From NCBI RefSeq assembly GCF_030580855.1, contig NZ_JAUQOP010000003.1, forward strand, positions 248,001 through 312,000: 64,000 nucleotides of DNA, given 5' to 3'. The notes under the pieces were generated by a model. That model was not told the DNA's origin. It saw only the letters and a program-made list of their open reading frames with translations, and searched no databases. Positions 1 through 64,000 of the stretch are shown here, in pieces. Both the position numbers and the translations under genes were made by a program. The stretch's first letter is position 1. Each line of letters begins with the position of its first letter. This DNA is from Pseudomonas citrullilanati. GTDB taxonomy: Bacteria; Pseudomonadota; Gammaproteobacteria; Pseudomonadales; Pseudomonadaceae.

Positions 1-1169
1 GAAACAGCGTTGCCCCACTGGTCGACGATGGAGTAATGGGTGGTGTTGCTGCCTTCGTGGGGCGCCACGCCCGGCTTGATCTTCTGCGAATCGCCGGCCT
101 TCTGTGGCTCGATGGCGGCGCGCAGCTTGGCGGCGTAGCGCTTGTCCAGCAGATGGTCGATAGGGTTCTTCACGAAGTCCGGATCACCCAGGTAGCTGTT
201 GCGATCCACGTAGGCATGGCGCATGGCTTCGATCTGGTAGTGCATGCCCTGGGCCGAATGGAAGCCCAGTTCCTTCATCGGATAACCGTCGAGGATGTTC
301 ATGATCTGGCACAGCACCACGCCGCCGGAGCTGGGCGGCGGCGCCGAGACGATGTGGTAGCCGCGGTAGTCACATTCCACCGGGGCCAGCTCGCGGGTCT
401 TGTATTTGTCCAGGTCGGCCTGGGTGATGATGCCCTTGTTGGCCTGGCTGGAGGTGACAAGCGCATCGGCGACCCAGCCCTTGTAGAAGCCATCGGCGCC
501 CTTGTCGGAAATTTCCTTCAAGGTCTTGGCGAGGTCTTTTTGCACCAGGGTCTGGCCCACCTGCATGGGCTCGCCATTGTTCAGGAAAATCGCCCCGGAA
601 TCGCGAATGTCCTTCTTGAACACGTCGGTCGCGGTTTCCAGCAGGTCGACATCGCCCTGTTCGAGCGTGAACCCTTCTTCGGCGAGGCGAATGGCCGGGG
701 CGATCAGTTCGGCCCGGGGCTTGCTGCCGTACTTCTGCAACGCCAGCTCCATGCCGGACACGGTGCCCGGCACACCCACTGCCAGGTGCCCGCGAGTGCT
801 GAGCTCGGGCACGACGTTGCCATCCTTGTCCAGGTACATATTGGCCGTGGCCGCCAAGGGGGCTTTTTCGCGGAAATCCAGGAAGGTCTTGCGGCCGTCG
901 GCCAGTTGCAGGGTCATGAAGCCCCCGCCCCCGAGATTGCCCGCCGCCGGGTAGACCACTGCCAGGGCGTACCCCACCGCCACTGCCGCATCCACGGCAT
1001 TGCCGCCGTTCTTGAGTACATCGACGCCCACGTGGGTGGCCAGGTGCTGGGCAGTGACCACCATGCCGTTTTCGGCGGCGACCGGCGCCTGGGAGGCCGC
1101 GTGAGCGGCCAGGCCGCCGAAGGCCAGTGACGTGGCCAGGAGGGTCCGGGCAAGGTATTCGAACTTCAT
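1..1169 (-). CDS. ggt: Gamma-glutamyltransferase, N-terminal part (cut by window edge)
   Basis: Periplasmic gamma-glutamyl hydrolase/transferase that acts on glutathione and other gamma-glutamyl compounds. The ATG at 1169 opens a signal peptide (about residues 1-24, ending AAHA), followed by the whole large subunit with NGGNAVDAAVA and NLGGGGFM. The frame runs 389 codons to the window edge, where EGSNTTHYS appears; in this Ntn-hydrolase family the first Thr of TTHYS (about residue 376) is the self-cleavage site and nucleophile, so only about 14 residues of the small subunit are present. The remainder lies beyond the start of the window. The family is certain; completeness cannot be judged. 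Confidence 0.95.
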   Translation of the reverse strand, partial: MKFEYLARTLLATSLAFGGLAAHAASQAPVAAENGMVVTAQHLATHVGVDVLKNGGNAVDAAVAVGYALAVVYPAAGNLGGGGFMTLQLADGRKTFLDFREKAPLAATANMYLDKDGNVVPELSTRGHLAVGVPGTVSGMELALQKYGSKPRAELIAPAIRLAEEGFTLEQGDVDLLETATDVFKKDIRDSGAIFLNNGEPMQVGQTLVQKDLAKTLKEISDKGADGFYKGWVADALVTSSQANKGIITQADLDKYKTRELAPVECDYRGYHIVSAPPPSSGGVVLCQIMNILDGYPMKELGFHSAQGMHYQIEAMRHAYVDRNSYLGDPDFVKNPIDHLLDKRYAAKLRAAIEPQKAGDSQKIKPGVAPHEGSNTTHYSIVDQWGNAV

Positions 1170-1277
1170 GGGTCAGGTCTCTTCTTGTTTTAGGGACCTA
1201 GCCAGTATGGCCCGGTTTGCGGAATGCGCCCGCTGCGATAGGCTCGCGCAGATCACTTGCGCATAAGGACATCACCG

Positions 1278-1712
1278 ATGACGCTGCGAATCGAACGCAC
1301 CGACGCACCCACCGACGAGGAGCGCCAGGCCATCCTCGCCCCGCTGCGCGCCTATAACAGCGCCCGGACCGGCGCCACGGTGCCCGAACTCGTCGCCTTG
1401 CTGGTGCGGGACGAGCACAGCGACGAAATCGTCGGTGGGCTCTACGGACGGCTGTTTTTCCGCTGGCTCTACATCGAGTTGCTGGTGGTGCCGGAACAGG
1501 CCCGGGGCCAAGGCACGGGCTCGACCCTGATGCAGATGGCCGAAGACCTGGCGCGGGAGAAAAACTGCCTGGGCATCTGGCTGGACACCTTCGATTTCCA
1601 GGCACCGGCGTTCTATCGCAAACACGGTTTCACCGAAGCCGGTCACATCGACGATTACCCGCCGGGCCACCAGCACTTTTTCTTCCAGAAGCGCCTGGAT
1701 GTGACGGGTTGA
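1278..1712 (+). CDS. GNAT-family N-acetyltransferase
   Basis: 144-residue single-domain GNAT enzyme, expected to move an acetyl group from acetyl-CoA to an amine. The acetyl-CoA loop is visible in ELLVVPEQARGQGTGSTLM (R/Q-x-x-G-x-G, about residues 76-81), and FYRKHGF marks the C-terminal strand-helix. The ATG at 1278 is preferred over an in-frame TTG at 1257 because AAGGA lies just upstream of it. It is divergent from ggt and convergent with the lipoprotein gene. The substrate cannot be read from the sequence. Confidence 0.85.
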   Translation: MTLRIERTDAPTDEERQAILAPLRAYNSARTGATVPELVALLVRDEHSDEIVGGLYGRLFFRWLYIELLVVPEQARGQGTGSTLMQMAEDLAREKNCLGIWLDTFDFQAPAFYRKHGFTEAGHIDDYPPGHQHFFFQKRLDVTG

Positions 1713-1729
1713 TGCACCCGTGCAGCGGC

Positions 1730-2080
1730 CTACAGGCAGGTCGCCAGTGCCGCCAGCCGGCGCTTGGCGATGAAGTCGTCGTGCTGGGCGTAGTAATTCA
1801 AGGTGGTGCCGCTGGCACCGGCCTGGACATCGACAAACGATTCGGCGGAGCGGGTGTACACCGTCAGGCCACCTTGCTCGCCGGGTTGCTGGTACGCCGC
1901 CGCATCGACACCGAACACCGCTTCGTCCTGCCAGGAAAACTGCACGCACTGGGCCACCACCTGCGCCGGCTTGTCCGAGGCCAGGGTCTTGTAGGGCGCC
2001 TGGGTCCGGGCCTGGTTCATCGTCGAACCCGCGCAGCCGGCCAGCAAGGTCGCGGCCAGGGCCACCGTCAACATTCGCAT
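1730..2080 (-). CDS. Small predicted lipoprotein of unknown function
   Basis: 116-residue protein starting MRMLTVALAATLLAGC: a short signal peptide with a lipobox LAGC, so Cys16 should be lipidated and the protein anchored in a membrane facing the periplasm. The rest (about 100 residues) is soluble, has two further Cys residues and no motif I recognise. A GTG at 2089 is an alternative start; neither has a clear ribosome site. It is convergent with the GNAT gene and looks monocistronic. Product class is well supported; function is unknown. Confidence 0.75.
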   Translation of the reverse strand: MRMLTVALAATLLAGCAGSTMNQARTQAPYKTLASDKPAQVVAQCVQFSWQDEAVFGVDAAAYQQPGEQGGLTVYTRSAESFVDVQAGASGTTLNYYAQHDDFIAKRRLAALATCL

Positions 2081-2211
2081 TGCGTTCACTCATCGAGAAA
2101 AAAACGGACTGTAGCACTGCGGCCCGCGTCCTCGTGCTGCTTTACTGAAATTTACCCGCGACAGCAGGCATCGATTCGCGCACCCTGTGGGCCATCAACC
2201 AAGGAGTCACC

Positions 2212-2547
2212 ATGGCGGCAACCGAACAACAACACGAGCGGGCCCTGGCGAGGTTTCTCGACGAACGCCCGCAATTGCGCGACGAACTGGACAACCTCAA
2301 CCCCTTGCTGGCCCAGGCCAAGGGCGAGACCGCCGCGCAATATCGCGCCGAGCGGCTGCATGAAGCCTTCGAAGCCGAGGCCGAGCGCCAGGACCTGTTC
2401 GCCTGGGAACTGACCCTGCAACTGACCGCCGCCTCACCCGAGGACTACCAGGCCCAGCGCCTGGAGGTGCACAAGGAAGTGGCGGAAATGGCCGGGATGG
2501 ACTGGGCGGAGTATTGCCTGTTGCACGGCCTCGAAAACGAGCACTGA
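2212..2547 (+). CDS. DUF6388-like small helical protein
   Basis: 111-residue protein with no signal peptide or membrane segment. It is rich in Glu, Gln, Ala and Leu and predicted almost wholly helical (for example ALARFLDERPQLRDELDNL). It resembles short cytoplasmic Pseudomonas proteins annotated DUF6388 from memory; function unknown. The ATG at 2212 follows a purine-rich AAGGAG at 2200-2205, a good ribosome site. It lies 123 bases upstream of tusD on the same strand but is probably transcribed separately. Confidence 0.75.
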   Translation: MAATEQQHERALARFLDERPQLRDELDNLNPLLAQAKGETAAQYRAERLHEAFEAEAERQDLFAWELTLQLTAASPEDYQAQRLEVHKEVAEMAGMDWAEYCLLHGLENEH

Positions 2548-2670
2548 CCCCTCGTGTCGCTGACCTCCTGTGCCACAGGAGTCCAGGCCATACCCCTCGA
2601 ACACCCTTGCCAATCGCCCCACCGCCCATAAAGCTTTATCATGGCCGCAGTTTCACTGACCGGATCCGTC

Positions 2671-3063
2671 ATGAAGTTCGCCATCGCGCTGTTTTCCGCC
2701 GCCCATGCCCCCTCCTCGCGCCGTGCCTTGCTGTTTGCCCAGGCCGCGCTGGCCGGCGGGCATGAAATCGTGCGGTTGTTTTTCTACCAGGACGGCGTCC
2801 ATAACGCCTGCGCCAGCGTGGTCACGCCCCAGGACGAACAGGACCTGCCGCAACAATGGCGCACGTTCGTCAGCGAGCATCGGCTCGACGGCGTGGTCTG
2901 CATCGCGGCGGCGTTGCGCCGTGGCGTGTTGAACGACGAAGAGGCCCGGCGCTACCAGCGTTCGGCGGTCAGCGTCGAGACGCCCTGGGCCCTGTCCGGC
3001 CTGGGCCAGTTGCACGATGCGATCCAGGACGCGGACCGCTTGATCTGTTTTGGAGGCGCCTGA
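2671..3063 (+). CDS. tusD: Sulfur relay protein TusD (DsrE-like)
   Basis: 130-residue sulfurtransferase subunit of the TusBCD complex, which takes persulfide sulfur from TusA and hands it to TusE for 2-thiouridine synthesis at tRNA position 34. The DsrE/F fold is recognised from MKFAIALFSA at the N-terminus and VVCIAAALRRGV, where Cys77 corresponds to the persulfide-carrying Cys78 of E. coli TusD. A longer in-frame start at 2641 would add ten residues not found in the family, so the ATG at 2671 is used. The stop TGA overlaps the tusC start by one base, showing translational coupling. Confidence 0.93.
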   Translation: MKFAIALFSAAHAPSSRRALLFAQAALAGGHEIVRLFFYQDGVHNACASVVTPQDEQDLPQQWRTFVSEHRLDGVVCIAAALRRGVLNDEEARRYQRSAVSVETPWALSGLGQLHDAIQDADRLICFGGA

Positions 3064-3425
3064 TGGCCAAGTCATTGCTGCTGATCAGCCGCCAAGCGCC
3101 GTGGTCCGGCCCGGGTGCCCGGGAGGCGCTGGACATCGTACTGGCCGGCGGCGCGTTCGACCTGCCCATCGGCCTGCTGTTTCTCGATGACGGGGTATTC
3201 CAGTTGCTCGTGGGGCAAGAGGCCAGGGCCGTCCAGCAAAAGGACCTGAGCGCGAACCTGCAGGCCCTGCCGCTGTTCGGCGTCGAGGACTTGTTCGTCT
3301 GCGCCGACAGCGCCCGGGACCGCGGCGTCGCCACGGATGCGCTGGCGCTGGACGCCATGACCGTACTGGACGCGACGCAGATCGCCGCGCTCATTGACCG
3401 CTACGACCAGGTGATCACCCTCTGA
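3063..3425 (+). CDS. tusC: Sulfur relay protein TusC (DsrF-like)
   Basis: 120-residue DsrE/F-fold protein, the non-catalytic partner in the TusBCD heterohexamer. The N-terminus MAKSLLLISRQAPW and the FDLPIGLLFLDDGV segment are typical of TusC. Its ATG overlaps the tusD stop (TGATG) and its own stop overlaps the tusB start in the same way, so the three subunits are made from one coupled message. Confidence 0.92.
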   Translation: MAKSLLLISRQAPWSGPGAREALDIVLAGGAFDLPIGLLFLDDGVFQLLVGQEARAVQQKDLSANLQALPLFGVEDLFVCADSARDRGVATDALALDAMTVLDATQIAALIDRYDQVITL

Positions 3426-3718
3426 TGTCGACCTTGCATGTATTGTCCCATTCGCCCTTCGGCGACTCCCGCTTCACCGCTTGCCTGCGGATCCTCGGCG
3501 AGCACGATGCGCTGCTGCTCTGCGGCGACGCCACGTATGCCCTGCAACCTGGCACCGCGCCGTTTGAAACACTGCAAGGCCGCGGCCTGAAGCTCTTCGT
3601 GCTCGCCGAGGACCTCCAGGCCCGGGCCTTGCAAGCACCCGGCTGGGCCAAGGCCATCGACTACCCGGCCTTCGTCGAACTGTCGATCGGGCATGACAAG
3701 GTCAACACCTGGCTATGA
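3425..3718 (+). CDS. tusB: Sulfur relay protein TusB (DsrH-like)
   Basis: 97-residue third subunit of TusBCD. It starts MSTLHVLSHSPF, the usual TusB/DsrH opening, and has the family length. It overlaps tusC by one base and tusE by four. In the family TusB is structural in the complex; nothing in the sequence suggests otherwise here. Confidence 0.9.
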   Translation: MSTLHVLSHSPFGDSRFTACLRILGEHDALLLCGDATYALQPGTAPFETLQGRGLKLFVLAEDLQARALQAPGWAKAIDYPAFVELSIGHDKVNTWL

Positions 3719-4050
3719 ACACGTTGAATGTGGACGAGCGTAGCATCGCGCTGGACAAGGACGGCTACCTGGCCGACCTCGACGATTGGTCGGCCGACGT
3801 CGCCACGGCCCTGGCCGCCGCCGAGGGCATCGAGCTGGGTCCGGAGCACTGGGAGATCCTGGAACTGCTGCGCGGTTTCTACCGCGAGTTCCAGTTGTCC
3901 CCCGCGACCCGGCCGCTGATCAAGTACACGGCGCTGAAACTGGGTGCGGACAAAGGCAACAGCCTGCACCTGAATCGATTGTTCAAAGGCACTCCCGCCA
4001 AACTCGCCGCCAAGCTGGCGGGCCTGCCCAAACCGACGAATTGCCTATGA
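3715..4050 (+). CDS. tusE: Sulfur relay protein TusE (DsrC-like)
   Basis: 111-residue DsrC-fold protein that accepts sulfur from TusD and delivers it to MnmA. The C-terminal tail ends PTNCL with the essential penultimate Cys110, and HWEILELLRGFYREFQ is the conserved helical core. In E. coli tusE is unlinked from tusBCD; here it is the fourth gene of the operon, the order seen in dsrEFH-dsrC of sulfur oxidisers. The start overlaps tusB (ATGA) and the stop overlaps ybiB. Its client MnmA is encoded at 25363-26487. Confidence 0.94.
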   Translation: MNTLNVDERSIALDKDGYLADLDDWSADVATALAAAEGIELGPEHWEILELLRGFYREFQLSPATRPLIKYTALKLGADKGNSLHLNRLFKGTPAKLAAKLAGLPKPTNCL

Positions 4051-5048
4051 CCGACTTTCCTTCGCTGACCCTCGAGACCCCGGCCGAACATCCGTTCGCC
4101 CCGTTCGTGCGCATCCTTGGCAAAGGCAAGCGCGGCGCCCGCAACCTGACCCGCGAAGAAGCGCGGGAGGCCATGGGCCTGGTGCTGGATGAAAAGGTCG
4201 AGGATACCCAGCTCGGCGCGTTCCTGATGTTGTTGCGGCACAAGGAAGAAAGCGCCGAGGAAATGGCCGGCTTCACCGAAGCCCTGCGGCAGCGCCTGGT
4301 CGTCCCGGGGTTGACGGTGGACCTCGATTGGCCGACCTACGCCGGCAAGAAACGCCATTTGCCGTGGTACCTGCTGGCGGCCAAGTGCCTGGGGCAGAAC
4401 GGCGTGCGGATCTTCATGCATGGCGGCGGCGCCCACACGGCGGGTCGGCTGTACACCGAACAATTGCTTGGCTTCCTGCAAATCCCATTGTGCCGGGACT
4501 GGCAACAGGTCGGCAGCGCGCTGGACAACGGCGGCCTGGCCTTCATGCCGCTGGTGGACTGGGCCCCACAGATGCAACGGATGATCGACCTGCGCAACAC
4601 CCTGGGGTTGCGCTCGCCCATCCATTCCCTGGCGCGGATCCTCAACCCGCTGGGCGCGCGCTGCGGGCTGCAGAGTATTTTCCATCCCGGCTACCAGGCC
4701 GTGCACCGCGAGGCCAGCGGCTTGCTGGGCGACACCGCCATCGTGATCAAGGGTGACGGTGGCGAAATCGAGATCAACCCGGACGCCGACAGCCACCTGT
4801 ACGGCACCACCGGGGGCGTCAGCTGGGACGAAGAATGGCCGCGCCTGGCCGAACAGCGCCACGTCAAGCCGGAGAGCCTCGACCCCGAACACCTGAAAGC
4901 CATCTGGCGCGGCGACGTGCAGGACAGCTACCCGCAACTGGCCCTGATCGCCACCATGGCCCTGGCCTTGCGCGGCCTGGGCCTGACCCGCGAAGCGGCG
5001 TTCGAGCGCGCCCGACGTGACTGGGACAGCCGGGACCGTTCGATTTAA
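4047..5048 (+). CDS. ybiB: TrpD2/YbiB-family protein (glycosyl transferase family 3 fold)
   Basis: 333-residue protein with the anthranilate phosphoribosyltransferase fold: a small helical N-domain (LTREEAREAMGLVLDEKVED, about residues 30-55) and a large domain with the MHGGG loop. The family (E. coli YbiB) binds nucleic acid rather than making tryptophan. It starts at the ATGA overlap with tusE, so it is the last gene of the tus operon; this linkage suggests a role near tRNA thiolation or RNA binding, which is inference. A long-frame start upstream inside tusE is rejected. Confidence 0.88.
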   Translation: MTDFPSLTLETPAEHPFAPFVRILGKGKRGARNLTREEAREAMGLVLDEKVEDTQLGAFLMLLRHKEESAEEMAGFTEALRQRLVVPGLTVDLDWPTYAGKKRHLPWYLLAAKCLGQNGVRIFMHGGGAHTAGRLYTEQLLGFLQIPLCRDWQQVGSALDNGGLAFMPLVDWAPQMQRMIDLRNTLGLRSPIHSLARILNPLGARCGLQSIFHPGYQAVHREASGLLGDTAIVIKGDGGEIEINPDADSHLYGTTGGVSWDEEWPRLAEQRHVKPESLDPEHLKAIWRGDVQDSYPQLALIATMALALRGLGLTREAAFERARRDWDSRDRSI

Positions 5049-5088
5049 CCGATGATTAACCCCTAACCTTTGCGCTTTTTGTTCGAAC

Positions 5089-5100
5089 CTATCGGAATAG
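5089..5100. promoter_or_regulatory. CTAT-N4-ATAG palindrome upstream of yqjG
   Basis: CTATCGGAATAG lies 37 bases before the yqjG start in the 88-base gap after ybiB. A 4-bp arm palindrome with A/T-rich arms of this kind can be a half of a LysR-type regulator site. No divergent LysR gene is next to it, so the regulator is unknown. Weak evidence on its own. Confidence 0.25.
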
Positions 5101-5136
5101 ACTCCTCTCCAACGTTTATGGGTCGAGGAGATCGAG

Positions 5137-6141
5137 ATGGGTTTGTTAGTCGAAGGCCGCTGGCAGGACCAGTGGTATGAAAGCAAGGACGGCACCTTCC
5201 AGCGCGAGCAGGCGCAGCGCCGCCACTGGGTGACAGCCGATGGCAGCGCCGGCCCGTCCGGCGAGGGCGGGTTTGCCGCCGAGGCCGGCCGCTATCATTT
5301 GTACGTGTCCCTGGCCTGCCCCTGGGCCCACCGCACGCTGATCTTTCGCAAGCTCAAGGGTCTCGAGCAGCTGATCGACGTCTCGGTGGTCAGCTACCTG
5401 ATGCTGGAAAATGGCTGGACCTTTGACAAGACCCACGGCTCCACCGGCGACAAGCTGGACGACCTGCGCTTCCTGCACCAGCGCTACACCGCCGACACCG
5501 CCGACTACACTGGCCGCGTCACCGTGCCGGTGCTGTGGGACAAGCACCAGGGGCGCATCGTCAACAATGAATCGGCGGAGATCATCCGCATGTTCAATGG
5601 CGCATTCGATGGCTTGACCGGCAATCACCTGGACCTGTACCCGGAGCACCTGCGCCGCGAGATCGACGGGCTCAACGAACGGATCTACCCGGCGGTGAAC
5701 AACGGTGTCTACCGTGCCGGATTCGCCACTACCCAGGCCGCGTACGAAGAAGCCTTCGACGCCCTGTTTGCCGAGCTAGACCACCTGGAAGCCTTGCTGG
5801 CCACCCGGCGCTACCTGGCCGGGGAATACCTGACCGAGGCGGACATCCGCCTGTTCACCACGATCATTCGCTTCGACGCGGTGTATTTCGGCCACTTCAA
5901 ATGCAACCTGCGACGCATTGCCGATTACCCGAACCTGTCGAACTGGCTGCGGGAGTTGTACCAGTGGCCGGGCGTCGCCGAGACGGTGGATTTCACCCAC
6001 ATCCAGGGCCACTACTACGGCAGCCACAAGACCATCAATCCCAATGGAATCGTGCCCAAGGGGCCCCGGCAGGATTTCACCGGGCCTCATGATCGGGAGC
6101 GGTTGCGGGGGAAAGGAATTTGGCTGCGCGGCCGGGATTGA
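5137..6141 (+). CDS. yqjG: Glutathionyl-hydroquinone reductase (Xi-class GST, YqjG)
   Basis: 334-residue cytoplasmic Xi-class glutathione transferase that reduces glutathionyl-hydroquinones, releasing the quinol. The catalytic motif is CPWAHR with Cys61, followed by the C-terminal helical GST domain (LTEADIRLFTTIIRFD, about 225-245) and the characteristic tail GPHDRERLRG. The ribosome site GAGGAGA precedes the ATG at 5137. It is preceded by an 88-base gap with a CTAT/ATAG palindrome and followed by a REP cluster, so it is probably monocistronic. Confidence 0.93.
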   Translation: MGLLVEGRWQDQWYESKDGTFQREQAQRRHWVTADGSAGPSGEGGFAAEAGRYHLYVSLACPWAHRTLIFRKLKGLEQLIDVSVVSYLMLENGWTFDKTHGSTGDKLDDLRFLHQRYTADTADYTGRVTVPVLWDKHQGRIVNNESAEIIRMFNGAFDGLTGNHLDLYPEHLRREIDGLNERIYPAVNNGVYRAGFATTQAAYEEAFDALFAELDHLEALLATRRYLAGEYLTEADIRLFTTIIRFDAVYFGHFKCNLRRIADYPNLSNWLRELYQWPGVAETVDFTHIQGHYYGSHKTINPNGIVPKGPRQDFTGPHDRERLRGKGIWLRGRD

Positions 6142-6172
6142 TCCTGGGCTTGCGCTGCCTGTGAGGGCCTCA

Positions 6173-6357
6173 TCGCGAGCAAGCTCGCTCCCACATTGGA
6201 TCTTCAGGGGTCACAACCTGTGGGAGCGAGCTTGCTCGCGAAGAGAGCGTTACATTCGACATCATCGCCAACTGATCCACCGCTTTCGCGAGCAGGCTCG
6301 CTCCCACACTGGGATCTTCAGGGGTCACAAAACCTGTGGGAGCGAGCTTGCTCGCGA
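6173..6357. repeat. Tandem cluster of four REP units (REPIN array)
   Basis: Four 23-base REP units of the GTGGGAGCGAGC type lie at 6173-6195 (reverse), 6219-6241 (forward), 6286-6308 (reverse, one mismatch) and 6335-6357 (forward). Units 2 and 3 form the usual 90-base doublet; units 1 and 4 are the outer halves of further doublets. The linker GGATCTTCAGGGGTCACAA is present in both outer gaps, so the array has a period of about 113-116 bases. It fills the gap between convergent yqjG and cysG. Confidence 0.9.
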
Positions 6358-6375
6358 TCGGGCGCGGCGCGGTCT

Positions 6376-7770
6376 TCAGGCCTGCCCCTGGGCCCCTTCA
6401 AACCACGCCAGCTTCTCGCGCAGTTGCACCACTTCCCCAACGATCACCAGGGTCGGCGCATGTACCTCATGTTCCGCCACCAACCGTGGCAGGTCTGCCA
6501 GGGTGCCGGTGAACACCCGCTGGTTGGCCGTGGTGCCCTGCTGGATCAAGGCCGCCGGCGTATCCGCGGCACGACCGTGCTTGATCAGCTCGCCGCAGAT
6601 CATCGGCAAGCCCACCAACCCCATGTAGAACACCAGCGTCTGGGCCGGGGAAACCAGGTCCGCCCACGGCAAGTCGCTGCTGCCATCCTTGAGGTGGCCG
6701 GTGATGAAGCGCACCGACTGGGCGTAGTCGCGGTGCGTCAGCGGGATCCCCGCGTACGCCGCGCAACCACTGGCCGCCGTGATGCCTGGCACGACCTGGA
6801 ACGCAATACCATGGGCCGCCAGTTCCTCGATCTCCTCGCCGCCGCGACCGAAGATGAACGGATCACCACCCTTCAACCGCACCACGCGCTTGCCCTGTCG
6901 GGCCAGGTCCACCAGTTGCTGGTTGATCTGGTCCTGGGGCACGGCGTGTTCGGAACGGCGCTTGCCCACGTAGACCCGTTCGGCGTCACGCCGGCACAGG
7001 TCGAGGATCGCGGGCGCCACCAGGCGGTCGTACAGCACCACGTCCGCCTGTTGCATCAGGCGCAAGGCGCGGAAGGTCAGCAGGTCGGGATCACCGGGGC
7101 CAGCCCCCACCAGATAGACTTCGCCCGGTGCGTCTGGCGCCTGGCCAGCGATCTTCTCCCGCAGCAGACGCTCGGCCTCGCCGCCCTGCCCGGCCAGCTG
7201 GCGGTCGGCGATCGGCCCCTGGAACACGTCTTCCCAGAACGCCCGGCGTTGCTGCACATCCGGGAACAGGCCCTTGACCTGGCTGCGAAACCGCGCCGCC
7301 AGGCCGGCGAGCTGGCCGTAGGTGGAAGGAATCCAGGTTTCCAGCTTGGCCCGGATCAGCCGCGCCAGCACCGGTGCGTCACCCCCACTGGACACGGCGA
7401 TCACTAGCGGTGAACGGTCGACGATCGCCGGGAAGATCACACTGCACAGGGCCGGCGCGTCCACCACGTTGACCGGCACGCAACGCCGATGGGCGTCGGC
7501 CGAGACCCGGGCGTTGAGCGCCTCGTCGTCAGTGGCGGCGATGACCAGGCCACAGCCGTCCAGGTCCGCCTCGAGGTAACCGCGCAGGACGCATTCGCCA
7601 CCGCTGCCACTGACCAGTTCGCGCAGTTGCGGTTCGATGTCGGGTGCGACCACCCGCAACAGCGCACCGGCATCGGCCAGCAGGCGGGACTTGCGCAAGG
7701 CAATCTCCCCGCCGCCAACCACCAGCACGCGACTGCCGCGCAGGTTGTGGAACAGTGGCAAATAGTCCAT
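6376..7770 (-). CDS. cysG: Siroheme synthase, multifunctional
   Basis: 464-residue trifunctional enzyme converting uroporphyrinogen III to siroheme, the cofactor of sulfite and nitrite reductases. The N-terminal NAD-dependent dehydrogenase/ferrochelatase (residues 1-200) shows [18 protein letters not shown] and [15 protein letters not shown]; the C-terminal SAM uroporphyrinogen methyltransferase (about 215-460) shows [14 protein letters not shown] and [22 protein letters not shown]. Its ATG abuts the serS stop with no spacer, so it is the last gene of the leftward serS operon. Confidence 0.96.
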
Positions 7771-9063
<1,293 letters not shown>

Positions 9064-9066
9064 TTA

Positions 9067-9441
9067 TCAAAGTTTGGTCAGGGACAGGCCGACCCAGGTG
9101 GCGAGCAGCCCGCCGAATACGCTGATGGCCGCGTAGCCCAGGGCCAGCGGCACCTGCCCGCTTTCCAGCAGGCGCACCGTATCCAGTGAAAAGGATGAAA
9201 AAGTCGTCAGGCCGCCAAGGAAGCCGACGATGAGCCCCGCGCGCACTTCAATGGGCACTTCGGGACGAATCAAAAACAGACCGTATAGAACGCCGATCAG
9301 CAGACAGCCCACGATATTAACGGCGAGTGTCGCGGTATAGAAGTACCGGGGCCAATTTGCGTTGATCCAGTGGCCGGTGGCGAAACGCAACAACGTACCG
9401 GCCACGCCGCCGGCGGACACTGCGAGGATCAGGGGGATCAA
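9067..9441 (-). CDS. crcB: Fluoride ion channel CrcB/Fluc
   Basis: 124-residue inner-membrane protein with four hydrophobic segments that works as a dual-topology dimer to export fluoride. Diagnostic signatures are [15 protein letters not shown] near the N-terminus and [16 protein letters not shown] in helix 3, which includes the central Na+ site and Phe-box region. The start codon is TTG at 9441, overlapping the rarA stop as TTGA, so expression is coupled to rarA. I saw no fluoride riboswitch upstream, which fits its position inside an operon. Confidence 0.93.
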
Positions 9442-10763
9442 GGTTTTCTCCGCTGCCGTGGGCTCAGGCGATCGAGTTGCGCCAGGTGGTTGAGCTTCTC
9501 GCCGATCTTCAGCTCCAGGCCCCTGGGCACCGGCGCATAGAAACGCTGGGGTTCGAGTGCCTCAGGAAAATAGTCCTCGCCGGCGGCATAGGCGTCCGGT
9601 TCGTCATGGGCGTAGCGGTATTGCTCGCCATAGCCCAACTGTTTCATCAGCTTGGTCGGCGCATTGCGCAGGTGCAGCGGCACTTCGAGGGAGCCGTGCT
9701 CGGTGGCGCTGCGCATCGCCGCCTTGAAGCCCATGTACACCGCGTTGCTCTTGGGCGCGCAGGCCAGGTAGGTGATGGCCTGCGCCACGGCGAGCTCGCC
9801 CTCCGGGCTGCCGAGGCGCTCCTGCACATCCCAGGCTGACAGGCACAGGCTCAAGGCCCGCGGGTCGGCGTTACCGATGTCCTCGCTGGCCATGCGCACC
9901 ACGCGCCGGGCCAGGTACAACGGGTCGCAACCGCCATCGATCATCCGGGCGAACCAGTACAGGGCCGCGTCGGGATTGGAACCGCGTATGGATTTGTGCA
10001 GCGCTGAAATCTGGTCGTAGAACGCCTCGCCGCCCTTGTCGAAGCGACGACGGGTATCACCCAGCAGGCTTTGCAGCAGCTCGGTGCCGATCTCGCTGTT
10101 GTCCTCGGCCAGGTCGGAAGCGTTTTCCAGCAGGTTGAGCAACCGCCGGCCATCGCCGTCGGCGGCGGAAAACAGGATCTGGAAGCCTTCGTCGCTGAGG
10201 CTCAGGTGGCGCTTGCCCAGGCCGCGCTCTTCGGTGAGCGCCCGGTGCACCAGCTTGCGCATCGCCGCCTCGTCGAGACTCCTGAGCACATAGACCCGCG
10301 CCCGCGACAGCAAGGCGTTGTTGAGCTCGAACGAGGGGTTTTCGGTGGTCGCGCCGATGAAGATCAGCGTGCCGTCCTCGACATACGGCAGGAAGGCATC
10401 CTGCTGGGACTTGTTGAAGCGATGCACTTCGTCGACGAACAGGATGGTGCGCTTGCCGTATTGGCCGGCCTGTTGCTTGGCCACCTCCACCGCCTGGCGG
10501 ATTTCCTTGACCCCGGCCAGCACCGCGGACACCGTTTCGAAATGGGCATCGGAGACTTCCGCCAGCAACCGTGCCAGGGTGGTCTTGCCCACGCCCGGCG
10601 GGCCCCAGAAGATCATCGAATGCAAGGCGCCCTGCTCCAGGGCTTCGCGCAGCGGCTTGCCGCGGGCGAGCACATGCTCCTGGCCGACGTACTCATCCAG
10701 GTTGGTCGCCCGCAGGCGGGCGGCCAATGGCTGGGCGATCGGGGCGCTTCGAAACAGGTCCAT
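9438..10763 (-). CDS. rarA: Replication-associated recombination protein A (MgsA/WRNIP1 family)
   Basis: 441-residue AAA+ ATPase acting at stalled replication forks. Walker A is [14 protein letters not shown] (about residues 54-67), Walker [11 protein letters not shown], and sensor 1 is [13 protein letters not shown]. The C-terminal tetramerisation region is complete (to RRKP). It is separated from lolA by a 214-base gap carrying a repeat pair and overlaps crcB by four bases. Confidence 0.95.
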
Positions 10764-10848
10764 GATTATCTACAAAACCTCCGAGGGTCCTGTTGCTGAT
10801 CGTCTCTGCCAGAGCAGATCTGTGGAAACAGATTTGCAGAAGCAAACT

Positions 10849-10937
10849 TGTGGGAGCAAGGCTTGCCCGCGATTGCATCGCCTCGGTCCAACCGATGCAC
10901 CGAGGTGTCTGTATCGCGGGCAAGCCTTGCTCCCACA
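10849..10937. repeat. Inverted repeat pair, TGTGGGAGCAAGGCTTGCCCGCGAT family
   Basis: Two 25-base inverted copies (10849-10873 forward, 10913-10937 reverse) enclose a 39-base loop that itself has complementary arms, CCTCGGT at 10881-10887 and ACCGAGG at 10899-10905. The unit differs from the main REP family of the window (GCAAGGCTTGCC in place of GCGAGCTTGCTC), so this is a related but separate REP subfamily. It lies between rarA and lolA. Confidence 0.85.
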
Positions 10938-10977
10938 GGCCGTGCCCCACAGGCCATTTCTCACAGGAGCCCTCGGG

Positions 10978-11601
10978 CTATTCCTGGATTACATCGGCAC
11001 CCTTGGGGATGTCGAACTTGAACTTGGACGCGGCGATCGACTCGTTGGCCTTGACGTTGGTGAACAGGATATTGGTGCGCTGGCCGACGCTGTCGATCAG
11101 TTGCATGTCGTTGACCAGGCCATTGCGGAACGACAGGCGCAGGCTGTCGAACAGGCTGTCCTTGGTCTTAGGCTTGAGGGTGAAGTCGATCACGCCACCC
11201 GCCTCCTTGGCACTGATGTCGAAGCTCTGGCTGATCTTGGAGATATCACCCGACAGCAACAACGCCGGGGTCTGGGTCAGCCGCTGGTCGAGGGTCTTGA
11301 TGGTGACCTGCTCCAGGTCCGGGTCCCACAGGGAAACCTTCTTGCCATCGGACACCATCAGTTGCTCGGCCGGCGCATCGGTGTGCCAGTAGAACAGCCC
11401 CGGGCGCTGCAACGCCATGTCGCCGGCGGTTTCCTGCAACTGGGTGCCGCTGCCGTCCAGGGTCAGCTGGGAGAAGCGCGCGGTCAGGGTCTTGGATGTT
11501 TCCAACAACTGGGTCAGGCGAGCCACGTCCTTTTCGTCAGCGTGGGCGGACAAGGTGGTCAGGGCCAATACGGGCAACAGCAACATGCGAATCAGGCGCA
11601 T
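10978..11601 (-). CDS. lolA: Outer-membrane lipoprotein carrier protein LolA
   Basis: 207-residue periplasmic chaperone that ferries lipoproteins from the LolCDE transporter to LolB. An N-terminal signal peptide ends LSAHA; the mature part has the LolA sheet signature ([28 protein letters not shown], split by function) and [13 protein letters not shown]. The ATG at 11601 is chosen over one at 11613 because GAGGA lies five bases upstream of it and nothing suitable precedes the other. Follows ftsK by 57 bases on the same strand, the usual Pseudomonas arrangement. Confidence 0.94.
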
Positions 11602-11658
11602 GGGAGTCCTCATGAATGCGTAGGGGTGCGAGCGGCGTGACGCACGCCGCTCAGGTCG

Positions 11659-14064
11659 TTAGTCGCGCATCGGGCCCGGCGCCAGTACTTCGCGCGAGCC
11701 GTTGGTGTTCATGGCCGTCACGACCCCGGCCATCTCCATGGCCTCGATCATGCGGGCGGCGCGGTTGTAGCCGATCTTCAACTTGCGCTGAACCGCGGAA
11801 ATCGAGGCCCGGCGGCTTTCCAGGACGAACTGCACCGCTTCGTCATAGAGCGCGTCGGTTTCAGCGTCCTCTTCACCGCCGCCACTGCCGCCCTCGAAGC
11901 CGCTGCCAGCCTCCTCGACGCCATTGAGGATGTCGTCGTTGTATTCCGGCGCCCCGCGCAGTTTCCAGGCTTCCACCACACGGTGCACTTCATCGTCGGA
12001 GACGAACGCCCCGTGGACCCGGATCGGCAAACTGGTGCCTGGCGGCATGTAGAGCATGTCGCCGTGGCCGAGCAACTGTTCGGCGCCGCCCTGGTCGATG
12101 ATGGTCCGCGAGTCGATCTTGCTCGACACCTGGAACGCCATGCGGGTCGGGATGTTGGCCTTGATCAGGCCGGTGATCACGTCCACCGACGGCCGCTGGG
12201 TCGCCAGGATCAGGTGGATACCGGCGGCACGGGCCTTCTGGGCGATCCGGGCGATGAGTTCCTCGACCTTCTTGCCGACGATCATCATCATGTCGGCGAA
12301 TTCGTCCACCACCACCACGATGGTCGGCAGCTTGTGCAACAGCGGCGCCTCATCGTGGATGTTCTCGCGGTGGTACAGCGGGTCGCTCAATGGCGTGCCG
12401 GCCTCCTCGGCCTCCTTGACCTTGGCATTGAAGCCCGACAGGTTGCGCACGCCCATCTTGGCCATCAGCTTGTAGCGGCGCTCCATCTCGGCGACGCTCC
12501 AGCGCAGGGCGTTGGCGGCGTCCTTCATGTCGGTGACCACCGGGCACAGCAAGTGCGGGATGCCTTCGTAGATCGACAATTCGAGCATCTTCGGGTCGAT
12601 CATGATCAGCTTGGCGTCTTCGGGGCCCGACTTGAACAGGATCGACAGGATCATCGCGTTCACCCCCACCGACTTACCCGAACCGGTGGTACCGGCCACC
12701 AGCAGGTGAGGCATCTTCGCCAGGTCGGTGATCACCGGCTTGCCGCCGATGTCGTGGCCCAGGGCCAGGGTGACCGGCGACTTGTGGTTGTCGTACTCGG
12801 TGGTCGACAGCACTTCGGAGAAGCGCACGATCTGCCGGTCTTCGTTGGGAATCTCGATGCCCACCGTGGTCTTGCCGGGAATCACTTCCACCACCCGCAC
12901 GCTGGTCACGGCCAGGGAGCGCGCCAGGTCCTTGGCCAGGTTGGCGATGCGGCTGACCTTCACGCCGGCGGCCGGCTGGATCTCGTAGCGGGTAATGACC
13001 GGGCCCGGGTGAATCGAATCCACCGAGACCTCAACCCCGAACTCCTTGAGCTTGATCTCCAGCAGATGGCCGACGGCCGCCAGGGACTCGGGGGAGTAGT
13101 TGAGCTGTTTCTTCTCGGCCGGGTCGAGGATCGAGATCGGCGGCAAGGTGCCTTCCACGGCGCTGTCGACGAACAGCGGCACCTGCTTTTCCTTCTGTAC
13201 GCGCTTGCTCGGCTCCGGCGCCTTGGGCGGCGCCATGCTGATGACCGGCGGCACCTGCTTCTCGCGCTCGGACATGTGCTTGCTCAACGCCTGCTCGCGC
13301 TCGATCAGGCGTTCCTTGACCTTGGCTTGCTCGCGCTTGTCCGGCACGGTCGGGGCCACCACGTCATGGACGCGGTCGTCGACTTCGCGCAGTTGCGCCA
13401 CCAGTTGCTTGCGCTCGGTGCGCGCCGCCCACCAGCGGTTCATGGCGCCCTGGATCAATTCGACCAGGTCGAGGGTGATCTTGCCGGTGACGTCCATGAC
13501 CTTGAACCACGACAGGTCAGTGAACACCGTCAGGCCGAACAGGAACAGGGCGATGAACAGCAGCGTGCTGCCCTGGATGTTCAGGGCGTTGCGGGCCAGG
13601 TCGCCGAGGCTTTCCCCCAGCGCCCCGCCCGCCCCGGCCGGCAGCCCGGTGGGCGCATGGAAATGGATGTGGGCCAGCGCGGCGCCCGACAGCACCAGGA
13701 ACACCAGGCCGATCAGGCGCCAGGAAAACAGCCAGCCGCTCCATTCCCAGGGCTCGTGGCGCTGGCGGAAGATCTGGTAGGCCTTGATCGCCAGCAGCAG
13801 CGGGAAAATGTAGGCGAAATAGCCCAGCACCATGAACAGGATATCGGCGCTGTAGGAGCCGGCCGGCCCGCCGAAGTTCTGCACGTCCTCGATCTTGCTG
13901 TTGTGGCTCCAGCCCGGATCGTCCTTGCCGTAGGTCAGCAAGGCCATCATCAGGAACAGGCACAAGGCACCGATAGCGATCAACGCACCTTCCTTGAGCC
14001 GGTAGTGCAATTGCTGGCGCCAGAGCGGAACGACTGTTTTAGGTGCTGCGGTGGATTTCTTCAA
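11659..14064 (-). CDS. ftsK: DNA translocase FtsK
   Basis: 801-residue septal DNA pump that clears chromosomes from the division site and activates XerCD at dif. Four or five N-terminal membrane segments (residues 20-190), a short charged linker (230-310), a RecA-like motor with Walker [15 protein letters not shown] and Walker [13 protein letters not shown], and the C-terminal gamma winged helix ([17 protein letters not shown] onward) that reads KOPS sites. The linker is much shorter than in E. coli (1329 residues), typical for Pseudomonas. The start is a rare TTG at 14064 with AGGAAAAGAAG upstream; no in-frame ATG exists further up before the leader. Confidence 0.95.
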
Positions 14065-14098
14065 AACGCTTCTTTTCCTGCGCCAAGGGCGCGTCCAT
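14039..14098 (-). CDS. Possible 19-residue upstream ORF overlapping the ftsK start
   Basis: An ATG at 14098 opens a 19-codon frame ([19 protein letters not shown]) that ends with TAA at 14039-14041, 23 bases inside ftsK in another frame. Because ftsK starts with TTG, translation of this frame could help or limit ftsK initiation. No clear ribosome site precedes the ATG, so this may be chance. Confidence 0.2.
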
Positions 14099-14113
14099 CT
14101 GTTGAATGACGAT

Positions 14114-14136
14114 AAAAAACTGCTCGTGACGAGCAG
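14114..14136 (-). terminator. Intrinsic terminator in the ftsK upstream region
   Basis: On the minus strand a perfect stem CTGCTCG-TCA-CGAGCAG (14136 down to 14120) is followed directly by six T residues (14119-14114). This is a textbook Rho-independent terminator, placed 50 bases before the ftsK start and pointing toward it. It must end either a short RNA made from the ftsK-trxB gap or act as an attenuator of ftsK. Confidence 0.75.
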
Positions 14137-14248
14137 GTAAAAAAGTGAATGTGCACAACCGGTACTACTTTTACCACTGTGAGGTGCATCCAGAAAACCG
14201 CAGGTGTTGCCGAAAATTTTGATCTTTAGCCGATCCTGCGCTCAAAAC
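14114..14248 (-). ncRNA. Candidate sRNA or ftsK leader between ftsK and trxB
   Basis: The 319-base gap between divergent ftsK and trxB contains, on the minus strand, a -10-like TACAAT (14260-14255) and 120 bases further on the strong intrinsic terminator at 14136-14114. A transcript starting near 14248 would be about 135 nt long and end in the terminator. The -35 region is weak. No reading frame of note is inside. Either a small RNA or an attenuated ftsK leader would explain this; I cannot name a family. Confidence 0.4.
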
Positions 14249-14254
14249 TCAAGC

Positions 14255-14260
14255 ATTGTA
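14255..14260 (-). promoter_or_regulatory. -10-like TACAAT for the ftsK-upstream transcript
   Basis: Read on the minus strand, TACAAT matches the sigma-70 -10 consensus at five of six positions. The hexamer 17 bases upstream (ATGCCT) is a poor -35. It is the best promoter candidate for the RNA that must feed the terminator at 14114-14136. Confidence 0.35.
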
Positions 14261-14374
14261 CGGGTTTGTCGGCCCCGAGGCATCGTCCGCATCCTGGATG
14301 CCCACCTGGCCGGGGAGCGGCCTGCACAGGCGTCAATTGGACCATGCATTGTCTTTTGTGACAAAGGCTTATGA

Positions 14375-15343
<969 letters not shown>

Positions 15344-15435
15344 CGGTTAATCTTCGGGCCGACACCCATCGGTGGCGAGGGATGACCCCTTCGCCACCGG
15401 GCTTGTCCGCCCTCCCCTTCTGCAAGCGAATGACA

Positions 15436-16116
15436 ATGCTGACCTGGTTACAACGCAACTCCCTGGATTTCCCACCGCTGGAAAAAGCCATGCGCGACCC
15501 CAACGGGTTATTGGCCGCCGGCGGCGACCTGTCCGCCGATCGCCTGGTCCAGGCCTATCGCCACGGCTGCTTTCCATGGTTTTCCGAAGGCCAGCCGATC
15601 CTGTGGTGGTCTCCCGACCCTCGCACGGTGCTGTTTCCCGACGAACTGCACGTCTCCCGCAGCCTCGGCAAGCTGCTGCGCAAGCGGCGCTACCAGGTGA
15701 CGTTCGACAAGGACTTCGCCGCCGTCATCCAGGCCTGCGCCGCCCCACGGGACTATGCCGAAGGCACCTGGATCACCGAAGCCATGCAGACCGCCTACCT
15801 GCAGCTGCACCGGCGCGGCTTCGCCCACTCCGTGGAAGTCTGGGACCAGGGCCTGCTGGTTGGCGGCCTGTACGGCCTGGCGATGGGGCAGCTGTTTTTT
15901 GGCGAGTCGATGTTCAGCCGGGCCGACAATGCGTCGAAATTCGGCTTCGCCACGCTGGTCCAACACCTCAAGGCCGCCGGCTTCGTGCTGATCGACTGCC
16001 AGATGCCCACCGAGCACCTGCACAGCCTGGGCGCCCGGTCGATCCCGCGCACGACCTTCGCCGACTACCTCAAGGCGCACCTGGACCAACCCAATCACGC
16101 GACCTGGGTTTGCTGA
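15436..16116 (+). CDS. aat: Leucyl/phenylalanyl-tRNA--protein transferase
   Basis: 226-residue transferase that adds Leu or Phe from tRNA to proteins with N-terminal Arg or Lys, creating an N-degron for ClpS-ClpA. The family opening is [18 protein letters not shown], followed by [13 protein letters not shown], the HGCFPWF and [19 protein letters not shown] blocks. An in-frame ATG two codons earlier (15430) is equally possible; much earlier starts are not supported. Sits directly before bpt. Confidence 0.95.
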
Positions 16117-16173
16117 GCGACATCGGCGCTCCTGGCTTACACTTAACCCCATAGCTTATCCCGAGGGTTGATC

Positions 16174-16881
16174 ATGACCGAGTTGGCGCGTTTGAAGTTC
16201 TATGCCACTCAGCCCCACTCTTGCAGTTACCTGCCGGAGGAGCAGGCCACGACGCTGTTCCTCGACCCCAGCCAGCCGATGGATGTGCATGTCTACGCAG
16301 ACCTGTCGGAAATGGGTTTTCGGCGCAGCGGCGATCATCTTTACCGGCCCCATTGCCAGCACTGCAACGCCTGCGTCCCGGCACGCATCCCCGTGGCGCG
16401 GTTTACGCCCAATCGCCAGCAGAAACGCATTTTCAAGCGCAACGCCGACCTCCAGGTGCGGCCGGCCAAGCCGCAGTTCACCGAAGAATATTTCGACCTG
16501 TACCAACGCTACATCGAGCAACGCCACGCCGATGGCGACATGTACCCGCCCAGCCGCGATCAGTTCTCGACGTTCCTGGTACGCGACCTGCCCTTTTCGC
16601 GCTTCTACGAGTTCCGTCTCGACGGACGGTTGGTGGCGATCGCCGTCACGGACCTGCTGCCCAACGGGCTTTCCGCGGTGTACACCTTCTATGAGCCGCG
16701 GGAAGAACGGCGCAGCCTGGGGCGCTTCGCCATCCTCTGGCAAATCAGCGAGGCACGGCGCCTGGGGCTTGAAGCGGTGTACCTGGGCTACTGGATCAAG
16801 AACTGCAAGAAAATGAACTACAAGACCCAATATCGCCCCATTGAATTGCTGATTAACCAGCGTTGGGTCGTCCTCAACTAG
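16174..16881 (+). CDS. bpt: Aspartate/glutamate leucyltransferase (Bpt)
   Basis: 235-residue homologue of eukaryotic arginyltransferase ATE1. In bacteria Bpt transfers Leu to N-terminal Asp or Glu. The N-domain cysteine cluster [14 protein letters not shown] is intact, and the C-domain shows [27 protein letters not shown] and [15 protein letters not shown]. Start ATG at 16174 is preceded by GAGGG at the right distance. Together with aat, clpS and clpA it completes the N-degron branch. Confidence 0.94.
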
Positions 16882-16981
16882 AACCCCTTGGCTTGAACCC
16901 CTTTTTTCGGGCACAATGCACGCCGCTTTTGCCTGGCGCAGTTGCACCGGGCCATTCACTGGACACCGAGGGCTTTACTGC

Positions 16982-17200
16982 ATGTCGAAAGAAGACAGCT
17001 TCGAAATGGAAGGCACTGTCGTCGACACCCTGCCCAACACCATGTTTCGCGTGGAGTTGGAAAATGGGCACGTCGTAACCGCGCATATCTCCGGCAAGAT
17101 GCGCAAGAACTACATTCGTATTCTTACCGGTGACAAAGTGCGCGTCGAGCTGACGCCCTATGACTTGAGCAAAGGGCGCATCACTTACCGCGCTCGCTAA
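16982..17200 (+). CDS. infA: Translation initiation factor IF-1
   Basis: 72-residue S1/OB-fold factor that binds the ribosomal A site during initiation. The sequence [11 protein letters not shown] through KGRITYRAR is near the universal bacterial form and full length. It stands alone, 100 bases after bpt, and is closed by a clear intrinsic terminator. Longer in-frame starts upstream are ruled out by the strict family length. Confidence 0.98.
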
Positions 17201-17214
17201 CAAGTCAATACAAG

Positions 17215-17240
17215 ACGCCCGGCTGATGCCGGGCGTTTTT
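17215..17240 (+). terminator. infA intrinsic terminator
   Basis: A nine-base-pair stem, ACGCCCGGC (17215-17223) and GCCGGGCGT (17228-17236), with a TGAT loop, is followed by a T run. It lies 15 bases after the infA stop. Confidence 0.9.
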
Positions 17241-17284
17241 GTTTGCGTGGGATTTATCCCACCCTTCAGAAACGCACAGATTCC

Positions 17285-17374
17285 TGTGGGAGCGAGCTTG
17301 CTCGCGATGGCGGCCGCCCATCCAGCACATAGGCAAGCTGACCCACCGCTATCGCGAGCAAGCTCGCTCCCACA
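17285..17374. repeat. REP doublet (REPIN)
   Basis: Two 23-base REP units face each other at 17285-17307 (forward) and 17352-17374 (reverse), 90 bases in all, between the convergent infA and clpA terminators. The inner flank before the right arm, CTGACCCACCGCT, resembles that of the doublets at 6219 and 24732, as expected for copies of one mobile REPIN. Confidence 0.9.
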
Positions 17375-17404
17375 CAAAGACCCTGGAATAATCCTGAAGA
17401 CAGC

Positions 17405-17430
17405 AAAAAGGCGCCTCCCGGCGCCTTTTT
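17405..17430 (-). terminator. clpA intrinsic terminator (bidirectional)
   Basis: AAAAAGGCGCC (17405-17415) pairs with GGCGCCTTTTT (17420-17430) around a four-base loop, giving a T run on either strand. It lies 18 bases past the clpA stop. Confidence 0.9.
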
Positions 17431-17448
17431 GCTTATCACACGTCTCGA

Positions 17449-19719
17449 TCAGGCCATTTCGGCCGTGGTCTCGAAGTCGAACGTCAGTTCGCCGTCCTTG
17501 ATGTCGATGTGAACCACACCGCCATGCTCGGACAGTTCGCCAAACAGGATCTCCTCGGCCAGCGGACGCTTGATCTTGTCCTGGATCAAGCGGGCCATCG
17601 GCCGCGCACCCATCGTCACATCGTAGCCACCTTCGGCCAGCCAGCTGCGCGCCGCGTCGGTGACTTCGAGCAATACCCGCTTGTCTTCGAGCTGCGCCTG
17701 GAGTTCGGTGAGGAACTTGTCCACCACGCTCTTGATGACCTCATGGCTGAGGCGACCAAACTGGATGATGGTATCCAGGCGGTTGCGGAACTCGGGCGTG
17801 AAGCTCTTCTTGATCACTTCCATCGCATCGGACGAGTGGTCCTGATGGGTGAAACCGATCGAAGCACGCGCCGCGGTTTCGGCACCGGCGTTGGTGGTCA
17901 TGATGATGATCACGTTGCGGAAGTCCGCCTTGCGCCCGTTGTTGTCGGTCAGCGTGCCGTGGTCCATGACCTGCAGCAGCAGGTTGAAGACTTCCGGGTG
18001 GGCCTTCTCGATCTCATCGAGCAGCAACACGCAGTGCGGCTGCTTGGTGATGGCCTCGGTCAACAGGCCGCCCTGGTCGAACCCGACATAGCCTGGAGGC
18101 GCACCGATCAGGCGCGACACGGTGTGGCGCTCCATGTACTCGGACATGTCGAAGCGAACCAGCTCGATGCCCATCGCCTTGGCCAGTTGCCGCGCAGCCT
18201 CGGTCTTGCCTACCCCGGTAGGCCCGGCGAACAGGAACGAACCCACTGGCTTGTCCGGCGACTTGAGCCCGGCACGGGACAGCTTGATGGCGGTCGACAG
18301 CGAGTCGATGGCCGCGTCCTGGCCGAATACCGTCAGCTTCAGGTCACGCTCCAGGTTACGCAGCAGCTCCTTGTCGGAACTGGTGACATGCTTGGGCGGA
18401 ATCCGCGCGATCTTCGCCACGATGTCCTCGACCTGGGGCACGTCGATGCGCTTGACGCGCTTGTCCACCGGCTGCAGGCGCTGGTAGGCCCCTGCCTCGT
18501 CGATGACATCGATGGCCTTGTCCGGCATGTGCCGGTCGTTGATGTAGCGCGAGGCCAGTTCGGCCGCGGCACGCAGGGCTTCATCGCTGTATTCGATGTT
18601 GTGGTGCAGCTCGAAACGCCCCTTCAGGCCACGCAGGATACCGATGGTGTCTTCCACCGACGGTTCCGACACATCGACCTTCTGGAAACGCCGCGCCAGG
18701 GCGCGGTCTTTCTCGAAGATGCCGCGGAATTCCTGGAACGTGGTCGAACCGATGCAGCGGATATCGCCCGACGAGAGCAGCGGCTTGAGCAGGTTGGACG
18801 CGTCCATGACCCCGCCCGACGCAGCGCCGGCACCGATGATGGTGTGGATCTCGTCGATGAACAGGATCGCCTGCGGACGCTTCTTCAACTCGCCGAGCAA
18901 CGCCTTGAAGCGCTTCTCGAAATCCCCGCGGTACTTGGTGCCGGCCAGCAAGGCACCCAGGTCGAGGGAATAGACCACGCTGTTGGCCAGCAGGTCCGGC
19001 ACCTGGTTGTCGACGATGCGCTTGGCCAGGCCTTCGGCGATCGCGGTCTTGCCCACGCCCGCCTCGCCCACCAGCAGCGGGTTGTTCTTGCGCCGCCGGG
19101 CAAGGATCTGCGCGACGCGCTCGACCTCGACCTCACGGCCCACGAGCGGATCGATACGCCCCTGGCGCGCCAGTTCGTTGAGGTTGCTGGCATAGGCATC
19201 CAGCGGATTGCCCGAAGAAGAAGACTCACCGCCCTCGTCGTCCTGCATATCCTGCTCACCCTCGGAATGATCGCCATGCCCCGGCACCTTGGAGATGCCA
19301 TGGGCGATGTAGTTGACGACATCGATGCGCGCGACGCTCTGTTGCTTGAGCAGGAACACGGCCTGGCTTTCCTGCTCGCTGAAGATCGCGACCAGCACGT
19401 TGGCGCCGGTAACTTCACGCTTGCCCGAGCTCTGTACATGAAAGACAGCACGCTGCAGGACACGCTGGAAGCCCAGGGTTGGCTGGGTTTCCCGATCCTC
19501 GTCATGGACGGGGATCAGCGGCGTGGTGGAGTCGATGAACTCCTGCAGGTCATGCTTGAGTTTATCGAGGTTCGCGCCGCAGGCACGCAATACGGTGGCG
19601 GCAGCCTCGTTATCCAGTAGGGCCAGCAGCAGGTGCTCGACGGTCATGAATTCATGACGCTTCGAACGAGCCTCCTTGAAGGCAAGATTGAGGGTGACTT
19701 CGAGCTCGCGGTTTAACAT
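17449..19719 (-). CDS. clpA: ATP-dependent Clp protease ATP-binding subunit ClpA
   Basis: 756-residue double AAA+ unfoldase that feeds substrates, including N-degron proteins brought by ClpS, into ClpP. N-domain residues 1-145; D1 Walker [16 protein letters not shown]2 Walker [15 protein letters not shown]; arginine-finger region [10 protein letters not shown]. The ClpP-docking loop reads ASIGF where E. coli ClpA has IGL, a conservative change. The ribosome site GAGGTG precedes the ATG at 19719. It follows clpS by 29 bases, so the two are co-transcribed. Confidence 0.97.
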
Positions 19720-19748
19720 GGCTTCACCTCATACCCAAGTGGTCGGCG

Positions 19749-20111
19749 TTAACCGTCCTTCTCGATTTCACAGAGTAGCGGATGCTGGCTTTCCCGGGCG
19801 TATTGGTTGACCTGCATGGCCTTTGTCTCGGCGATGTCGCGGGTAAACACTCCACATACTGCCCGTCCCTCTGTATGAACGGCCAGCATGACCTTGGTCG
19901 CCAGCTCGCGATTCAGGTTAAAAAACACCTCGAGCACTTCGACGACGAAATCCATCGGTGTGTAGTCATCGTTGAACAAAACCACCTTGTACATCGGTGG
20001 CGCCTGTAATGCAGGCTTTGCCTCCTGAACAGCGATGCCTGCGGAATCGTCGTCGTGTAGATCCGGGCGATCCTGATTGAATGTTAGTCGAATCTGGCTG
20101 ACTGCATGCAT
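19749..20111 (-). CDS. clpS: ATP-dependent Clp protease adaptor ClpS
   Basis: 120-residue adaptor that recognises N-terminal Leu, Phe, Tyr and Trp and delivers them to ClpA. The core has [20 protein letters not shown], with the Asn-Asp-Asp that binds the alpha-amino group, and the [14 protein letters not shown] block. The N-terminal extension of about 35 residues is the flexible region needed for transfer. Divergent from cspD across a 226-base gap that should hold both promoters. Confidence 0.95.
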
Positions 20112-20337
20112 GGAAAGAAAGGTTCGTTTAGTTGGCGAATACAGTGATGGGGGCGCTTTCGGGCGATTTCAACCACGACCACCCGGCCACCTTGACTATC
20201 GGCAAAACGGTGTTACAACCAATAGAGCCCATCGTGGGTTAAAAAGGTCCGTGGAATCTATCCTGTTTTCAAGATTAGCCTGCGGATGGACTGGATGATA
20301 CTCCAGTGATGGAGTGCGTTGCAGAGGGATATGGTTT

Positions 20338-20604
20338 ATGTCGGCTGTCAAGATGAGTGGCAAGGTGAAATGGTTCAACAACGCCAAGGGCTACGGGTTC
20401 ATTATCGCAGCCGGCCGGGATGAAGACCTTTTCGCCCATTACTCGGCAATCAACATGGAAGGCTATAAGACCCTGAAGGCTGGACAGCCTGTGACGTTCG
20501 AAGTCATCCAGGGACCCAAGGGCCTGCATGCGGTCAATATCAAGGTGGACTGCGTCGAGGACATCGCCGCCCCTGCCCCGGCCAGGGTCGTCGAGACGCT
20601 TTGA
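20338..20604 (+). CDS. cspD: Cold-shock-domain protein CspD
   Basis: 88-residue cold-shock-domain protein. RNP1-like KGYGFI and RNP2-like DLFAHYSAI are present; the C-terminal 20 residues beyond the domain ([19 protein letters not shown]) fit CspD rather than CspA. E. coli CspD is a stationary-phase inhibitor of replication initiation; by analogy only here. ATG at 20338 has AGAGGG nine bases upstream; an in-frame ATG at 20353 would give the shorter form seen in some relatives. Confidence 0.92.
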
Positions 20605-20628
20605 CGGGTAACACCCCGGACAGACGAA

Positions 20629-20661
20629 AATGCCCGGCTCGATCGACTCGAGCCGGGCATT
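20629..20661. terminator. Shared terminator of cspD and icd
   Basis: AATGCCCGGCTCG (20629-20641) pairs perfectly with CGAGCCGGGCATT (20649-20661), a 13-bp stem with a seven-base loop, centred between two convergent stops. The flanking runs of A and T are short, but the position and strength support bidirectional termination. Confidence 0.8.
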
Positions 20662-20681
20662 CGGTTTGAGCGTCGATCCGC

Positions 20682-21938
20682 TTACATGTGCGAGATCAGG
20701 GCATCGCCGAAGCCCGAGGACGACACCAGCTTGGCACCCTCCATCAGGCGTTCGAAGTCATAGGTCACGGTCTTGGCCGAGATCGCGCCGTTGGTGCCCT
20801 TGATGATCAGGTCGGCCGCTTCGGTCCAGCCCATGTGACGCAGCATCATCTCAGCCGACAGGATCAGCGAACCCGGGTTGACCTGGTCCTTGCCCGCGTA
20901 CTTGGGCGCGGTACCGTGGGTGGCTTCGAACATCGCCACGGTGTCGGACAGGTTGGCACCCGGGGCGATGCCGATACCGCCCACTTCCGCCGCCAGGGCG
21001 TCGGAGAGGTAGTCGCCGTTGAGGTTCAGCGTCGCGATCACGTCATATTCAGCCGGGCGCAGCAGGATCTGCTGGAGCATCGCATCGGCGATGGCGTCCT
21101 TGACCACCACGTTCTTGCCGGTCTTCGGGTTCTTGAACTGCATCCACGGGCCACCGTCGAGCAGCGTGGCGCCGAATTCCTCGGCCGCCACTTCGTAGGC
21201 CCATTCCTTGAAGGCACCTTCGGTGAACTTCATGATGTTGCCTTTGTGCACGATGGTCAGCGAATCGCGGTCATTGTCGACGACATATTGCAAGGCCTTG
21301 CGCGCCAGGCGCTGGGTGCCCTGCTTGGACACCGGCTTGACGCCGATGCCGCAGTTCTCGTCGAAACGGATCTTGGTCACGCCCATTTCTTCCTTCAGGA
21401 ACTTGATGACCTTGGTGGCCTCGGCCGAACCGGCCTTCCACTCGATACCGGCGTAGATGTCCTCGGAGTTCTCGCGGAAGATCGTCATGTCCACGTCGCC
21501 AGGCTTCTTGACCGGGCTTGGCACGCCTTCGAACCAGCGCACCGGGCGCAGGCAGACGTAGAGGTCCAGCTGCTGGCGCAGGGCGACGTTCAGCGAGCGG
21601 ATGCCACCACCGACCGGCGTGGTCAGCGGGCCCTTGATGGACACCACGTAGTCCTTGACCGCGTCCAGGGTTTCCTGGGGCAGCCACGTATCCTGGTCGT
21701 AGACCTGGGTGGCTTTCTCACCGGCGTAGACTTCCATCCAGGAAATCTTGCGCTTGCCGCCGTAGGCCTTTTCAACCGCAGCGTCCACTACCTTGATCAT
21801 GACCGGACTGATATCGACGCCAATGCCGTCGCCTTCGATGAAGGGGATGATCGGGTTGTCCGGAACATTAAGAGAATGGTCTGCATTGACGGTAATTTTG
21901 TCACCGACGGCTGGAACCTGAATCTTTTGATACCCCAT
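20682..21938 (-). CDS. icd: NADP-dependent isocitrate dehydrogenase, homodimeric
   Basis: 418-residue TCA-cycle enzyme making 2-oxoglutarate, CO2 and NADPH. Recognised from [16 protein letters not shown] near the N-terminus, [13 protein letters not shown] (Ser115 equals the AceK-phosphorylated Ser113 of E. coli), [14 protein letters not shown], and [18 protein letters not shown] at 21938 has GGAG seven bases upstream; a start at 22007 would add unrelated residues. It is divergent from the unrelated monomeric idh, so the cell has two isocitrate dehydrogenases encoded back to back. Confidence 0.96.
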
Positions 21939-22125
21939 GCTGAACTCCATTGCTTGGATTGAACATCTGGCTGCGTTCGAGCGTAACCCAGTTGTATCGG
22001 CACGCAAACCCTACGTTCGACTCATCCGGCACAAAGCGTTGCACTTGGCCGCGTACAAGCCTGAAAACCAAGGGAAAAGCGCCAAACCTGAGCATAGCCC
22101 GGCCAGCCGCGCCTGCGACGTTTAG

Positions 22126-24660
<2,535 letters not shown>

Positions 24661-24680
24661 GGTTGTAATCGAGCACCACG

Positions 24681-24707
24681 AACCCCGGCCCTGTGCCGGG
24701 GTTTGTG
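24681..24707 (+). terminator. idh intrinsic terminator
   Basis: AACCCCGGC (24681-24689) pairs with GCCGGGGTT (24695-24703) over a five-base loop, followed by TGTGTTT. The T run is interrupted, so the stem does most of the work. Confidence 0.75.
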
Positions 24708-24731
24708 TTTCCGGATACACCACATCCCCTC

Positions 24732-24819
24732 TGTGGGAGCGAGCTTGCTCGCGATAGCGATCTATCCTTCAACATTGATTGACTGACACACCGCTATCGC
24801 GAGCAAGCTCGCTCCCACA
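24732..24819. repeat. REP doublet (REPIN)
   Basis: Facing 23-base REP units at 24732-24754 and 24797-24819 enclose a 42-base loop, between the idh terminator and nudJ. The right arm ends about 37 bases before the nudJ start, so nudJ's promoter must overlap or lie within this element. Confidence 0.9.
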
Positions 24820-24856
24820 GGGGCTAGAATTCCAATCCGAGACATCGAGGAAATCC

Positions 24857-25303
24857 ATGACCTGGCAACCCCACATCACCGTCGCCACCATCGTCGAGGA
24901 CAACGGCCGTTTCCTGATGGTGGAGGAATCCAAGGGCGGGCGCGCGGTGCTCAACCAGCCCGCCGGGCACCTGGACCCCGACGAAACACTGATCCAGGCC
25001 GCCGTGCGCGAAACCCTGGAAGAAACCGGCTGGGACGTCGAACCCACCAGCGTGGTAGGCATCTACCTGTACACCGCCCCCAGCAACGGCGTGACCTACC
25101 AGCGGGTCTGCTTCGTCGCCAAGGCACTCCAGCACCACCCCGACGCCCCCTTGGACGACGGCATCCTTCGCGCCAGGTGGCTGACCCGCGACGAACTGCT
25201 CGAACAGCGCGACCACTGGCGCAGCGAGCTGATCATCCGTTGCATCGACGATTATCTGGCCGGTCATCGCCACAGTCTGACGCTGATCCGTCCTTCTCTT
25301 TAG
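24857..25303 (+). CDS. nudJ: Nudix phosphatase NudJ
   Basis: 148-residue Nudix hydrolase. The Nudix box G-x5-E-x7-REUxEExGU is complete in GHLDPDETLIQAAVRETLEE followed by TGW. NudJ of E. coli hydrolyses nucleoside tri- and diphosphates and the thiamine precursor HMP-PP; the substrate here is inferred from family and position. GAGGAAA stands before the ATG at 24857. It is followed 59 bases later by mnmA, the conserved nudJ-mnmA-hflD-purB order. Confidence 0.9.
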   Translation: MTWQPHITVATIVEDNGRFLMVEESKGGRAVLNQPAGHLDPDETLIQAAVRETLEETGWDVEPTSVVGIYLYTAPSNGVTYQRVCFVAKALQHHPDAPLDDGILRARWLTRDELLEQRDHWRSELIIRCIDDYLAGHRHSLTLIRPSL

Positions 25304-25362
25304 CCTTGCGCGCCCGGGCCTGATAGAATCGCGTCCTTTTTCAAGACACTCATTGAACCGCC

Positions 25363-26487
25363 ATGCGTGATCCAGCCCCTTCTGACACACAAAAGACCCG
25401 CGTCATCGTCGGCATGTCCGGCGGCGTGGACTCTTCCGTTTCCGCCCTCCTGCTGATCGAGCAGGGTTATGAGGTGGAAGGCCTGTTCATGAAGAACTGG
25501 GAAGAAGACGACGGAACCGAGTACTGCACCGCCATGGACGACCTCGCGGACGCCCAGGCCGTGTGCGACAAGATCGGCATCAAGCTGCACACCGCCAACT
25601 TCGCCGCCGAGTACTGGGACAACGTGTTCGAGCACTTCCTGGCCGAATACAAGGCCGGCCGCACGCCGAACCCGGACATCCTCTGCAACCGCGAGATCAA
25701 GTTCAAGGCGTTCCTCGACTACGCGATGATGCTGGGCGCCGACCTGATCGCCACCGGTCACTACGTGCGCCGTCGCGACCTCGACGGGCGCACCGAACTG
25801 CTCAAGGGCCTGGACCCGAACAAGGACCAGAGCTACTTCCTGCATGCCGTTGGCGGCGAGCAGATCGCCAAGACCCTGTTCCCGGTGGGCGAACTGGAAA
25901 AGCCCGAAGTGCGGGCGATCGCCGAGAAACATGGCCTGGCCACCGCGAAGAAAAAGGATTCCACCGGCATCTGCTTCATCGGCGAGCGCCGCTTCAGTGA
26001 CTTCCTCAAGCAATACCTGCCGGCCCAGCCGGGCGAGATCAAGACGACTGAAGGCGAAGTCATCGGCCGCCACCACGGCCTGATGTACCACACCATCGGC
26101 CAGCGCCAGGGCCTGGGCATCGGCGGCCTGAAGGACGCCGGCGAAGAGCCGTGGTACGTGCTGGTCAAGGACCTGGAGCACAACGAGCTGATCGTCGGCC
26201 AGGGCAACGACCACCCGTGGCTGTTTTCCCGCGCCCTGCTCGCCTCCGAGATCTATTGGGTCAACCCCATCGACCTCGACGAGCCGCGCCGCCTGACGGC
26301 CAAGGTCCGCTACCGCCAGGGCGACCAGCCTTGCACCCTGGAAAAGACCGCCACCGGCTACCGGGCCACGTTCGACGATCCGCAGCGAGCGGTCACTCCC
26401 GGCCAGTCCGTGGTGTTCTATGACGGTGAAATCTGCCTGGGCGGCGGCGTGATCGAAGTGGCCGAGCCCTGGAGCAGCAAGGCATGA
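25363..26487 (+). CDS. mnmA: tRNA-specific 2-thiouridylase MnmA
   Basis: 374-residue enzyme that activates U34 of Lys, Glu and Gln tRNAs with ATP and inserts sulfur delivered by TusE. The PP-loop is [12 protein letters not shown] (about residues 16-27). The two catalytic cysteines are in [12 protein letters not shown] and [12 protein letters not shown]. Full length. It overlaps hflD by four bases (ATGA). Its sulfur donors TusDCBE are encoded 21 kb away in the same window. Confidence 0.97.
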
Positions 26488-27107
26488 CCCCGATCCAGGA
26501 GCAACTGACGGCGCTGGGCGGCGTGTTCCTCGCCGCCGTGCTGGTGGACCGGATCGCCAAGACCGGCCAGGCCTCCGAAGCGGGCGTGGGCTGCATGCTC
26601 GGCAGCCTGCTGGTGCGCGACCCCAAGGACACCCTGGAGGTCTACGGCGGCGACGACCTGAACCTGCGCGAAGGCTACCGCGCGCTGATCGGCGCCCTGG
26701 AGCGCGACCCCAGCGCCCTGCAACGCGAGCCGCTGCGCTATGCCCTGTCGATGCTGGGGCTCGAGCGCCAGCTGGCCAAGCGCGACGACATGCTGGAGAC
26801 CATCGGCAAGCGCCTGCCGCAGATCCAATCCCAGGTCGAGCACTTCGGCCCGTCCCACGAGAACGTCGTGGCCGCCTGTGGCGCCCTGTACCAGGACACC
26901 TTGAGCACCTTGCGCCAACGCATCCAGGTACACGGCGACATGCGCAACCTGCAGCAACCGAGCAATGCCTCGAAGATCCGCGCCCTGCTGCTGGCCGGGA
27001 TCCGTTCGGCGCGGCTGTGGCGGCAACTGGGCGGCCATCGCTGGCAACTGGTGATCAGCCGGCGCAAGTTGCTCAAGGAGCTTTACCCGTTGATGCGCAA
27101 CGAATAA
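26484..27107 (+). CDS. hflD: High-frequency lysogenization protein HflD homologue
   Basis: 207-residue helical protein, peripheral to the inner membrane in E. coli where it modulates lambda CII. Its native role is not known. Recognised from position after mnmA, length, and blocks such as [18 protein letters not shown] and the C-terminal [16 protein letters not shown]. The ATGA overlap with mnmA couples the two genes. Confidence 0.93.
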
Positions 27108-27128
27108 GTCGCCTCAACCAGCTTTTTT

Positions 27129-27257
27129 TGTGGCGAGGGGATTTATCCCCGCTGGGCTGCGAAGCGGCCCCAACCAGGCAACCCGGCGCCCCGGAAGATT
27201 GAGTGCGCCGCTTTTAGGGCTGCTTCGCAGCCCAACGGGGTAAATCCCCTCGCCACA
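27129..27257. repeat. Inverted repeat of the GTGGCGAGGGGATTTATCCCC family
   Basis: A 129-base element with outer arms at 27129-27150 and 27237-27257 and inner complementary arms (GGGCTGCGAAGC near 27154, and GCTTCGCAGCCC at 27222-27233). It fills the gap between hflD and purB. The same end sequence recurs at 50399-50529 and 53246-53349, so this is a second dispersed REP-like family of the genome. Confidence 0.85.
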
Positions 27258-27288
27258 GGTAAGGAACAGTTTTATCCGCTACGCGTAA

Positions 27289-28746
<1,458 letters not shown>

Positions 28747-28765
28747 CGCATTGCTGCACCCTGAG

Positions 28766-28791
28766 ACGCCCGGCCGCGCCGGGCGTTTTTA
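28766..28791 (+). terminator. purB intrinsic terminator
   Basis: ACGCCCGGC (28766-28774) pairs with GCCGGGCGT (28778-28786) across a three-base loop, followed by five T. It lies 20 bases beyond the purB stop. Confidence 0.9.
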
Positions 28792-28829
28792 TTCGCGTAT
28801 AAAAAGTATATTTTTTCAATAGGTTACAC

Positions 28830-29996
28830 ATGAATCCTGATATTCCTCTGCAACTCCTGGGCGGCATCACGGCACGGGAGTTCTTGCGCGACTACTGGCA
28901 GAAAAAACCCCTGCTCATCCGCCAGGCCATCCCTGACTTCGAGAGCCCGATCGACGCCGACGAACTGGCCGGCCTGGCCCTGGAAGAAGAAGTCGAATCG
29001 CGCCTGGTGCTCGAACATGGCGAGCGCCCTTGGGAGCTGCGTCGCGGCCCCTTCGCCGAAGACGAATTCAGCCAACTGCCGGAGCGCGACTGGACCCTGC
29101 TGGTGCAGGCGGTGGATCAGTTCGTGCCGGAAGTCGGCGAATTGCTGGAACACTTCCGCTTCCTGCCGAGCTGGCGCATCGACGACGTGATGATCAGCTT
29201 CGCTGCACCGGGTGGCAGCGTGGGCCCGCACTTCGACAACTACGACGTGTTCCTGCTGCAAGGCCACGGCAAGCGCAACTGGAAGATCGGCCAGATGTGC
29301 GACTCCGAGAGCGCGCTGCTGCCCCACGCCGACCTGCGCATCCTCGCCGACTTCGAGGCCACCGACGAATGGGTCCTGGAACCGGGCGACATGCTCTACC
29401 TCCCGCCGCGCCTGGCCCATTGCGGCGTGGCGGTGGATGGCTGCATGACCTACTCCGTAGGCTTCCGCGCACCGAGCGCCGCCGAAGTGCTGACCCACTT
29501 CACCGACTTCCTCAGCCAGTTCCTGCCGGACGAAGAACGCTACACCGACGCCGACGCGCGCCCGGTGAGCGATCCGCACCAGATCCAGCACGATGCCCTC
29601 GACCGCCTCAAGGGCCTGCTGGCCGAGCACATGAGCGACGAACGCCTGCTGCTGACCTGGTTCGGCCAGTTCATGACCGAGCCGCGCTACCCGGAACTGG
29701 TGGTCGGCCCGGAACTGGAAGAAGACGACCTGTTGGCCAGCCTCGAACAAGGCGCCGTGATCATCCGCAACCCGAGCGCCCGCCTGGCCTGGTCGGAAGT
29801 CGATGACGACCTGCTGCTGTTCGCCAGCGGCCAGAGCCGTTACCTGCCGGGCAAGCTGCGCGACCTGCTGAAGATGATCTGCGCCGCCGATGCCCTGCAC
29901 ATCGAGAACCTCGGCCCATGGCTGGCCGATGAAGATGGCCGCGGCCTGGTCTGCGAGCTGGTCAAGCAAGGCAGCCTGGGGTTCGCCGATGAATAG
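28830..29996 (+). CDS. roxA: 50S ribosomal protein L16 arginine hydroxylase RoxA (YcfD family)
   Basis: 388-residue JmjC-fold 2-oxoglutarate/Fe(II) oxygenase; the E. coli homologue YcfD hydroxylates an arginine of ribosomal protein uL16. The iron ligands appear as HFD in GSVGPHFDNYDVFLLQ and a distal His in LAHCGVAVDG. The N-terminal block LLGGITAREFLRDYWQKKPL and C-terminal winged-helix-like region are complete. It overlaps the next gene by eight bases. Confidence 0.93.
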   Translation: MNPDIPLQLLGGITAREFLRDYWQKKPLLIRQAIPDFESPIDADELAGLALEEEVESRLVLEHGERPWELRRGPFAEDEFSQLPERDWTLLVQAVDQFVPEVGELLEHFRFLPSWRIDDVMISFAAPGGSVGPHFDNYDVFLLQGHGKRNWKIGQMCDSESALLPHADLRILADFEATDEWVLEPGDMLYLPPRLAHCGVAVDGCMTYSVGFRAPSAAEVLTHFTDFLSQFLPDEERYTDADARPVSDPHQIQHDALDRLKGLLAEHMSDERLLLTWFGQFMTEPRYPELVVGPELEEDDLLASLEQGAVIIRNPSARLAWSEVDDDLLLFASGQSRYLPGKLRDLLKMICAADALHIENLGPWLADEDGRGLVCELVKQGSLGFADE

Positions 29997-30414
29997 AATT
30001 CACGTTCGTGTCGCAGACTGGCAAAAGGATAACGCCGAGATCCGGCGCATTCGTGAAGCGGTGTTCATTGCCGAGCAATCCGTCCCACCCGAGCTGGAAT
30101 GGGATGCCGATGACCAGGGCGCCGTGCACTTCCTCGCCTTCGAAGGCGACTTCCCCATTGGCACCGCTCGCCTGTTGACCGAGGGCTACATCGGCCGCGT
30201 CTCGGTTCTCAAGGACTGGCGCGGCCTGAAGGTCGGCGATGCCCTGATGCATGCGGTGATCGCCGAAGCCGAGAAGCGCGGGCTCAAGCAACAGATGCTC
30301 AGCGCCCAGGTGCACGCCACGCCGTTCTATGAGCGACTGGGCTTCGCAGTGGTCAGCGAGGAGTTCCTGGAGGCCGGGATCCCCCATGTGGACATGGTTC
30401 GCCAATCCACCTGA
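29989..30414 (+). CDS. GNAT-family N-acetyltransferase (ElaA/YjcF-like)
   Basis: 141-residue GNAT enzyme. Motifs: REAVFIAEQSVPPELEWDAD at the N-terminus, the acetyl-CoA loop DWRGLKVGDALMH, and FYERLGFAVVSEEFLEAGIPHVDM at the C-terminus, the pattern of small acyltransferases related to YjcF/ElaA. It begins inside the 3' end of roxA, so the two are translated together. Substrate unknown. Confidence 0.88.
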   Translation: MNRIHVRVADWQKDNAEIRRIREAVFIAEQSVPPELEWDADDQGAVHFLAFEGDFPIGTARLLTEGYIGRVSVLKDWRGLKVGDALMHAVIAEAEKRGLKQQMLSAQVHATPFYERLGFAVVSEEFLEAGIPHVDMVRQST

Positions 30415-30427
30415 ATCCCCTCGCCAC
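30414..30427. repeat. Solo half of the GTGGCGAGGGGATT repeat family
   Basis: AATCCCCTCGCCACA overlaps the stop codon of the preceding GNAT gene and matches one arm of the second repeat family. No partner arm is nearby. Confidence 0.5.
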
Positions 30428-30445
30428 AAAAAGCATCAGCAGCAG

Positions 30446-30483
30446 CAAAACGCCCCGCCATCTCCCGATGCCGGGGCGTTTTG
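30446..30483 (+). terminator. Terminator after roxA-GNAT
   Basis: CAAAACGCCCCG (30446-30457) pairs perfectly with CGGGGCGTTTTG (30472-30483), 12 bp, and the loop has further pairing (CATC with GATG). T run on the plus strand, A run on the other, so it can work both ways. Confidence 0.85.
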
Positions 30484-30559
30484 CTGTCTATCATTCAACT
30501 TGCCCCACCCAGGGCCGACAAACTGGCAATATCCAGCCTTTGTCCCGCGGAGAAACGCA

Positions 30560-31321
30560 ATGTCCCTACGCACCCTCCTGACCACCCTGCTACTGGGCTG
30601 CAGCCTCTCGGTCATGGCCGACACGCAAATCGTGCCGTTGAACTACCGCACCAGCGCCGACCTGCTGCCGGTGGCGCAGAACTTCATCGGCAAGGACGGC
30701 CAGGTCAGCGCCTACGGCAATCAACTGATCGTCAATGCCGCCCCCGGCAAGATCGAAGAACTCCGCCAGTTCCTGGCGCAACTGGACACCGCCCCCAAGC
30801 GCCTGCTGATCACGGTCGACACCAACGAGAACAACCTGCAGGGGGACCAGGGCTACTCGATCAACGGTGCCGCCCCCAGCCAGACCCGCATCATCAACCG
30901 CAGCACCGCCAGCCGCGACGGCGGCGTGCAGCAGGTGCAGGCCAGCGAAGGCCAGCCGGCCCTGATCCAGGTGGGCCAGAGCGTGCCGTTCACCAGCAGC
31001 CAGACCGACAACTACGGCCGCCTGCAGAGCCAGACCGAATACCGCAACGTCACCCAGGGCTTCTACGTCACCGCCAGCGTCACCGGCGAAACCGTTCACC
31101 TGAGCATCAGTACCAACCGTGACCGCATGAGCCAGGAACGTCCCGATGTAGTGAACGTGCAAAGCACCGACACAACCGTCAGCGGACGCCTGGGCGAATG
31201 GATCACCCTGGCCGGCGTGAATCGCCAGACACAGGCCGACAAACAGGGCCTGACCCGCAGCTACTCGACCCAGGGCCGCGATGACATGATTTTGCGGGTC
31301 AAGGTCGATACCTTGAACTGA
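30560..31321 (+). CDS. Periplasmic secretin-domain-like protein
   Basis: 253-residue exported protein with a signal peptide (MSLRTLLTTLLLGCSLSVMA). After it comes a short STN/secretin-N-like segment (VPLNYRTSADLLPVAQNFIG, LRQFLAQLDTAPKRLLITVD) and a beta-rich part (ALIQVGQSVPFTS, TQGFYVTASVTG, GEWITLAGV) that looks like a piece of a type II/III secretion secretin. It is far too short to be a full secretin and has no secretion genes beside it, so it may be a stand-alone periplasmic domain. Ribosome site GGAGAAA before the ATG at 30560. Confidence 0.75.
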   Translation: MSLRTLLTTLLLGCSLSVMADTQIVPLNYRTSADLLPVAQNFIGKDGQVSAYGNQLIVNAAPGKIEELRQFLAQLDTAPKRLLITVDTNENNLQGDQGYSINGAAPSQTRIINRSTASRDGGVQQVQASEGQPALIQVGQSVPFTSSQTDNYGRLQSQTEYRNVTQGFYVTASVTGETVHLSISTNRDRMSQERPDVVNVQSTDTTVSGRLGEWITLAGVNRQTQADKQGLTRSYSTQGRDDMILRVKVDTLN

Positions 31322-31361
31322 AGCACCAAAAACTGACTGATGAGTCGTATTAGACCAAAGA

Positions 31362-31387
31362 TGTAGTGCACGAAAAAAAGCACTACA
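31362..31387. promoter_or_regulatory. TGTAGTGC-N10-GCACTACA operator upstream of aceA
   Basis: A perfect 8-bp inverted repeat, TGTAGTGC at 31362-31369 and GCACTACA at 31380-31387, lies just upstream of a good promoter. From memory, the KDPG-responsive repressor RccR of P. fluorescens binds TGTAGT...ACTACA palindromes and controls aceA, which would fit exactly; the spacer here between the core hexamers is 14 bases. Identification of the regulator is inference. Confidence 0.6.
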
Positions 31388-31393
31388 AAACGT

Positions 31394-31422
31394 TTGACGA
31401 GCCAAAAAACCGAAGGCATGAT
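31394..31422 (+). promoter_or_regulatory. Putative aceA sigma-70 promoter
   Basis: TTGACG (31394-31399) and CATGAT (31417-31422) are separated by exactly 17 bases, six bases after the operator palindrome. Transcription would begin near 31429, about 400 bases before the aceA start codon. Confidence 0.55.
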
Positions 31423-31428
31423 GGCCTC

Positions 31429-31827
31429 GCTCCCGCTAATCAGGGGCCCTGGCAAGGGCCTTCGGGTCGACGCTTGCAACTACCCTGCGAGCCGATTCGT
31501 GTCTGTACCGCCCACAAGGTGTGTTTGACGAGGTTGCGACTGGAACGAAGTTGTCCCGAGGGACGGAAGCGTAACTAGGTAACCCGGCATCACTCTGAGT
31601 TCGTATAAAGGCCCACGACGCCTGCATGCGCCCGCAGTTCGCCCCTACCTGCTCACTTTCCCCTCGAGCCCATCGTTCACCCCGTCGCCACCCCGCCTGA
31701 ACCGACTTGTCCGCCCGGCCCCCTGGCCAGCGAGCAGCCTCCCCCGCCAATGACTGGCGCCGAAGGCACGCAGGACATTTGCACCCCAGAACGATTTTTT
31801 CTACACGACGCGACGAGGTTTATCTCC
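31429..31827 (+). other. Predicted 400-nt leader of aceA
   Basis: No convincing gene lies between the predicted start site and aceA. The first 150 bases can fold: GGCCCT (31445-31450) with AGGGCC (31455-31460) and GTCC (31553-31556) with GGAC (31561-31564). The second half is C-rich and largely unstructured (31625-31790). I recognise no riboswitch family. The function of such a long leader is open. Confidence 0.4.
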
Positions 31828-33153
31828 ATGGCACTGACACGCGAACAGCAAATTGCAGCCCTTGAAAAAGACTGGGCTGAAAACCCGCGCTGGAAAGGCG
31901 TGAAGCGCAATTATTCCGCTGCTGACGTCGTCCGCCTGCGTGGCTCGGTTCAACCTGAGCACACCTTTGCAAAGATGGGCGCCGAGAAGCTGTGGAACCT
32001 GGTCACCCAGGGCGCCAAGCCATCCTTCCGTCCCGAGAAAGACTTCGTCAACTGCATGGGCGCCCTGACCGGCGGCCAGGCCGTGCAGCAAGTCAAGGCC
32101 GGCATCCAGGCGATCTACCTGTCGGGCTGGCAAGTGGCCGCGGACAACAACTCCGCCGAGTCGATGTACCCTGACCAGTCGCTGTACCCGGTGGATTCGG
32201 TTCCGACCGTGGTCAAGCGCATCAACAACTCGTTCCGTCGTGCCGACCAGATCCAGTGGAAAGCCGGCAAGAACCCGGGCGACGAAGGCTACATCGACTA
32301 CTTCGCACCGATCGTGGCTGACGCCGAAGCCGGTTTCGGCGGCGTCCTCAACGCCTACGAGCTGATGAAGAGCATGATCGAGGCAGGCGCCGCCGGCGTT
32401 CACTTCGAAGACCAGCTGGCCTCGGTGAAGAAGTGCGGCCACATGGGCGGCAAGGTCCTGGTGCCGACCCAGGAAGCCGTACAGAAGCTGACCGCTGCCC
32501 GCCTGGCCGCCGACGTTGCCGGTGTACCGACCATCATCCTGGCCCGTACCGACGCCAACGCCGCCGACCTGCTGACGTCCGACTGCGACCCGTACGACCA
32601 GCCGTTCGTGACCGGCACCCGCACCCAGGAAGGTTTCTACAAGGTACGCGCCGGCCTCGACCAGGCCATCGCCCGTGGCCTGGCCTATGCGCCTTACGCC
32701 GACCTGATCTGGTGCGAAACCGCCAAGCCGGACCTGGACGAAGCCCGTCGCTTCGCCGAAGCGATCAAGAAGGAATACCCGGACCAGATCCTGTCGTACA
32801 ACTGCTCGCCTTCCTTCAACTGGAAGAAAAACCTGGACGACGCGACCATCGCCAAGTTCCAGCGCGAACTGTCCGCCATGGGCTACAAGCACCAGTTCAT
32901 CACCCTGGCCGGCATCCACAACATGTGGCACAGCATGTTCAACCTGGCGCACGACTACGCCCGCAACGACATGACCGCCTACGTGAAGCTGCAAGAGCAG
33001 GAATTCGCTGACGCCGCCAAGGGCTACACCTTCGTGGCCCACCAGCAGGAAGTGGGCACCGGCTACTTCGACGACATGACCACCGTGATCCAGGGCGGCA
33101 CCTCGTCGGTCACCGCGCTGACCGGTTCGACCGAAGAAGAGCAGTTCCACTGA
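31828..33153 (+). CDS. aceA: Isocitrate lyase
   Basis: 441-residue first enzyme of the glyoxylate shunt, splitting isocitrate into succinate and glyoxylate; it competes with Icd and Idh for substrate. The catalytic-loop signature KKCGHMGGK is intact, and the TIM-barrel blocks [27 protein letters not shown] and [11 protein letters not shown] are typical. The ATG at 31828 has ACGAGG upstream; an in-frame ATG at 31750 has no ribosome site and adds non-family residues. Own transcription unit with operator, promoter and terminator. Confidence 0.97.
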
Positions 33154-33212
33154 TCCAGCGCTGAACGGCCTTTGCGGACCGAATAAAAGCTAACCGCGAA
33201 GCCGACGATCTG

Positions 33213-33241
33213 AAGCCCCGACTGGTTCGGGGCTTTTTTTC
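33213..33241 (+). terminator. aceA intrinsic terminator
   Basis: AAGCCCCGA (33213-33221) pairs with TCGGGGCTT (33227-33235) over a five-base loop, and a run of T follows. It lies 60 bases past the aceA stop. Confidence 0.9.
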
Positions 33242-33267
33242 GCCTATGCTTTCCCAAGCAACACATG

Positions 33268-33303
33268 CCCTTGTGGGAGCGAGCAAGCTCGCTCCCACAA
33301 GGG
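33268..33303. repeat. Collapsed REP palindrome
   Basis: A perfect 17-bp inverted repeat with a two-base AA loop: CCCTTGTGGGAGCGAGC then AA then its complement. It is made of two REP outer halves fused with the inner parts and loop lost, unlike the 90-base doublets elsewhere. Directly follows the aceA terminator. Confidence 0.85.
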
Positions 33304-33605
33304 TAATCGGCAAACCGAAAATAAATTGATCGAACGCAATATCGGAGCGTCTGAAAAAGAGTAAAACGGCCGGCGCTGACAATTGCAGTCGCCACCCTGT
33401 AAGAAAAGTTCTCGGCAACCGTGCGGGCTTATTGATGGAACGCCCGCCCAAACAATAACAATTATCATTTAGGTGAACGTTTCTTTGTTGCAACCCACGC
33501 GAAACTTTATTGAAGAATCAACGGCCAATGCCCACCCCGCCGGGGCCGTGGGGGTTTGGAGGTGCGCTATGTCCTTATTCCAATAAATAATTTCGCTATA
33601 GGAAT
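33304..33605. other. Non-coding stretch between aceA and nuoA
   Basis: I see no gene here on either strand. The stretch is AT-richer than its surroundings and contains a Fur-box-like site (33451-33469) and a GC-rich hairpin, CCCAC (33531-33535) with GTGGG (33548-33552) enclosing complementary C and G runs. The hairpin lacks a T run on the plus strand. A short Fur-controlled RNA or simply the upstream control region of nuo are both possible. Confidence 0.4.
33451..33469. promoter_or_regulatory. Fur-box-like site upstream of nuo
   Basis: AACAATAACAATTATCATT matches the 19-base Fur consensus (GATAATGATAATCATTATC) at 12 positions, with the repeated N-A-N-A-A-T hexamer pattern. It lies 270 bases before nuoA and 155 before the predicted nuo promoter, so what it controls is not clear. 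Confidence 0.4.
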
Positions 33606-33634
33606 TTTACTTGCCCGGTGTTTAGCCATAAAAT
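33606..33634 (+). promoter_or_regulatory. Putative nuo operon promoter
   Basis: TTTACT (33606-33611) and TAAAAT (33629-33634) are 17 bases apart; the -10 matches at five of six positions. Transcription would start near 33641, leaving an 80-base leader to nuoA. Best sigma-70 candidate in the gap. Confidence 0.45.
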
Positions 33635-33721
33635 CACCGCGATTGATTGCTGCGACATATCGTCACTGCGTTATTTCTTTTCAAGCTCAGAGGCCCTTGC
33701 CCTCTGTTAAGGATTTCCAGC

Positions 33722-34135
33722 ATGCCCGAAGCGACAGGACTCATGGCCCACAACTGGGGCTTTGCCATTTTCCTTCTGGGCGTCGTCGGCCTGTGCGCCT
33801 TCATGCTCGGCGTGTCGAGCCTGCTCGGGTCAAAAGCCTGGGGCCGCAGCAAAAACGAACCGTTCGAGTCCGGCATGCTACCTACCGGTGGCGCCCGCTT
33901 GCGGCTCTCAGCCAAATTCTATCTGGTCGCGATGCTCTTCGTGATCTTCGACATCGAAGCCCTCTTTCTCTTTGCCTGGTCTGTGTCCGTCCGCGAAAGC
34001 GGCTGGACCGGATTCGTCGAAGCACTCGTTTTCATAGCAATTCTGTTGGCAGGTCTTGTCTACCTTTACCGGGTGGGGGCACTTGATTGGGCTCCGGAAG
34101 CTCGGCGCAAGCGGCAAGCGAAGCTGAAACAATGA
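33722..34135 (+). CDS. nuoA: NADH-quinone oxidoreductase subunit A
   Basis: 137-residue membrane subunit with three hydrophobic helices (about 14-34, 68-88, 96-116). It packs near the quinone site of complex I. The loop [16 protein letters not shown] holds the conserved acidic and Gly residues. ATG at 33722 with AAGGA upstream, first gene of the 13-gene nuo operon and 80 bases after the predicted start of transcription. Confidence 0.95.
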
Positions 34136-34145
34136 GGCTTTGGCA

Positions 34146-34820
34146 ATGCAATACAATCTCACCAGGATCGACCCCGATGCTCCTAACGAGCAGTATCCGA
34201 TTGGCAAGCGGGAAACCGTCGCCGATCCGTTAGAAGATCAAGTCCACAAGAACATCTTCATGGGCAAGCTCGAAGACGTGCTGAACAGCACGGTCAACTG
34301 GGGTCGCAAGAACTCCCTGTGGCCGTACAACTTCGGCCTTTCGTGCTGCTACGTGGAAATGACCACCGCCTTCACGGCGCCCCATGACATCGCGCGCTTC
34401 GGCGCCGAAGTGATCCGGGCCTCGCCACGCCAGGCGGACTTCATGGTTATCGCCGGTACCTGCTTCATCAAGATGGCGCCGATCATCCAGCGTCTCTACG
34501 AGCAGATGCTCGAACCCAAGTGGGTGATCTCCATGGGTTCGTGCGCCAACTCCGGTGGCATGTACGACATCTATTCCGTCGTTCAAGGGGTGGACAAGTT
34601 CCTGCCCGTGGACGTCTACGTGCCTGGCTGCCCGCCTCGCCCTGAAGCGTTCCTGCAAGGCTTGATGCTGTTGCAGGAGTCGATTGGCCAGGAGCGTCGC
34701 CCACTGTCCTGGGTCGTTGGCGATCAAGGCGTGTATCGCGCCGAGATGCCGTCGCAAAAGGAACAGCGCCGCGAACAGCGTATCGCAGTCACCAACCTGC
34801 GCAGCCCCGACGAAGTCTGA
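34146..34820 (+). CDS. nuoB: NADH-quinone oxidoreductase subunit B
   Basis: 224-residue peripheral subunit carrying cluster N2, the terminal [4Fe-4S] that hands electrons to ubiquinone. Ligands are visible in GLSCCYVEM (two adjacent Cys), MGSCANSGG and [12 protein letters not shown] at 34146 preceded by GAGG; a TTG two codons upstream is less likely. Ten bases after nuoA and 74 before nuoC/D. Confidence 0.97.
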
Positions 34821-34888
34821 TCCAGCTCTGTTCCTCAAAGAAGAAACGAGAACCTGGCTTCATTCTTTACGTTGACCGAAAGCGATAA

Positions 34889-36679
<1,791 letters not shown>

Positions 36680-36681
36680 GC

Positions 36682-37179
36682 ATGAACAGCACGCTTATCC
36701 AGACAGACCGTTTCGCCTTGAGCGAAACCGAGCGCTCGGCCATCGAGCACGAGCTGCATCACTACGAAGACCCGCGCGCGGCGTCGATCGAAGCCTTGAA
36801 GATCGTCCAGAAGGAACGTGGCTGGGTGCCTGACGGCGCGCTCTACGCCATCGGCGAGATCCTCGGCATCCCGGCCAGCGACGTCGAGGGCGTCGCCACC
36901 TTCTACAGCCAGATCTTCCGCCAGCCAGTGGGCCGCCACATCATCCGCGTCTGCGACAGCATGGTCTGCTACATCGGCGGCCACGAGTCCGTGGTCAGCG
37001 AAATCCAGGGCAAGCTGGGCATCGGGCTGGGCCAGACCACCGCCGACGGCCGCTTCACGCTGCTGCCGGTGTGCTGCCTGGGCAACTGCGACAAGGCACC
37101 GGCGCTGATGATCGACGACGACACCTTCGGTGACGTCAAGCCAGATGGCGTTGCCAAATTGCTGGAGGGCTACGTATGA
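36682..37179 (+). CDS. nuoE: NADH-quinone oxidoreductase subunit E
   Basis: 165-residue thioredoxin-fold subunit of the NADH module holding the off-path [2Fe-2S] cluster N1a. The four ligands lie in CDSMVC and CCLGNC (the second Cys of CC and the Cys of GNC). The N-terminal helical domain is complete. Overlaps nuoF by four bases. Confidence 0.96.
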
Positions 37180-38534
37180 CCCTGACTTCCTTCGGGCCCG
37201 CCAACCGCATCCAGCGCTCGGCCGAAACCCATCCCCTGACCTGGCGCCTGCGTGACGACGGCGAAGCCGTGTGGCTCGACGAATACCAGGCCAAGAACGG
37301 CTACGCGGCGGCGCGCAAGGCATTCGCCGACATGGCCGCCGACGACATCGTCCAGACCGTGAAGGACTCCGGCCTCAAGGGCCGCGGCGGTGCGGGCTTC
37401 CCCACCGGCGTGAAGTGGGGCCTGATGCCCAAGGACGAGTCCATCGACATCCGCTACCTGCTGTGCAACGCGGACGAAATGGAACCCAACACCTGGAAGG
37501 ACCGCATGCTGATGGAGCAACTGCCCCATCTGCTGATCGAAGGCATGCTGATCAGCGCCCGCGCGCTGAAGACCTACCGTGGCTATATCTTCCTGCGCGG
37601 CGAATACACCACCGCCGCCAGGCACCTCAACCGCGCCGTGGAAGAAGCCAAGGCCGCGGGCCTTTTGGGCAAGAACATCCTGGGCAGCGGCTTCGACTTC
37701 GAGCTGTTCGTCCACACCGGCGCCGGGCGCTATATCTGCGGTGAAGAAACCGCGCTGATCAACTCCCTGGAAGGCCGCCGCGCCAACCCGCGCTCCAAGC
37801 CGCCCTTCCCCGCCGCCGTGGGCGTGTGGGGCAAGCCGACCTGCGTGAACAACGTCGAGACGCTGTGCAACGTGCCGGCGATCATCGCCGACGGCGTGGA
37901 CTGGTACAAATCCCTGGCCCGCGACGGCAGCGAAGACATGGGCACCAAGCTCATGGGCTTCTCCGGCAAGGTCAAGAACCCGGGCCTGTGGGAACTGCCC
38001 TTCGGCGTCACCGCCCGCGAACTGTTCGAGGACTACGCCGGCGGCATGCGCGACGGCTACACGCTCAAGTGCTGGCAGCCCGGCGGCGCCGGTACCGGCT
38101 TCCTGCTGCCGGAACACCTGGACGCGCAAATGTACGCCGGCGGCATCGCCAAGGTGGGCACCCGGATGGGTACCGGCCTGGCCATGGCCGTCGACAACAG
38201 CGTCAACATGGTGTCGCTGCTGCGCAACATGGAACAGTTCTTCGCCCGTGAATCCTGCGGTTTCTGCACCCCTTGCCGCGATGGCCTGCCATGGAGCGTC
38301 AAGCTCCTGATGGCCATCGAGAACGGCGAAGGCCAGCCGGGCGACATCGAGACCCTGCTGGGCCTGGTGGGTTTCCTTGGCCCGGGCAAGACCTTCTGTG
38401 CCCACGCACCGGGTGCCGTGGAGCCATTGGGCAGCGCGATCAAATACTTCCGCCCTGAATTCGAGGCCGGCATCGCGCCAACCCGCGCGGGCGACCTCAA
38501 CCAGGTGGTCACGCCGACCATGGTCGGCGCGTAA
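37176..38534 (+). CDS. nuoF: NADH-quinone oxidoreductase subunit F
   Basis: 452-residue NADH-oxidising subunit with FMN and [4Fe-4S] N3. The FMN/NADH site shows [15 protein letters not shown] and [19 protein letters not shown]; the cluster ligands start in [12 protein letters not shown] with the fourth Cys in KTFCAHAPG. Starts at the ATGA overlap with nuoE. Followed by a 142-base gap with a hairpin before nuoG, the longest break inside the operon. Confidence 0.97.
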
Positions 38535-38546
38535 CGACGCTTCAAG

Positions 38547-38572
38547 AGGCGAAGGGTCCGTGCCCTTCGCCT
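38547..38572 (+). terminator. Intra-operon hairpin between nuoF and nuoG
   Basis: AGGCGAAGGG (38547-38556) pairs perfectly with CCCTTCGCCT (38563-38572) over a six-base loop, 13 bases after the nuoF stop. It is followed by TTCGTCC rather than a real T run, so it is more likely a weak attenuator, RNA-processing or 3'-protecting stem than a full terminator. Confidence 0.5.
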
Positions 38573-38676
38573 TTCGTCCGATGACGCCTCTTCACCGGGG
38601 CTGTTTGGATTCGGACGAACGACAAGATTCCATTAGCCACGCCCGCTGACACCGGGCCAACGAAGAACTTTGAACC

Positions 38677-41391
38677 ATGGCCACTATCCACGTAGACGGC
38701 AAAGAGCTCGAAGTCGATGGCGCAGACAACCTGTTGCAGGCATGTCTGTCGCTGGGCCTCGACATTCCCTATTTCTGCTGGCACCCCGCCCTTGGCAGCG
38801 TTGGCGCCTGTCGCCAGTGCGCGGTCAAGCAGTACACCGACGAAAACGACAAGCGTGGTCGGATCGTCATGTCCTGCATGACCCCCGCCACCGACGGCAG
38901 CTGGATCTCCATCGACGACGAGGAAGCGAAAGTGTTTCGCGCCAGCGTCGTCGAATGGCTGATGACCAACCACCCCCACGACTGCCCGGTCTGTGAGGAA
39001 GGCGGTCACTGCCACCTGCAAGACATGACGGTGATGACCGGCCACAACGAGCGCCGTTATCGCTTCAAGAAACGCACCCACCAGAACCAGCAACTGGGCC
39101 CGTTCATTTCCCACGAGATGAACCGCTGCATCGCCTGCTACCGCTGCGTGCGCTTCTACAAGGACTACGCCGGCGGCACCGACCTGGGCGTGTTCGGTGC
39201 CCACGACAACGTGTACTTCGGTCGCGTCGAAGACGGCACCCTGGAAAGCGAATTCTCCGGCAACCTGACCGAGGTCTGCCCGACCGGCGTGTTCACCGAC
39301 AAGACCCACTCCGAGCGCTACAACCGCAAGTGGGACATGCAGTTCTCGCCGAGCATCTGCCACGGCTGCTCCAGCGGCTGCAACATTTCCCCGGGCGAGC
39401 GCTACGGCGAACTGCGTCGCATCGAAAACCGCTACAACGGTTCGGTGAACCAGTATTTCCTTTGCGACCGTGGCCGCTTCGGCTACGGCTACGTCAACCG
39501 CACCGACCGTCCGCGCCAGCCGCTGCTGGCAGACGGCGCCAAGCTGAGCCTGGACGAAGCGCTGGACAAGGCCGCCGAGCTGCTGCGCGGGCGCAACATC
39601 GTCGGCATCGGTTCGCCACGGGCCAGCCTGGAAAGCAACTACGCGTTGCGTGAACTGGTCGGTGCCGAGCACTTCTACAGCGGCATCGAAGCCGCCGAGC
39701 TGGAGCGCATCCGCCTGGTGCTGCAAGTGCTCAAGGACAGCCCCCTGCCCGTGCCGACGATGCGCGACATCGAAGACCACGACGCCGTGTTCGTCCTTGG
39801 CGAAGACCTGACCCAGACCGCCGCGCGCATGGCCCTGGCCCTGCGCCAGTCGGTCAAGGGCAAGGCCGAGGACATGGCCGACGCCATGCGCGTGCAGCCT
39901 TGGCTCGACGCCGCCGTGAAGAACATCGGCCAGCACGCGCTGAACCCGCTGTTCATCGCCAGCCTCGCCGAAACCAAGCTCGACGACGTCGCCGAGGAGT
40001 GCGTGCACGCAGCGCCTGACGACCTGGCCCGCATCGGCTTCGCCGTCGCCCACGCCCTGGACGCCAGCGCCCCGGCCGTCGACGGCCTGGACAGCGAAGC
40101 GGCCGGCCTGGTCCAGCGCATCGCCGACGCCCTGCTGGCGGCCAAGCGCCCGTTGATCATCGCCGGCACCTCCCTGGGTTCCAAGGCGCTGATCGAGGCC
40201 GCCGCCAACATCGCCAAGGCCCTGAAGCTGCGCGAGAAGAACGGGTCCATCAGCCTGGTCGTGCCGGAGGCCAACAGCCTTGGCCTGGCCATGCTCGGTG
40301 GCGAATCGGTGGACGCAGCCCTGCAAGCGGTGATCGACGGCAACGCCGACGCCATCGTGGTGCTGGAGAACGACCTCTATACCCGTACCGACAAGGCCCG
40401 GGTGGACGCCGCCCTGAGCGCCGCGAAAACCGTGATCGTCGCCGACCACCAGAAGACCGCCACCACCGACCGCGCCCACCTGGTGCTGCCGGCGGCGAGC
40501 TTCGCCGAAGGCGACGGCACCCTGGTCAGCCAGGAAGGCCGCGCCCAGCGCTTCTTCCAGGTCTTCGACCCGCAATACCTGGACGCCAGCATCCTGGTCC
40601 ACGAAGGCTGGCGCTGGCTGCATGCCCTGCGCGCCACCCTGCTGAACCAGCCGATCGACTGGACCCAACTGGACCACGTCACGGCCGCCTGCGCCTCGAG
40701 CAACCCGCAATTGGCCGGCATCGTCGACGCCGCGCCTTCCGCCGCGTTCCGCATCAAGGGCATGAAGCTGGCCCGCGAACCGCTGCGCTACTCCGGCCGT
40801 ACCGCCATGCGCGCCAACATCAGCGTGCATGAACCGCGCACCCCGCAAGACAAGGACACCCCGTTCGCCTTCTCCATGGAAGGTTACTCGGGCTCCGCCG
40901 AACCGCGCTCGCAAGTGCCGTTCGCCTGGTCGCCGGGCTGGAACTCGCCGCAGGCCTGGAACAAGTTCCAGGACGAAGTCGGCGGTCACCTGCGTGCCGG
41001 TGACCCGGGCAAGCGCCTGATCGAAAGCCAGGGCGATGGCCTCGGCTGGTTCGCCAGCGTACCGCGTGCCTTCAACCCGGCGCCGGGCACCTGGCAGGTC
41101 GTGCCGTTCCACCACCTGTTCGGCAGCGAGGAGAACTCTTCCAAGGCCGCGCCGGTGCAAGAACGCATCCCGGCCGCCTACGTGTCGCTGGCCAAGTCCG
41201 AAGCCGATCGCCTGGGCGTCAACGACGGTGCCCTGCTCAGCCTGAACGTGGCCGGCCAGACGCTCCGTCTGCCGCTGCGCATCAATGAAGCACTGGGCGC
41301 CGGCCTGGTGGCGTTGCCAGCCGGCCTGGCAGGCATCCCACCGGCGATTTTCGGCAAAACCGTCGACGGTCTGCAGGAGGCAGCGCAATGA
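38677..41391 (+). CDS. nuoG: NADH-quinone oxidoreductase subunit G
   Basis: 904-residue largest complex I subunit, wiring electrons from NuoF toward NuoI. N-terminal ferredoxin domain with [2Fe-2S] N1b ([15 protein letters not shown]), His/Cys cluster N5 ([12 protein letters not shown]), N4 (CIACYRC and CPTGVF), and the extra N7 cluster seen in E. coli-type enzymes ([11 protein letters not shown] and FLCDRGR). The rest is a molybdopterin-oxidoreductase-like domain without cofactor. Overlaps nuoH by four bases. Confidence 0.97.
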
Positions 41392-42395
41392 GCTGGTTCA
41401 CCCCTGACGTGATCGATGTGATCCTGACGGTCCTCAAGGCCATCGTGATCCTGCTGGCCGTGGTGGTCTGCGGGGCGCTGCTGAGCTTCATCGAACGGCG
41501 CCTGCTGGGCTGGTGGCAGGACCGCTACGGTCCGAACCGCGTCGGCCCGTTCGGCATGTTCCAGATCGCCGCCGACATGGTCAAAATGTTCTTCAAGGAA
41601 GACTGGACGCCACCGTTCGCCGACAAGGTGATCTTCACCCTGGCGCCGGTCGTGGCCATGAGCGCCTTGCTGATCGCCTTCGCGATCATCCCGATCACCC
41701 CGACCTGGGGCGTGGCGGACCTGAACATCGGCCTGCTGTTCTTCTTCGCCATGGCCGGCCTGTCGGTGTATGCGGTGCTGTTCGCCGGCTGGTCGAGCAA
41801 CAACAAGTTCGCCCTGCTGGGCAGCCTGCGGGCCTCGGCCCAGACCGTGTCCTACGAAGTGTTCATGGGCCTGGCGCTCATGGGCATCGTGATCCAGGCC
41901 GGCTCGTTCAACATGCGCGACATCGTCGAGTACCAGGCGCAGAACCTGTGGTTCATCATCCCGCAGTTCTTCGGCTTCTGTACCTTCTTCATCGCTGGCG
42001 TGGCCGTGACTCACCGTCACCCCTTCGACCAGCCGGAAGCGGAACAGGAACTGGCCGACGGCTACCACATTGAATATGCCGGCATGAAATGGGGCATGTT
42101 CTTCGTCGGCGAATACATCGGCATCATCCTGATCTCGGCGCTGCTGGTCACGCTGTTCTTCGGCGGCTGGCACGGTCCGTTCGGCATCCTGCCGCAATTG
42201 TCCTTCGTCTGGTTCGCCCTGAAGACCGCGTTCTTCATCATGCTGTTCGTCCTGCTGCGCGCCTCGATCCCGCGCCCACGCTACGACCAGGTAATGGATT
42301 TCAGCTGGAAATTCTGCTTGCCGCTGACCCTGATCAACATGCTGGTGACCGCTGCGATCGTTTTGACGAACGCGCCTGCGGCCGCGGTTCAGTGA
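41388..42395 (+). CDS. nuoH: NADH-quinone oxidoreductase subunit H
   Basis: 335-residue membrane subunit with about eight helices, forming the quinone tunnel and joining the proton pump to the peripheral arm. Signatures: [20 protein letters not shown] (family pattern 1) and the acidic loop [20 protein letters not shown]. The C-terminal [18 protein letters not shown] is also typical. Starts at the overlap with nuoG. Confidence 0.97.
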
Positions 42396-42406
42396 GGATT
42401 TGACCC

Positions 42407-42955
42407 ATGTTCAAATATATTGGCGACATCGTTAAGGGTACCGGTACCCAACTGCGAAGCCTGGTCATGATCTTCGGCCATGGCTTTCGCAAGCGCGACA
42501 CCCTGCAATACCCGGAAGAACCGGTGTACCTGGCCCCGCGTTATCGCGGCCGCATCGTCCTGACCCGCGATCCCGACGGCGAAGAGCGTTGCGTGGCGTG
42601 CAACCTGTGCGCCGTGGCCTGCCCGGTGGGTTGCATCTCGTTGCAGAAAGCTGAAACCGAAGACGGTCGCTGGTACCCGGACTTCTTCCGCATCAACTTC
42701 TCGCGCTGCATTTTCTGCGGCCTCTGCGAGGAAGCCTGCCCGACCACCGCGATCCAGCTCACGCCGGATTTCGAAATGGCCGAGTTCAAGCGTCAGGACC
42801 TGGTGTACGAGAAAGAAGACCTGCTGATTTCCGGTCCCGGTAAAAACCCTGATTACAACTTCTATCGTGTTGCAGGTATGGCCATTGCCGGCAAGCCGAA
42901 AGGCGCCGCGCAGAACGAAGCCGAACCGATCAACGTGAAGAGCTTGCTGCCTTAA
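42407..42955 (+). CDS. nuoI: NADH-quinone oxidoreductase subunit I
   Basis: 182-residue ferredoxin-like subunit with two [4Fe-4S] clusters, N6a and N6b, ligated by [15 protein letters not shown] and [15 protein letters not shown]. The N-terminal amphipathic helix lies on the membrane. It passes electrons from NuoG to NuoB. Eleven bases after nuoH, nine before nuoJ. Confidence 0.97.
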
Positions 42956-42964
42956 GGAAGAAAG

Positions 42965-43465
42965 ATGGAATTCGCTTTCTATTTCGCATCGGGTATCGCG
43001 GTGGTGTCCACGCTTCGCGTGGTCACCAACACCAACCCTATCCATGCCCTGCTCTACCTGATCATTTCGCTGATCGCCGTGGCCATGACCTTCTTCGCCC
43101 TCGGCGCGCCGTTCGCCGGTGCGCTGGAAGTGATCGCCTACGCCGGCGCCATCATGGTTCTGTTCGTGTTCGTGGTGATGATGCTGAACCTAGGCCCCGC
43201 CTCGGTGCAGCAGGAGCGTTCCTGGCTCAAGCCCGGCATCTGGGCGGGACCGGTGATTCTCGCCGTCCTGCTGCTGGGCGAACTGCTGTACGTGCTGTTC
43301 GCCCACCAGAGCGGCCAGGCCATCGGCCACGCCACCGTAGGTCCCAAGGCCGTGGGCATCAGCCTGTTCGGCCCGTACCTGCTGGTGGTCGAACTCGCCT
43401 CGATGCTGCTGCTTGCCGCAGCCGTCACGGCGTTCCATTTGGGCCGTAACGAGGCGAAGGAGTAA
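42965..43465 (+). CDS. nuoJ: NADH-quinone oxidoreductase subunit J
   Basis: 166-residue membrane subunit with five hydrophobic helices. The conserved third helix reads [20 protein letters not shown], the pi-bulge segment important in coupling. AAGGAAG precedes the ATG at 42965. Four bases separate it from nuoK. Confidence 0.95.
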
Positions 43466-43469
43466 TCAC

Positions 43470-43778
43470 ATGCCTGCTATCCCTCTCGAGCATGGCCTGG
43501 CAGTCGCCGGCATCCTGTTCTGTCTCGGCCTGGTTGGCCTGATGGTCCGTCGCAACATCCTGTTCGTGCTGATGAGCCTGGAGGTGATGATGAATGCCTC
43601 CGCCCTGGCCTTCATCGTGGCGGGCGCTCGCTGGGCCCAGCCGGATGGACAGATCATGTTCATCCTGGTGATCAGCCTGGCAGCCGCCGAGGCCAGCATC
43701 GGCCTGGCGATCCTGCTGCAACTGTATCGCCGCTTCCACACGCTCGATATCGACGCTGCCAGTGAGATGCACGGATGA
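43470..43778 (+). CDS. nuoK: NADH-quinone oxidoreductase subunit K
   Basis: 102-residue, three-helix membrane subunit related to MrpC. The two buried Glu residues of the proton path are seen in MSLEVMMNA and [13 protein letters not shown] at 43470 has GAAGGAG just upstream; the longer open frame before it overlaps nuoJ and is not used. Overlaps nuoL by four bases. Confidence 0.96.
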
Positions 43779-45628
43779 ACATGATCTTTCTGACTTTCGT
43801 ATTTCCCCTGATCGGTTTCCTGCTGCTGTCGTTCTCCCGGGGACGCCTCTCGGAAAACAGCTCGGCACTGATCGGTGTCGGCTCCATCGGCCTGTCGGCG
43901 ATTGTCGCCGCCTACGTGATCTGGCAATTCAACGTCGCACCGCCCGAGGGTGGGCACTACACCCTGGTGCTGTGGCAGTGGATGGCGGTGGAAGGCTTCA
44001 CGCCGAACTTCGCCCTGTACATCGACGGCCTGTCGATCACCATGCTCGGCGTCGTGGTCGGCGTAGGTTTCCTGATCCACTTGTTCGCCTCCTGGTACAT
44101 GCGCGGTGAAGCCGGTTATTCGCGTTTCTTCGCCTACACCAACCTGTTCATCGCCAGCATGCTGTTCCTGGTGCTCGGCGATAACCTGTTGTTCCTGTAC
44201 TTCGGCTGGGAAGGCGTGGGCCTGTGCTCGTACCTGTTGATCGGTTTCTACTACAGCAACCGCAACAACGGCAACGCGGCGCTCAAGGCGTTCATCGTCA
44301 CCCGCATCGGCGACGTGTTCATGGCCATCGGCCTGTTCATCCTGTTCCAGCAACTGGGTACGCTGAACATCCAGGAACTGCTGGTCAAGGCTCCCGAGCA
44401 CTTCAAGGTCGGCGACTTCTGGGTCGTCCTGGCGACCCTGCTGCTGCTGGGCGGCGCCGTCGGTAAATCGGCCCAGCTGCCGCTGCAGACCTGGCTGGCG
44501 GATGCGATGGCCGGCCCGACCCCGGTGTCGGCCCTGATCCACGCCGCCACCATGGTGACCGCGGGCGTCTACCTGATCGCCCGTACCCACGGCCTGTTCG
44601 CCCTGGCGCCGGACATCCTGCACCTGGTGGGCATCGTCGGTGGCGTAACCCTGGTACTGGCCGGCTTCGCCGCGCTGGTGCAGACCGACATCAAGCGGAT
44701 CCTCGCCTACTCGACCATGAGCCAGATCGGCTACATGTTCCTGGCCCTGGGCGTCGGTGCCTGGGAAGGCGCGATCTTCCACTTGATGACCCACGCCTTC
44801 TTCAAGGCCCTGCTGTTCCTTGCCTCCGGTGCGGTGATCGTCGCCTGCCACCACGAGCAGAACATCTTCAAGATGGGCGGCCTGTGGAAGAAACTGCCAT
44901 TGGCCTACGCCAGCTTCATCGTCGGCGGCGCGGCCCTGGCGGCCCTGCCACTGGTCACCGCCGGTTTCTACTCCAAGGACGAGATCCTCTGGGAAGCGTT
45001 CGCCAGCGGTAACCAAGGCTTGCTCTATGCCGGCCTGGTCGGTGCCTTCATGACCTCGCTGTACACCTTCCGCCTGATCTTCATCGCGTTCCACGGTGAA
45101 GCCAAGACCGAAGCCCACGCCGGCCACGGCATCGCCCACTGGCTGCCGCTGTCGGTGCTGATCGTGCTGTCGACCTTCGTCGGCGCCATGATCGCCCCGC
45201 CACTGCACGGCGTGCTGCCGCAAAGCGTCGGCCATGCCGGCGGCGAAGCCAAGCACAGCCTGGAAATCGCCTCGGGCGCCATCGCCCTGGCGGGTATCCT
45301 GCTGGCCGCCCTGCTGTTCCTGGGCAAGCGTCGTTTCGTCACGGCCATCGCCAACAGCGGCCTCGGCCGTGTCCTTTCGGCCTGGTGGTTCGCCGCCTGG
45401 GGCTTCGACTGGATCTACGACAAACTGTTCGTCAAGCCATACCTTGCGATCAGCCACATTCTGCGCAAAGACCCGCTCGACCAGACCATTGGCCTGATCC
45501 CGCGCATGGCCAAGGGCGGCCACACTGCCCTGAGCCGTACCGAGACCGGTCAACTGCGTTGGTATGCGGCTTCCATGGCGGCTGGCGCCGTGCTGGTTAT
45601 CGGCGCCATCGTGCTGGTAGCGGTCTGA
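43775..45628 (+). CDS. nuoL: NADH-quinone oxidoreductase subunit L
   Basis: 617-residue antiporter-like proton pump, the distal end of the membrane arm, with the long lateral helix near its C-terminus. Family marks: [40 protein letters not shown], and [20 protein letters not shown]. Starts in the nuoK stop codon region (ATGA). Confidence 0.97.
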
Positions 45629-45667
45629 TATGAACCTTGCGAACTTGCGAAAGGAAACGAGCCCGTC

Positions 45668-47200
45668 ATGATTCTGCCCTGGCTAATCCTGATCCCCTTC
45701 ATCGGCGGCCTGCTGTGCTGGATCGCGGAGCGCTCCAGCTCCACGCTCCCGCGCTGGATTGCGCTGCTGACCATGTCCCTGGAACTCGCGCTCGGCCTCT
45801 GGCTGTGGGCGACCGGCGACTATTCATTTGCCCCGGCGCCTGGCGCCGCGCCAACCTGGGCGCTTGAATTCAAGCACCTGTGGATCGCGCGCTTCGGCAT
45901 CAGCGTGCACCTGGCCCTCGACGGCTTGTCGCTTTTGATGATCCTGCTGACCGGCCTGCTGGGTATCCTCTCGGTGCTCTGCTCCTGGAAAGAGATCCAG
46001 CGTCACGTCGGCTTCTTCCACCTGAACCTGATGTGGATCCTGGGCGGCGTCGTCGGCGTGTTCCTGGCGCTGGACCTGTTCATGTTCTTCTTCTTCTGGG
46101 AAATGATGCTGGTGCCGATGTATTTCCTCATCGCGCTCTGGGGTCACAGTTCCTCGGACGGCAAGAAGACCCGGATCTACGCGGCGACCAAGTTCTTCAT
46201 CTTCACCCAGGCTTCCGGCCTGATCATGTTGGTGGCGATCCTGGGCCTGGTACTGGTCAACTTCAACAACACCGGCGTGATTACCTTCAACTACGCCGAC
46301 CTGTTGAAAGTGCAGATGTCGCGCACCACCGAGTACGTGCTGATGCTGGGCTTCTTCATCGCCTTCGCGGTGAAGCTGCCGGTGGTACCGTTCCACTCCT
46401 GGCTGCCGGACGCCCACGCCCAGGCGCCGACCGCCGGCTCCGTGGACCTGGCGGGTATCCTGCTCAAGACGGCGGCCTACGGCCTGCTGCGCTTTGCCCT
46501 GCCGATGTTCCCGAACGCCTCGGCCGAGTTCGCGCCCATCGCCATGACCCTGGGCCTGATCGGGATTTTCTACGGTGCGTTCCTGGCGTTCGCCCAGACC
46601 GACATCAAGCGCCTGATCGCCTTCTCCAGCGTCTCGCACATGGGCTTCGTGCTGATCGGCATCTACTCCGGCAGCCAGTTGGCCCTGCAGGGCGCGGTGA
46701 TCCAGATGCTCGCCCACGGCCTGTCGGCGGCGGCGTTGTTCATCCTCAGCGGCCAGTTGTACGAGCGCCTGCACACCCGGGACATGCGCGAGATGGGCGG
46801 CGTCTGGTCGCGCATCGCCTACCTGCCGGCGATCAGCCTGTTCTTCGCCGCCGCGTCCCTGGGCCTGCCCGGCACCGGCAACTTCGTCGGCGAGTTCCTG
46901 ATCCTGATCGGTTCGTTCGTCAGTGCGCCCTGGATCACGGCCATCGCCACGTCCGGCCTGGTGTTCGGTTCGGTCTACTCGCTGATCATGATCCACCGCG
47001 CCTACTTCGGTCCGGCCAAGTCGGATGAAGTGCTGCGCGGCATGGACGCTCGCGAACTGATCATGGTGCTTGGCCTTGCGGTGCTGCTGGTTTACCTCGG
47101 CGTTTCCCCGCAACCGTTCCTCGACACCTCTGCCGCCACCATGCATGGCGTGCAGCAGTGGCTCGGCACCGCCTTCTCTCAACTCGCTTCGGCCCGGTAA
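45668..47200 (+). CDS. nuoM: NADH-quinone oxidoreductase subunit M
   Basis: 510-residue antiporter-like proton-pumping subunit. Key Glu in [16 protein letters not shown] and key Lys in [20 protein letters not shown], then [20 protein letters not shown]. Thirty-nine bases after nuoL, with GAAAGGAAACGAG upstream of the ATG. Confidence 0.97.
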
Positions 47201-47207
47201 GAGCGCT

Positions 47208-48671
47208 ATGGAATTCACGATTCAACACTTTATCGCGCTTGCGCCGCTGTTGATCACCAGCGCCACGATCATCGTGGTGATGCTGGCGATCGCCTGGCGG
47301 CGCAATCACTCACAGACCTTCCTGCTGTCGGTGGCGGGGCTGAACCTGGCCCTGCTGTCGATCCTGCCGGCCCTGAAAGTCGCGCCCCTGGTGGTCACCC
47401 CACTGATCCAGATCGACAGCTTCGCCTGCCTGTACATGGCGTTGATCCTGGTCGCCACCCTCGCCTGCGTCACCCTCGCCCACGCCTACCTCGGCGATGG
47501 CGGTTCGGGTTACCCGGGCAACCGCGAGGAACTGTACCTGTTGATCCTGATGGCCGCCGCCGGTGGCCTGGTCCTGGTCAGCGCGCAGCACCTGGCCAGC
47601 CTGTTCATCGGCCTGGAACTGCTGTCGGTGCCGGTCTATGGCCTGGTGGCCTACGCCTTCTTCAACAAGCGCTCCCTGGAAGCCGGCATCAAGTACATGG
47701 TGCTGTCGGCGGCCGGTTCCGCGTTCCTGTTGTTCGGCATGGCCCTGCTCTACGCCCAGGCGGGCACCTTGAGCTTCGTCGGCATCGGCCAGGCCCTGGC
47801 GGCCACCGGCCTGCCTAGCCCGATCGCGCAACTGGGCCTGGGCATGATGTTGATCGGCCTGGCGTTCAAGCTGTCGCTGGTGCCCTTCCACCTCTGGACC
47901 CCGGACGTCTACGAAGGCGCCCCGGCGCCAGTGGCGGCGTTCCTGGCCACCGCGTCGAAAGTGGCCGTGTTCGCGGTGATGGTGCGTCTGTTCCAGATCT
48001 CGCCCGTGGCCAGCAGCGGTGTGTTGAACAACGTGCTGACGGTCATTGCCATCGCGTCGATCCTGTTCGGTAACCTGTTGGCGCTGACCCAGAGCAACCT
48101 CAAGCGCCTGCTGGGTTACTCGTCCATCGCCCACTTCGGTTACCTGCTGATCGCGTTGATCGCCAGCAAGGGCCTGGCCGTGGAAGCCATCGGCGTGTAC
48201 CTGGTCACCTACGTCATCACCAGCCTCGGCGCGTTCGGCGTGATCACCCTGATGTCCTCGCCATACAACGGCCGCGACGCCGACGCCCTGTACGAATACC
48301 GCGGCCTGTTCTGGCGCCGTCCGTACCTGACCGCCGTGCTGACCGTGATGATGCTGTCCCTGGCCGGCATCCCGCTGACCGCCGGCTTCATCGGCAAGTT
48401 CTACATCATCGCCACCGGCGTCGAGGCCCACCAATGGTGGCTGGTCGGCTCCCTGGTGCTGGGCAGTGCCATCGGCGTGTTCTACTACCTGCGCGTCATG
48501 GTCACCCTGTACCTGATGGAACCGAACCTGCGTCGCCACGACGCCGAGTTGCACTGGGAACAGAAGGCAGGCGGCGTGATGCTGCTGGCCATCGCCGTAC
48601 TGGCGTTCTTCCTGGGCGTGTACCCGCAACCGTTGCTGACCCTGGTCCAGCAAGCGGGCCTGGTGGGCTGA
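47208..48671 (+). CDS. nuoN: NADH-quinone oxidoreductase subunit N
   Basis: 487-residue third antiporter-like subunit, closing the operon. Marks: [20 protein letters not shown] (conserved Glu), [20 protein letters not shown] (conserved Lys), and [23 protein letters not shown] at 47208; an upstream in-frame start would overlap nuoM deeply. Followed 24 bases later by a strong terminator. Confidence 0.97.
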
Positions 48672-48694
48672 TCGGCCGGGCAACACCGCAGAGA

Positions 48695-48727
48695 AAAAAC
48701 CCGTATCGCACGATGCGGGTTTTTTTA
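48695..48727 (+). terminator. nuo operon terminator
   Basis: ACCCGTATCG (48699-48708) pairs with CGATGCGGGT (48711-48720) with one G-T wobble, flanked by a run of A before and seven T after. Marks the end of the nuo operon. Confidence 0.92.
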
Positions 48728-48861
48728 TGCTTGGCCTCCAGGACGCCCTTTGCCCGCAAAGTGCAACGAGGTTTTCCCCAGGGTCTTGCAGCTTGCACGA
48801 AGCCGGAAATGACCGCTCATCCAAGCCTTTGTTCTATAACAGTTTTTTCATCAGCTCCGAC

Positions 48862-48877
48862 TGGCACGGCTGATGCA
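48862..48877 (+). promoter_or_regulatory. Sigma-54 (RpoN) promoter of the hemerythrin gene
   Basis: TGGCACG-N4-ATGCA matches the -24/-12 consensus TGGCACG-N4-TTGCW at 11 of 12 fixed positions, with GG and GC in the right spacing. It stands 66 bases before the hemerythrin start. An A/T-rich stretch (48827-48853) upstream could bend for IHF or an enhancer-binding activator, which I cannot identify. Confidence 0.75.
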
Positions 48878-48943
48878 ATTCATCCTGTACGCGGCGTCGG
48901 CGCTTGAAGCCTGCCCGCAACCGTGAATTGCCAGGAGCTATTT

Positions 48944-49420
48944 ATGAACGCCATCGACCTGTTGAAAGCCGACCATGAACGCGTGAAAGCGATTCTGACC
49001 CAATTGAGCGAATCCACTGACCGCGCCATCAAGAAACGCACCGATCTGTTGGCGAAACTGGAAATGGAAGTGACCATCCACACCCGCCTGGAAGAAGAGA
49101 TCCTGTATCCGGCTTTCAAGGAAGCGGGTGGCAAGGAAGAAGCGGAAATGTATTACGAAGCCAAGGAAGAGCACCGCACCGTCGACTCGCTGGTACTGCC
49201 GGACCTGAAAACCACCGATCCGTCCCAGCCTGAATTCGCCGGCCGGGTGAAAGTGGTCAAGGAACTGCTGGAGCACCACATCGAAGAGGAAGAAAAGGAG
49301 ATGTTCCCGCAGGCCAGGAAAGTGCTGGGCAAGGCCAAGCTGGATGCCCTGGGCGCGGAAATGGAAACCATGAAAGCGCAGTACAAGAAGGAACTGGGCA
49401 GCGCCAACCTCGCCGCCTGA
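48944..49420 (+). CDS. Hemerythrin-domain protein
   Basis: 158-residue four-helix protein of the hemerythrin HHE family, expected to bind a di-iron centre and sense or carry O2 or NO-related species. Putative ligands: His in LKADHERV, HTRLEEEILYP (His plus Glu), EEHRTVD, and HHIEEEEKEMFP near residue 110. ATG at 48944 follows CAGGAG. The only clear promoter is of the sigma-54 type, tying it to an activator-controlled response such as nitrogen, NO or motility signals. Confidence 0.88.
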   Translation: MNAIDLLKADHERVKAILTQLSESTDRAIKKRTDLLAKLEMEVTIHTRLEEEILYPAFKEAGGKEEAEMYYEAKEEHRTVDSLVLPDLKTTDPSQPEFAGRVKVVKELLEHHIEEEEKEMFPQARKVLGKAKLDALGAEMETMKAQYKKELGSANLAA

Positions 49421-49436
49421 TTCTCGCCTCGAATGC

Positions 49437-49460
49437 TTCAGCCGTCCCCGGACGGCTGAA
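49437..49460. terminator. Terminator between hemerythrin and LysR genes
   Basis: TTCAGCCGTCC (49437-49447) pairs perfectly with GGACGGCTGAA (49450-49460) around a two-base gap. It lies between two convergent stops; T runs are weak on both sides. Confidence 0.7.
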
Positions 49461-49467
49461 CGTCGTT

Positions 49468-50355
49468 TTACGGGTGCATTCGTTCCCGCAAGAATTCCAC
49501 CAGCGCCTGGACCGGGCGTGAGCCCTGCCGATGCTGCGGGTAGACCGCCGACAACGTCAGCGGCTCGGTTTCATACCCCTCCAGCACCCGGGTCAACCGA
49601 CCCTCCTTCAAGGCCTCGCCGAGGATGAACGTGGGCAGGTAAGTGATGCCCATGCCAGCGATGGCCGCGTCCCTGAGCAGATCACCGTTATTGGCCCGCA
49701 TGCGTCCGCTCACGTCCAGGGTCAGGGGCTTGCCACGCCCTTCGAATCGCCACTGGACCTGCCGGCTGTGACCGTAGGGCAGGCAATCGTGATGACGCAG
49801 GTCTTCAGGGCGTTCGGGCGTGCCGCGTTCTGCCAGGTACGCCGGGCTGGCGCAGTACAGCCGTTCGATGGTGGCGATGCGCCGGGCGATCAGGGTGGAA
49901 TCTTCCAGCACGCCGATGCGCAGCGCCAGGTCGTAGCCCTCTCCCAACAAATCCACCGAGCGGTCGCTCAGGTCCACCTCGACGCTGACGTCGGGGTAGC
50001 GTTGCAGGAACGACGGCAACAGGCTCCCCAGGTGCGCCACGGCGAACGACAGCGGCGCGCTGAGGCGAATGGTGCCACGGGGCGCGTCGGTCTGGCCGCT
50101 GATGCCCTGCTCCACCTGCTCCACTTCATTGAGCAAGCGCAGCGCCGCCTCGTAGTAGCGCTGGCCCAGCGGCGTGACATCCAACCGCCGCGTCGAACGA
50201 TTGAGCAGGCGCACCCCCAGCCGCTGCTCCAGCGCCATGAGCTTGCGACTGACGAACTGCTTGGACAGCCCCAGCTTGTCCGCCGCGGCGGTGAAACTGC
50301 CCGACTCCATGACCTGGGCAAAGATGCGCATTTCTTCGAAGGGGTTCATTGTCAT
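49468..50355 (-). CDS. LysR-family transcriptional regulator
   Basis: 295-residue LysR regulator. The winged helix-turn-helix is residues 5-65 (FTAAADKLGLSKQFVSRKLMALEQRLG) and the effector-binding domain 92-295 (RGTIRLSAPLSFAVAHLGSLLP). The type resembles the CrgA/AaeR-like group that often regulates neighbouring oxidoreductases. No divergent target is next to it: upstream is a repeat element and the YcaC-like gene on the same strand. Target unknown. Confidence 0.9.
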   Translation of the reverse strand: MTMNPFEEMRIFAQVMESGSFTAAADKLGLSKQFVSRKLMALEQRLGVRLLNRSTRRLDVTPLGQRYYEAALRLLNEVEQVEQGISGQTDAPRGTIRLSAPLSFAVAHLGSLLPSFLQRYPDVSVEVDLSDRSVDLLGEGYDLALRIGVLEDSTLIARRIATIERLYCASPAYLAERGTPERPEDLRHHDCLPYGHSRQVQWRFEGRGKPLTLDVSGRMRANNGDLLRDAAIAGMGITYLPTFILGEALKEGRLTRVLEGYETEPLTLSAVYPQHRQGSRPVQALVEFLRERMHP

Positions 50356-50398
50356 TCCTGGGTGGGCTTATTTAGACATCCAGGCCGAATACAAAACC

Positions 50399-50529
50399 TG
50401 TGGCGAGGGGATTTATCCCCGCCGGGCTGCGTAGCAGACCAATAACTAGCCAGGTGAACATTCTGACACACCCAGTTAGCCTATTTTGGGGCTGCCACGC
50501 AGCCCAGCGGGGATAAATCCCCTCGCCAC
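50399..50529. repeat. Inverted repeat of the GTGGCGAGGGGATTTATCCCC family
   Basis: A 131-base element with arms at 50399-50420 and 50509-50529 and inner complementary GCTGCGTAGC / GCCACGCAGC segments. Sits between the LysR gene and the YcaC-like gene. Same family as at 27129-27257. Confidence 0.85.
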
Positions 50530-50596
50530 GAAGGGTCAGTGGCCAGACAAAAAGATGCCCGCACATTGGCGGGCACCCGTTCAGCCAGGAGACAAC

Positions 50597-51226
50597 TTAC
50601 TTGGCCGTCAGCGCCGAGTAGCTGTTCATCAGGTTGCGGTAGTTCGGAATGCGCTGGGACAACAGGTTGCCCAGGCCTTCGATGTCGTTGCGCCAGTCGC
50701 GGTGCAGCTCACAGGCCACCGAGAACCAGTTCATCATCTGCGCGCCAGCGGCGGTCATGCGCACCCAGGCGGCTTGTTGCACGGTTTCGTTGAAGGTGCC
50801 GGAAGCGTCGGTGACGACGAACACGTCGAAGCCCTCAGCCAGTGCCGACAGGGTCGGGAACGCCACGCAAACGTCGGTCACCACGCCTGCGATGATCAGT
50901 TGCTTGCGGCCGGTGGCCTTGATCGCCTTGACGAAATCTTCGTTGTCCCAGGCATTGATCTGGCCTGGACGCGGGATGTACGGCGCGTCCGGGAACATTT
51001 CCTTGAGCTCCGGCACGATCGGGCCGTTGGGGCCTTGTTCGAAGCTGGTGGTCAGGATGGTCGGCAGTTCGAAGAACTTCGCCAGGTCAGCCAGGGCCAG
51101 CACGTTGTTCTTGAACTCGTTGGGCGAAAAGTCCTGGACCAGGGAGATCAGGCCGGTCTGGTGATCGACCAGCAGGACGACCGCGTCGTCTTTGTTCAGG
51201 CGGTTGTAGGCGGGAACGTTGCTCAT
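50597..51226 (-). CDS. ycaC: YcaC-like cysteine hydrolase (isochorismatase family)
   Basis: 209-residue hydrolase of the isochorismatase-like superfamily. The catalytic Asp is Asp21 in LLVDHQTGL and the nucleophile Cys120 in GVVTDVCVAF; GQINAWDNEDFV and VVTDASGTFNE are typical of YcaC. YcaC homologues form octamers and have no agreed substrate. Start ATG at 51226 follows AAAGGAGT. Separated from the amidohydrolase upstream by a REP doublet. Confidence 0.9.
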   Translation of the reverse strand: MSNVPAYNRLNKDDAVVLLVDHQTGLISLVQDFSPNEFKNNVLALADLAKFFELPTILTTSFEQGPNGPIVPELKEMFPDAPYIPRPGQINAWDNEDFVKAIKATGRKQLIIAGVVTDVCVAFPTLSALAEGFDVFVVTDASGTFNETVQQAAWVRMTAAGAQMMNWFSVACELHRDWRNDIEGLGNLLSQRIPNYRNLMNSYSALTAK

Positions 51227-51262
51227 GGGATGACTCCTTTGGGATGGTTTGTGACAAAACCC

Positions 51263-51352
51263 TGTGGGAGCGAGCTTGCTCGCGATAGCGGAATGTCAGG
51301 CGGAGGCGATGTCGAATGTTCCGCCGCCATCGCGAGCAAGCTCGCTCCCACA
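51263..51352. repeat. REP doublet (REPIN)
   Basis: Facing 23-base REP units at 51263-51285 and 51330-51352, 90 bases in total, between the YcaC-like and amidohydrolase genes. The right arm ends 20 bases before the amidohydrolase stop. Confidence 0.9.
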
Positions 51353-51372
51353 GGAGAAAATCGGTGCGTTAG

Positions 51373-53211
51373 TCAGAACGCAAAGCAGGAACAGCCAAAC
51401 GCGCCCCAGAAACCCTGGAAGTCGCTGACAGGGACGTTCGACAATCGCGCCCGTTCATGGCTATGGGAATGCACCGTGCACGGGCCGCTGCACTGGTGGA
51501 CTTGGGCCTGCAACGGCGAGCTCGGGCGCCAGTGGCCGGGGACCTTGACCACCGGCGACCAGTCCGGCAGCACCGGGACGCTGGCAGGGCCGAGTTTTTC
51601 GAAGTCACCGGCGGCGTAGACCACCTTGCCGCCTACCACCGTCAGCACCGACTCGATCCACTTGATGGCCTCTTCCTCGACGCTGAAGAAGTCCGCGCTC
51701 AGGGCTGCCAGGTCTGCCAGTTGGCCGACCTTGATCTGGCCCTTCTTGCCCTGCTCCGACGAGAACCAGGCGCTGCCGTGGGTGAACAATTCCAAGGCGG
51801 TCAGGCGTGGCAGGCCCTCTTCGTGCAACGCCAGGCCACCGACGGTGCGACCGCTGACCATCCAGTACAGCGAAGTCCAGGGGTTGTAGCTCGACACCCG
51901 GGTGGCGTCGGTGCCGGCCCCGACCGGCACGCCTTCGGCCAGCATGCGCTTGATCGGCGGCGTGGCTTCGGCAGCCTTGGCGCCGTAGCGATCGACGAAG
52001 TATTCGCCCTGGAAGGCCATCCGGTCCTGGATCGCGATACCGCCGCCCAGTGCCCGCACCCGCTCGATGTTTTGCGGGGTGATGGTCTCGGCGTGGTCGA
52101 AGAACCACGGCAGGCCATTGAAGGGAATGTCGCGGTTGACCTTCTCGAAGACATCGAGCATGCGGCTGATGGATTCGTTGTAGGTGGCGTGCAGGCGGAA
52201 AGGCCAGCGTTGCTCGACCAAGTGGCGGACCACCGGCTCCAGGTCCTGCTCCATGCTCGCCGGCAGGTCCGGGCGCGGTTCGAGGAAGTCCTCGAAATCC
52301 GCCGCCGAGAACACCAGCATTTCACCGGCACCGTTGTGCCGCAGGAAATCGTCGCCCTGGTGCAGCGTGACGCTGCCGGTCCAGTTCTTGAAGTCGCTGA
52401 GTTCTTCCTTGGGCTTCTGGGTGAACAGGTTGTAGGCGATGCGCACCGTCAACTGCTGTTCCCGGGCCAACTGCTCGATCACCGCGTAGTCGTCGGGGTA
52501 GTTCTGGAAACCACCGCCGGCGTCGATGGCGCTGGTCAGCCCCAGGCGATTGAGTTCGCGCATGAACTGGCGGGTGGAGTTGACCTGGTATTCCAGTGGC
52601 AACTTCGGTCCCTTGGCCAGGGTCGAGTAAAGGATCATTGCGTTCGGCCGCGCCACCAGCATGCCGGTGGGCTCGCCCTTGCTGTCACGGACGATCTCGC
52701 CGCCCGGCGGGTTCGGCGTGTCGCGGGTGTAGCCAGCGACACGCAGGGCCGCGCGATTGAGCAAGGCACGGTCATACAGGTGCAGCACGAACACTGGGGT
52801 GTCCGGGGCCGCCTGGTTGAGTTCTTCCAGGGTCGGCATGCGCTTTTCAGCGAACTGGAACTCGTTCCAGCCCCCCACCACCCGCACCCATTGAGGTGTC
52901 GGCGTGCGGTCGGCCTGGTCCTTGAGCATGCGCAACGCATCGGCCAGGGACGGCACGCCTTCCCAGCGCAGTTCCAGGTTGTAGTTCAGGCCACCTCGGA
53001 TCAGGTGCAGGTGCGAGTCGTTGAGGCCGGGAATGACGGTGCGGCCCTTGAGGTCGATGACCTGGGTGCCGCTGCCGCGCAGGGCCATGGCCTCGGCGTC
53101 GGTGCCCACGGCAACGAATTTGCCCTGGCTGATCGCCACGGCACTGGCCCGGGGGTTTTCCCGGTCGACGGTGTGGAACTGGCCATTGAACAGAATCAGA
53201 TCGGCGTTCAT
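51373..53211 (-). CDS. Amidohydrolase with Cys/His-rich C-terminal tail
   Basis: 612-residue metal-dependent amidohydrolase of the YtcJ/NfdA (amidohydrolase 3) group. Metal-site motifs: PGLNDSHLHLIRGG near residue 65, RLHATYNES and FFDHAETIT in the barrel, and VGAGTDATR carrying the last Asp. After the barrel ends (about residue 560) a tail reads HQCSGPCTVHSHSH and ends FGCSCFAF: four Cys and five His in about 40 residues, not needed for the fold and probably metal-binding. Substrate unknown. No signal peptide. Confidence 0.88.
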   Translation of the reverse strand: MNADLILFNGQFHTVDRENPRASAVAISQGKFVAVGTDAEAMALRGSGTQVIDLKGRTVIPGLNDSHLHLIRGGLNYNLELRWEGVPSLADALRMLKDQADRTPTPQWVRVVGGWNEFQFAEKRMPTLEELNQAAPDTPVFVLHLYDRALLNRAALRVAGYTRDTPNPPGGEIVRDSKGEPTGMLVARPNAMILYSTLAKGPKLPLEYQVNSTRQFMRELNRLGLTSAIDAGGGFQNYPDDYAVIEQLAREQQLTVRIAYNLFTQKPKEELSDFKNWTGSVTLHQGDDFLRHNGAGEMLVFSAADFEDFLEPRPDLPASMEQDLEPVVRHLVEQRWPFRLHATYNESISRMLDVFEKVNRDIPFNGLPWFFDHAETITPQNIERVRALGGGIAIQDRMAFQGEYFVDRYGAKAAEATPPIKRMLAEGVPVGAGTDATRVSSYNPWTSLYWMVSGRTVGGLALHEEGLPRLTALELFTHGSAWFSSEQGKKGQIKVGQLADLAALSADFFSVEEEAIKWIESVLTVVGGKVVYAAGDFEKLGPASVPVLPDWSPVVKVPGHWRPSSPLQAQVHQCSGPCTVHSHSHERARLSNVPVSDFQGFWGAFGCSCFAF

Positions 53212-53245
53212 AGGGTTTTCCTTCTATCAAGAATCAATACTGTGC

Positions 53246-53349
53246 TGTGGCGGGGGATCTAACGAAACGCCGCACCGCTGCGTTGAGTTGCGAAGCGGCC
53301 CGGAGAGCGGCCGCTTCGCGACCGAGCGGGGATAAATCCCCTCGCCACA
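53246..53349. repeat. Degenerate member of the GTGGCGAGGGGATT family
   Basis: The right arm (53328-53349) is intact; the left arm (53246-53259, TGTGGCGGGGGAT) is shortened. Inner arms GCGAAGCGGC and GCCGCTTCGC pair. Occupies the gap between the amidohydrolase and the ABM-domain gene. Confidence 0.75.
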
Positions 53350-53377
53350 ACGGCGCTCGGCGAAATCACTTACCCGC

Positions 53378-53995
53378 TTACGGTTCCAGGTGTTCGTGGG
53401 CCTTCGAGGCTTCCATCCAGGGGGCGAACAACCGGGTCGCCAGGGGCATGCACACGTAGCAGACCGAGAGCACGATGGTCAGGGTGATCAGGAACGTGGC
53501 CACCACGTAGTTGGAGAGAAAGGCGTTGAGTTGCAGCACCGGCCCCCAGATCAACGGCACCAGCAAGGTGTGCGGCAGGATCACCAGCAACGTCACCACG
53601 GCCTGTTTCCAGCGCGGCGGCGGTGTGGCCGCGTCCGCCAGCGGGGTGAACCAGAACTCCTTGTGGGACGCGACTTCGGTCTGGTCGCCATCGGCCAGCA
53701 GCGGCTCGGCCTCTTGCACCAGCTCGCGGCGCTCGGGCGAGTCGAGCCAGCGTTGCAGGGCCTCGGTGGAGCAGAAGCGCAACACGCAGGTGAACAGCGA
53801 CAAACCGTCCTGCTTGCCCCGCACCACGTCCACGCCCAAGTGCCCGGGCCAACCGCCGGCAACGCGCACGATGCGCCGCAACCAGGCCTCGTAGGCCGCG
53901 TCCTGGCCGGCCTTGATCCGGTGCTTGACCACCAGGGTGACGATTTCGTCGACGCCGGGCTTGGCCCGGGACTCGACGCTTTGCAATTCAGGCAT
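53378..53995 (-). CDS. Membrane-anchored antibiotic-biosynthesis-monooxygenase (ABM) domain protein
   Basis: 205-residue protein with an N-terminal dimeric alpha-beta-barrel ABM domain (about residues 15-110: VTLVVKHRIKAGQDAAYEAW, WPGHLGVDVV) and two or three C-terminal membrane helices (about 125-195: VVTLLVILPHTLLVPLIWG and VVATFLITLTIVLSVCYVCM). The combination is a known family of uncharacterised membrane proteins. ATG at 53995 is preferred over a TTG at 54013 since GGAG precedes it. Overlaps the DoxX gene by eight bases, so the two are coupled. Confidence 0.85.
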   Translation of the reverse strand: MPELQSVESRAKPGVDEIVTLVVKHRIKAGQDAAYEAWLRRIVRVAGGWPGHLGVDVVRGKQDGLSLFTCVLRFCSTEALQRWLDSPERRELVQEAEPLLADGDQTEVASHKEFWFTPLADAATPPPRWKQAVVTLLVILPHTLLVPLIWGPVLQLNAFLSNYVVATFLITLTIVLSVCYVCMPLATRLFAPWMEASKAHEHLEP

Positions 53996-54401
53996 GACGA
54001 AGTACTCCAACAAAGCGCGTGTTCAACGCCAGGCGACCAGGGCCGGCAATGAATACGCTGGTAAAGATGATCAGCAACAACCAGCCGAATTGCCCTTCTT
54101 CCAGGCTCCACTGCGGGTGCACCACCAGCAGCGCCACGGCCAGCAGGAACAGGATGGGCAAGCACGCCAGGCGTACCAGCACGCCGGCCACGATCAGCAG
54201 CGGGCACAGCACCTCGGCGAAGATCGCCAGGATCAGCGTCGGCGCCGCGCCCAGGTGAAACGGGTCCTCGATGCGGGTCAGTTCGGTGCTGTAGTGCAAC
54301 AGCTTCGGCAGCCCGTGGACCCAGAGCAGGAACAGCGCGCCACTGAGGCGCAGGAACAGCAGGCCCAGGTCCTGCAAGGGGCGTTCATCGGTCATGTTCA
54401 T
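53988..54401 (-). CDS. DoxX-family membrane protein
   Basis: 137-residue protein with four membrane helices and the DoxX pattern (LLFLRLSGALFLLWVHGLPK, ILAIFAEVLCPLLIVAGVLV, HPQWSLEEGQFGWLLLIIF). DoxX proteins are integral membrane proteins tied in some bacteria to quinone or oxidative-stress complexes. Its ATG overlaps the stop of the LysR gene (ATGA) and its stop overlaps the ABM gene, making a three-gene coupled unit. Confidence 0.9.
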   Translation of the reverse strand: MNMTDERPLQDLGLLFLRLSGALFLLWVHGLPKLLHYSTELTRIEDPFHLGAAPTLILAIFAEVLCPLLIVAGVLVRLACLPILFLLAVALLVVHPQWSLEEGQFGWLLLIIFTSVFIAGPGRLALNTRFVGVLRHA

Positions 54402-55345
54402 CGGTGGGCTCCGTCCGAACCCGCGTAGGCCGCGGCCGGCAACGGTTGGGACATGTGGGTGGCAATGCGCGAGCGCAACCAGCGCTCGGCCGGGTCGTTG
54501 TCATGCACGCCGCTCCAGACCATCGACAGTTCGGCCGCGTTGATCTCGAACGGCGGGTCCTCGGCCCGCAGCGCGCAGCCTTCGACCAGGGCACAGGCGG
54601 CGTAGTCGGGCACCGTGGCGATCAGCTCGGTACCCGCCAGCAAGGCGCGCAAGCCACTGAACTGCGGCACCCCGAGCACCACTTTGCGGCTGCGGCCGAT
54701 GCGGGCCAGGTCCAGGTCGATGTTGCCGCTCAGGTCGCCCGAGAACGACACCATGGCATGGGGCCGCGCACAGTATTCGTCCAGGGTCAGCGGACCCGGG
54801 CGCTTGTCGCCGCGCAAGACCTTGCACGGGATGTCCCGCAGCTTCTTGCGCTTGGCATTGGCCGGCAGGTCGGTGGTGTAGCTGACGCCCACGCTGATTT
54901 CGCCACTGCCCAGCAGCGACGACATCAGCAAATAGTTGGCCCGGCGCACCACCACGATGATGCCCGGTGCCTCTTCACGCAGTTGGCTGAGCAAGGGCGG
55001 GAACAGGCCGAACTCGGCATCGTCCGAGAGGCCGATGCGAAACACGTCGCAGCTGGTGGACGGGTCGAACGCCTTGGCCCGGCTGACAGCACCGGAAATC
55101 GTGTCCATGGCCGGCTGCAATTCCCGCAGGATCGCCAGCGCCCGAGGCGTCGGCTCCATGCCCCGCCCATGGCGGATCAGCAGCGGATCGTCGAACAGAT
55201 CCCGCAGCCGTCCCAGCGCCGCGCTCACCGCCGGTTGGCCCATGAACAGCTTCTCGGCGACGCGGGTCAGGTTCTTCTCGAACATCAGCGCCTCGAAGAT
55301 CACCAGCAGGTTCATGTCGAGGCGGCGTAAATCGTTGCGGTTCAT
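54398..55345 (-). CDS. LysR-family transcriptional regulator, first gene of the DoxX unit
   Basis: 315-residue LysR regulator of the NahR/NodD-like branch: the start NRNDLRRLDMNLLVIFEALM, helix-turn-helix NLTRVAEKLFMGQPAVSAALGRLR with FDDPLLIRHGRGMEPTPRA, then an effector domain from about residue 95. Its stop overlaps the DoxX start, so unusually for LysR it is co-transcribed with, not divergent from, its likely targets. This implies autoregulation of the whole unit. Confidence 0.9.
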   Translation of the reverse strand: MNRNDLRRLDMNLLVIFEALMFEKNLTRVAEKLFMGQPAVSAALGRLRDLFDDPLLIRHGRGMEPTPRALAILRELQPAMDTISGAVSRAKAFDPSTSCDVFRIGLSDDAEFGLFPPLLSQLREEAPGIIVVVRRANYLLMSSLLGSGEISVGVSYTTDLPANAKRKKLRDIPCKVLRGDKRPGPLTLDEYCARPHAMVSFSGDLSGNIDLDLARIGRSRKVVLGVPQFSGLRALLAGTELIATVPDYAACALVEGCALRAEDPPFEINAAELSMVWSGVHDNDPAERWLRSRIATHMSQPLPAAAYAGSDGAHR

Positions 55346-55364
55346 GGTGTACGTCCTATGTTCC

Positions 55365-55387
55365 TGTGGGAGCGAGCTTGCTCGCGA
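55365..55387. repeat. Solo REP unit
   Basis: One forward REP unit (TGTGGGAGCGAGC...) 20 bases upstream of the LysR start, with no facing partner within 150 bases. It lies in the gap between the LysR gene and the alpha/beta hydrolase. Confidence 0.8.
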
Positions 55388-55469
55388 TAGCGCTGCGCCA
55401 GCTACCTTGATGTTGACCTATCCGCCGCCAACGCGCGCCAACTACCCGCCCCACCCGGCCAGTTGGTTA

Positions 55470-56291
55470 TCAGCCCCGGATGAAACCCAGCAGGTCCGCG
55501 TTCAAACGATCCTTGTGGGTGTCGGTCAGGCCGTGGGGCGCGCCGGGGTAGACCAGCAGCTGCGAGTGCTTGAGCAACTTGGCGGCGGCGATGCCGGCGG
55601 TCTCGATCGGCACCACCTGGTCGTCGTCGCCATGCACCACCAGGGTCGGCACGTCGATGTTGCGCAGGTCCTCCGACAGATCGGTCTCGGAGAACGCCTT
55701 GATGCAGTCGTAGGTGTTCTTGTGGCCGGCGAGCATGCCTTGCATCCAGAACCAGTCGATCATGCCCTGGGAGACCTTGGCGCCCGGACGGTTGGCGCCG
55801 AAGAACGCGCTGGCCACATCCTTGTATAGCTGAGAACGGTCGGCCAGGGAGGCCTGGCGGAAACCGTCGAACACTTCGATGGGCAGGCCATTGGGGTTGG
55901 AGGCGGTCTTGACCATCAGCGGCGTCACCGCCGAGATCAGGCCGAGCTTGGCGACACGGGCGGCGCCGTGGCGGCCGATATAGCGCGCCACTTCGCCACC
56001 GCCGGTGGAGAAGCCCAGCAGCACCGCGTCCTTGAGGTCCAGGCGCTCGATCAGCTCGGCCAGGTCATCGGCGTAGGTGTCCATGTCGTTTCCATCCCAG
56101 GGTTGGCTGGAACGGCCGTGCCCACGGCGGTCGTGAGCGATCACCCGGTAGCCGTTGGACGCCAGGAACATCATCTGCGCTTCCCAACTGTCCGAGTTCA
56201 ACGGCCAGCCATGACTGAAGACCACCGGTTGGCCACTGCCCCAATCCTTGTAGTAGATCTCGGTACCGTCGCGGGTGATGAAGGTGCTCAT
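55470..56291 (-). CDS. Alpha/beta hydrolase, cofactor-free chloroperoxidase type
   Basis: 273-residue alpha/beta hydrolase of the non-haem haloperoxidase/perhydrolase group. Catalytic triad Ser95 (GFSTGGG), Asp224 (HGDDDQVVP) and His253 ([11 protein letters not shown]); oxyanion segment [11 protein letters not shown]. Full length with family-typical [15 protein letters not shown] start. No signal peptide. Divergent from the large winged-helix ATPase gene across 192 bases. Natural substrate is not known for this group. Confidence 0.9.
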
Positions 56292-56483
56292 TGCCAGGCT
56301 TCCTTGAGAGAGGTGGAGGGCTGCATGGTCCGGTCAACGGCGAGGTGTGCGTGAGTTAAACGTTGTTAATTTTTTGCGCGACGGCTTGAGTGGCGAACGC
56401 GGGGAAGGCTCTGGGCCGTTGCACTTGCAGCCAAACCTGAGGAACATGCTCGGGTATGCGCTCTGCACCGGGAACAGCTATCC

Positions 56484-59285
56484 ATGAGTCAATCCATCCG
56501 CCTGCCCGTCGACCAGACGGTGCATTTCGGCCCCTACCGGGTCCATCCCCGCCAGCGTCTGGTGCTAGAGGGGGGGCAGCCGTTGCGACTCGGGCGGCGG
56601 GCGGTGGAGATTCTGCTGGTGTTGCTCGAACACGCCGGGCAGGTGGTGAGCAAGCAGCAACTGATCGCCCGCGTCTGGCCCACGAGCATCGTTGAAGACA
56701 CCAACCTGCGGGTGCACGTCGCAGCGTTGCGCAAGGCCCTGGGCGACGGCCAGGCCGGCCAGCGCTACATCATCACCGTGGCACAGCGCGGCTACAGCTT
56801 CGTGGCCCCGGTGTCGTTCGCCCCACCCGAGCCGCCCGCCCCCACCCCTGCCCTGGCGCACAACCTGCCGCTGCGCCACACCCGGATGATCGGACGCCAT
56901 GCCTTGCTGGAAAACCTGGTGGCGCAATTGCCGCGCAAACGCTTCATCACCCTGGTCGGAACCGGCGGCATCGGCAAGACCACCGTCGCCCTGCGGGTCG
57001 CCGAACGGCTGATCAGCCGCTATCGCGACGGCAGTTACCTGCTGGACCTGGCCCCGCTGAACGATCCGGCCATGATCGCACCCAACCTGGCGGCGCTGCT
57101 GGAGCTGCCGTTGCAGGACGGCGACCCGCTGGAGGCCATCGCCCGGCAACTCAAGGAGCGACACCTGCTGCTGGTCATCGACAACTGCGAACACCTGATC
57201 GACGCCGTCGCCCAACTCAGCGAAACCCTGCTGCGCGGCGCCCCGCACCTGCACATCCTGGCCACCAGCCGCGAGGCCCTGCGTGCCGAGGGCGAACACG
57301 TACAGCGCCTGGACGCCCTGGCGTTCCCGCCACGGGAAATGCCCATCCAAGGCTTTCCGGCCCTGGCGTACCCGGCCCTGCAACTGTTCGCCGAGCGCGC
57401 GATGGCCAGCCGCGACGACTTCGAGCTGACCGACGACGAGGTGCCGCTGGTGGTCGACATCTGCCGGCGACTGGACGGCATTCCCCTGGCCATCGAACTG
57501 GCCGCCGCGCAAATCAGCCGCTTCAGCGTGCAGCAATTGCACCGGCAACTGCTGGACAACGTGGCCTTGCTGCACAACAGCAGCGACGCCGCCCCCCGCC
57601 AGCAGACCCTGCGCGCCACGCTGGACTGGAGCTTCGCCTTGCTCACCCCTTGCGAGCAGACCTGCCTGCGGCGGCTGGCGGTGTTCGTGGGCAGTTTCAA
57701 CCTGGCCTCGGCGGCGGCCGTGATCGTCGGCCAGCAGGTCGCGCCCGACCAGGTGCTGGTGTCGGTCAGCCAACTGGTGGCCAAATCGTTGCTCAATGTC
57801 GAGATCGGCGACGAAGAGGTGCGCTATCGCCTGCTGGACACCACGCGCAGCTACGCCCTTGAAAAACTCATCGACGCCGAGGAGCTGTCCACGAGCCGGG
57901 AGCGCCACGCCGAACGCTGCCTGACGCTGATGAAGCAGGCCGAGGACGATTGGCACAGCACCCCTACCCGGCTGTGGATCGCCCGCTACGCCACTTATCG
58001 CGACGACATCCGCGCGGCACTCGACTGGGGCTTGTCCGCGCAAGGCGCCCGCACCGTCGCCATCCGCCTGACCACCCGCGCCTTGCCGCTGTGGCAGGAG
58101 CTGTCCTTGCTCAAGGAACATGGCTTGTATGTGAGCAAGGCCCTGGCGCTGCTGCGCAGCGATCCCACGCCGTGCCCGAAGCTGACCCTTGCCCTGGAAC
58201 TGGCCCAGGGCAGCTACCGCTACCACACCGAGGGCGGCACGCCGGCGACCCTCAACGCCTTCATCACGGCCCGACGGCTGGCGCGGCAAAGCCAGGATCT
58301 GCCGGGCGAACTGCGGGCGGTCTCGGGCCACATGGCCGTCAACCTCAGTTGCGGCAACTACCAGCAGGCGCTGGAGCAGAGCCAGGACTTCGACCGCCTG
58401 GGCCCGCAGGGCGACCCGATCCTGTCCCTCAGTGCCTTGCGCCTGCGGGTCCTGGCGTTGCATTTCGCCGGGAACCAGGCCGTGGCGCGCCGCGACGCCG
58501 AGCAGGTGATCCAGCGCATGGCCCAGAGCGGGCACCTGAGTCGCTTCACCCACGGTTTCGGCGTGCAATATGACCAGAGCGTGGCTTCGCTGACCATTCT
58601 GGCGCGCATCCTGTGGCTCCAGGGCTTCGCCGAGAAAGCCCAGCGCACCGCCGACCTGGCGTTGCAGATCGCCCTGCAGATCAACCACGGTACCTCGATC
58701 TGCTACACACTGGCGCTGGCCAGTTGCGTGATCGCCCGCTACAACGGCGATCACAAGACTGCCCGGGACAGGCTCGACCTGTTGCAGCACCAGACGAAAA
58801 AGCACTTCGTGATGTTCTTCCACGACTGGGCCCGTCATTACGCCCGCGCCTTCGCTGACGAAGCGTTGGTCACCGACGCCGCCGGCGCGCGGCTGGTCCA
58901 GGACATCGTCGCCACCCTGCGCGCCGATGCCGTCAGCCCGGCACAACTGGCGCGGGCCCACAGCGGGGCGGCGGGTTGGTGTGCGGCGGAGATCCTTCGG
59001 GCCGACGCGCAAAGCTTGCTGGCACGCAATGACCCCGCGCTCGAGGCACGTGCCGAGGAACAATTGCTGAAGTCGCTGGAGGTGGCCCGGCGTGACAACG
59101 CCCTGGCTTGGGAACTGCGCAGCGCCACGACCCTGGCGCGGCTGTGGCAGCGCCGGGGCCAGGACGTCGACGCCCAAGGTTTGCTCGGCCCGGTCTATCG
59201 ACGCTTCACCGAAGGCTTCGACACCCCCGACCTAGTGGAGGCCGGCGCGTTGCTCCAGGCCTTGTCTCGGCGGTGCGGCCCTTGA
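56484..59285 (+). CDS. Winged-helix / STAND-type ATPase regulator, long form
   Basis: 933-residue predicted regulator. OmpR-type winged helix at residues 12-108 (LRLGRRAVEILLVLLEHAGQ, VWPTSIVEDTNLRVHVAALRK), then an NB-ARC/STAND NTPase with Walker A GTGGIGKTT (159-167) and Walker B LLLVID (228-233), the GIPLAIELAAAQ motif, and a helical, probably TPR-like C-terminal half (from about 480). In such proteins ligand binding to the sensor half and ATP-driven assembly control transcription. Its 3' end overlaps the shorter paralogue by 54 bases. Confidence 0.85.
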   Translation: MSQSIRLPVDQTVHFGPYRVHPRQRLVLEGGQPLRLGRRAVEILLVLLEHAGQVVSKQQLIARVWPTSIVEDTNLRVHVAALRKALGDGQAGQRYIITVAQRGYSFVAPVSFAPPEPPAPTPALAHNLPLRHTRMIGRHALLENLVAQLPRKRFITLVGTGGIGKTTVALRVAERLISRYRDGSYLLDLAPLNDPAMIAPNLAALLELPLQDGDPLEAIARQLKERHLLLVIDNCEHLIDAVAQLSETLLRGAPHLHILATSREALRAEGEHVQRLDALAFPPREMPIQGFPALAYPALQLFAERAMASRDDFELTDDEVPLVVDICRRLDGIPLAIELAAAQISRFSVQQLHRQLLDNVALLHNSSDAAPRQQTLRATLDWSFALLTPCEQTCLRRLAVFVGSFNLASAAAVIVGQQVAPDQVLVSVSQLVAKSLLNVEIGDEEVRYRLLDTTRSYALEKLIDAEELSTSRERHAERCLTLMKQAEDDWHSTPTRLWIARYATYRDDIRAALDWGLSAQGARTVAIRLTTRALPLWQELSLLKEHGLYVSKALALLRSDPTPCPKLTLALELAQGSYRYHTEGGTPATLNAFITARRLARQSQDLPGELRAVSGHMAVNLSCGNYQQALEQSQDFDRLGPQGDPILSLSALRLRVLALHFAGNQAVARRDAEQVIQRMAQSGHLSRFTHGFGVQYDQSVASLTILARILWLQGFAEKAQRTADLALQIALQINHGTSICYTLALASCVIARYNGDHKTARDRLDLLQHQTKKHFVMFFHDWARHYARAFADEALVTDAAGARLVQDIVATLRADAVSPAQLARAHSGAAGWCAAEILRADAQSLLARNDPALEARAEEQLLKSLEVARRDNALAWELRSATTLARLWQRRGQDVDAQGLLGPVYRRFTEGFDTPDLVEAGALLQALSRRCGP

Positions 59286-60698
59286 ACGCAGTGGCCGCCA
59301 CGCGTCCTGCAGGACGTAGCGCCGGTAATACAGCGACCACTGGCCACTGCGCCGGAGTTTTTCCAGGGCATAGGCACGGGTGGTGTTGAGCCAGGAAAAC
59401 CGCACCCCATGGGCGCCCTGCTCGACCATCACCAGGGATTGGCTGGCCAGCCGCGACAACAACCAGGGCAACTGATCCGCGTCCAACTCCGGGCAACTGA
59501 TGACCGCCATCGCCGCCTTCAGGGTAAAGGGTCGGTCGAACACCGCCAGCCGTTGGAACACCCGTTGCTCGGCTGCGCCCAGGCGCTCGAAACTCCAATC
59601 CAGCATGGCCTCCAGGCTTTGATGACGAGCCACCGCGGTACGCCGCCCGTGGCTCAGCCACGAGAGCCCGTGCTCCAGTTGCTCCAGGACGCCGGCCAGG
59701 CCCAACACCCCGACCTGGGCCGCGGCGAGCTCCAGCGCCAGCGGCAAACCGTCCAGGCGCTGGCAGATCTGCGCGATCGCCACCAGGTCGCGGTCCGTGG
59801 CGGTGAAGCCTTGCTGCCGGGCACCGATCCGCTCGATCAGCAACTGGGTGGCCGGGCTCGCCCGCAGTTGCGGCTCGAGTTCCAGGGGCGATACCAGCGC
59901 CAGGCCCGGCAGTAGCACCGCGCATTCGTCGGCCACGTTCAAGGGCTCGCGGCTGCTCAACAGCAATGTCACCCCGGGTGCCGAGGCCCCTACCTGCAAG
60001 GCCAACTCCCGACAGGCTTCCAGCACATGTTCGCAGCCATCGAGCACCAGCAAGAGATGCCGCGGCTGCAGGTGCCGGGCCAGGGTGTCGGCCGCAACGC
60101 CCAGGGCGTGCGCCACCTGCGCCTGAACCTGATGCGGCTCGGTGATGGCGGCCAGGTCGACAAACCAGGCGCCGTCGGCAAAATGCTCCAGCAACAGCTC
60201 CGCCACCCGCAACACCACGGTGGTCTTGCCGACACCGCCCGGACCGGTCACGGTGGTCAGGCGCCGGCGCGGTACCTCGGCCAACAATTGCCCCAGCACT
60301 TTATCGCGACCGATCACCGGGCTCAGCCGGGCCGGCAGGTTGTGCCGTTCCAGGTTGGCTGCCGGGACCAGGGTTGCGGCCAGGCAATAGCCTTGCCGGG
60401 GGTCGTTGAGGATGTACTGGCTACCGTCCTTCCCATCGCCAAAGGCCCGGCGCAGTGCCGCGATATGCACCCGCAGGTTGATCTCTTCGACGACGCTGTC
60501 CGGCCAGACGCTGGCCAACAGCGCTTGCTTGCTGACATAGGTGCCGGCGTGCTCCACCAGCACCTGGAGAATGTCCAGGGCCCGCCCACCCAGCGTGAGC
60601 GGTTCGCCATCGCGGCTGACCAGGCGCTGCTGGCGGTGAAAGACAAACGGACCGAAGCCCACCGTGGCTTCGGTATCGGGTTTGACGAAACTGTTCAT
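59232..60698 (-). CDS. Winged-helix / STAND-type ATPase regulator, short form
   Basis: 488-residue paralogue of the convergent 933-residue protein. Winged helix 15-108 (LTLGGRALDILQVLVEHAGT, VWPDSVVEEINLRVHIAALRR), Walker A GPGGVGKTT (152-160), Walker B LLLVLDGCEHV, and GLPLALELAAAQVG. It ends shortly after NTTRAYALEKL, the point where the long form goes into its sensor half, so it lacks the TPR-like region. The last 54 bases overlap the 3' end of the long gene on the other strand. Natural short form or truncation cannot be told from this window alone. Confidence 0.82.
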   Translation of the reverse strand: MNSFVKPDTEATVGFGPFVFHRQQRLVSRDGEPLTLGGRALDILQVLVEHAGTYVSKQALLASVWPDSVVEEINLRVHIAALRRAFGDGKDGSQYILNDPRQGYCLAATLVPAANLERHNLPARLSPVIGRDKVLGQLLAEVPRRRLTTVTGPGGVGKTTVVLRVAELLLEHFADGAWFVDLAAITEPHQVQAQVAHALGVAADTLARHLQPRHLLLVLDGCEHVLEACRELALQVGASAPGVTLLLSSREPLNVADECAVLLPGLALVSPLELEPQLRASPATQLLIERIGARQQGFTATDRDLVAIAQICQRLDGLPLALELAAAQVGVLGLAGVLEQLEHGLSWLSHGRRTAVARHQSLEAMLDWSFERLGAAEQRVFQRLAVFDRPFTLKAAMAVISCPELDADQLPWLLSRLASQSLVMVEQGAHGVRFSWLNTTRAYALEKLRRSGQWSLYYRRYVLQDAWRPLRSRAAPPRQGLEQRAGLH

Positions 60699-60881
60699 GA
60701 GCGATCCCGCGCCGGATAACCGCTACGGGCACCACGTCCCGAGTCAACGAACGCGTCTGCCCCGGCTCCTGCACATCCTTTCCTGAGGGTGTGCCGTTAT
60801 CTTGGCAGCCATCGTTTGCAGGACAATGCTGGCACGGGGCGCGACACGGACATGACGATGCCCTGGACGGACAATCGGGGT

Positions 60882-61832
60882 TCAACTGAACTGCTGGCGA
60901 TACTGCACCGGCGTCAATCCGAGCTTTTCACTGAACAGCGAGCGCATGTGCCGGACACTGCCGAAGCCGCTGCGAAAGGCCACGGTCTTGAGCGGCAGGT
61001 CGGTGCTTTCCAGCAACTGGCGCGCCCGGTCAATGCGCGCGCCTTGCAGGAACTCCATCGGCGTCATCTTCACTTCGCGGGCGAACACCCGGGCGAAATG
61101 CCGTGAGCTCATGGCCGCCAGCGCCGCCATGCGCTCGATGGTGAACGGTTCCTCCAGGTGCTCCATGACATGGTTCTGCACCCGGGTGATGGGCGATTCC
61201 TGCGCCGCCACAGCCGCCACCAGCGGGCTGAACTGTGCCTGCCCGCCCTGGCGCTTCATGACCACCAGCAAGACCTTGGCCACGTCCAGTGCAACCTTGC
61301 GGCCGTGGTCCTGGGCGACGATGTGCAGGGCCAGGTCGATCCCGGCGGTGACGCCGCCGGAGGTCATCAGGCGGCGGTCCTGCAGGTAGATCTTGTCGGT
61401 CTCCACCAACGCCTTGGGAAAACGCCTGATCAGTCGTTCGGTGTAATGCCAGTGGGTGGTGACGCGGTAGCCGTCGAGCAACCCGGCCTCGCCCAGCACA
61501 AAGGCACCGGTGCAGATGGAGCCGTAGCGCGTGGCCCGTTGCGCGGCGGCCTTCAGCCAGATGTGCAACCCCGGGTGCCGGTCGTTATAGGCGCCCGGCC
61601 CGCCCGGCACCAGCAGCACGTCATAAGCGGCCCAGGCCTGGTCGATATGGATATCGGCTTCGACCTTGACGCCGTTGGACGCGCGCAACGCCCCGCGCTC
61701 GGTACCCAGGGTCAGTAACTGATAATGATGTTGCGGTTCAAGGTAGCGGTTGGCGATGGAAAACACTTCGAGGGGCCCGGCCATGTCGAGCAGCAAAAAA
61801 TCCGGGAACAGCACCATTGCAACGGTTTTCAT
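60882..61832 (-). CDS. GlxA-family (DJ-1/PfpI + AraC) transcriptional regulator
   Basis: 316-residue regulator with an N-terminal DJ-1/PfpI-like domain (residues 1-165: VAMVLFPDFLLLDMAGPLEVF, DVLLVPGGPGAYN, YGSICTGAFVLGEAGLLDG) and a C-terminal AraC double helix-turn-helix (about 215-315: TIERMAALAAMSSRHFARVF and LPLKTVAFRSGFGSVRHMR). It is of the FtrA/GlxA type. The ATG at 61832 is preferred; a TTG at 61883 would add 17 unrelated residues. Divergent from the pirin gene, which may be its target. Confidence 0.9.
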   Translation of the reverse strand: MKTVAMVLFPDFLLLDMAGPLEVFSIANRYLEPQHHYQLLTLGTERGALRASNGVKVEADIHIDQAWAAYDVLLVPGGPGAYNDRHPGLHIWLKAAAQRATRYGSICTGAFVLGEAGLLDGYRVTTHWHYTERLIRRFPKALVETDKIYLQDRRLMTSGGVTAGIDLALHIVAQDHGRKVALDVAKVLLVVMKRQGGQAQFSPLVAAVAAQESPITRVQNHVMEHLEEPFTIERMAALAAMSSRHFARVFAREVKMTPMEFLQGARIDRARQLLESTDLPLKTVAFRSGFGSVRHMRSLFSEKLGLTPVQYRQQFS

Positions 61833-62075
61833 CGGGAATACGCCAAGATGGAACAGAATCGGTAAAGCCCGGTGGGGAGACAAACCTCATCCCACCAGTT
61901 TCGAGCGACATTATGTCGAAGCGAAGCGAGCGCAGATAGGCATTCACCATTGTCCACTCAAAAGAGACAGTCTTTCGTTTTCAACCTGCTTATTGAATGG
62001 GTCGATAACCATTAATCTTCTTCCGAACCCGGCGAACGGCCCAGCCGCCGCCCACAGACATCAGGAGAAACCATC

Positions 62076-62798
62076 ATGCTGACCCTTCGCAAAGCTTCGG
62101 ATCGCGGCATCGCCCGCCACGGCTGGCTGACCTCGTTCCACACCTTTTCCTTCGCCAACTACCGCGACCTCAACCAACAAGGCTTCTCCGACCTGCTGGT
62201 CATCAACGACGACCGCGTCGCCGCCGCCAAGGGGTTCGGCCAGCATCCCCACCGGGACATGGAGATTTTCTCCTATGTGCTCGAAGGCGCGCTGGAGCAC
62301 AAGGACACCCTGGGCACCGGCTCGGTCATTCGCCCCGGCGACGTCCAGTTGATGAGCGCCGGCAGCGGTGTGGCCCACAGCGAGTTCAACCACAGCGCGG
62401 ACGAGTTGGTGCACTTCCTGCAAATCTGGATCGTGCCCAACGTCAGCGGCGCCCAGCCCCGCTATCAACAGGAGCATTTCAGCGCCGAACAGAAACGCGG
62501 TCGCCTGCAATTGATCATTTCCCCGGACGGCGCCGACGGCTCCCTTGAAGTTCGCCAGGACGCGCGGGTCTACGCCGGGCTGTTCGACGGCAGCGAAAGT
62601 GCGACCCTGGCCCTGGCAAAGGACCGTTACGCCTACGTGCATGTCGCCCGGGGCTCGGTCGAACTCAATGGCCTGGCGTTGCAGGAAGGCGATGGCGTGC
62701 GGGTCCGCGAGGAGCAAGCGCTGACACTGGGCAACGGCGTGGATGCGGAAGTGCTGGTATTCGACCTGCAGCCGCGGGAACTGCCACAGATGCCTTGA
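62076..62798 (+). CDS. Pirin family protein (YhhW-like bicupin)
   Basis: 240-residue bicupin. The N-terminal cupin metal site is in GFGQHPHRDMEIFSYVLEG (His, His) and SAGSGVAHSEFNHS; the C-terminal cupin is less conserved, as in YhhW, a quercetinase in vitro. AGGAG precedes the ATG at 62076. The 243-base gap to the divergent GlxA regulator holds both promoters, though none is clear by eye. Role here likely redox or aromatic metabolism, by family only. Confidence 0.9.
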   Translation: MLTLRKASDRGIARHGWLTSFHTFSFANYRDLNQQGFSDLLVINDDRVAAAKGFGQHPHRDMEIFSYVLEGALEHKDTLGTGSVIRPGDVQLMSAGSGVAHSEFNHSADELVHFLQIWIVPNVSGAQPRYQQEHFSAEQKRGRLQLIISPDGADGSLEVRQDARVYAGLFDGSESATLALAKDRYAYVHVARGSVELNGLALQEGDGVRVREEQALTLGNGVDAEVLVFDLQPRELPQMP

Positions 62799-63126
62799 GC
62801 TACAAAGCCCGGATATAAGGGATGAGGGATTTGCGTGAAATACGTCTAAAAAAAGCCAGGCAGTGCGGCGTATTCAAGCTTTGCTAATTGAGGCACAGCG
62901 CATCGATTGAGGGGCTCCCCGCACTCGATGCGCTCGCGCATTTGTACGTGCGTAGGCCTGCCATGACAAAAAACATTGGAAAAGTTCCGGTTTTTTTTCA
63001 CGATCCGACGTTCGGTCGTGAAACTTATCCGATAGAATTGACTGCCTATCACCGGCTAAGCAAAATGATTTCAGTTGGCCATTATCCAATACTTCTCTGG
63101 CATCTGCTCATCTCATGGAAGAATGC
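62799..63126. other. AT-richer stretch without a convincing gene
   Basis: 328 bases between pirin and the next gene. Base composition is lower in G+C than the rest of the window, and open frames on both strands (for example 62888-63130) match nothing I know and lack ribosome sites. It may hold the promoter of the small secreted protein that follows, but no clear -35/-10 pair is visible. Confidence 0.5.
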
Positions 63127-63528
63127 ATGAAAACCCTGATCTCCCTCTTCGCCCTTTGCTGTGCCTGCCAGGCGTCAGCGGACGTTCAGAACATCAAGTA
63201 CACCTACGATGATTCCGCTGCAGAGTATTCTATCGTCTCGTTCGTCGAACACGGTTCGTCCGTCCAGGCGACCGTGAAAAGGACGGGCGCCTACTTCACC
63301 AGCTTTACCAAGCTGGAACTGGATTGCACTGGCCACAATGTCCGCCACATGGGGATGTATGCCAGTATCGAGGGGCTCGAAAAAGCCGAGTTCGATCAGA
63401 TGCAAGGCCGGATCATCGACGGTTCGCTAGCCGATGAGGTCGGCAAAGTACTCTGCAAAGGTACGACCATGACCGCCTCGCAGACCGCCGAACAGCCTGC
63501 CGAAGCCAAGAACGACGATAAGATCTGA
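63127..63528 (+). CDS. Small secreted/periplasmic protein of unknown function
   Basis: 133-residue protein with signal peptide MKTLISLFALCCACQASA. The mature part is acidic, with two well-spaced Cys residues (in LELDCTGHN and KVLCKGTTM) that could form a disulfide, and a charged disordered tail (EQPAEAKNDDKI). No family recognised. GGAAG precedes the ATG at 63127. It is followed by a 40-base perfect palindrome. Confidence 0.7.
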   Translation: MKTLISLFALCCACQASADVQNIKYTYDDSAAEYSIVSFVEHGSSVQATVKRTGAYFTSFTKLELDCTGHNVRHMGMYASIEGLEKAEFDQMQGRIIDGSLADEVGKVLCKGTTMTASQTAEQPAEAKNDDKI

Positions 63529-63561
63529 TCGTCTTCACGGTCGATTCAAAGCAGCATTCTG

Positions 63562-63601
63562 CGAGGCAAGGCCTCGTCCCCGGGGACGAGGCCTTGCCTC
63601 G
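63562..63601. terminator. Perfect 40-base palindrome, probable bidirectional terminator
   Basis: CGAGGCAAGGCCTCGTCCCC (63562-63581) is followed immediately by its exact reverse complement (63582-63601). It lies between the convergent stops of the small secreted protein (63528) and the GlxA/AraC gene (63603). TTTA follows on the plus strand. Strong enough to stop transcription from both sides. Confidence 0.7.
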
Positions 63602-63602
63602 T

Positions 63603-64000
63603 TTACTTGCGGGCGAACGTTGAGCGATAGCTGCCCGGCGGAACGCCGAAGAAGTCCCGGAAGCGCCGCTGGAAATGCGGTGAACTGACGAAGCCCGTCG
63701 CCACGGCGATTTCCGTTACCGAACGATTGGTCTGCTGGATGAGCTGGCGCGCACGGGTCAGGCGCAACTCCAGGTAATAACGCGTCGGAGTCGCCCCGAG
63801 GAAACTACAGAAGCGCCGCTCCAGCTGGCGCTTGGAAATCTTCACGCAGGCCGCCAGCTCATCGATCGTCAGCGGCTCCTCGACGTTCTGCCACATCAGC
63901 TCCAAGGCCAGCTTGAGGCTTTCCGGCAGCGTCGGATCGGTCTCGACGAACACGGGCGGCAGGTCCGATGCATCGCCTGATTCATCACAGCGCAGGATTT
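63603..64000 (-). CDS. GlxA/AraC-type regulator, C-terminal part (cut by window edge)
   Basis: The C-terminal 132 residues of an AraC-family regulator. Double helix-turn-helix: LTIDELAACVKISKRQLERR and SVTEIAVATGFVSSPHFQRR, ending with PPGSYRSTFARK. The frame stays open upstream to the window edge (...DLPPVFVETDPTLPES), so the true start lies beyond 64000; an internal GTG at 63953 is not the start. The linker and HTH resemble the GbdR/CdhR/ArgR branch that carries an N-terminal DJ-1-like domain, which is inference. Confidence 0.85.
   Translation of the reverse strand, partial: ILRCDESGDASDLPPVFVETDPTLPESLKLALELMWQNVEEPLTIDELAACVKISKRQLERRFCSFLGATPTRYYLELRLTRARQLIQQTNRSVTEIAVATGFVSSPHFQRRFRDFFGVPPGSYRSTFARK

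Follow-up and report, generated by a model that had tools for sequence, protein, structure and literature searches.

A conserved pair of convergent STAND regulators in Pseudomonas, one without a sensor, and its GATase1-AraC neighbour

The window analysed here is a 64,000-nucleotide stretch of the Pseudomonas citrullilanati genome (contig NZ_JAUQOP010000003.1) in which two genes for related regulators, hereafter long and short, face each other tail to tail (Table 1). The initial annotation had described them as paralogues of the same architecture, and Pfam agrees, finding an OmpR-type winged helix and a STAND ATPase in both; the open reading frame coordinates bear out their convergence and the 54 nt common to their 3' ends, and the structure models and protein lengths agree that the 488-aa short lacks the helical sensor half of the 933-aa long. 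When the genome (5.8 Mb) was searched with short as the query, long was the sole other match over both domains (44% identity), and four further matches at E≤0.001 covered the winged helix only. The gene directly upstream of short has the domain set of GATase1-AraC regulators, a DJ-1/PfpI-like domain plus an AraC-type HTH, and is referred to below as AraC.

Table 1. Genes, domains and upstream elements at the long/short locus (positions are those of the window).
Feature	Position	Strand	Basis or remark
Alpha/beta hydrolase, divergent from long	55470..56291	-	Pfam; same cluster in 26/81 loci
Conserved block AAACCTGAGGAAYATGCTC upstream of long	56433..56451	+	≤3 mismatches in 45/83 loci
Long STAND regulator, 933 aa, ATG start	56484..59285	+	ORF list, Pfam, AlphaFold2, Foldseek
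Winged helix of long, residues 31-106	56574..56801	+	Pfam Trans_reg_C PF00486, E 7e-19
Helical arm and TPR-like sensor half of long, residues 468-931, missing in short	57885..59276	+	AlphaFold2, Foldseek
Tail-to-tail coding overlap, 54 nt	59232..59285	.	Antisense codon-on-codon register
Short STAND regulator, 488 aa, ATG start, winged helix and NOD only	59232..60698	-	ORF list, Pfam, model
NOD ATPase core of short, ~residues 122-452	59343..60335	-	Motifs, model
Winged helix of short, residues 31-106; recognition helix partly common to long	60381..60608	-	Pfam PF00486, alignment
TGTCCGT-N14-TGTCCGT direct repeat before short, with a period of 21 nt; predicted operator for a GATase1-AraC protein	60846..60873	-	Motif search
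GATase1-like AraC-family regulator, directly upstream of short	60882..61883	-	Pfam PF01965 and PF12833 (HTH_18)
Pirin, divergent from the AraC gene	62076..62798	+	Neighbour in 76/81 loci

Both proteins belong to the STAND NTPases, with an NBD-HD-WHD core. Their P-loop ATPase is of the STAND/NB-ARC type, AAA_22 scoring above the Pfam cut-off in short and long and the NB-ARC model barely over it, in short only. The NOD of short carries Walker A (residues 152-159), the Walker B Asp220, Arg250 and GxPLA (317-321). Walker A is intact in 86/86 shorts and 84/84 longs, and in the aligned shorts Asp220 and GxPLA are invariant and Arg250 is present in 99%. A regular expression for Walker B missed 35 of the 86 shorts and 3 of the 84 longs, and one for the sensor Arg missed 9 of the 86 shorts, the sequence variation in the missed shorts sitting beside the Asp and Arg columns.

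In the AlphaFold2 model residues 468-931 of long are almost entirely helical, which makes long, as modelled, a STAND with an arm and a TPR-type repeat sensor after the NOD. Foldseek placed the STAND-TPR structure 6mfv at rank 1 for this model and MalT domain III (1hz4) at rank 38, 6mfv superposing badly overall (17.5 Å). The confident part of the short model stops at about residue 467 and is followed by 20 disordered residues; CED-4 took ranks 1-6. The alignments behind the models are shallow (26 and 21 sequences), and open and closed states are model outcomes only; with that limit, long appears closer by rmsd to several resting STANDs than to active ones, and the best fits of short appear to be CED-4 and activated STAND oligomers.

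Among bacterial proteins of solved structure, AfsR of Streptomyces (a large SARP; PDB 8k60, 8jke) is the closest to the ATPase core in sequence; like long it combines an OmpR-type DNA-binding domain, a NOD and a helical/TPR sensor. The window pair differs from AfsR in that one member lacks arm and sensor, in that the genes are paired, and in the BTA domain that AfsR has between winged helix and NOD: no BTA match was found in long or short with Pfam at E≤0.001, and just ~20 residues separate the two domains, so that by this measure neither protein is of the SARP/AfsR type. MalT and other TPR-STAND regulators (PH0952, 6mfv) share the NOD, arm and TPR-like sensor of long, whose DNA-binding domain is instead N-terminal and OmpR-type. 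A C-terminal LuxR helix-turn-helix gave no Pfam match at E≤0.001 in either protein, which sets both apart from the MalT/LuxR type, and we know of no short partner of MalT. CED-4 of C. elegans is a STAND core without a C-terminal sensor, as is short, and is the best fold match of the short model; however, its effector is a CARD whereas that of short is a DNA-binding domain, and it is controlled by a protein inhibitor whereas short is apparently controlled by transcription. The closest solved DNA-binding domains by sequence are the winged helices of CadC/ToxR, which are membrane-anchored, whereas in long and short the winged helix is followed by the STAND ATPase.

Presence of the three genes is nested among the 199 Pseudomonas genomes sampled, which are part of a larger group (7 candidates were scored per genome in one genus search and ten in another). 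We found an orthologue of the C-terminal half of long in 84 genomes, short in 90 and AraC in 121. A convergent short lies beside long in every one of the 84 long-bearing genomes, and none has long without short (0/84). Six of the 90 short-bearing genus genomes have no intact long, and in five genomes from other genera short has no long adjoining it. Two of these five, G519 and G603, encode other full-length family members elsewhere. Among the genus genomes, 17 were classed as having other subfamilies only, 8 of them by weak E-values (G056, G085, G115, G152, G182, G184, G192 and G195). AraC is present in 88 of the 90 short-bearing genus genomes, usually directly upstream of short; at 92 of 95 short loci it shares the strand of short and is at most 1.7 kb upstream of it (the AraC gene of L110 and the short of L103 were established by search and tblastn); 33 genus genomes have AraC without short. 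The long/short pair is thus a conserved regulatory unit of Pseudomonas, and because short also occurs without long and is more tightly linked to AraC, it is no mere appendage of long, the GATase1-AraC gene being its tightest companion.

The tail-to-tail arrangement, whose conservation the initial annotation had left to be checked, includes an overlap in 82 of the 84 loci, most often of 54 nt (36 loci), 36 nt (22) or 24 nt (10). Lengths range from 9 to 108 nt and are a multiple of 3 in 80 of the 82; in the two loci of the 84 without an overlap, the genes are 65 and 152 nt apart. Terminator-like sites around the junction numbered 6, against 5.7 expected by chance.

In all 95 short loci read (including L192, whose tree position is ambiguous) the protein is ~455-517 aa long by estimated start and ends shortly after the core, which sets it apart from STANDs of the arm-plus-sensor type. 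The full C-terminal half, whose presence in homologues would have marked the window copy as broken, is missing from every one, although most outgroup proteins have it. The shorts form a single clade (38 rows, SH-aLRT 97) and the longs another, and the distance matrices of the two correlate at r = 0.94 (83 pairs). With dN/dS of 0.10-0.24 in 11 close pairs, short is under purifying selection; its median divergence is 0.49 versus 0.32 for long, about 1.5 times the rate of the matching half of long.

The repeat before short takes the genus form TGKCCGT-N14-TGKCCGT and lies between AraC and short. Of 87 loci, 70 have it upstream of short without a mismatch and 86 with ≤2, against 2 of 88 letter-shuffled short upstream sequences at ≤2; upstream of long it occurs at ≤2 mismatches in 0 of 84 loci (L049 being at a contig edge). 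Real DNA matches the pattern often at ≤2 mismatches, 18 times in the window versus 2.66 in shuffles. The exact repeat occurs once in the whole genome, and at ≤1 mismatch there is no excess (36 versus 54 for a reversed control), so genome-wide the exact match alone counts. Across loci its presence largely follows that of AraC: the sole pair genome that lost AraC (L067/G044) has lost the repeat too, whereas the repeat is retained where AraC is located elsewhere (L142/G009 and L080/G018). Other loci depart from this: L092/G034 keeps the repeat although its AraC is split over two frames, and four of the ten loci with short and without long (L193, L194, L195 and L197) have AraC upstream and no recognisable repeat (3-5 mismatches). 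Of 17 AraC-bearing genomes without short that were examined, 9 have the repeat no more than ~60 nt from the end of araC, in agreement with the link, and 8 lack it at that place.

The repeat resembles, by period and half-site, the operators of GATase1-AraC regulators. CdhR uses a GGTCGC half-site with a 15-bp spacer, and P. aeruginosa ArgR a TGTCGCN6GNAA tandem with 5 bp between, both with a 21-nt period (PMC10963909, PMC5806209); in P. alloputida ArgR the half-site spacing is variable. The neighbouring AraC shares its GATase1-like and HTH domains with GbdR, CdhR, ArgR and SouR of Pseudomonas, and differs from them in apparently having a further regulator, short, for its main target.

We looked for an operator common to short and long and discarded the candidates, since the repeat is not upstream of long and the search for a second exact copy of the block upstream of long gave none in the genome (a single further site resembles it, at 3 mismatches); as neither element has a second exact match, a shared target or regulon was not found. 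Nor does the recognition helix (residues 72-86) help much, agreeing at 10 of 15 positions between the window short and long and at 11 of 15 between short and the phylum-level outgroup L173 (a hand count from alignments); being kept family-wide, it is weak evidence for common DNA sites.

We tentatively favour a three-regulator unit in which AraC would set the supply of short, and short and a ligand-gated long would act jointly. Its first step, the predicted control of short transcription by AraC, is well supported; AraC would exert it by binding the repeat. In known STAND regulators the arm and sensor hold the core closed; short, in which neither is present but the winged helix for reading DNA and an intact STAND ATPase core are, would presumably open constitutively and not await a ligand, its activity being set by the amount AraC allows to be made. 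Long, under its own promoter, would be the ligand-gated member. The two would most likely assemble jointly on DNA as mixed oligomers, because the pair is kept together, stems from one duplication and has the same kind of oligomerising core; common sites, target genes, the direction of the effect and the signal are likewise putative. AfsR counts against this reading: deprived of its TPR domain it is a weaker activator than the DNA-binding part by itself, and it behaves as a monomer (PMC10936776). A more specific version, reminiscent of helper/sensor NLR pairs, has AraC-induced short nucleating mixed oligomers with ligand-gated long on common operators. We regard it as unlikely; if true, output would depend on two signals, the first received through AraC and the other through long.

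Somewhat doubtful, in our judgement, is that short serves AraC's own pathway independently and long is a paralogue with other targets, left adjoining after an inverted duplication. Loci where short and AraC occur in the absence of long, the different upstream elements of the pair and recognition helices no more alike than to an outgroup would all suit it, but in the 84 genomes long is never found without short, always in convergent array. Also unlikely is that short antagonises long by occupying operators or capping mixed oligomers, AraC thereby shutting the targets of long. An antagonist could well have the domains of long with an intact core, accompany long in every long-bearing genome, evolve faster and alone carry the AraC-type repeat; however, where short is kept without an intact or adjoining long there may be nothing for a pure antagonist to act against, and the ATPase motifs of short are retained. 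We think it improbable that the overlap itself is the device, the expression of one partner lowering that of the other through convergent transcripts with no terminator between them: control by overlapping transcription is an accepted concept, nearly all loci overlap and terminator-like sites are at chance level, but the length varies widely, two loci have gaps, and descent alone predicts the fixed register. That short is a truncated gene in decay, as its missing half and faster evolution might suggest, is refuted as far as sequence can do so by its similar length in 95 loci, dN/dS, intact motifs and conserved upstream repeat, and is most improbable, while the initial suggestion of a working partner fits its conservation.

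The pair had been called little described, which agrees with our search: judged by listings, no description of it was found in the open-licence literature, nor, judged by title, in the literature on COG3903. STAND proteins have mostly been studied as single autoinhibited switches, whereas here many species of one genus retain a natural core-only STAND next to the full-length sister, and the conserved repeat suggests a shift of control from ligand binding to transcription. Being small, bacterial and genetically tractable, the pair is a system in which one can ask how a STAND core behaves when it has neither arm nor sensor, and whether two STANDs may co-assemble.

The two reading frames that the initial annotation had described as a facing pair with common 3' ends are both confirmed and are listed below; they converge and have 54 nt in common. 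Each encodes a winged helix of OmpR/CadC type at its N-terminus (residues 31-106) and, after it, a P-loop ATPase of STAND type; among solved structures, CadC is closest in sequence to the winged helix and AfsR to the ATPase core. A search of the 5.8-Mb genome with the short found only one further protein matching both domains, the long (44% identity), and the nearest named relatives found are from Pseudomonas (P. fluorescens ISL-33, 82%; P. corrugata, 76%). The block AAACCTGAGGAAYATGCTC ahead of the long has a single exact match in the genome and recurs with 3 mismatches or fewer in 45 of 83 loci; in the loci displayed it precedes the long by 46-120 nt. It is a possible promoter or long-specific site.

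Features of the paired-regulator locus (positions in the window)
Feature	Position	Strand	Remark
Block AAACCTGAGGAAYATGCTC	56433-56451		ahead of the start of the long
Long STAND regulator, 933 aa	56484-59285	+	ORF
Short STAND regulator, 488 aa	59232-60698	-	ORF
Direct repeat TGTCCGT-N14-TGTCCGT	60846-60873	-	in the gap between araC and the short
GATase1-like AraC-family gene (araC)	60882-61883	-	upstream of the short

Of 199 genus genomes, which sample a larger group evenly and include the one holding the window, 87 matched the C-terminal half of the long at E<=1e-20; setting aside G059, G068 and G197, whose only match was weak (~30%), leaves 84. All 84 loci were read, 79 of them belonging to an initial set of 81 (80 fetched plus the window) and five lying outside it. 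Conservation of the short form and of the tail-to-tail order, which had been proposed as a check, was borne out, with a convergent short in 84/84. The genes overlap in 82 loci, most often by 54 nt (36 loci), then by 36 nt (22), 24 nt (10) and 39 nt (5), with other lengths once or twice, the overlap being a multiple of three in 80; two loci instead have gaps of 65 and 152 nt.

The idea that the short might be a broken gene is contradicted by dN/dS values of 0.10-0.24 (0.06-0.18 for the long; 11 close pairs), by a steady estimated length (457-517 aa, median 489, 86 loci) and by intact motifs: 86/86 shorts have Walker A, neither Walker B Asp220 nor GxPLA varies, and Arg250 is 99% conserved. In an alignment of 80 shorts the protein stops about one helix beyond the final conserved ATPase-core motif. 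Its evolution is faster than that of the corresponding half of the long (median pairwise divergence 0.49 vs 0.32), and the two distance matrices are correlated at r = 0.94 (83 pairs), with 0/999 permutations as high. Judged from sequence, the short is a real gene.

Among the 199 genus genomes the long is found in 84, the short in 90 and the GATase1-AraC gene (E<=1e-110) in 121. The short search matched 107 genomes, 17 of which were assigned to other subfamilies (9 read or placed, 8 from a weak E-value only). No long-bearing genome lacks a short, while six have a short without an intact long (G001, G042, G147, G164, G166 and G154). In G154 (L147:5335-8987) both members are short, with frames of 581 and 545 codons, the long having lost its sensor half (~563 aa). 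AraC accompanies the short in 88 of 90 genomes; of the two exceptions, G034 carries a copy broken across two frames, and in G044 the best relative is 48% identical. Of 95 short loci, 92 have AraC upstream, co-oriented and no more than 1.7 kb away (in one of the 92 as the split copy). The 95 include four from other genera of the family and one from a different family, and in none of these five does a long adjoin the short; two of the five genomes, G519 and G603, carry other full-length family members elsewhere. From this nested presence and the adjacency of AraC, AraC plus the short looks like the core of the unit and the long like an optional part. A genome with neither short nor long (G114, locus L223), where AraC and a weaker repeat (2 mismatches) precede alpha/beta hydrolase, LysR and DoxX genes, perhaps shows an empty state of the locus.

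Between araC and the short, which are 183 nt apart in the window (median 154.5 in 92 loci), lies a direct repeat that we predict to be a GATase1-AraC operator. Upstream of the short it is found with 0 mismatches in 70 of 87 loci, 1 in 14, 2 in 2 and 4 in 1; only 2 of 88 letter-shuffled upstream sequences reach 2 or fewer, and at that threshold it precedes the long in 0/84 loci (L049 having almost no upstream sequence). The exact pattern occurs once in its own genome. The one pair lacking it (L067) belongs to G044, which lost AraC, and the repeat is still beside the short in the loci whose AraC has another location (L142; L080, 2 kb off). Among the 33 AraC-bearing genomes without a short, 17 were examined: in 9 the repeat (<=2 mismatches) lies ~60 nt or less from the araC end, a limit chosen after the data were seen, and in 8 it is absent there; shuffles predict 0.02 such cases, and the density actually seen in the window, with its 17 other matches, predicts ~0.14. 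These nine lead, on the same strand, to a small AraC gene in five and an alpha/beta hydrolase in one. Four loci (L193, L194, L195 and L197) with AraC and without a clear repeat count against the link. Excerpts of published work describe a CdhR site of GGTCGC with a 15-bp spacer, very similar to those of GbdR, SouR and ArgR (PMC5806209), and for P. aeruginosa ArgR a tandem TGTCGCN6GNAA with 5 bp between, half-site spacing being variable in P. alloputida (PMC10963909). The CdhR and ArgR sites have the same period as our repeat.

In a quick IQ-TREE of 110 rows (SH-aLRT support only, midpoint root, L192 without a settled place and a program warning of long branches), the shorts group in a single clade (38 rows, 97) and the longs in a second (28 rows plus the shortened G154 copy, 100), with a like inner order as judged by eye; the 42 outgroup rows include 30 full-length ones. 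The simplest reading is that a full-length gene was duplicated once, long ago and in inverted orientation, and that one of the copies lost its arm and sensor. The tree requires 8 transitions between the two forms, so short proteins also arose elsewhere. In one genome from another family of the phylum, a long (964-codon frame) and a short (493-codon frame) likewise converge, separated by 171 nt without overlap (L191:5887-10434); these are sisters in the tree (100), hence the arrangement there is independent. In the class sample, own genome excluded, just 2 of 273 genomes have relatives at E<=1e-40; in the phylum sample relatives are present in 32 of 398 genomes, and relatives with less than 60% identity occur in 410 plasmid records. 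A further Pseudomonas short subfamily of ~527 aa (L156, L157, L160) adjoins in each case a gene for a ~205-aa protein.

Frequent neighbours in 81 loci are pirin (76), a LysR regulator (68), an amidohydrolase we take to be YtcJ-like (31), DoxX (28) and an alpha/beta hydrolase (26), a hint of metabolic or redox functions. Close to the pirin gene in L104, one example of a 13-locus cluster (cluster 15), an ORF with ~13-residue repeats of the IRTAFxQxxFLQT type may be the shadow of a DNA repeat. STAND regulators, GATase1-AraC operators and sensorless CED-4 are known already; in agreement with the initial view that the pair is little described, our paper searches, which covered open-licence PMC articles, listed none on a stable long/short transcription factor pair with nested dependence and an AraC-type repeat.

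In TPR-sensor STANDs, according to excerpts of two studies, the core is held closed by the arm and also by the sensor (PMC6468293; PMC4381067), both of which the short lacks. Its AlphaFold2 model (pLDDT 82.5) best matches CED-4 (ranks 1-6; 2a5y_C from the CED-9 complex, Z 28.5, 2.7 Å over 309 residues; apoptosome 3lqq_B, Z 28.2), followed by plant resistosomes and the active apoptosome, and is fitted only partly by ADP-bound Apaf-1 (3sfz, 13.0 Å over 253; 1z6t_A, 3.6 Å over 230). The long model (pLDDT 83.0) superposes on resting Apaf-1 (3shf) at 8.1 Å over 536 columns and resting NRC2 (8rfh) at 5.5 Å over 376, versus 22.3 Å for the active apoptosome 5juy and 16.2 Å for active CED-4 8jo0; its top match, 6mfv, superposes at 17.5 Å. 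These fits, which are suggestive only, place the short model nearest CED-4 and active STANDs and the long model nearer several resting ones. AfsR warns against assuming that sensor loss frees a STAND regulator: minus its TPR domain, its activity is still below that of the isolated DNA-binding part, as stated in an excerpt of PMC10936776.

Within genomes, 11 of the 15 recognition helix columns (residues 72-86) agree in at least 80% of pairs; fixed differences between short and long fall at 79 and 84 inside the helix and at 38, 45, 98 and 100 outside it. Counted by hand, the window short agrees with the outgroup L173 at 11/15 helix positions and with its own long at 10/15, so the helix does not set the pair apart. 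On this check we slightly raised the probability of the two being independent paralogues, a reading which still seems rather unlikely. For the same reason the model that we continue to prefer, in which AraC would set how much sensorless partner is available to the sensor-bearing long, was lowered from an even chance to somewhat less than even. Its more novel form, already doubtful and now slightly more so, is that an AraC-induced sensorless STAND might nucleate mixed oligomers with a ligand-gated long on common operators.
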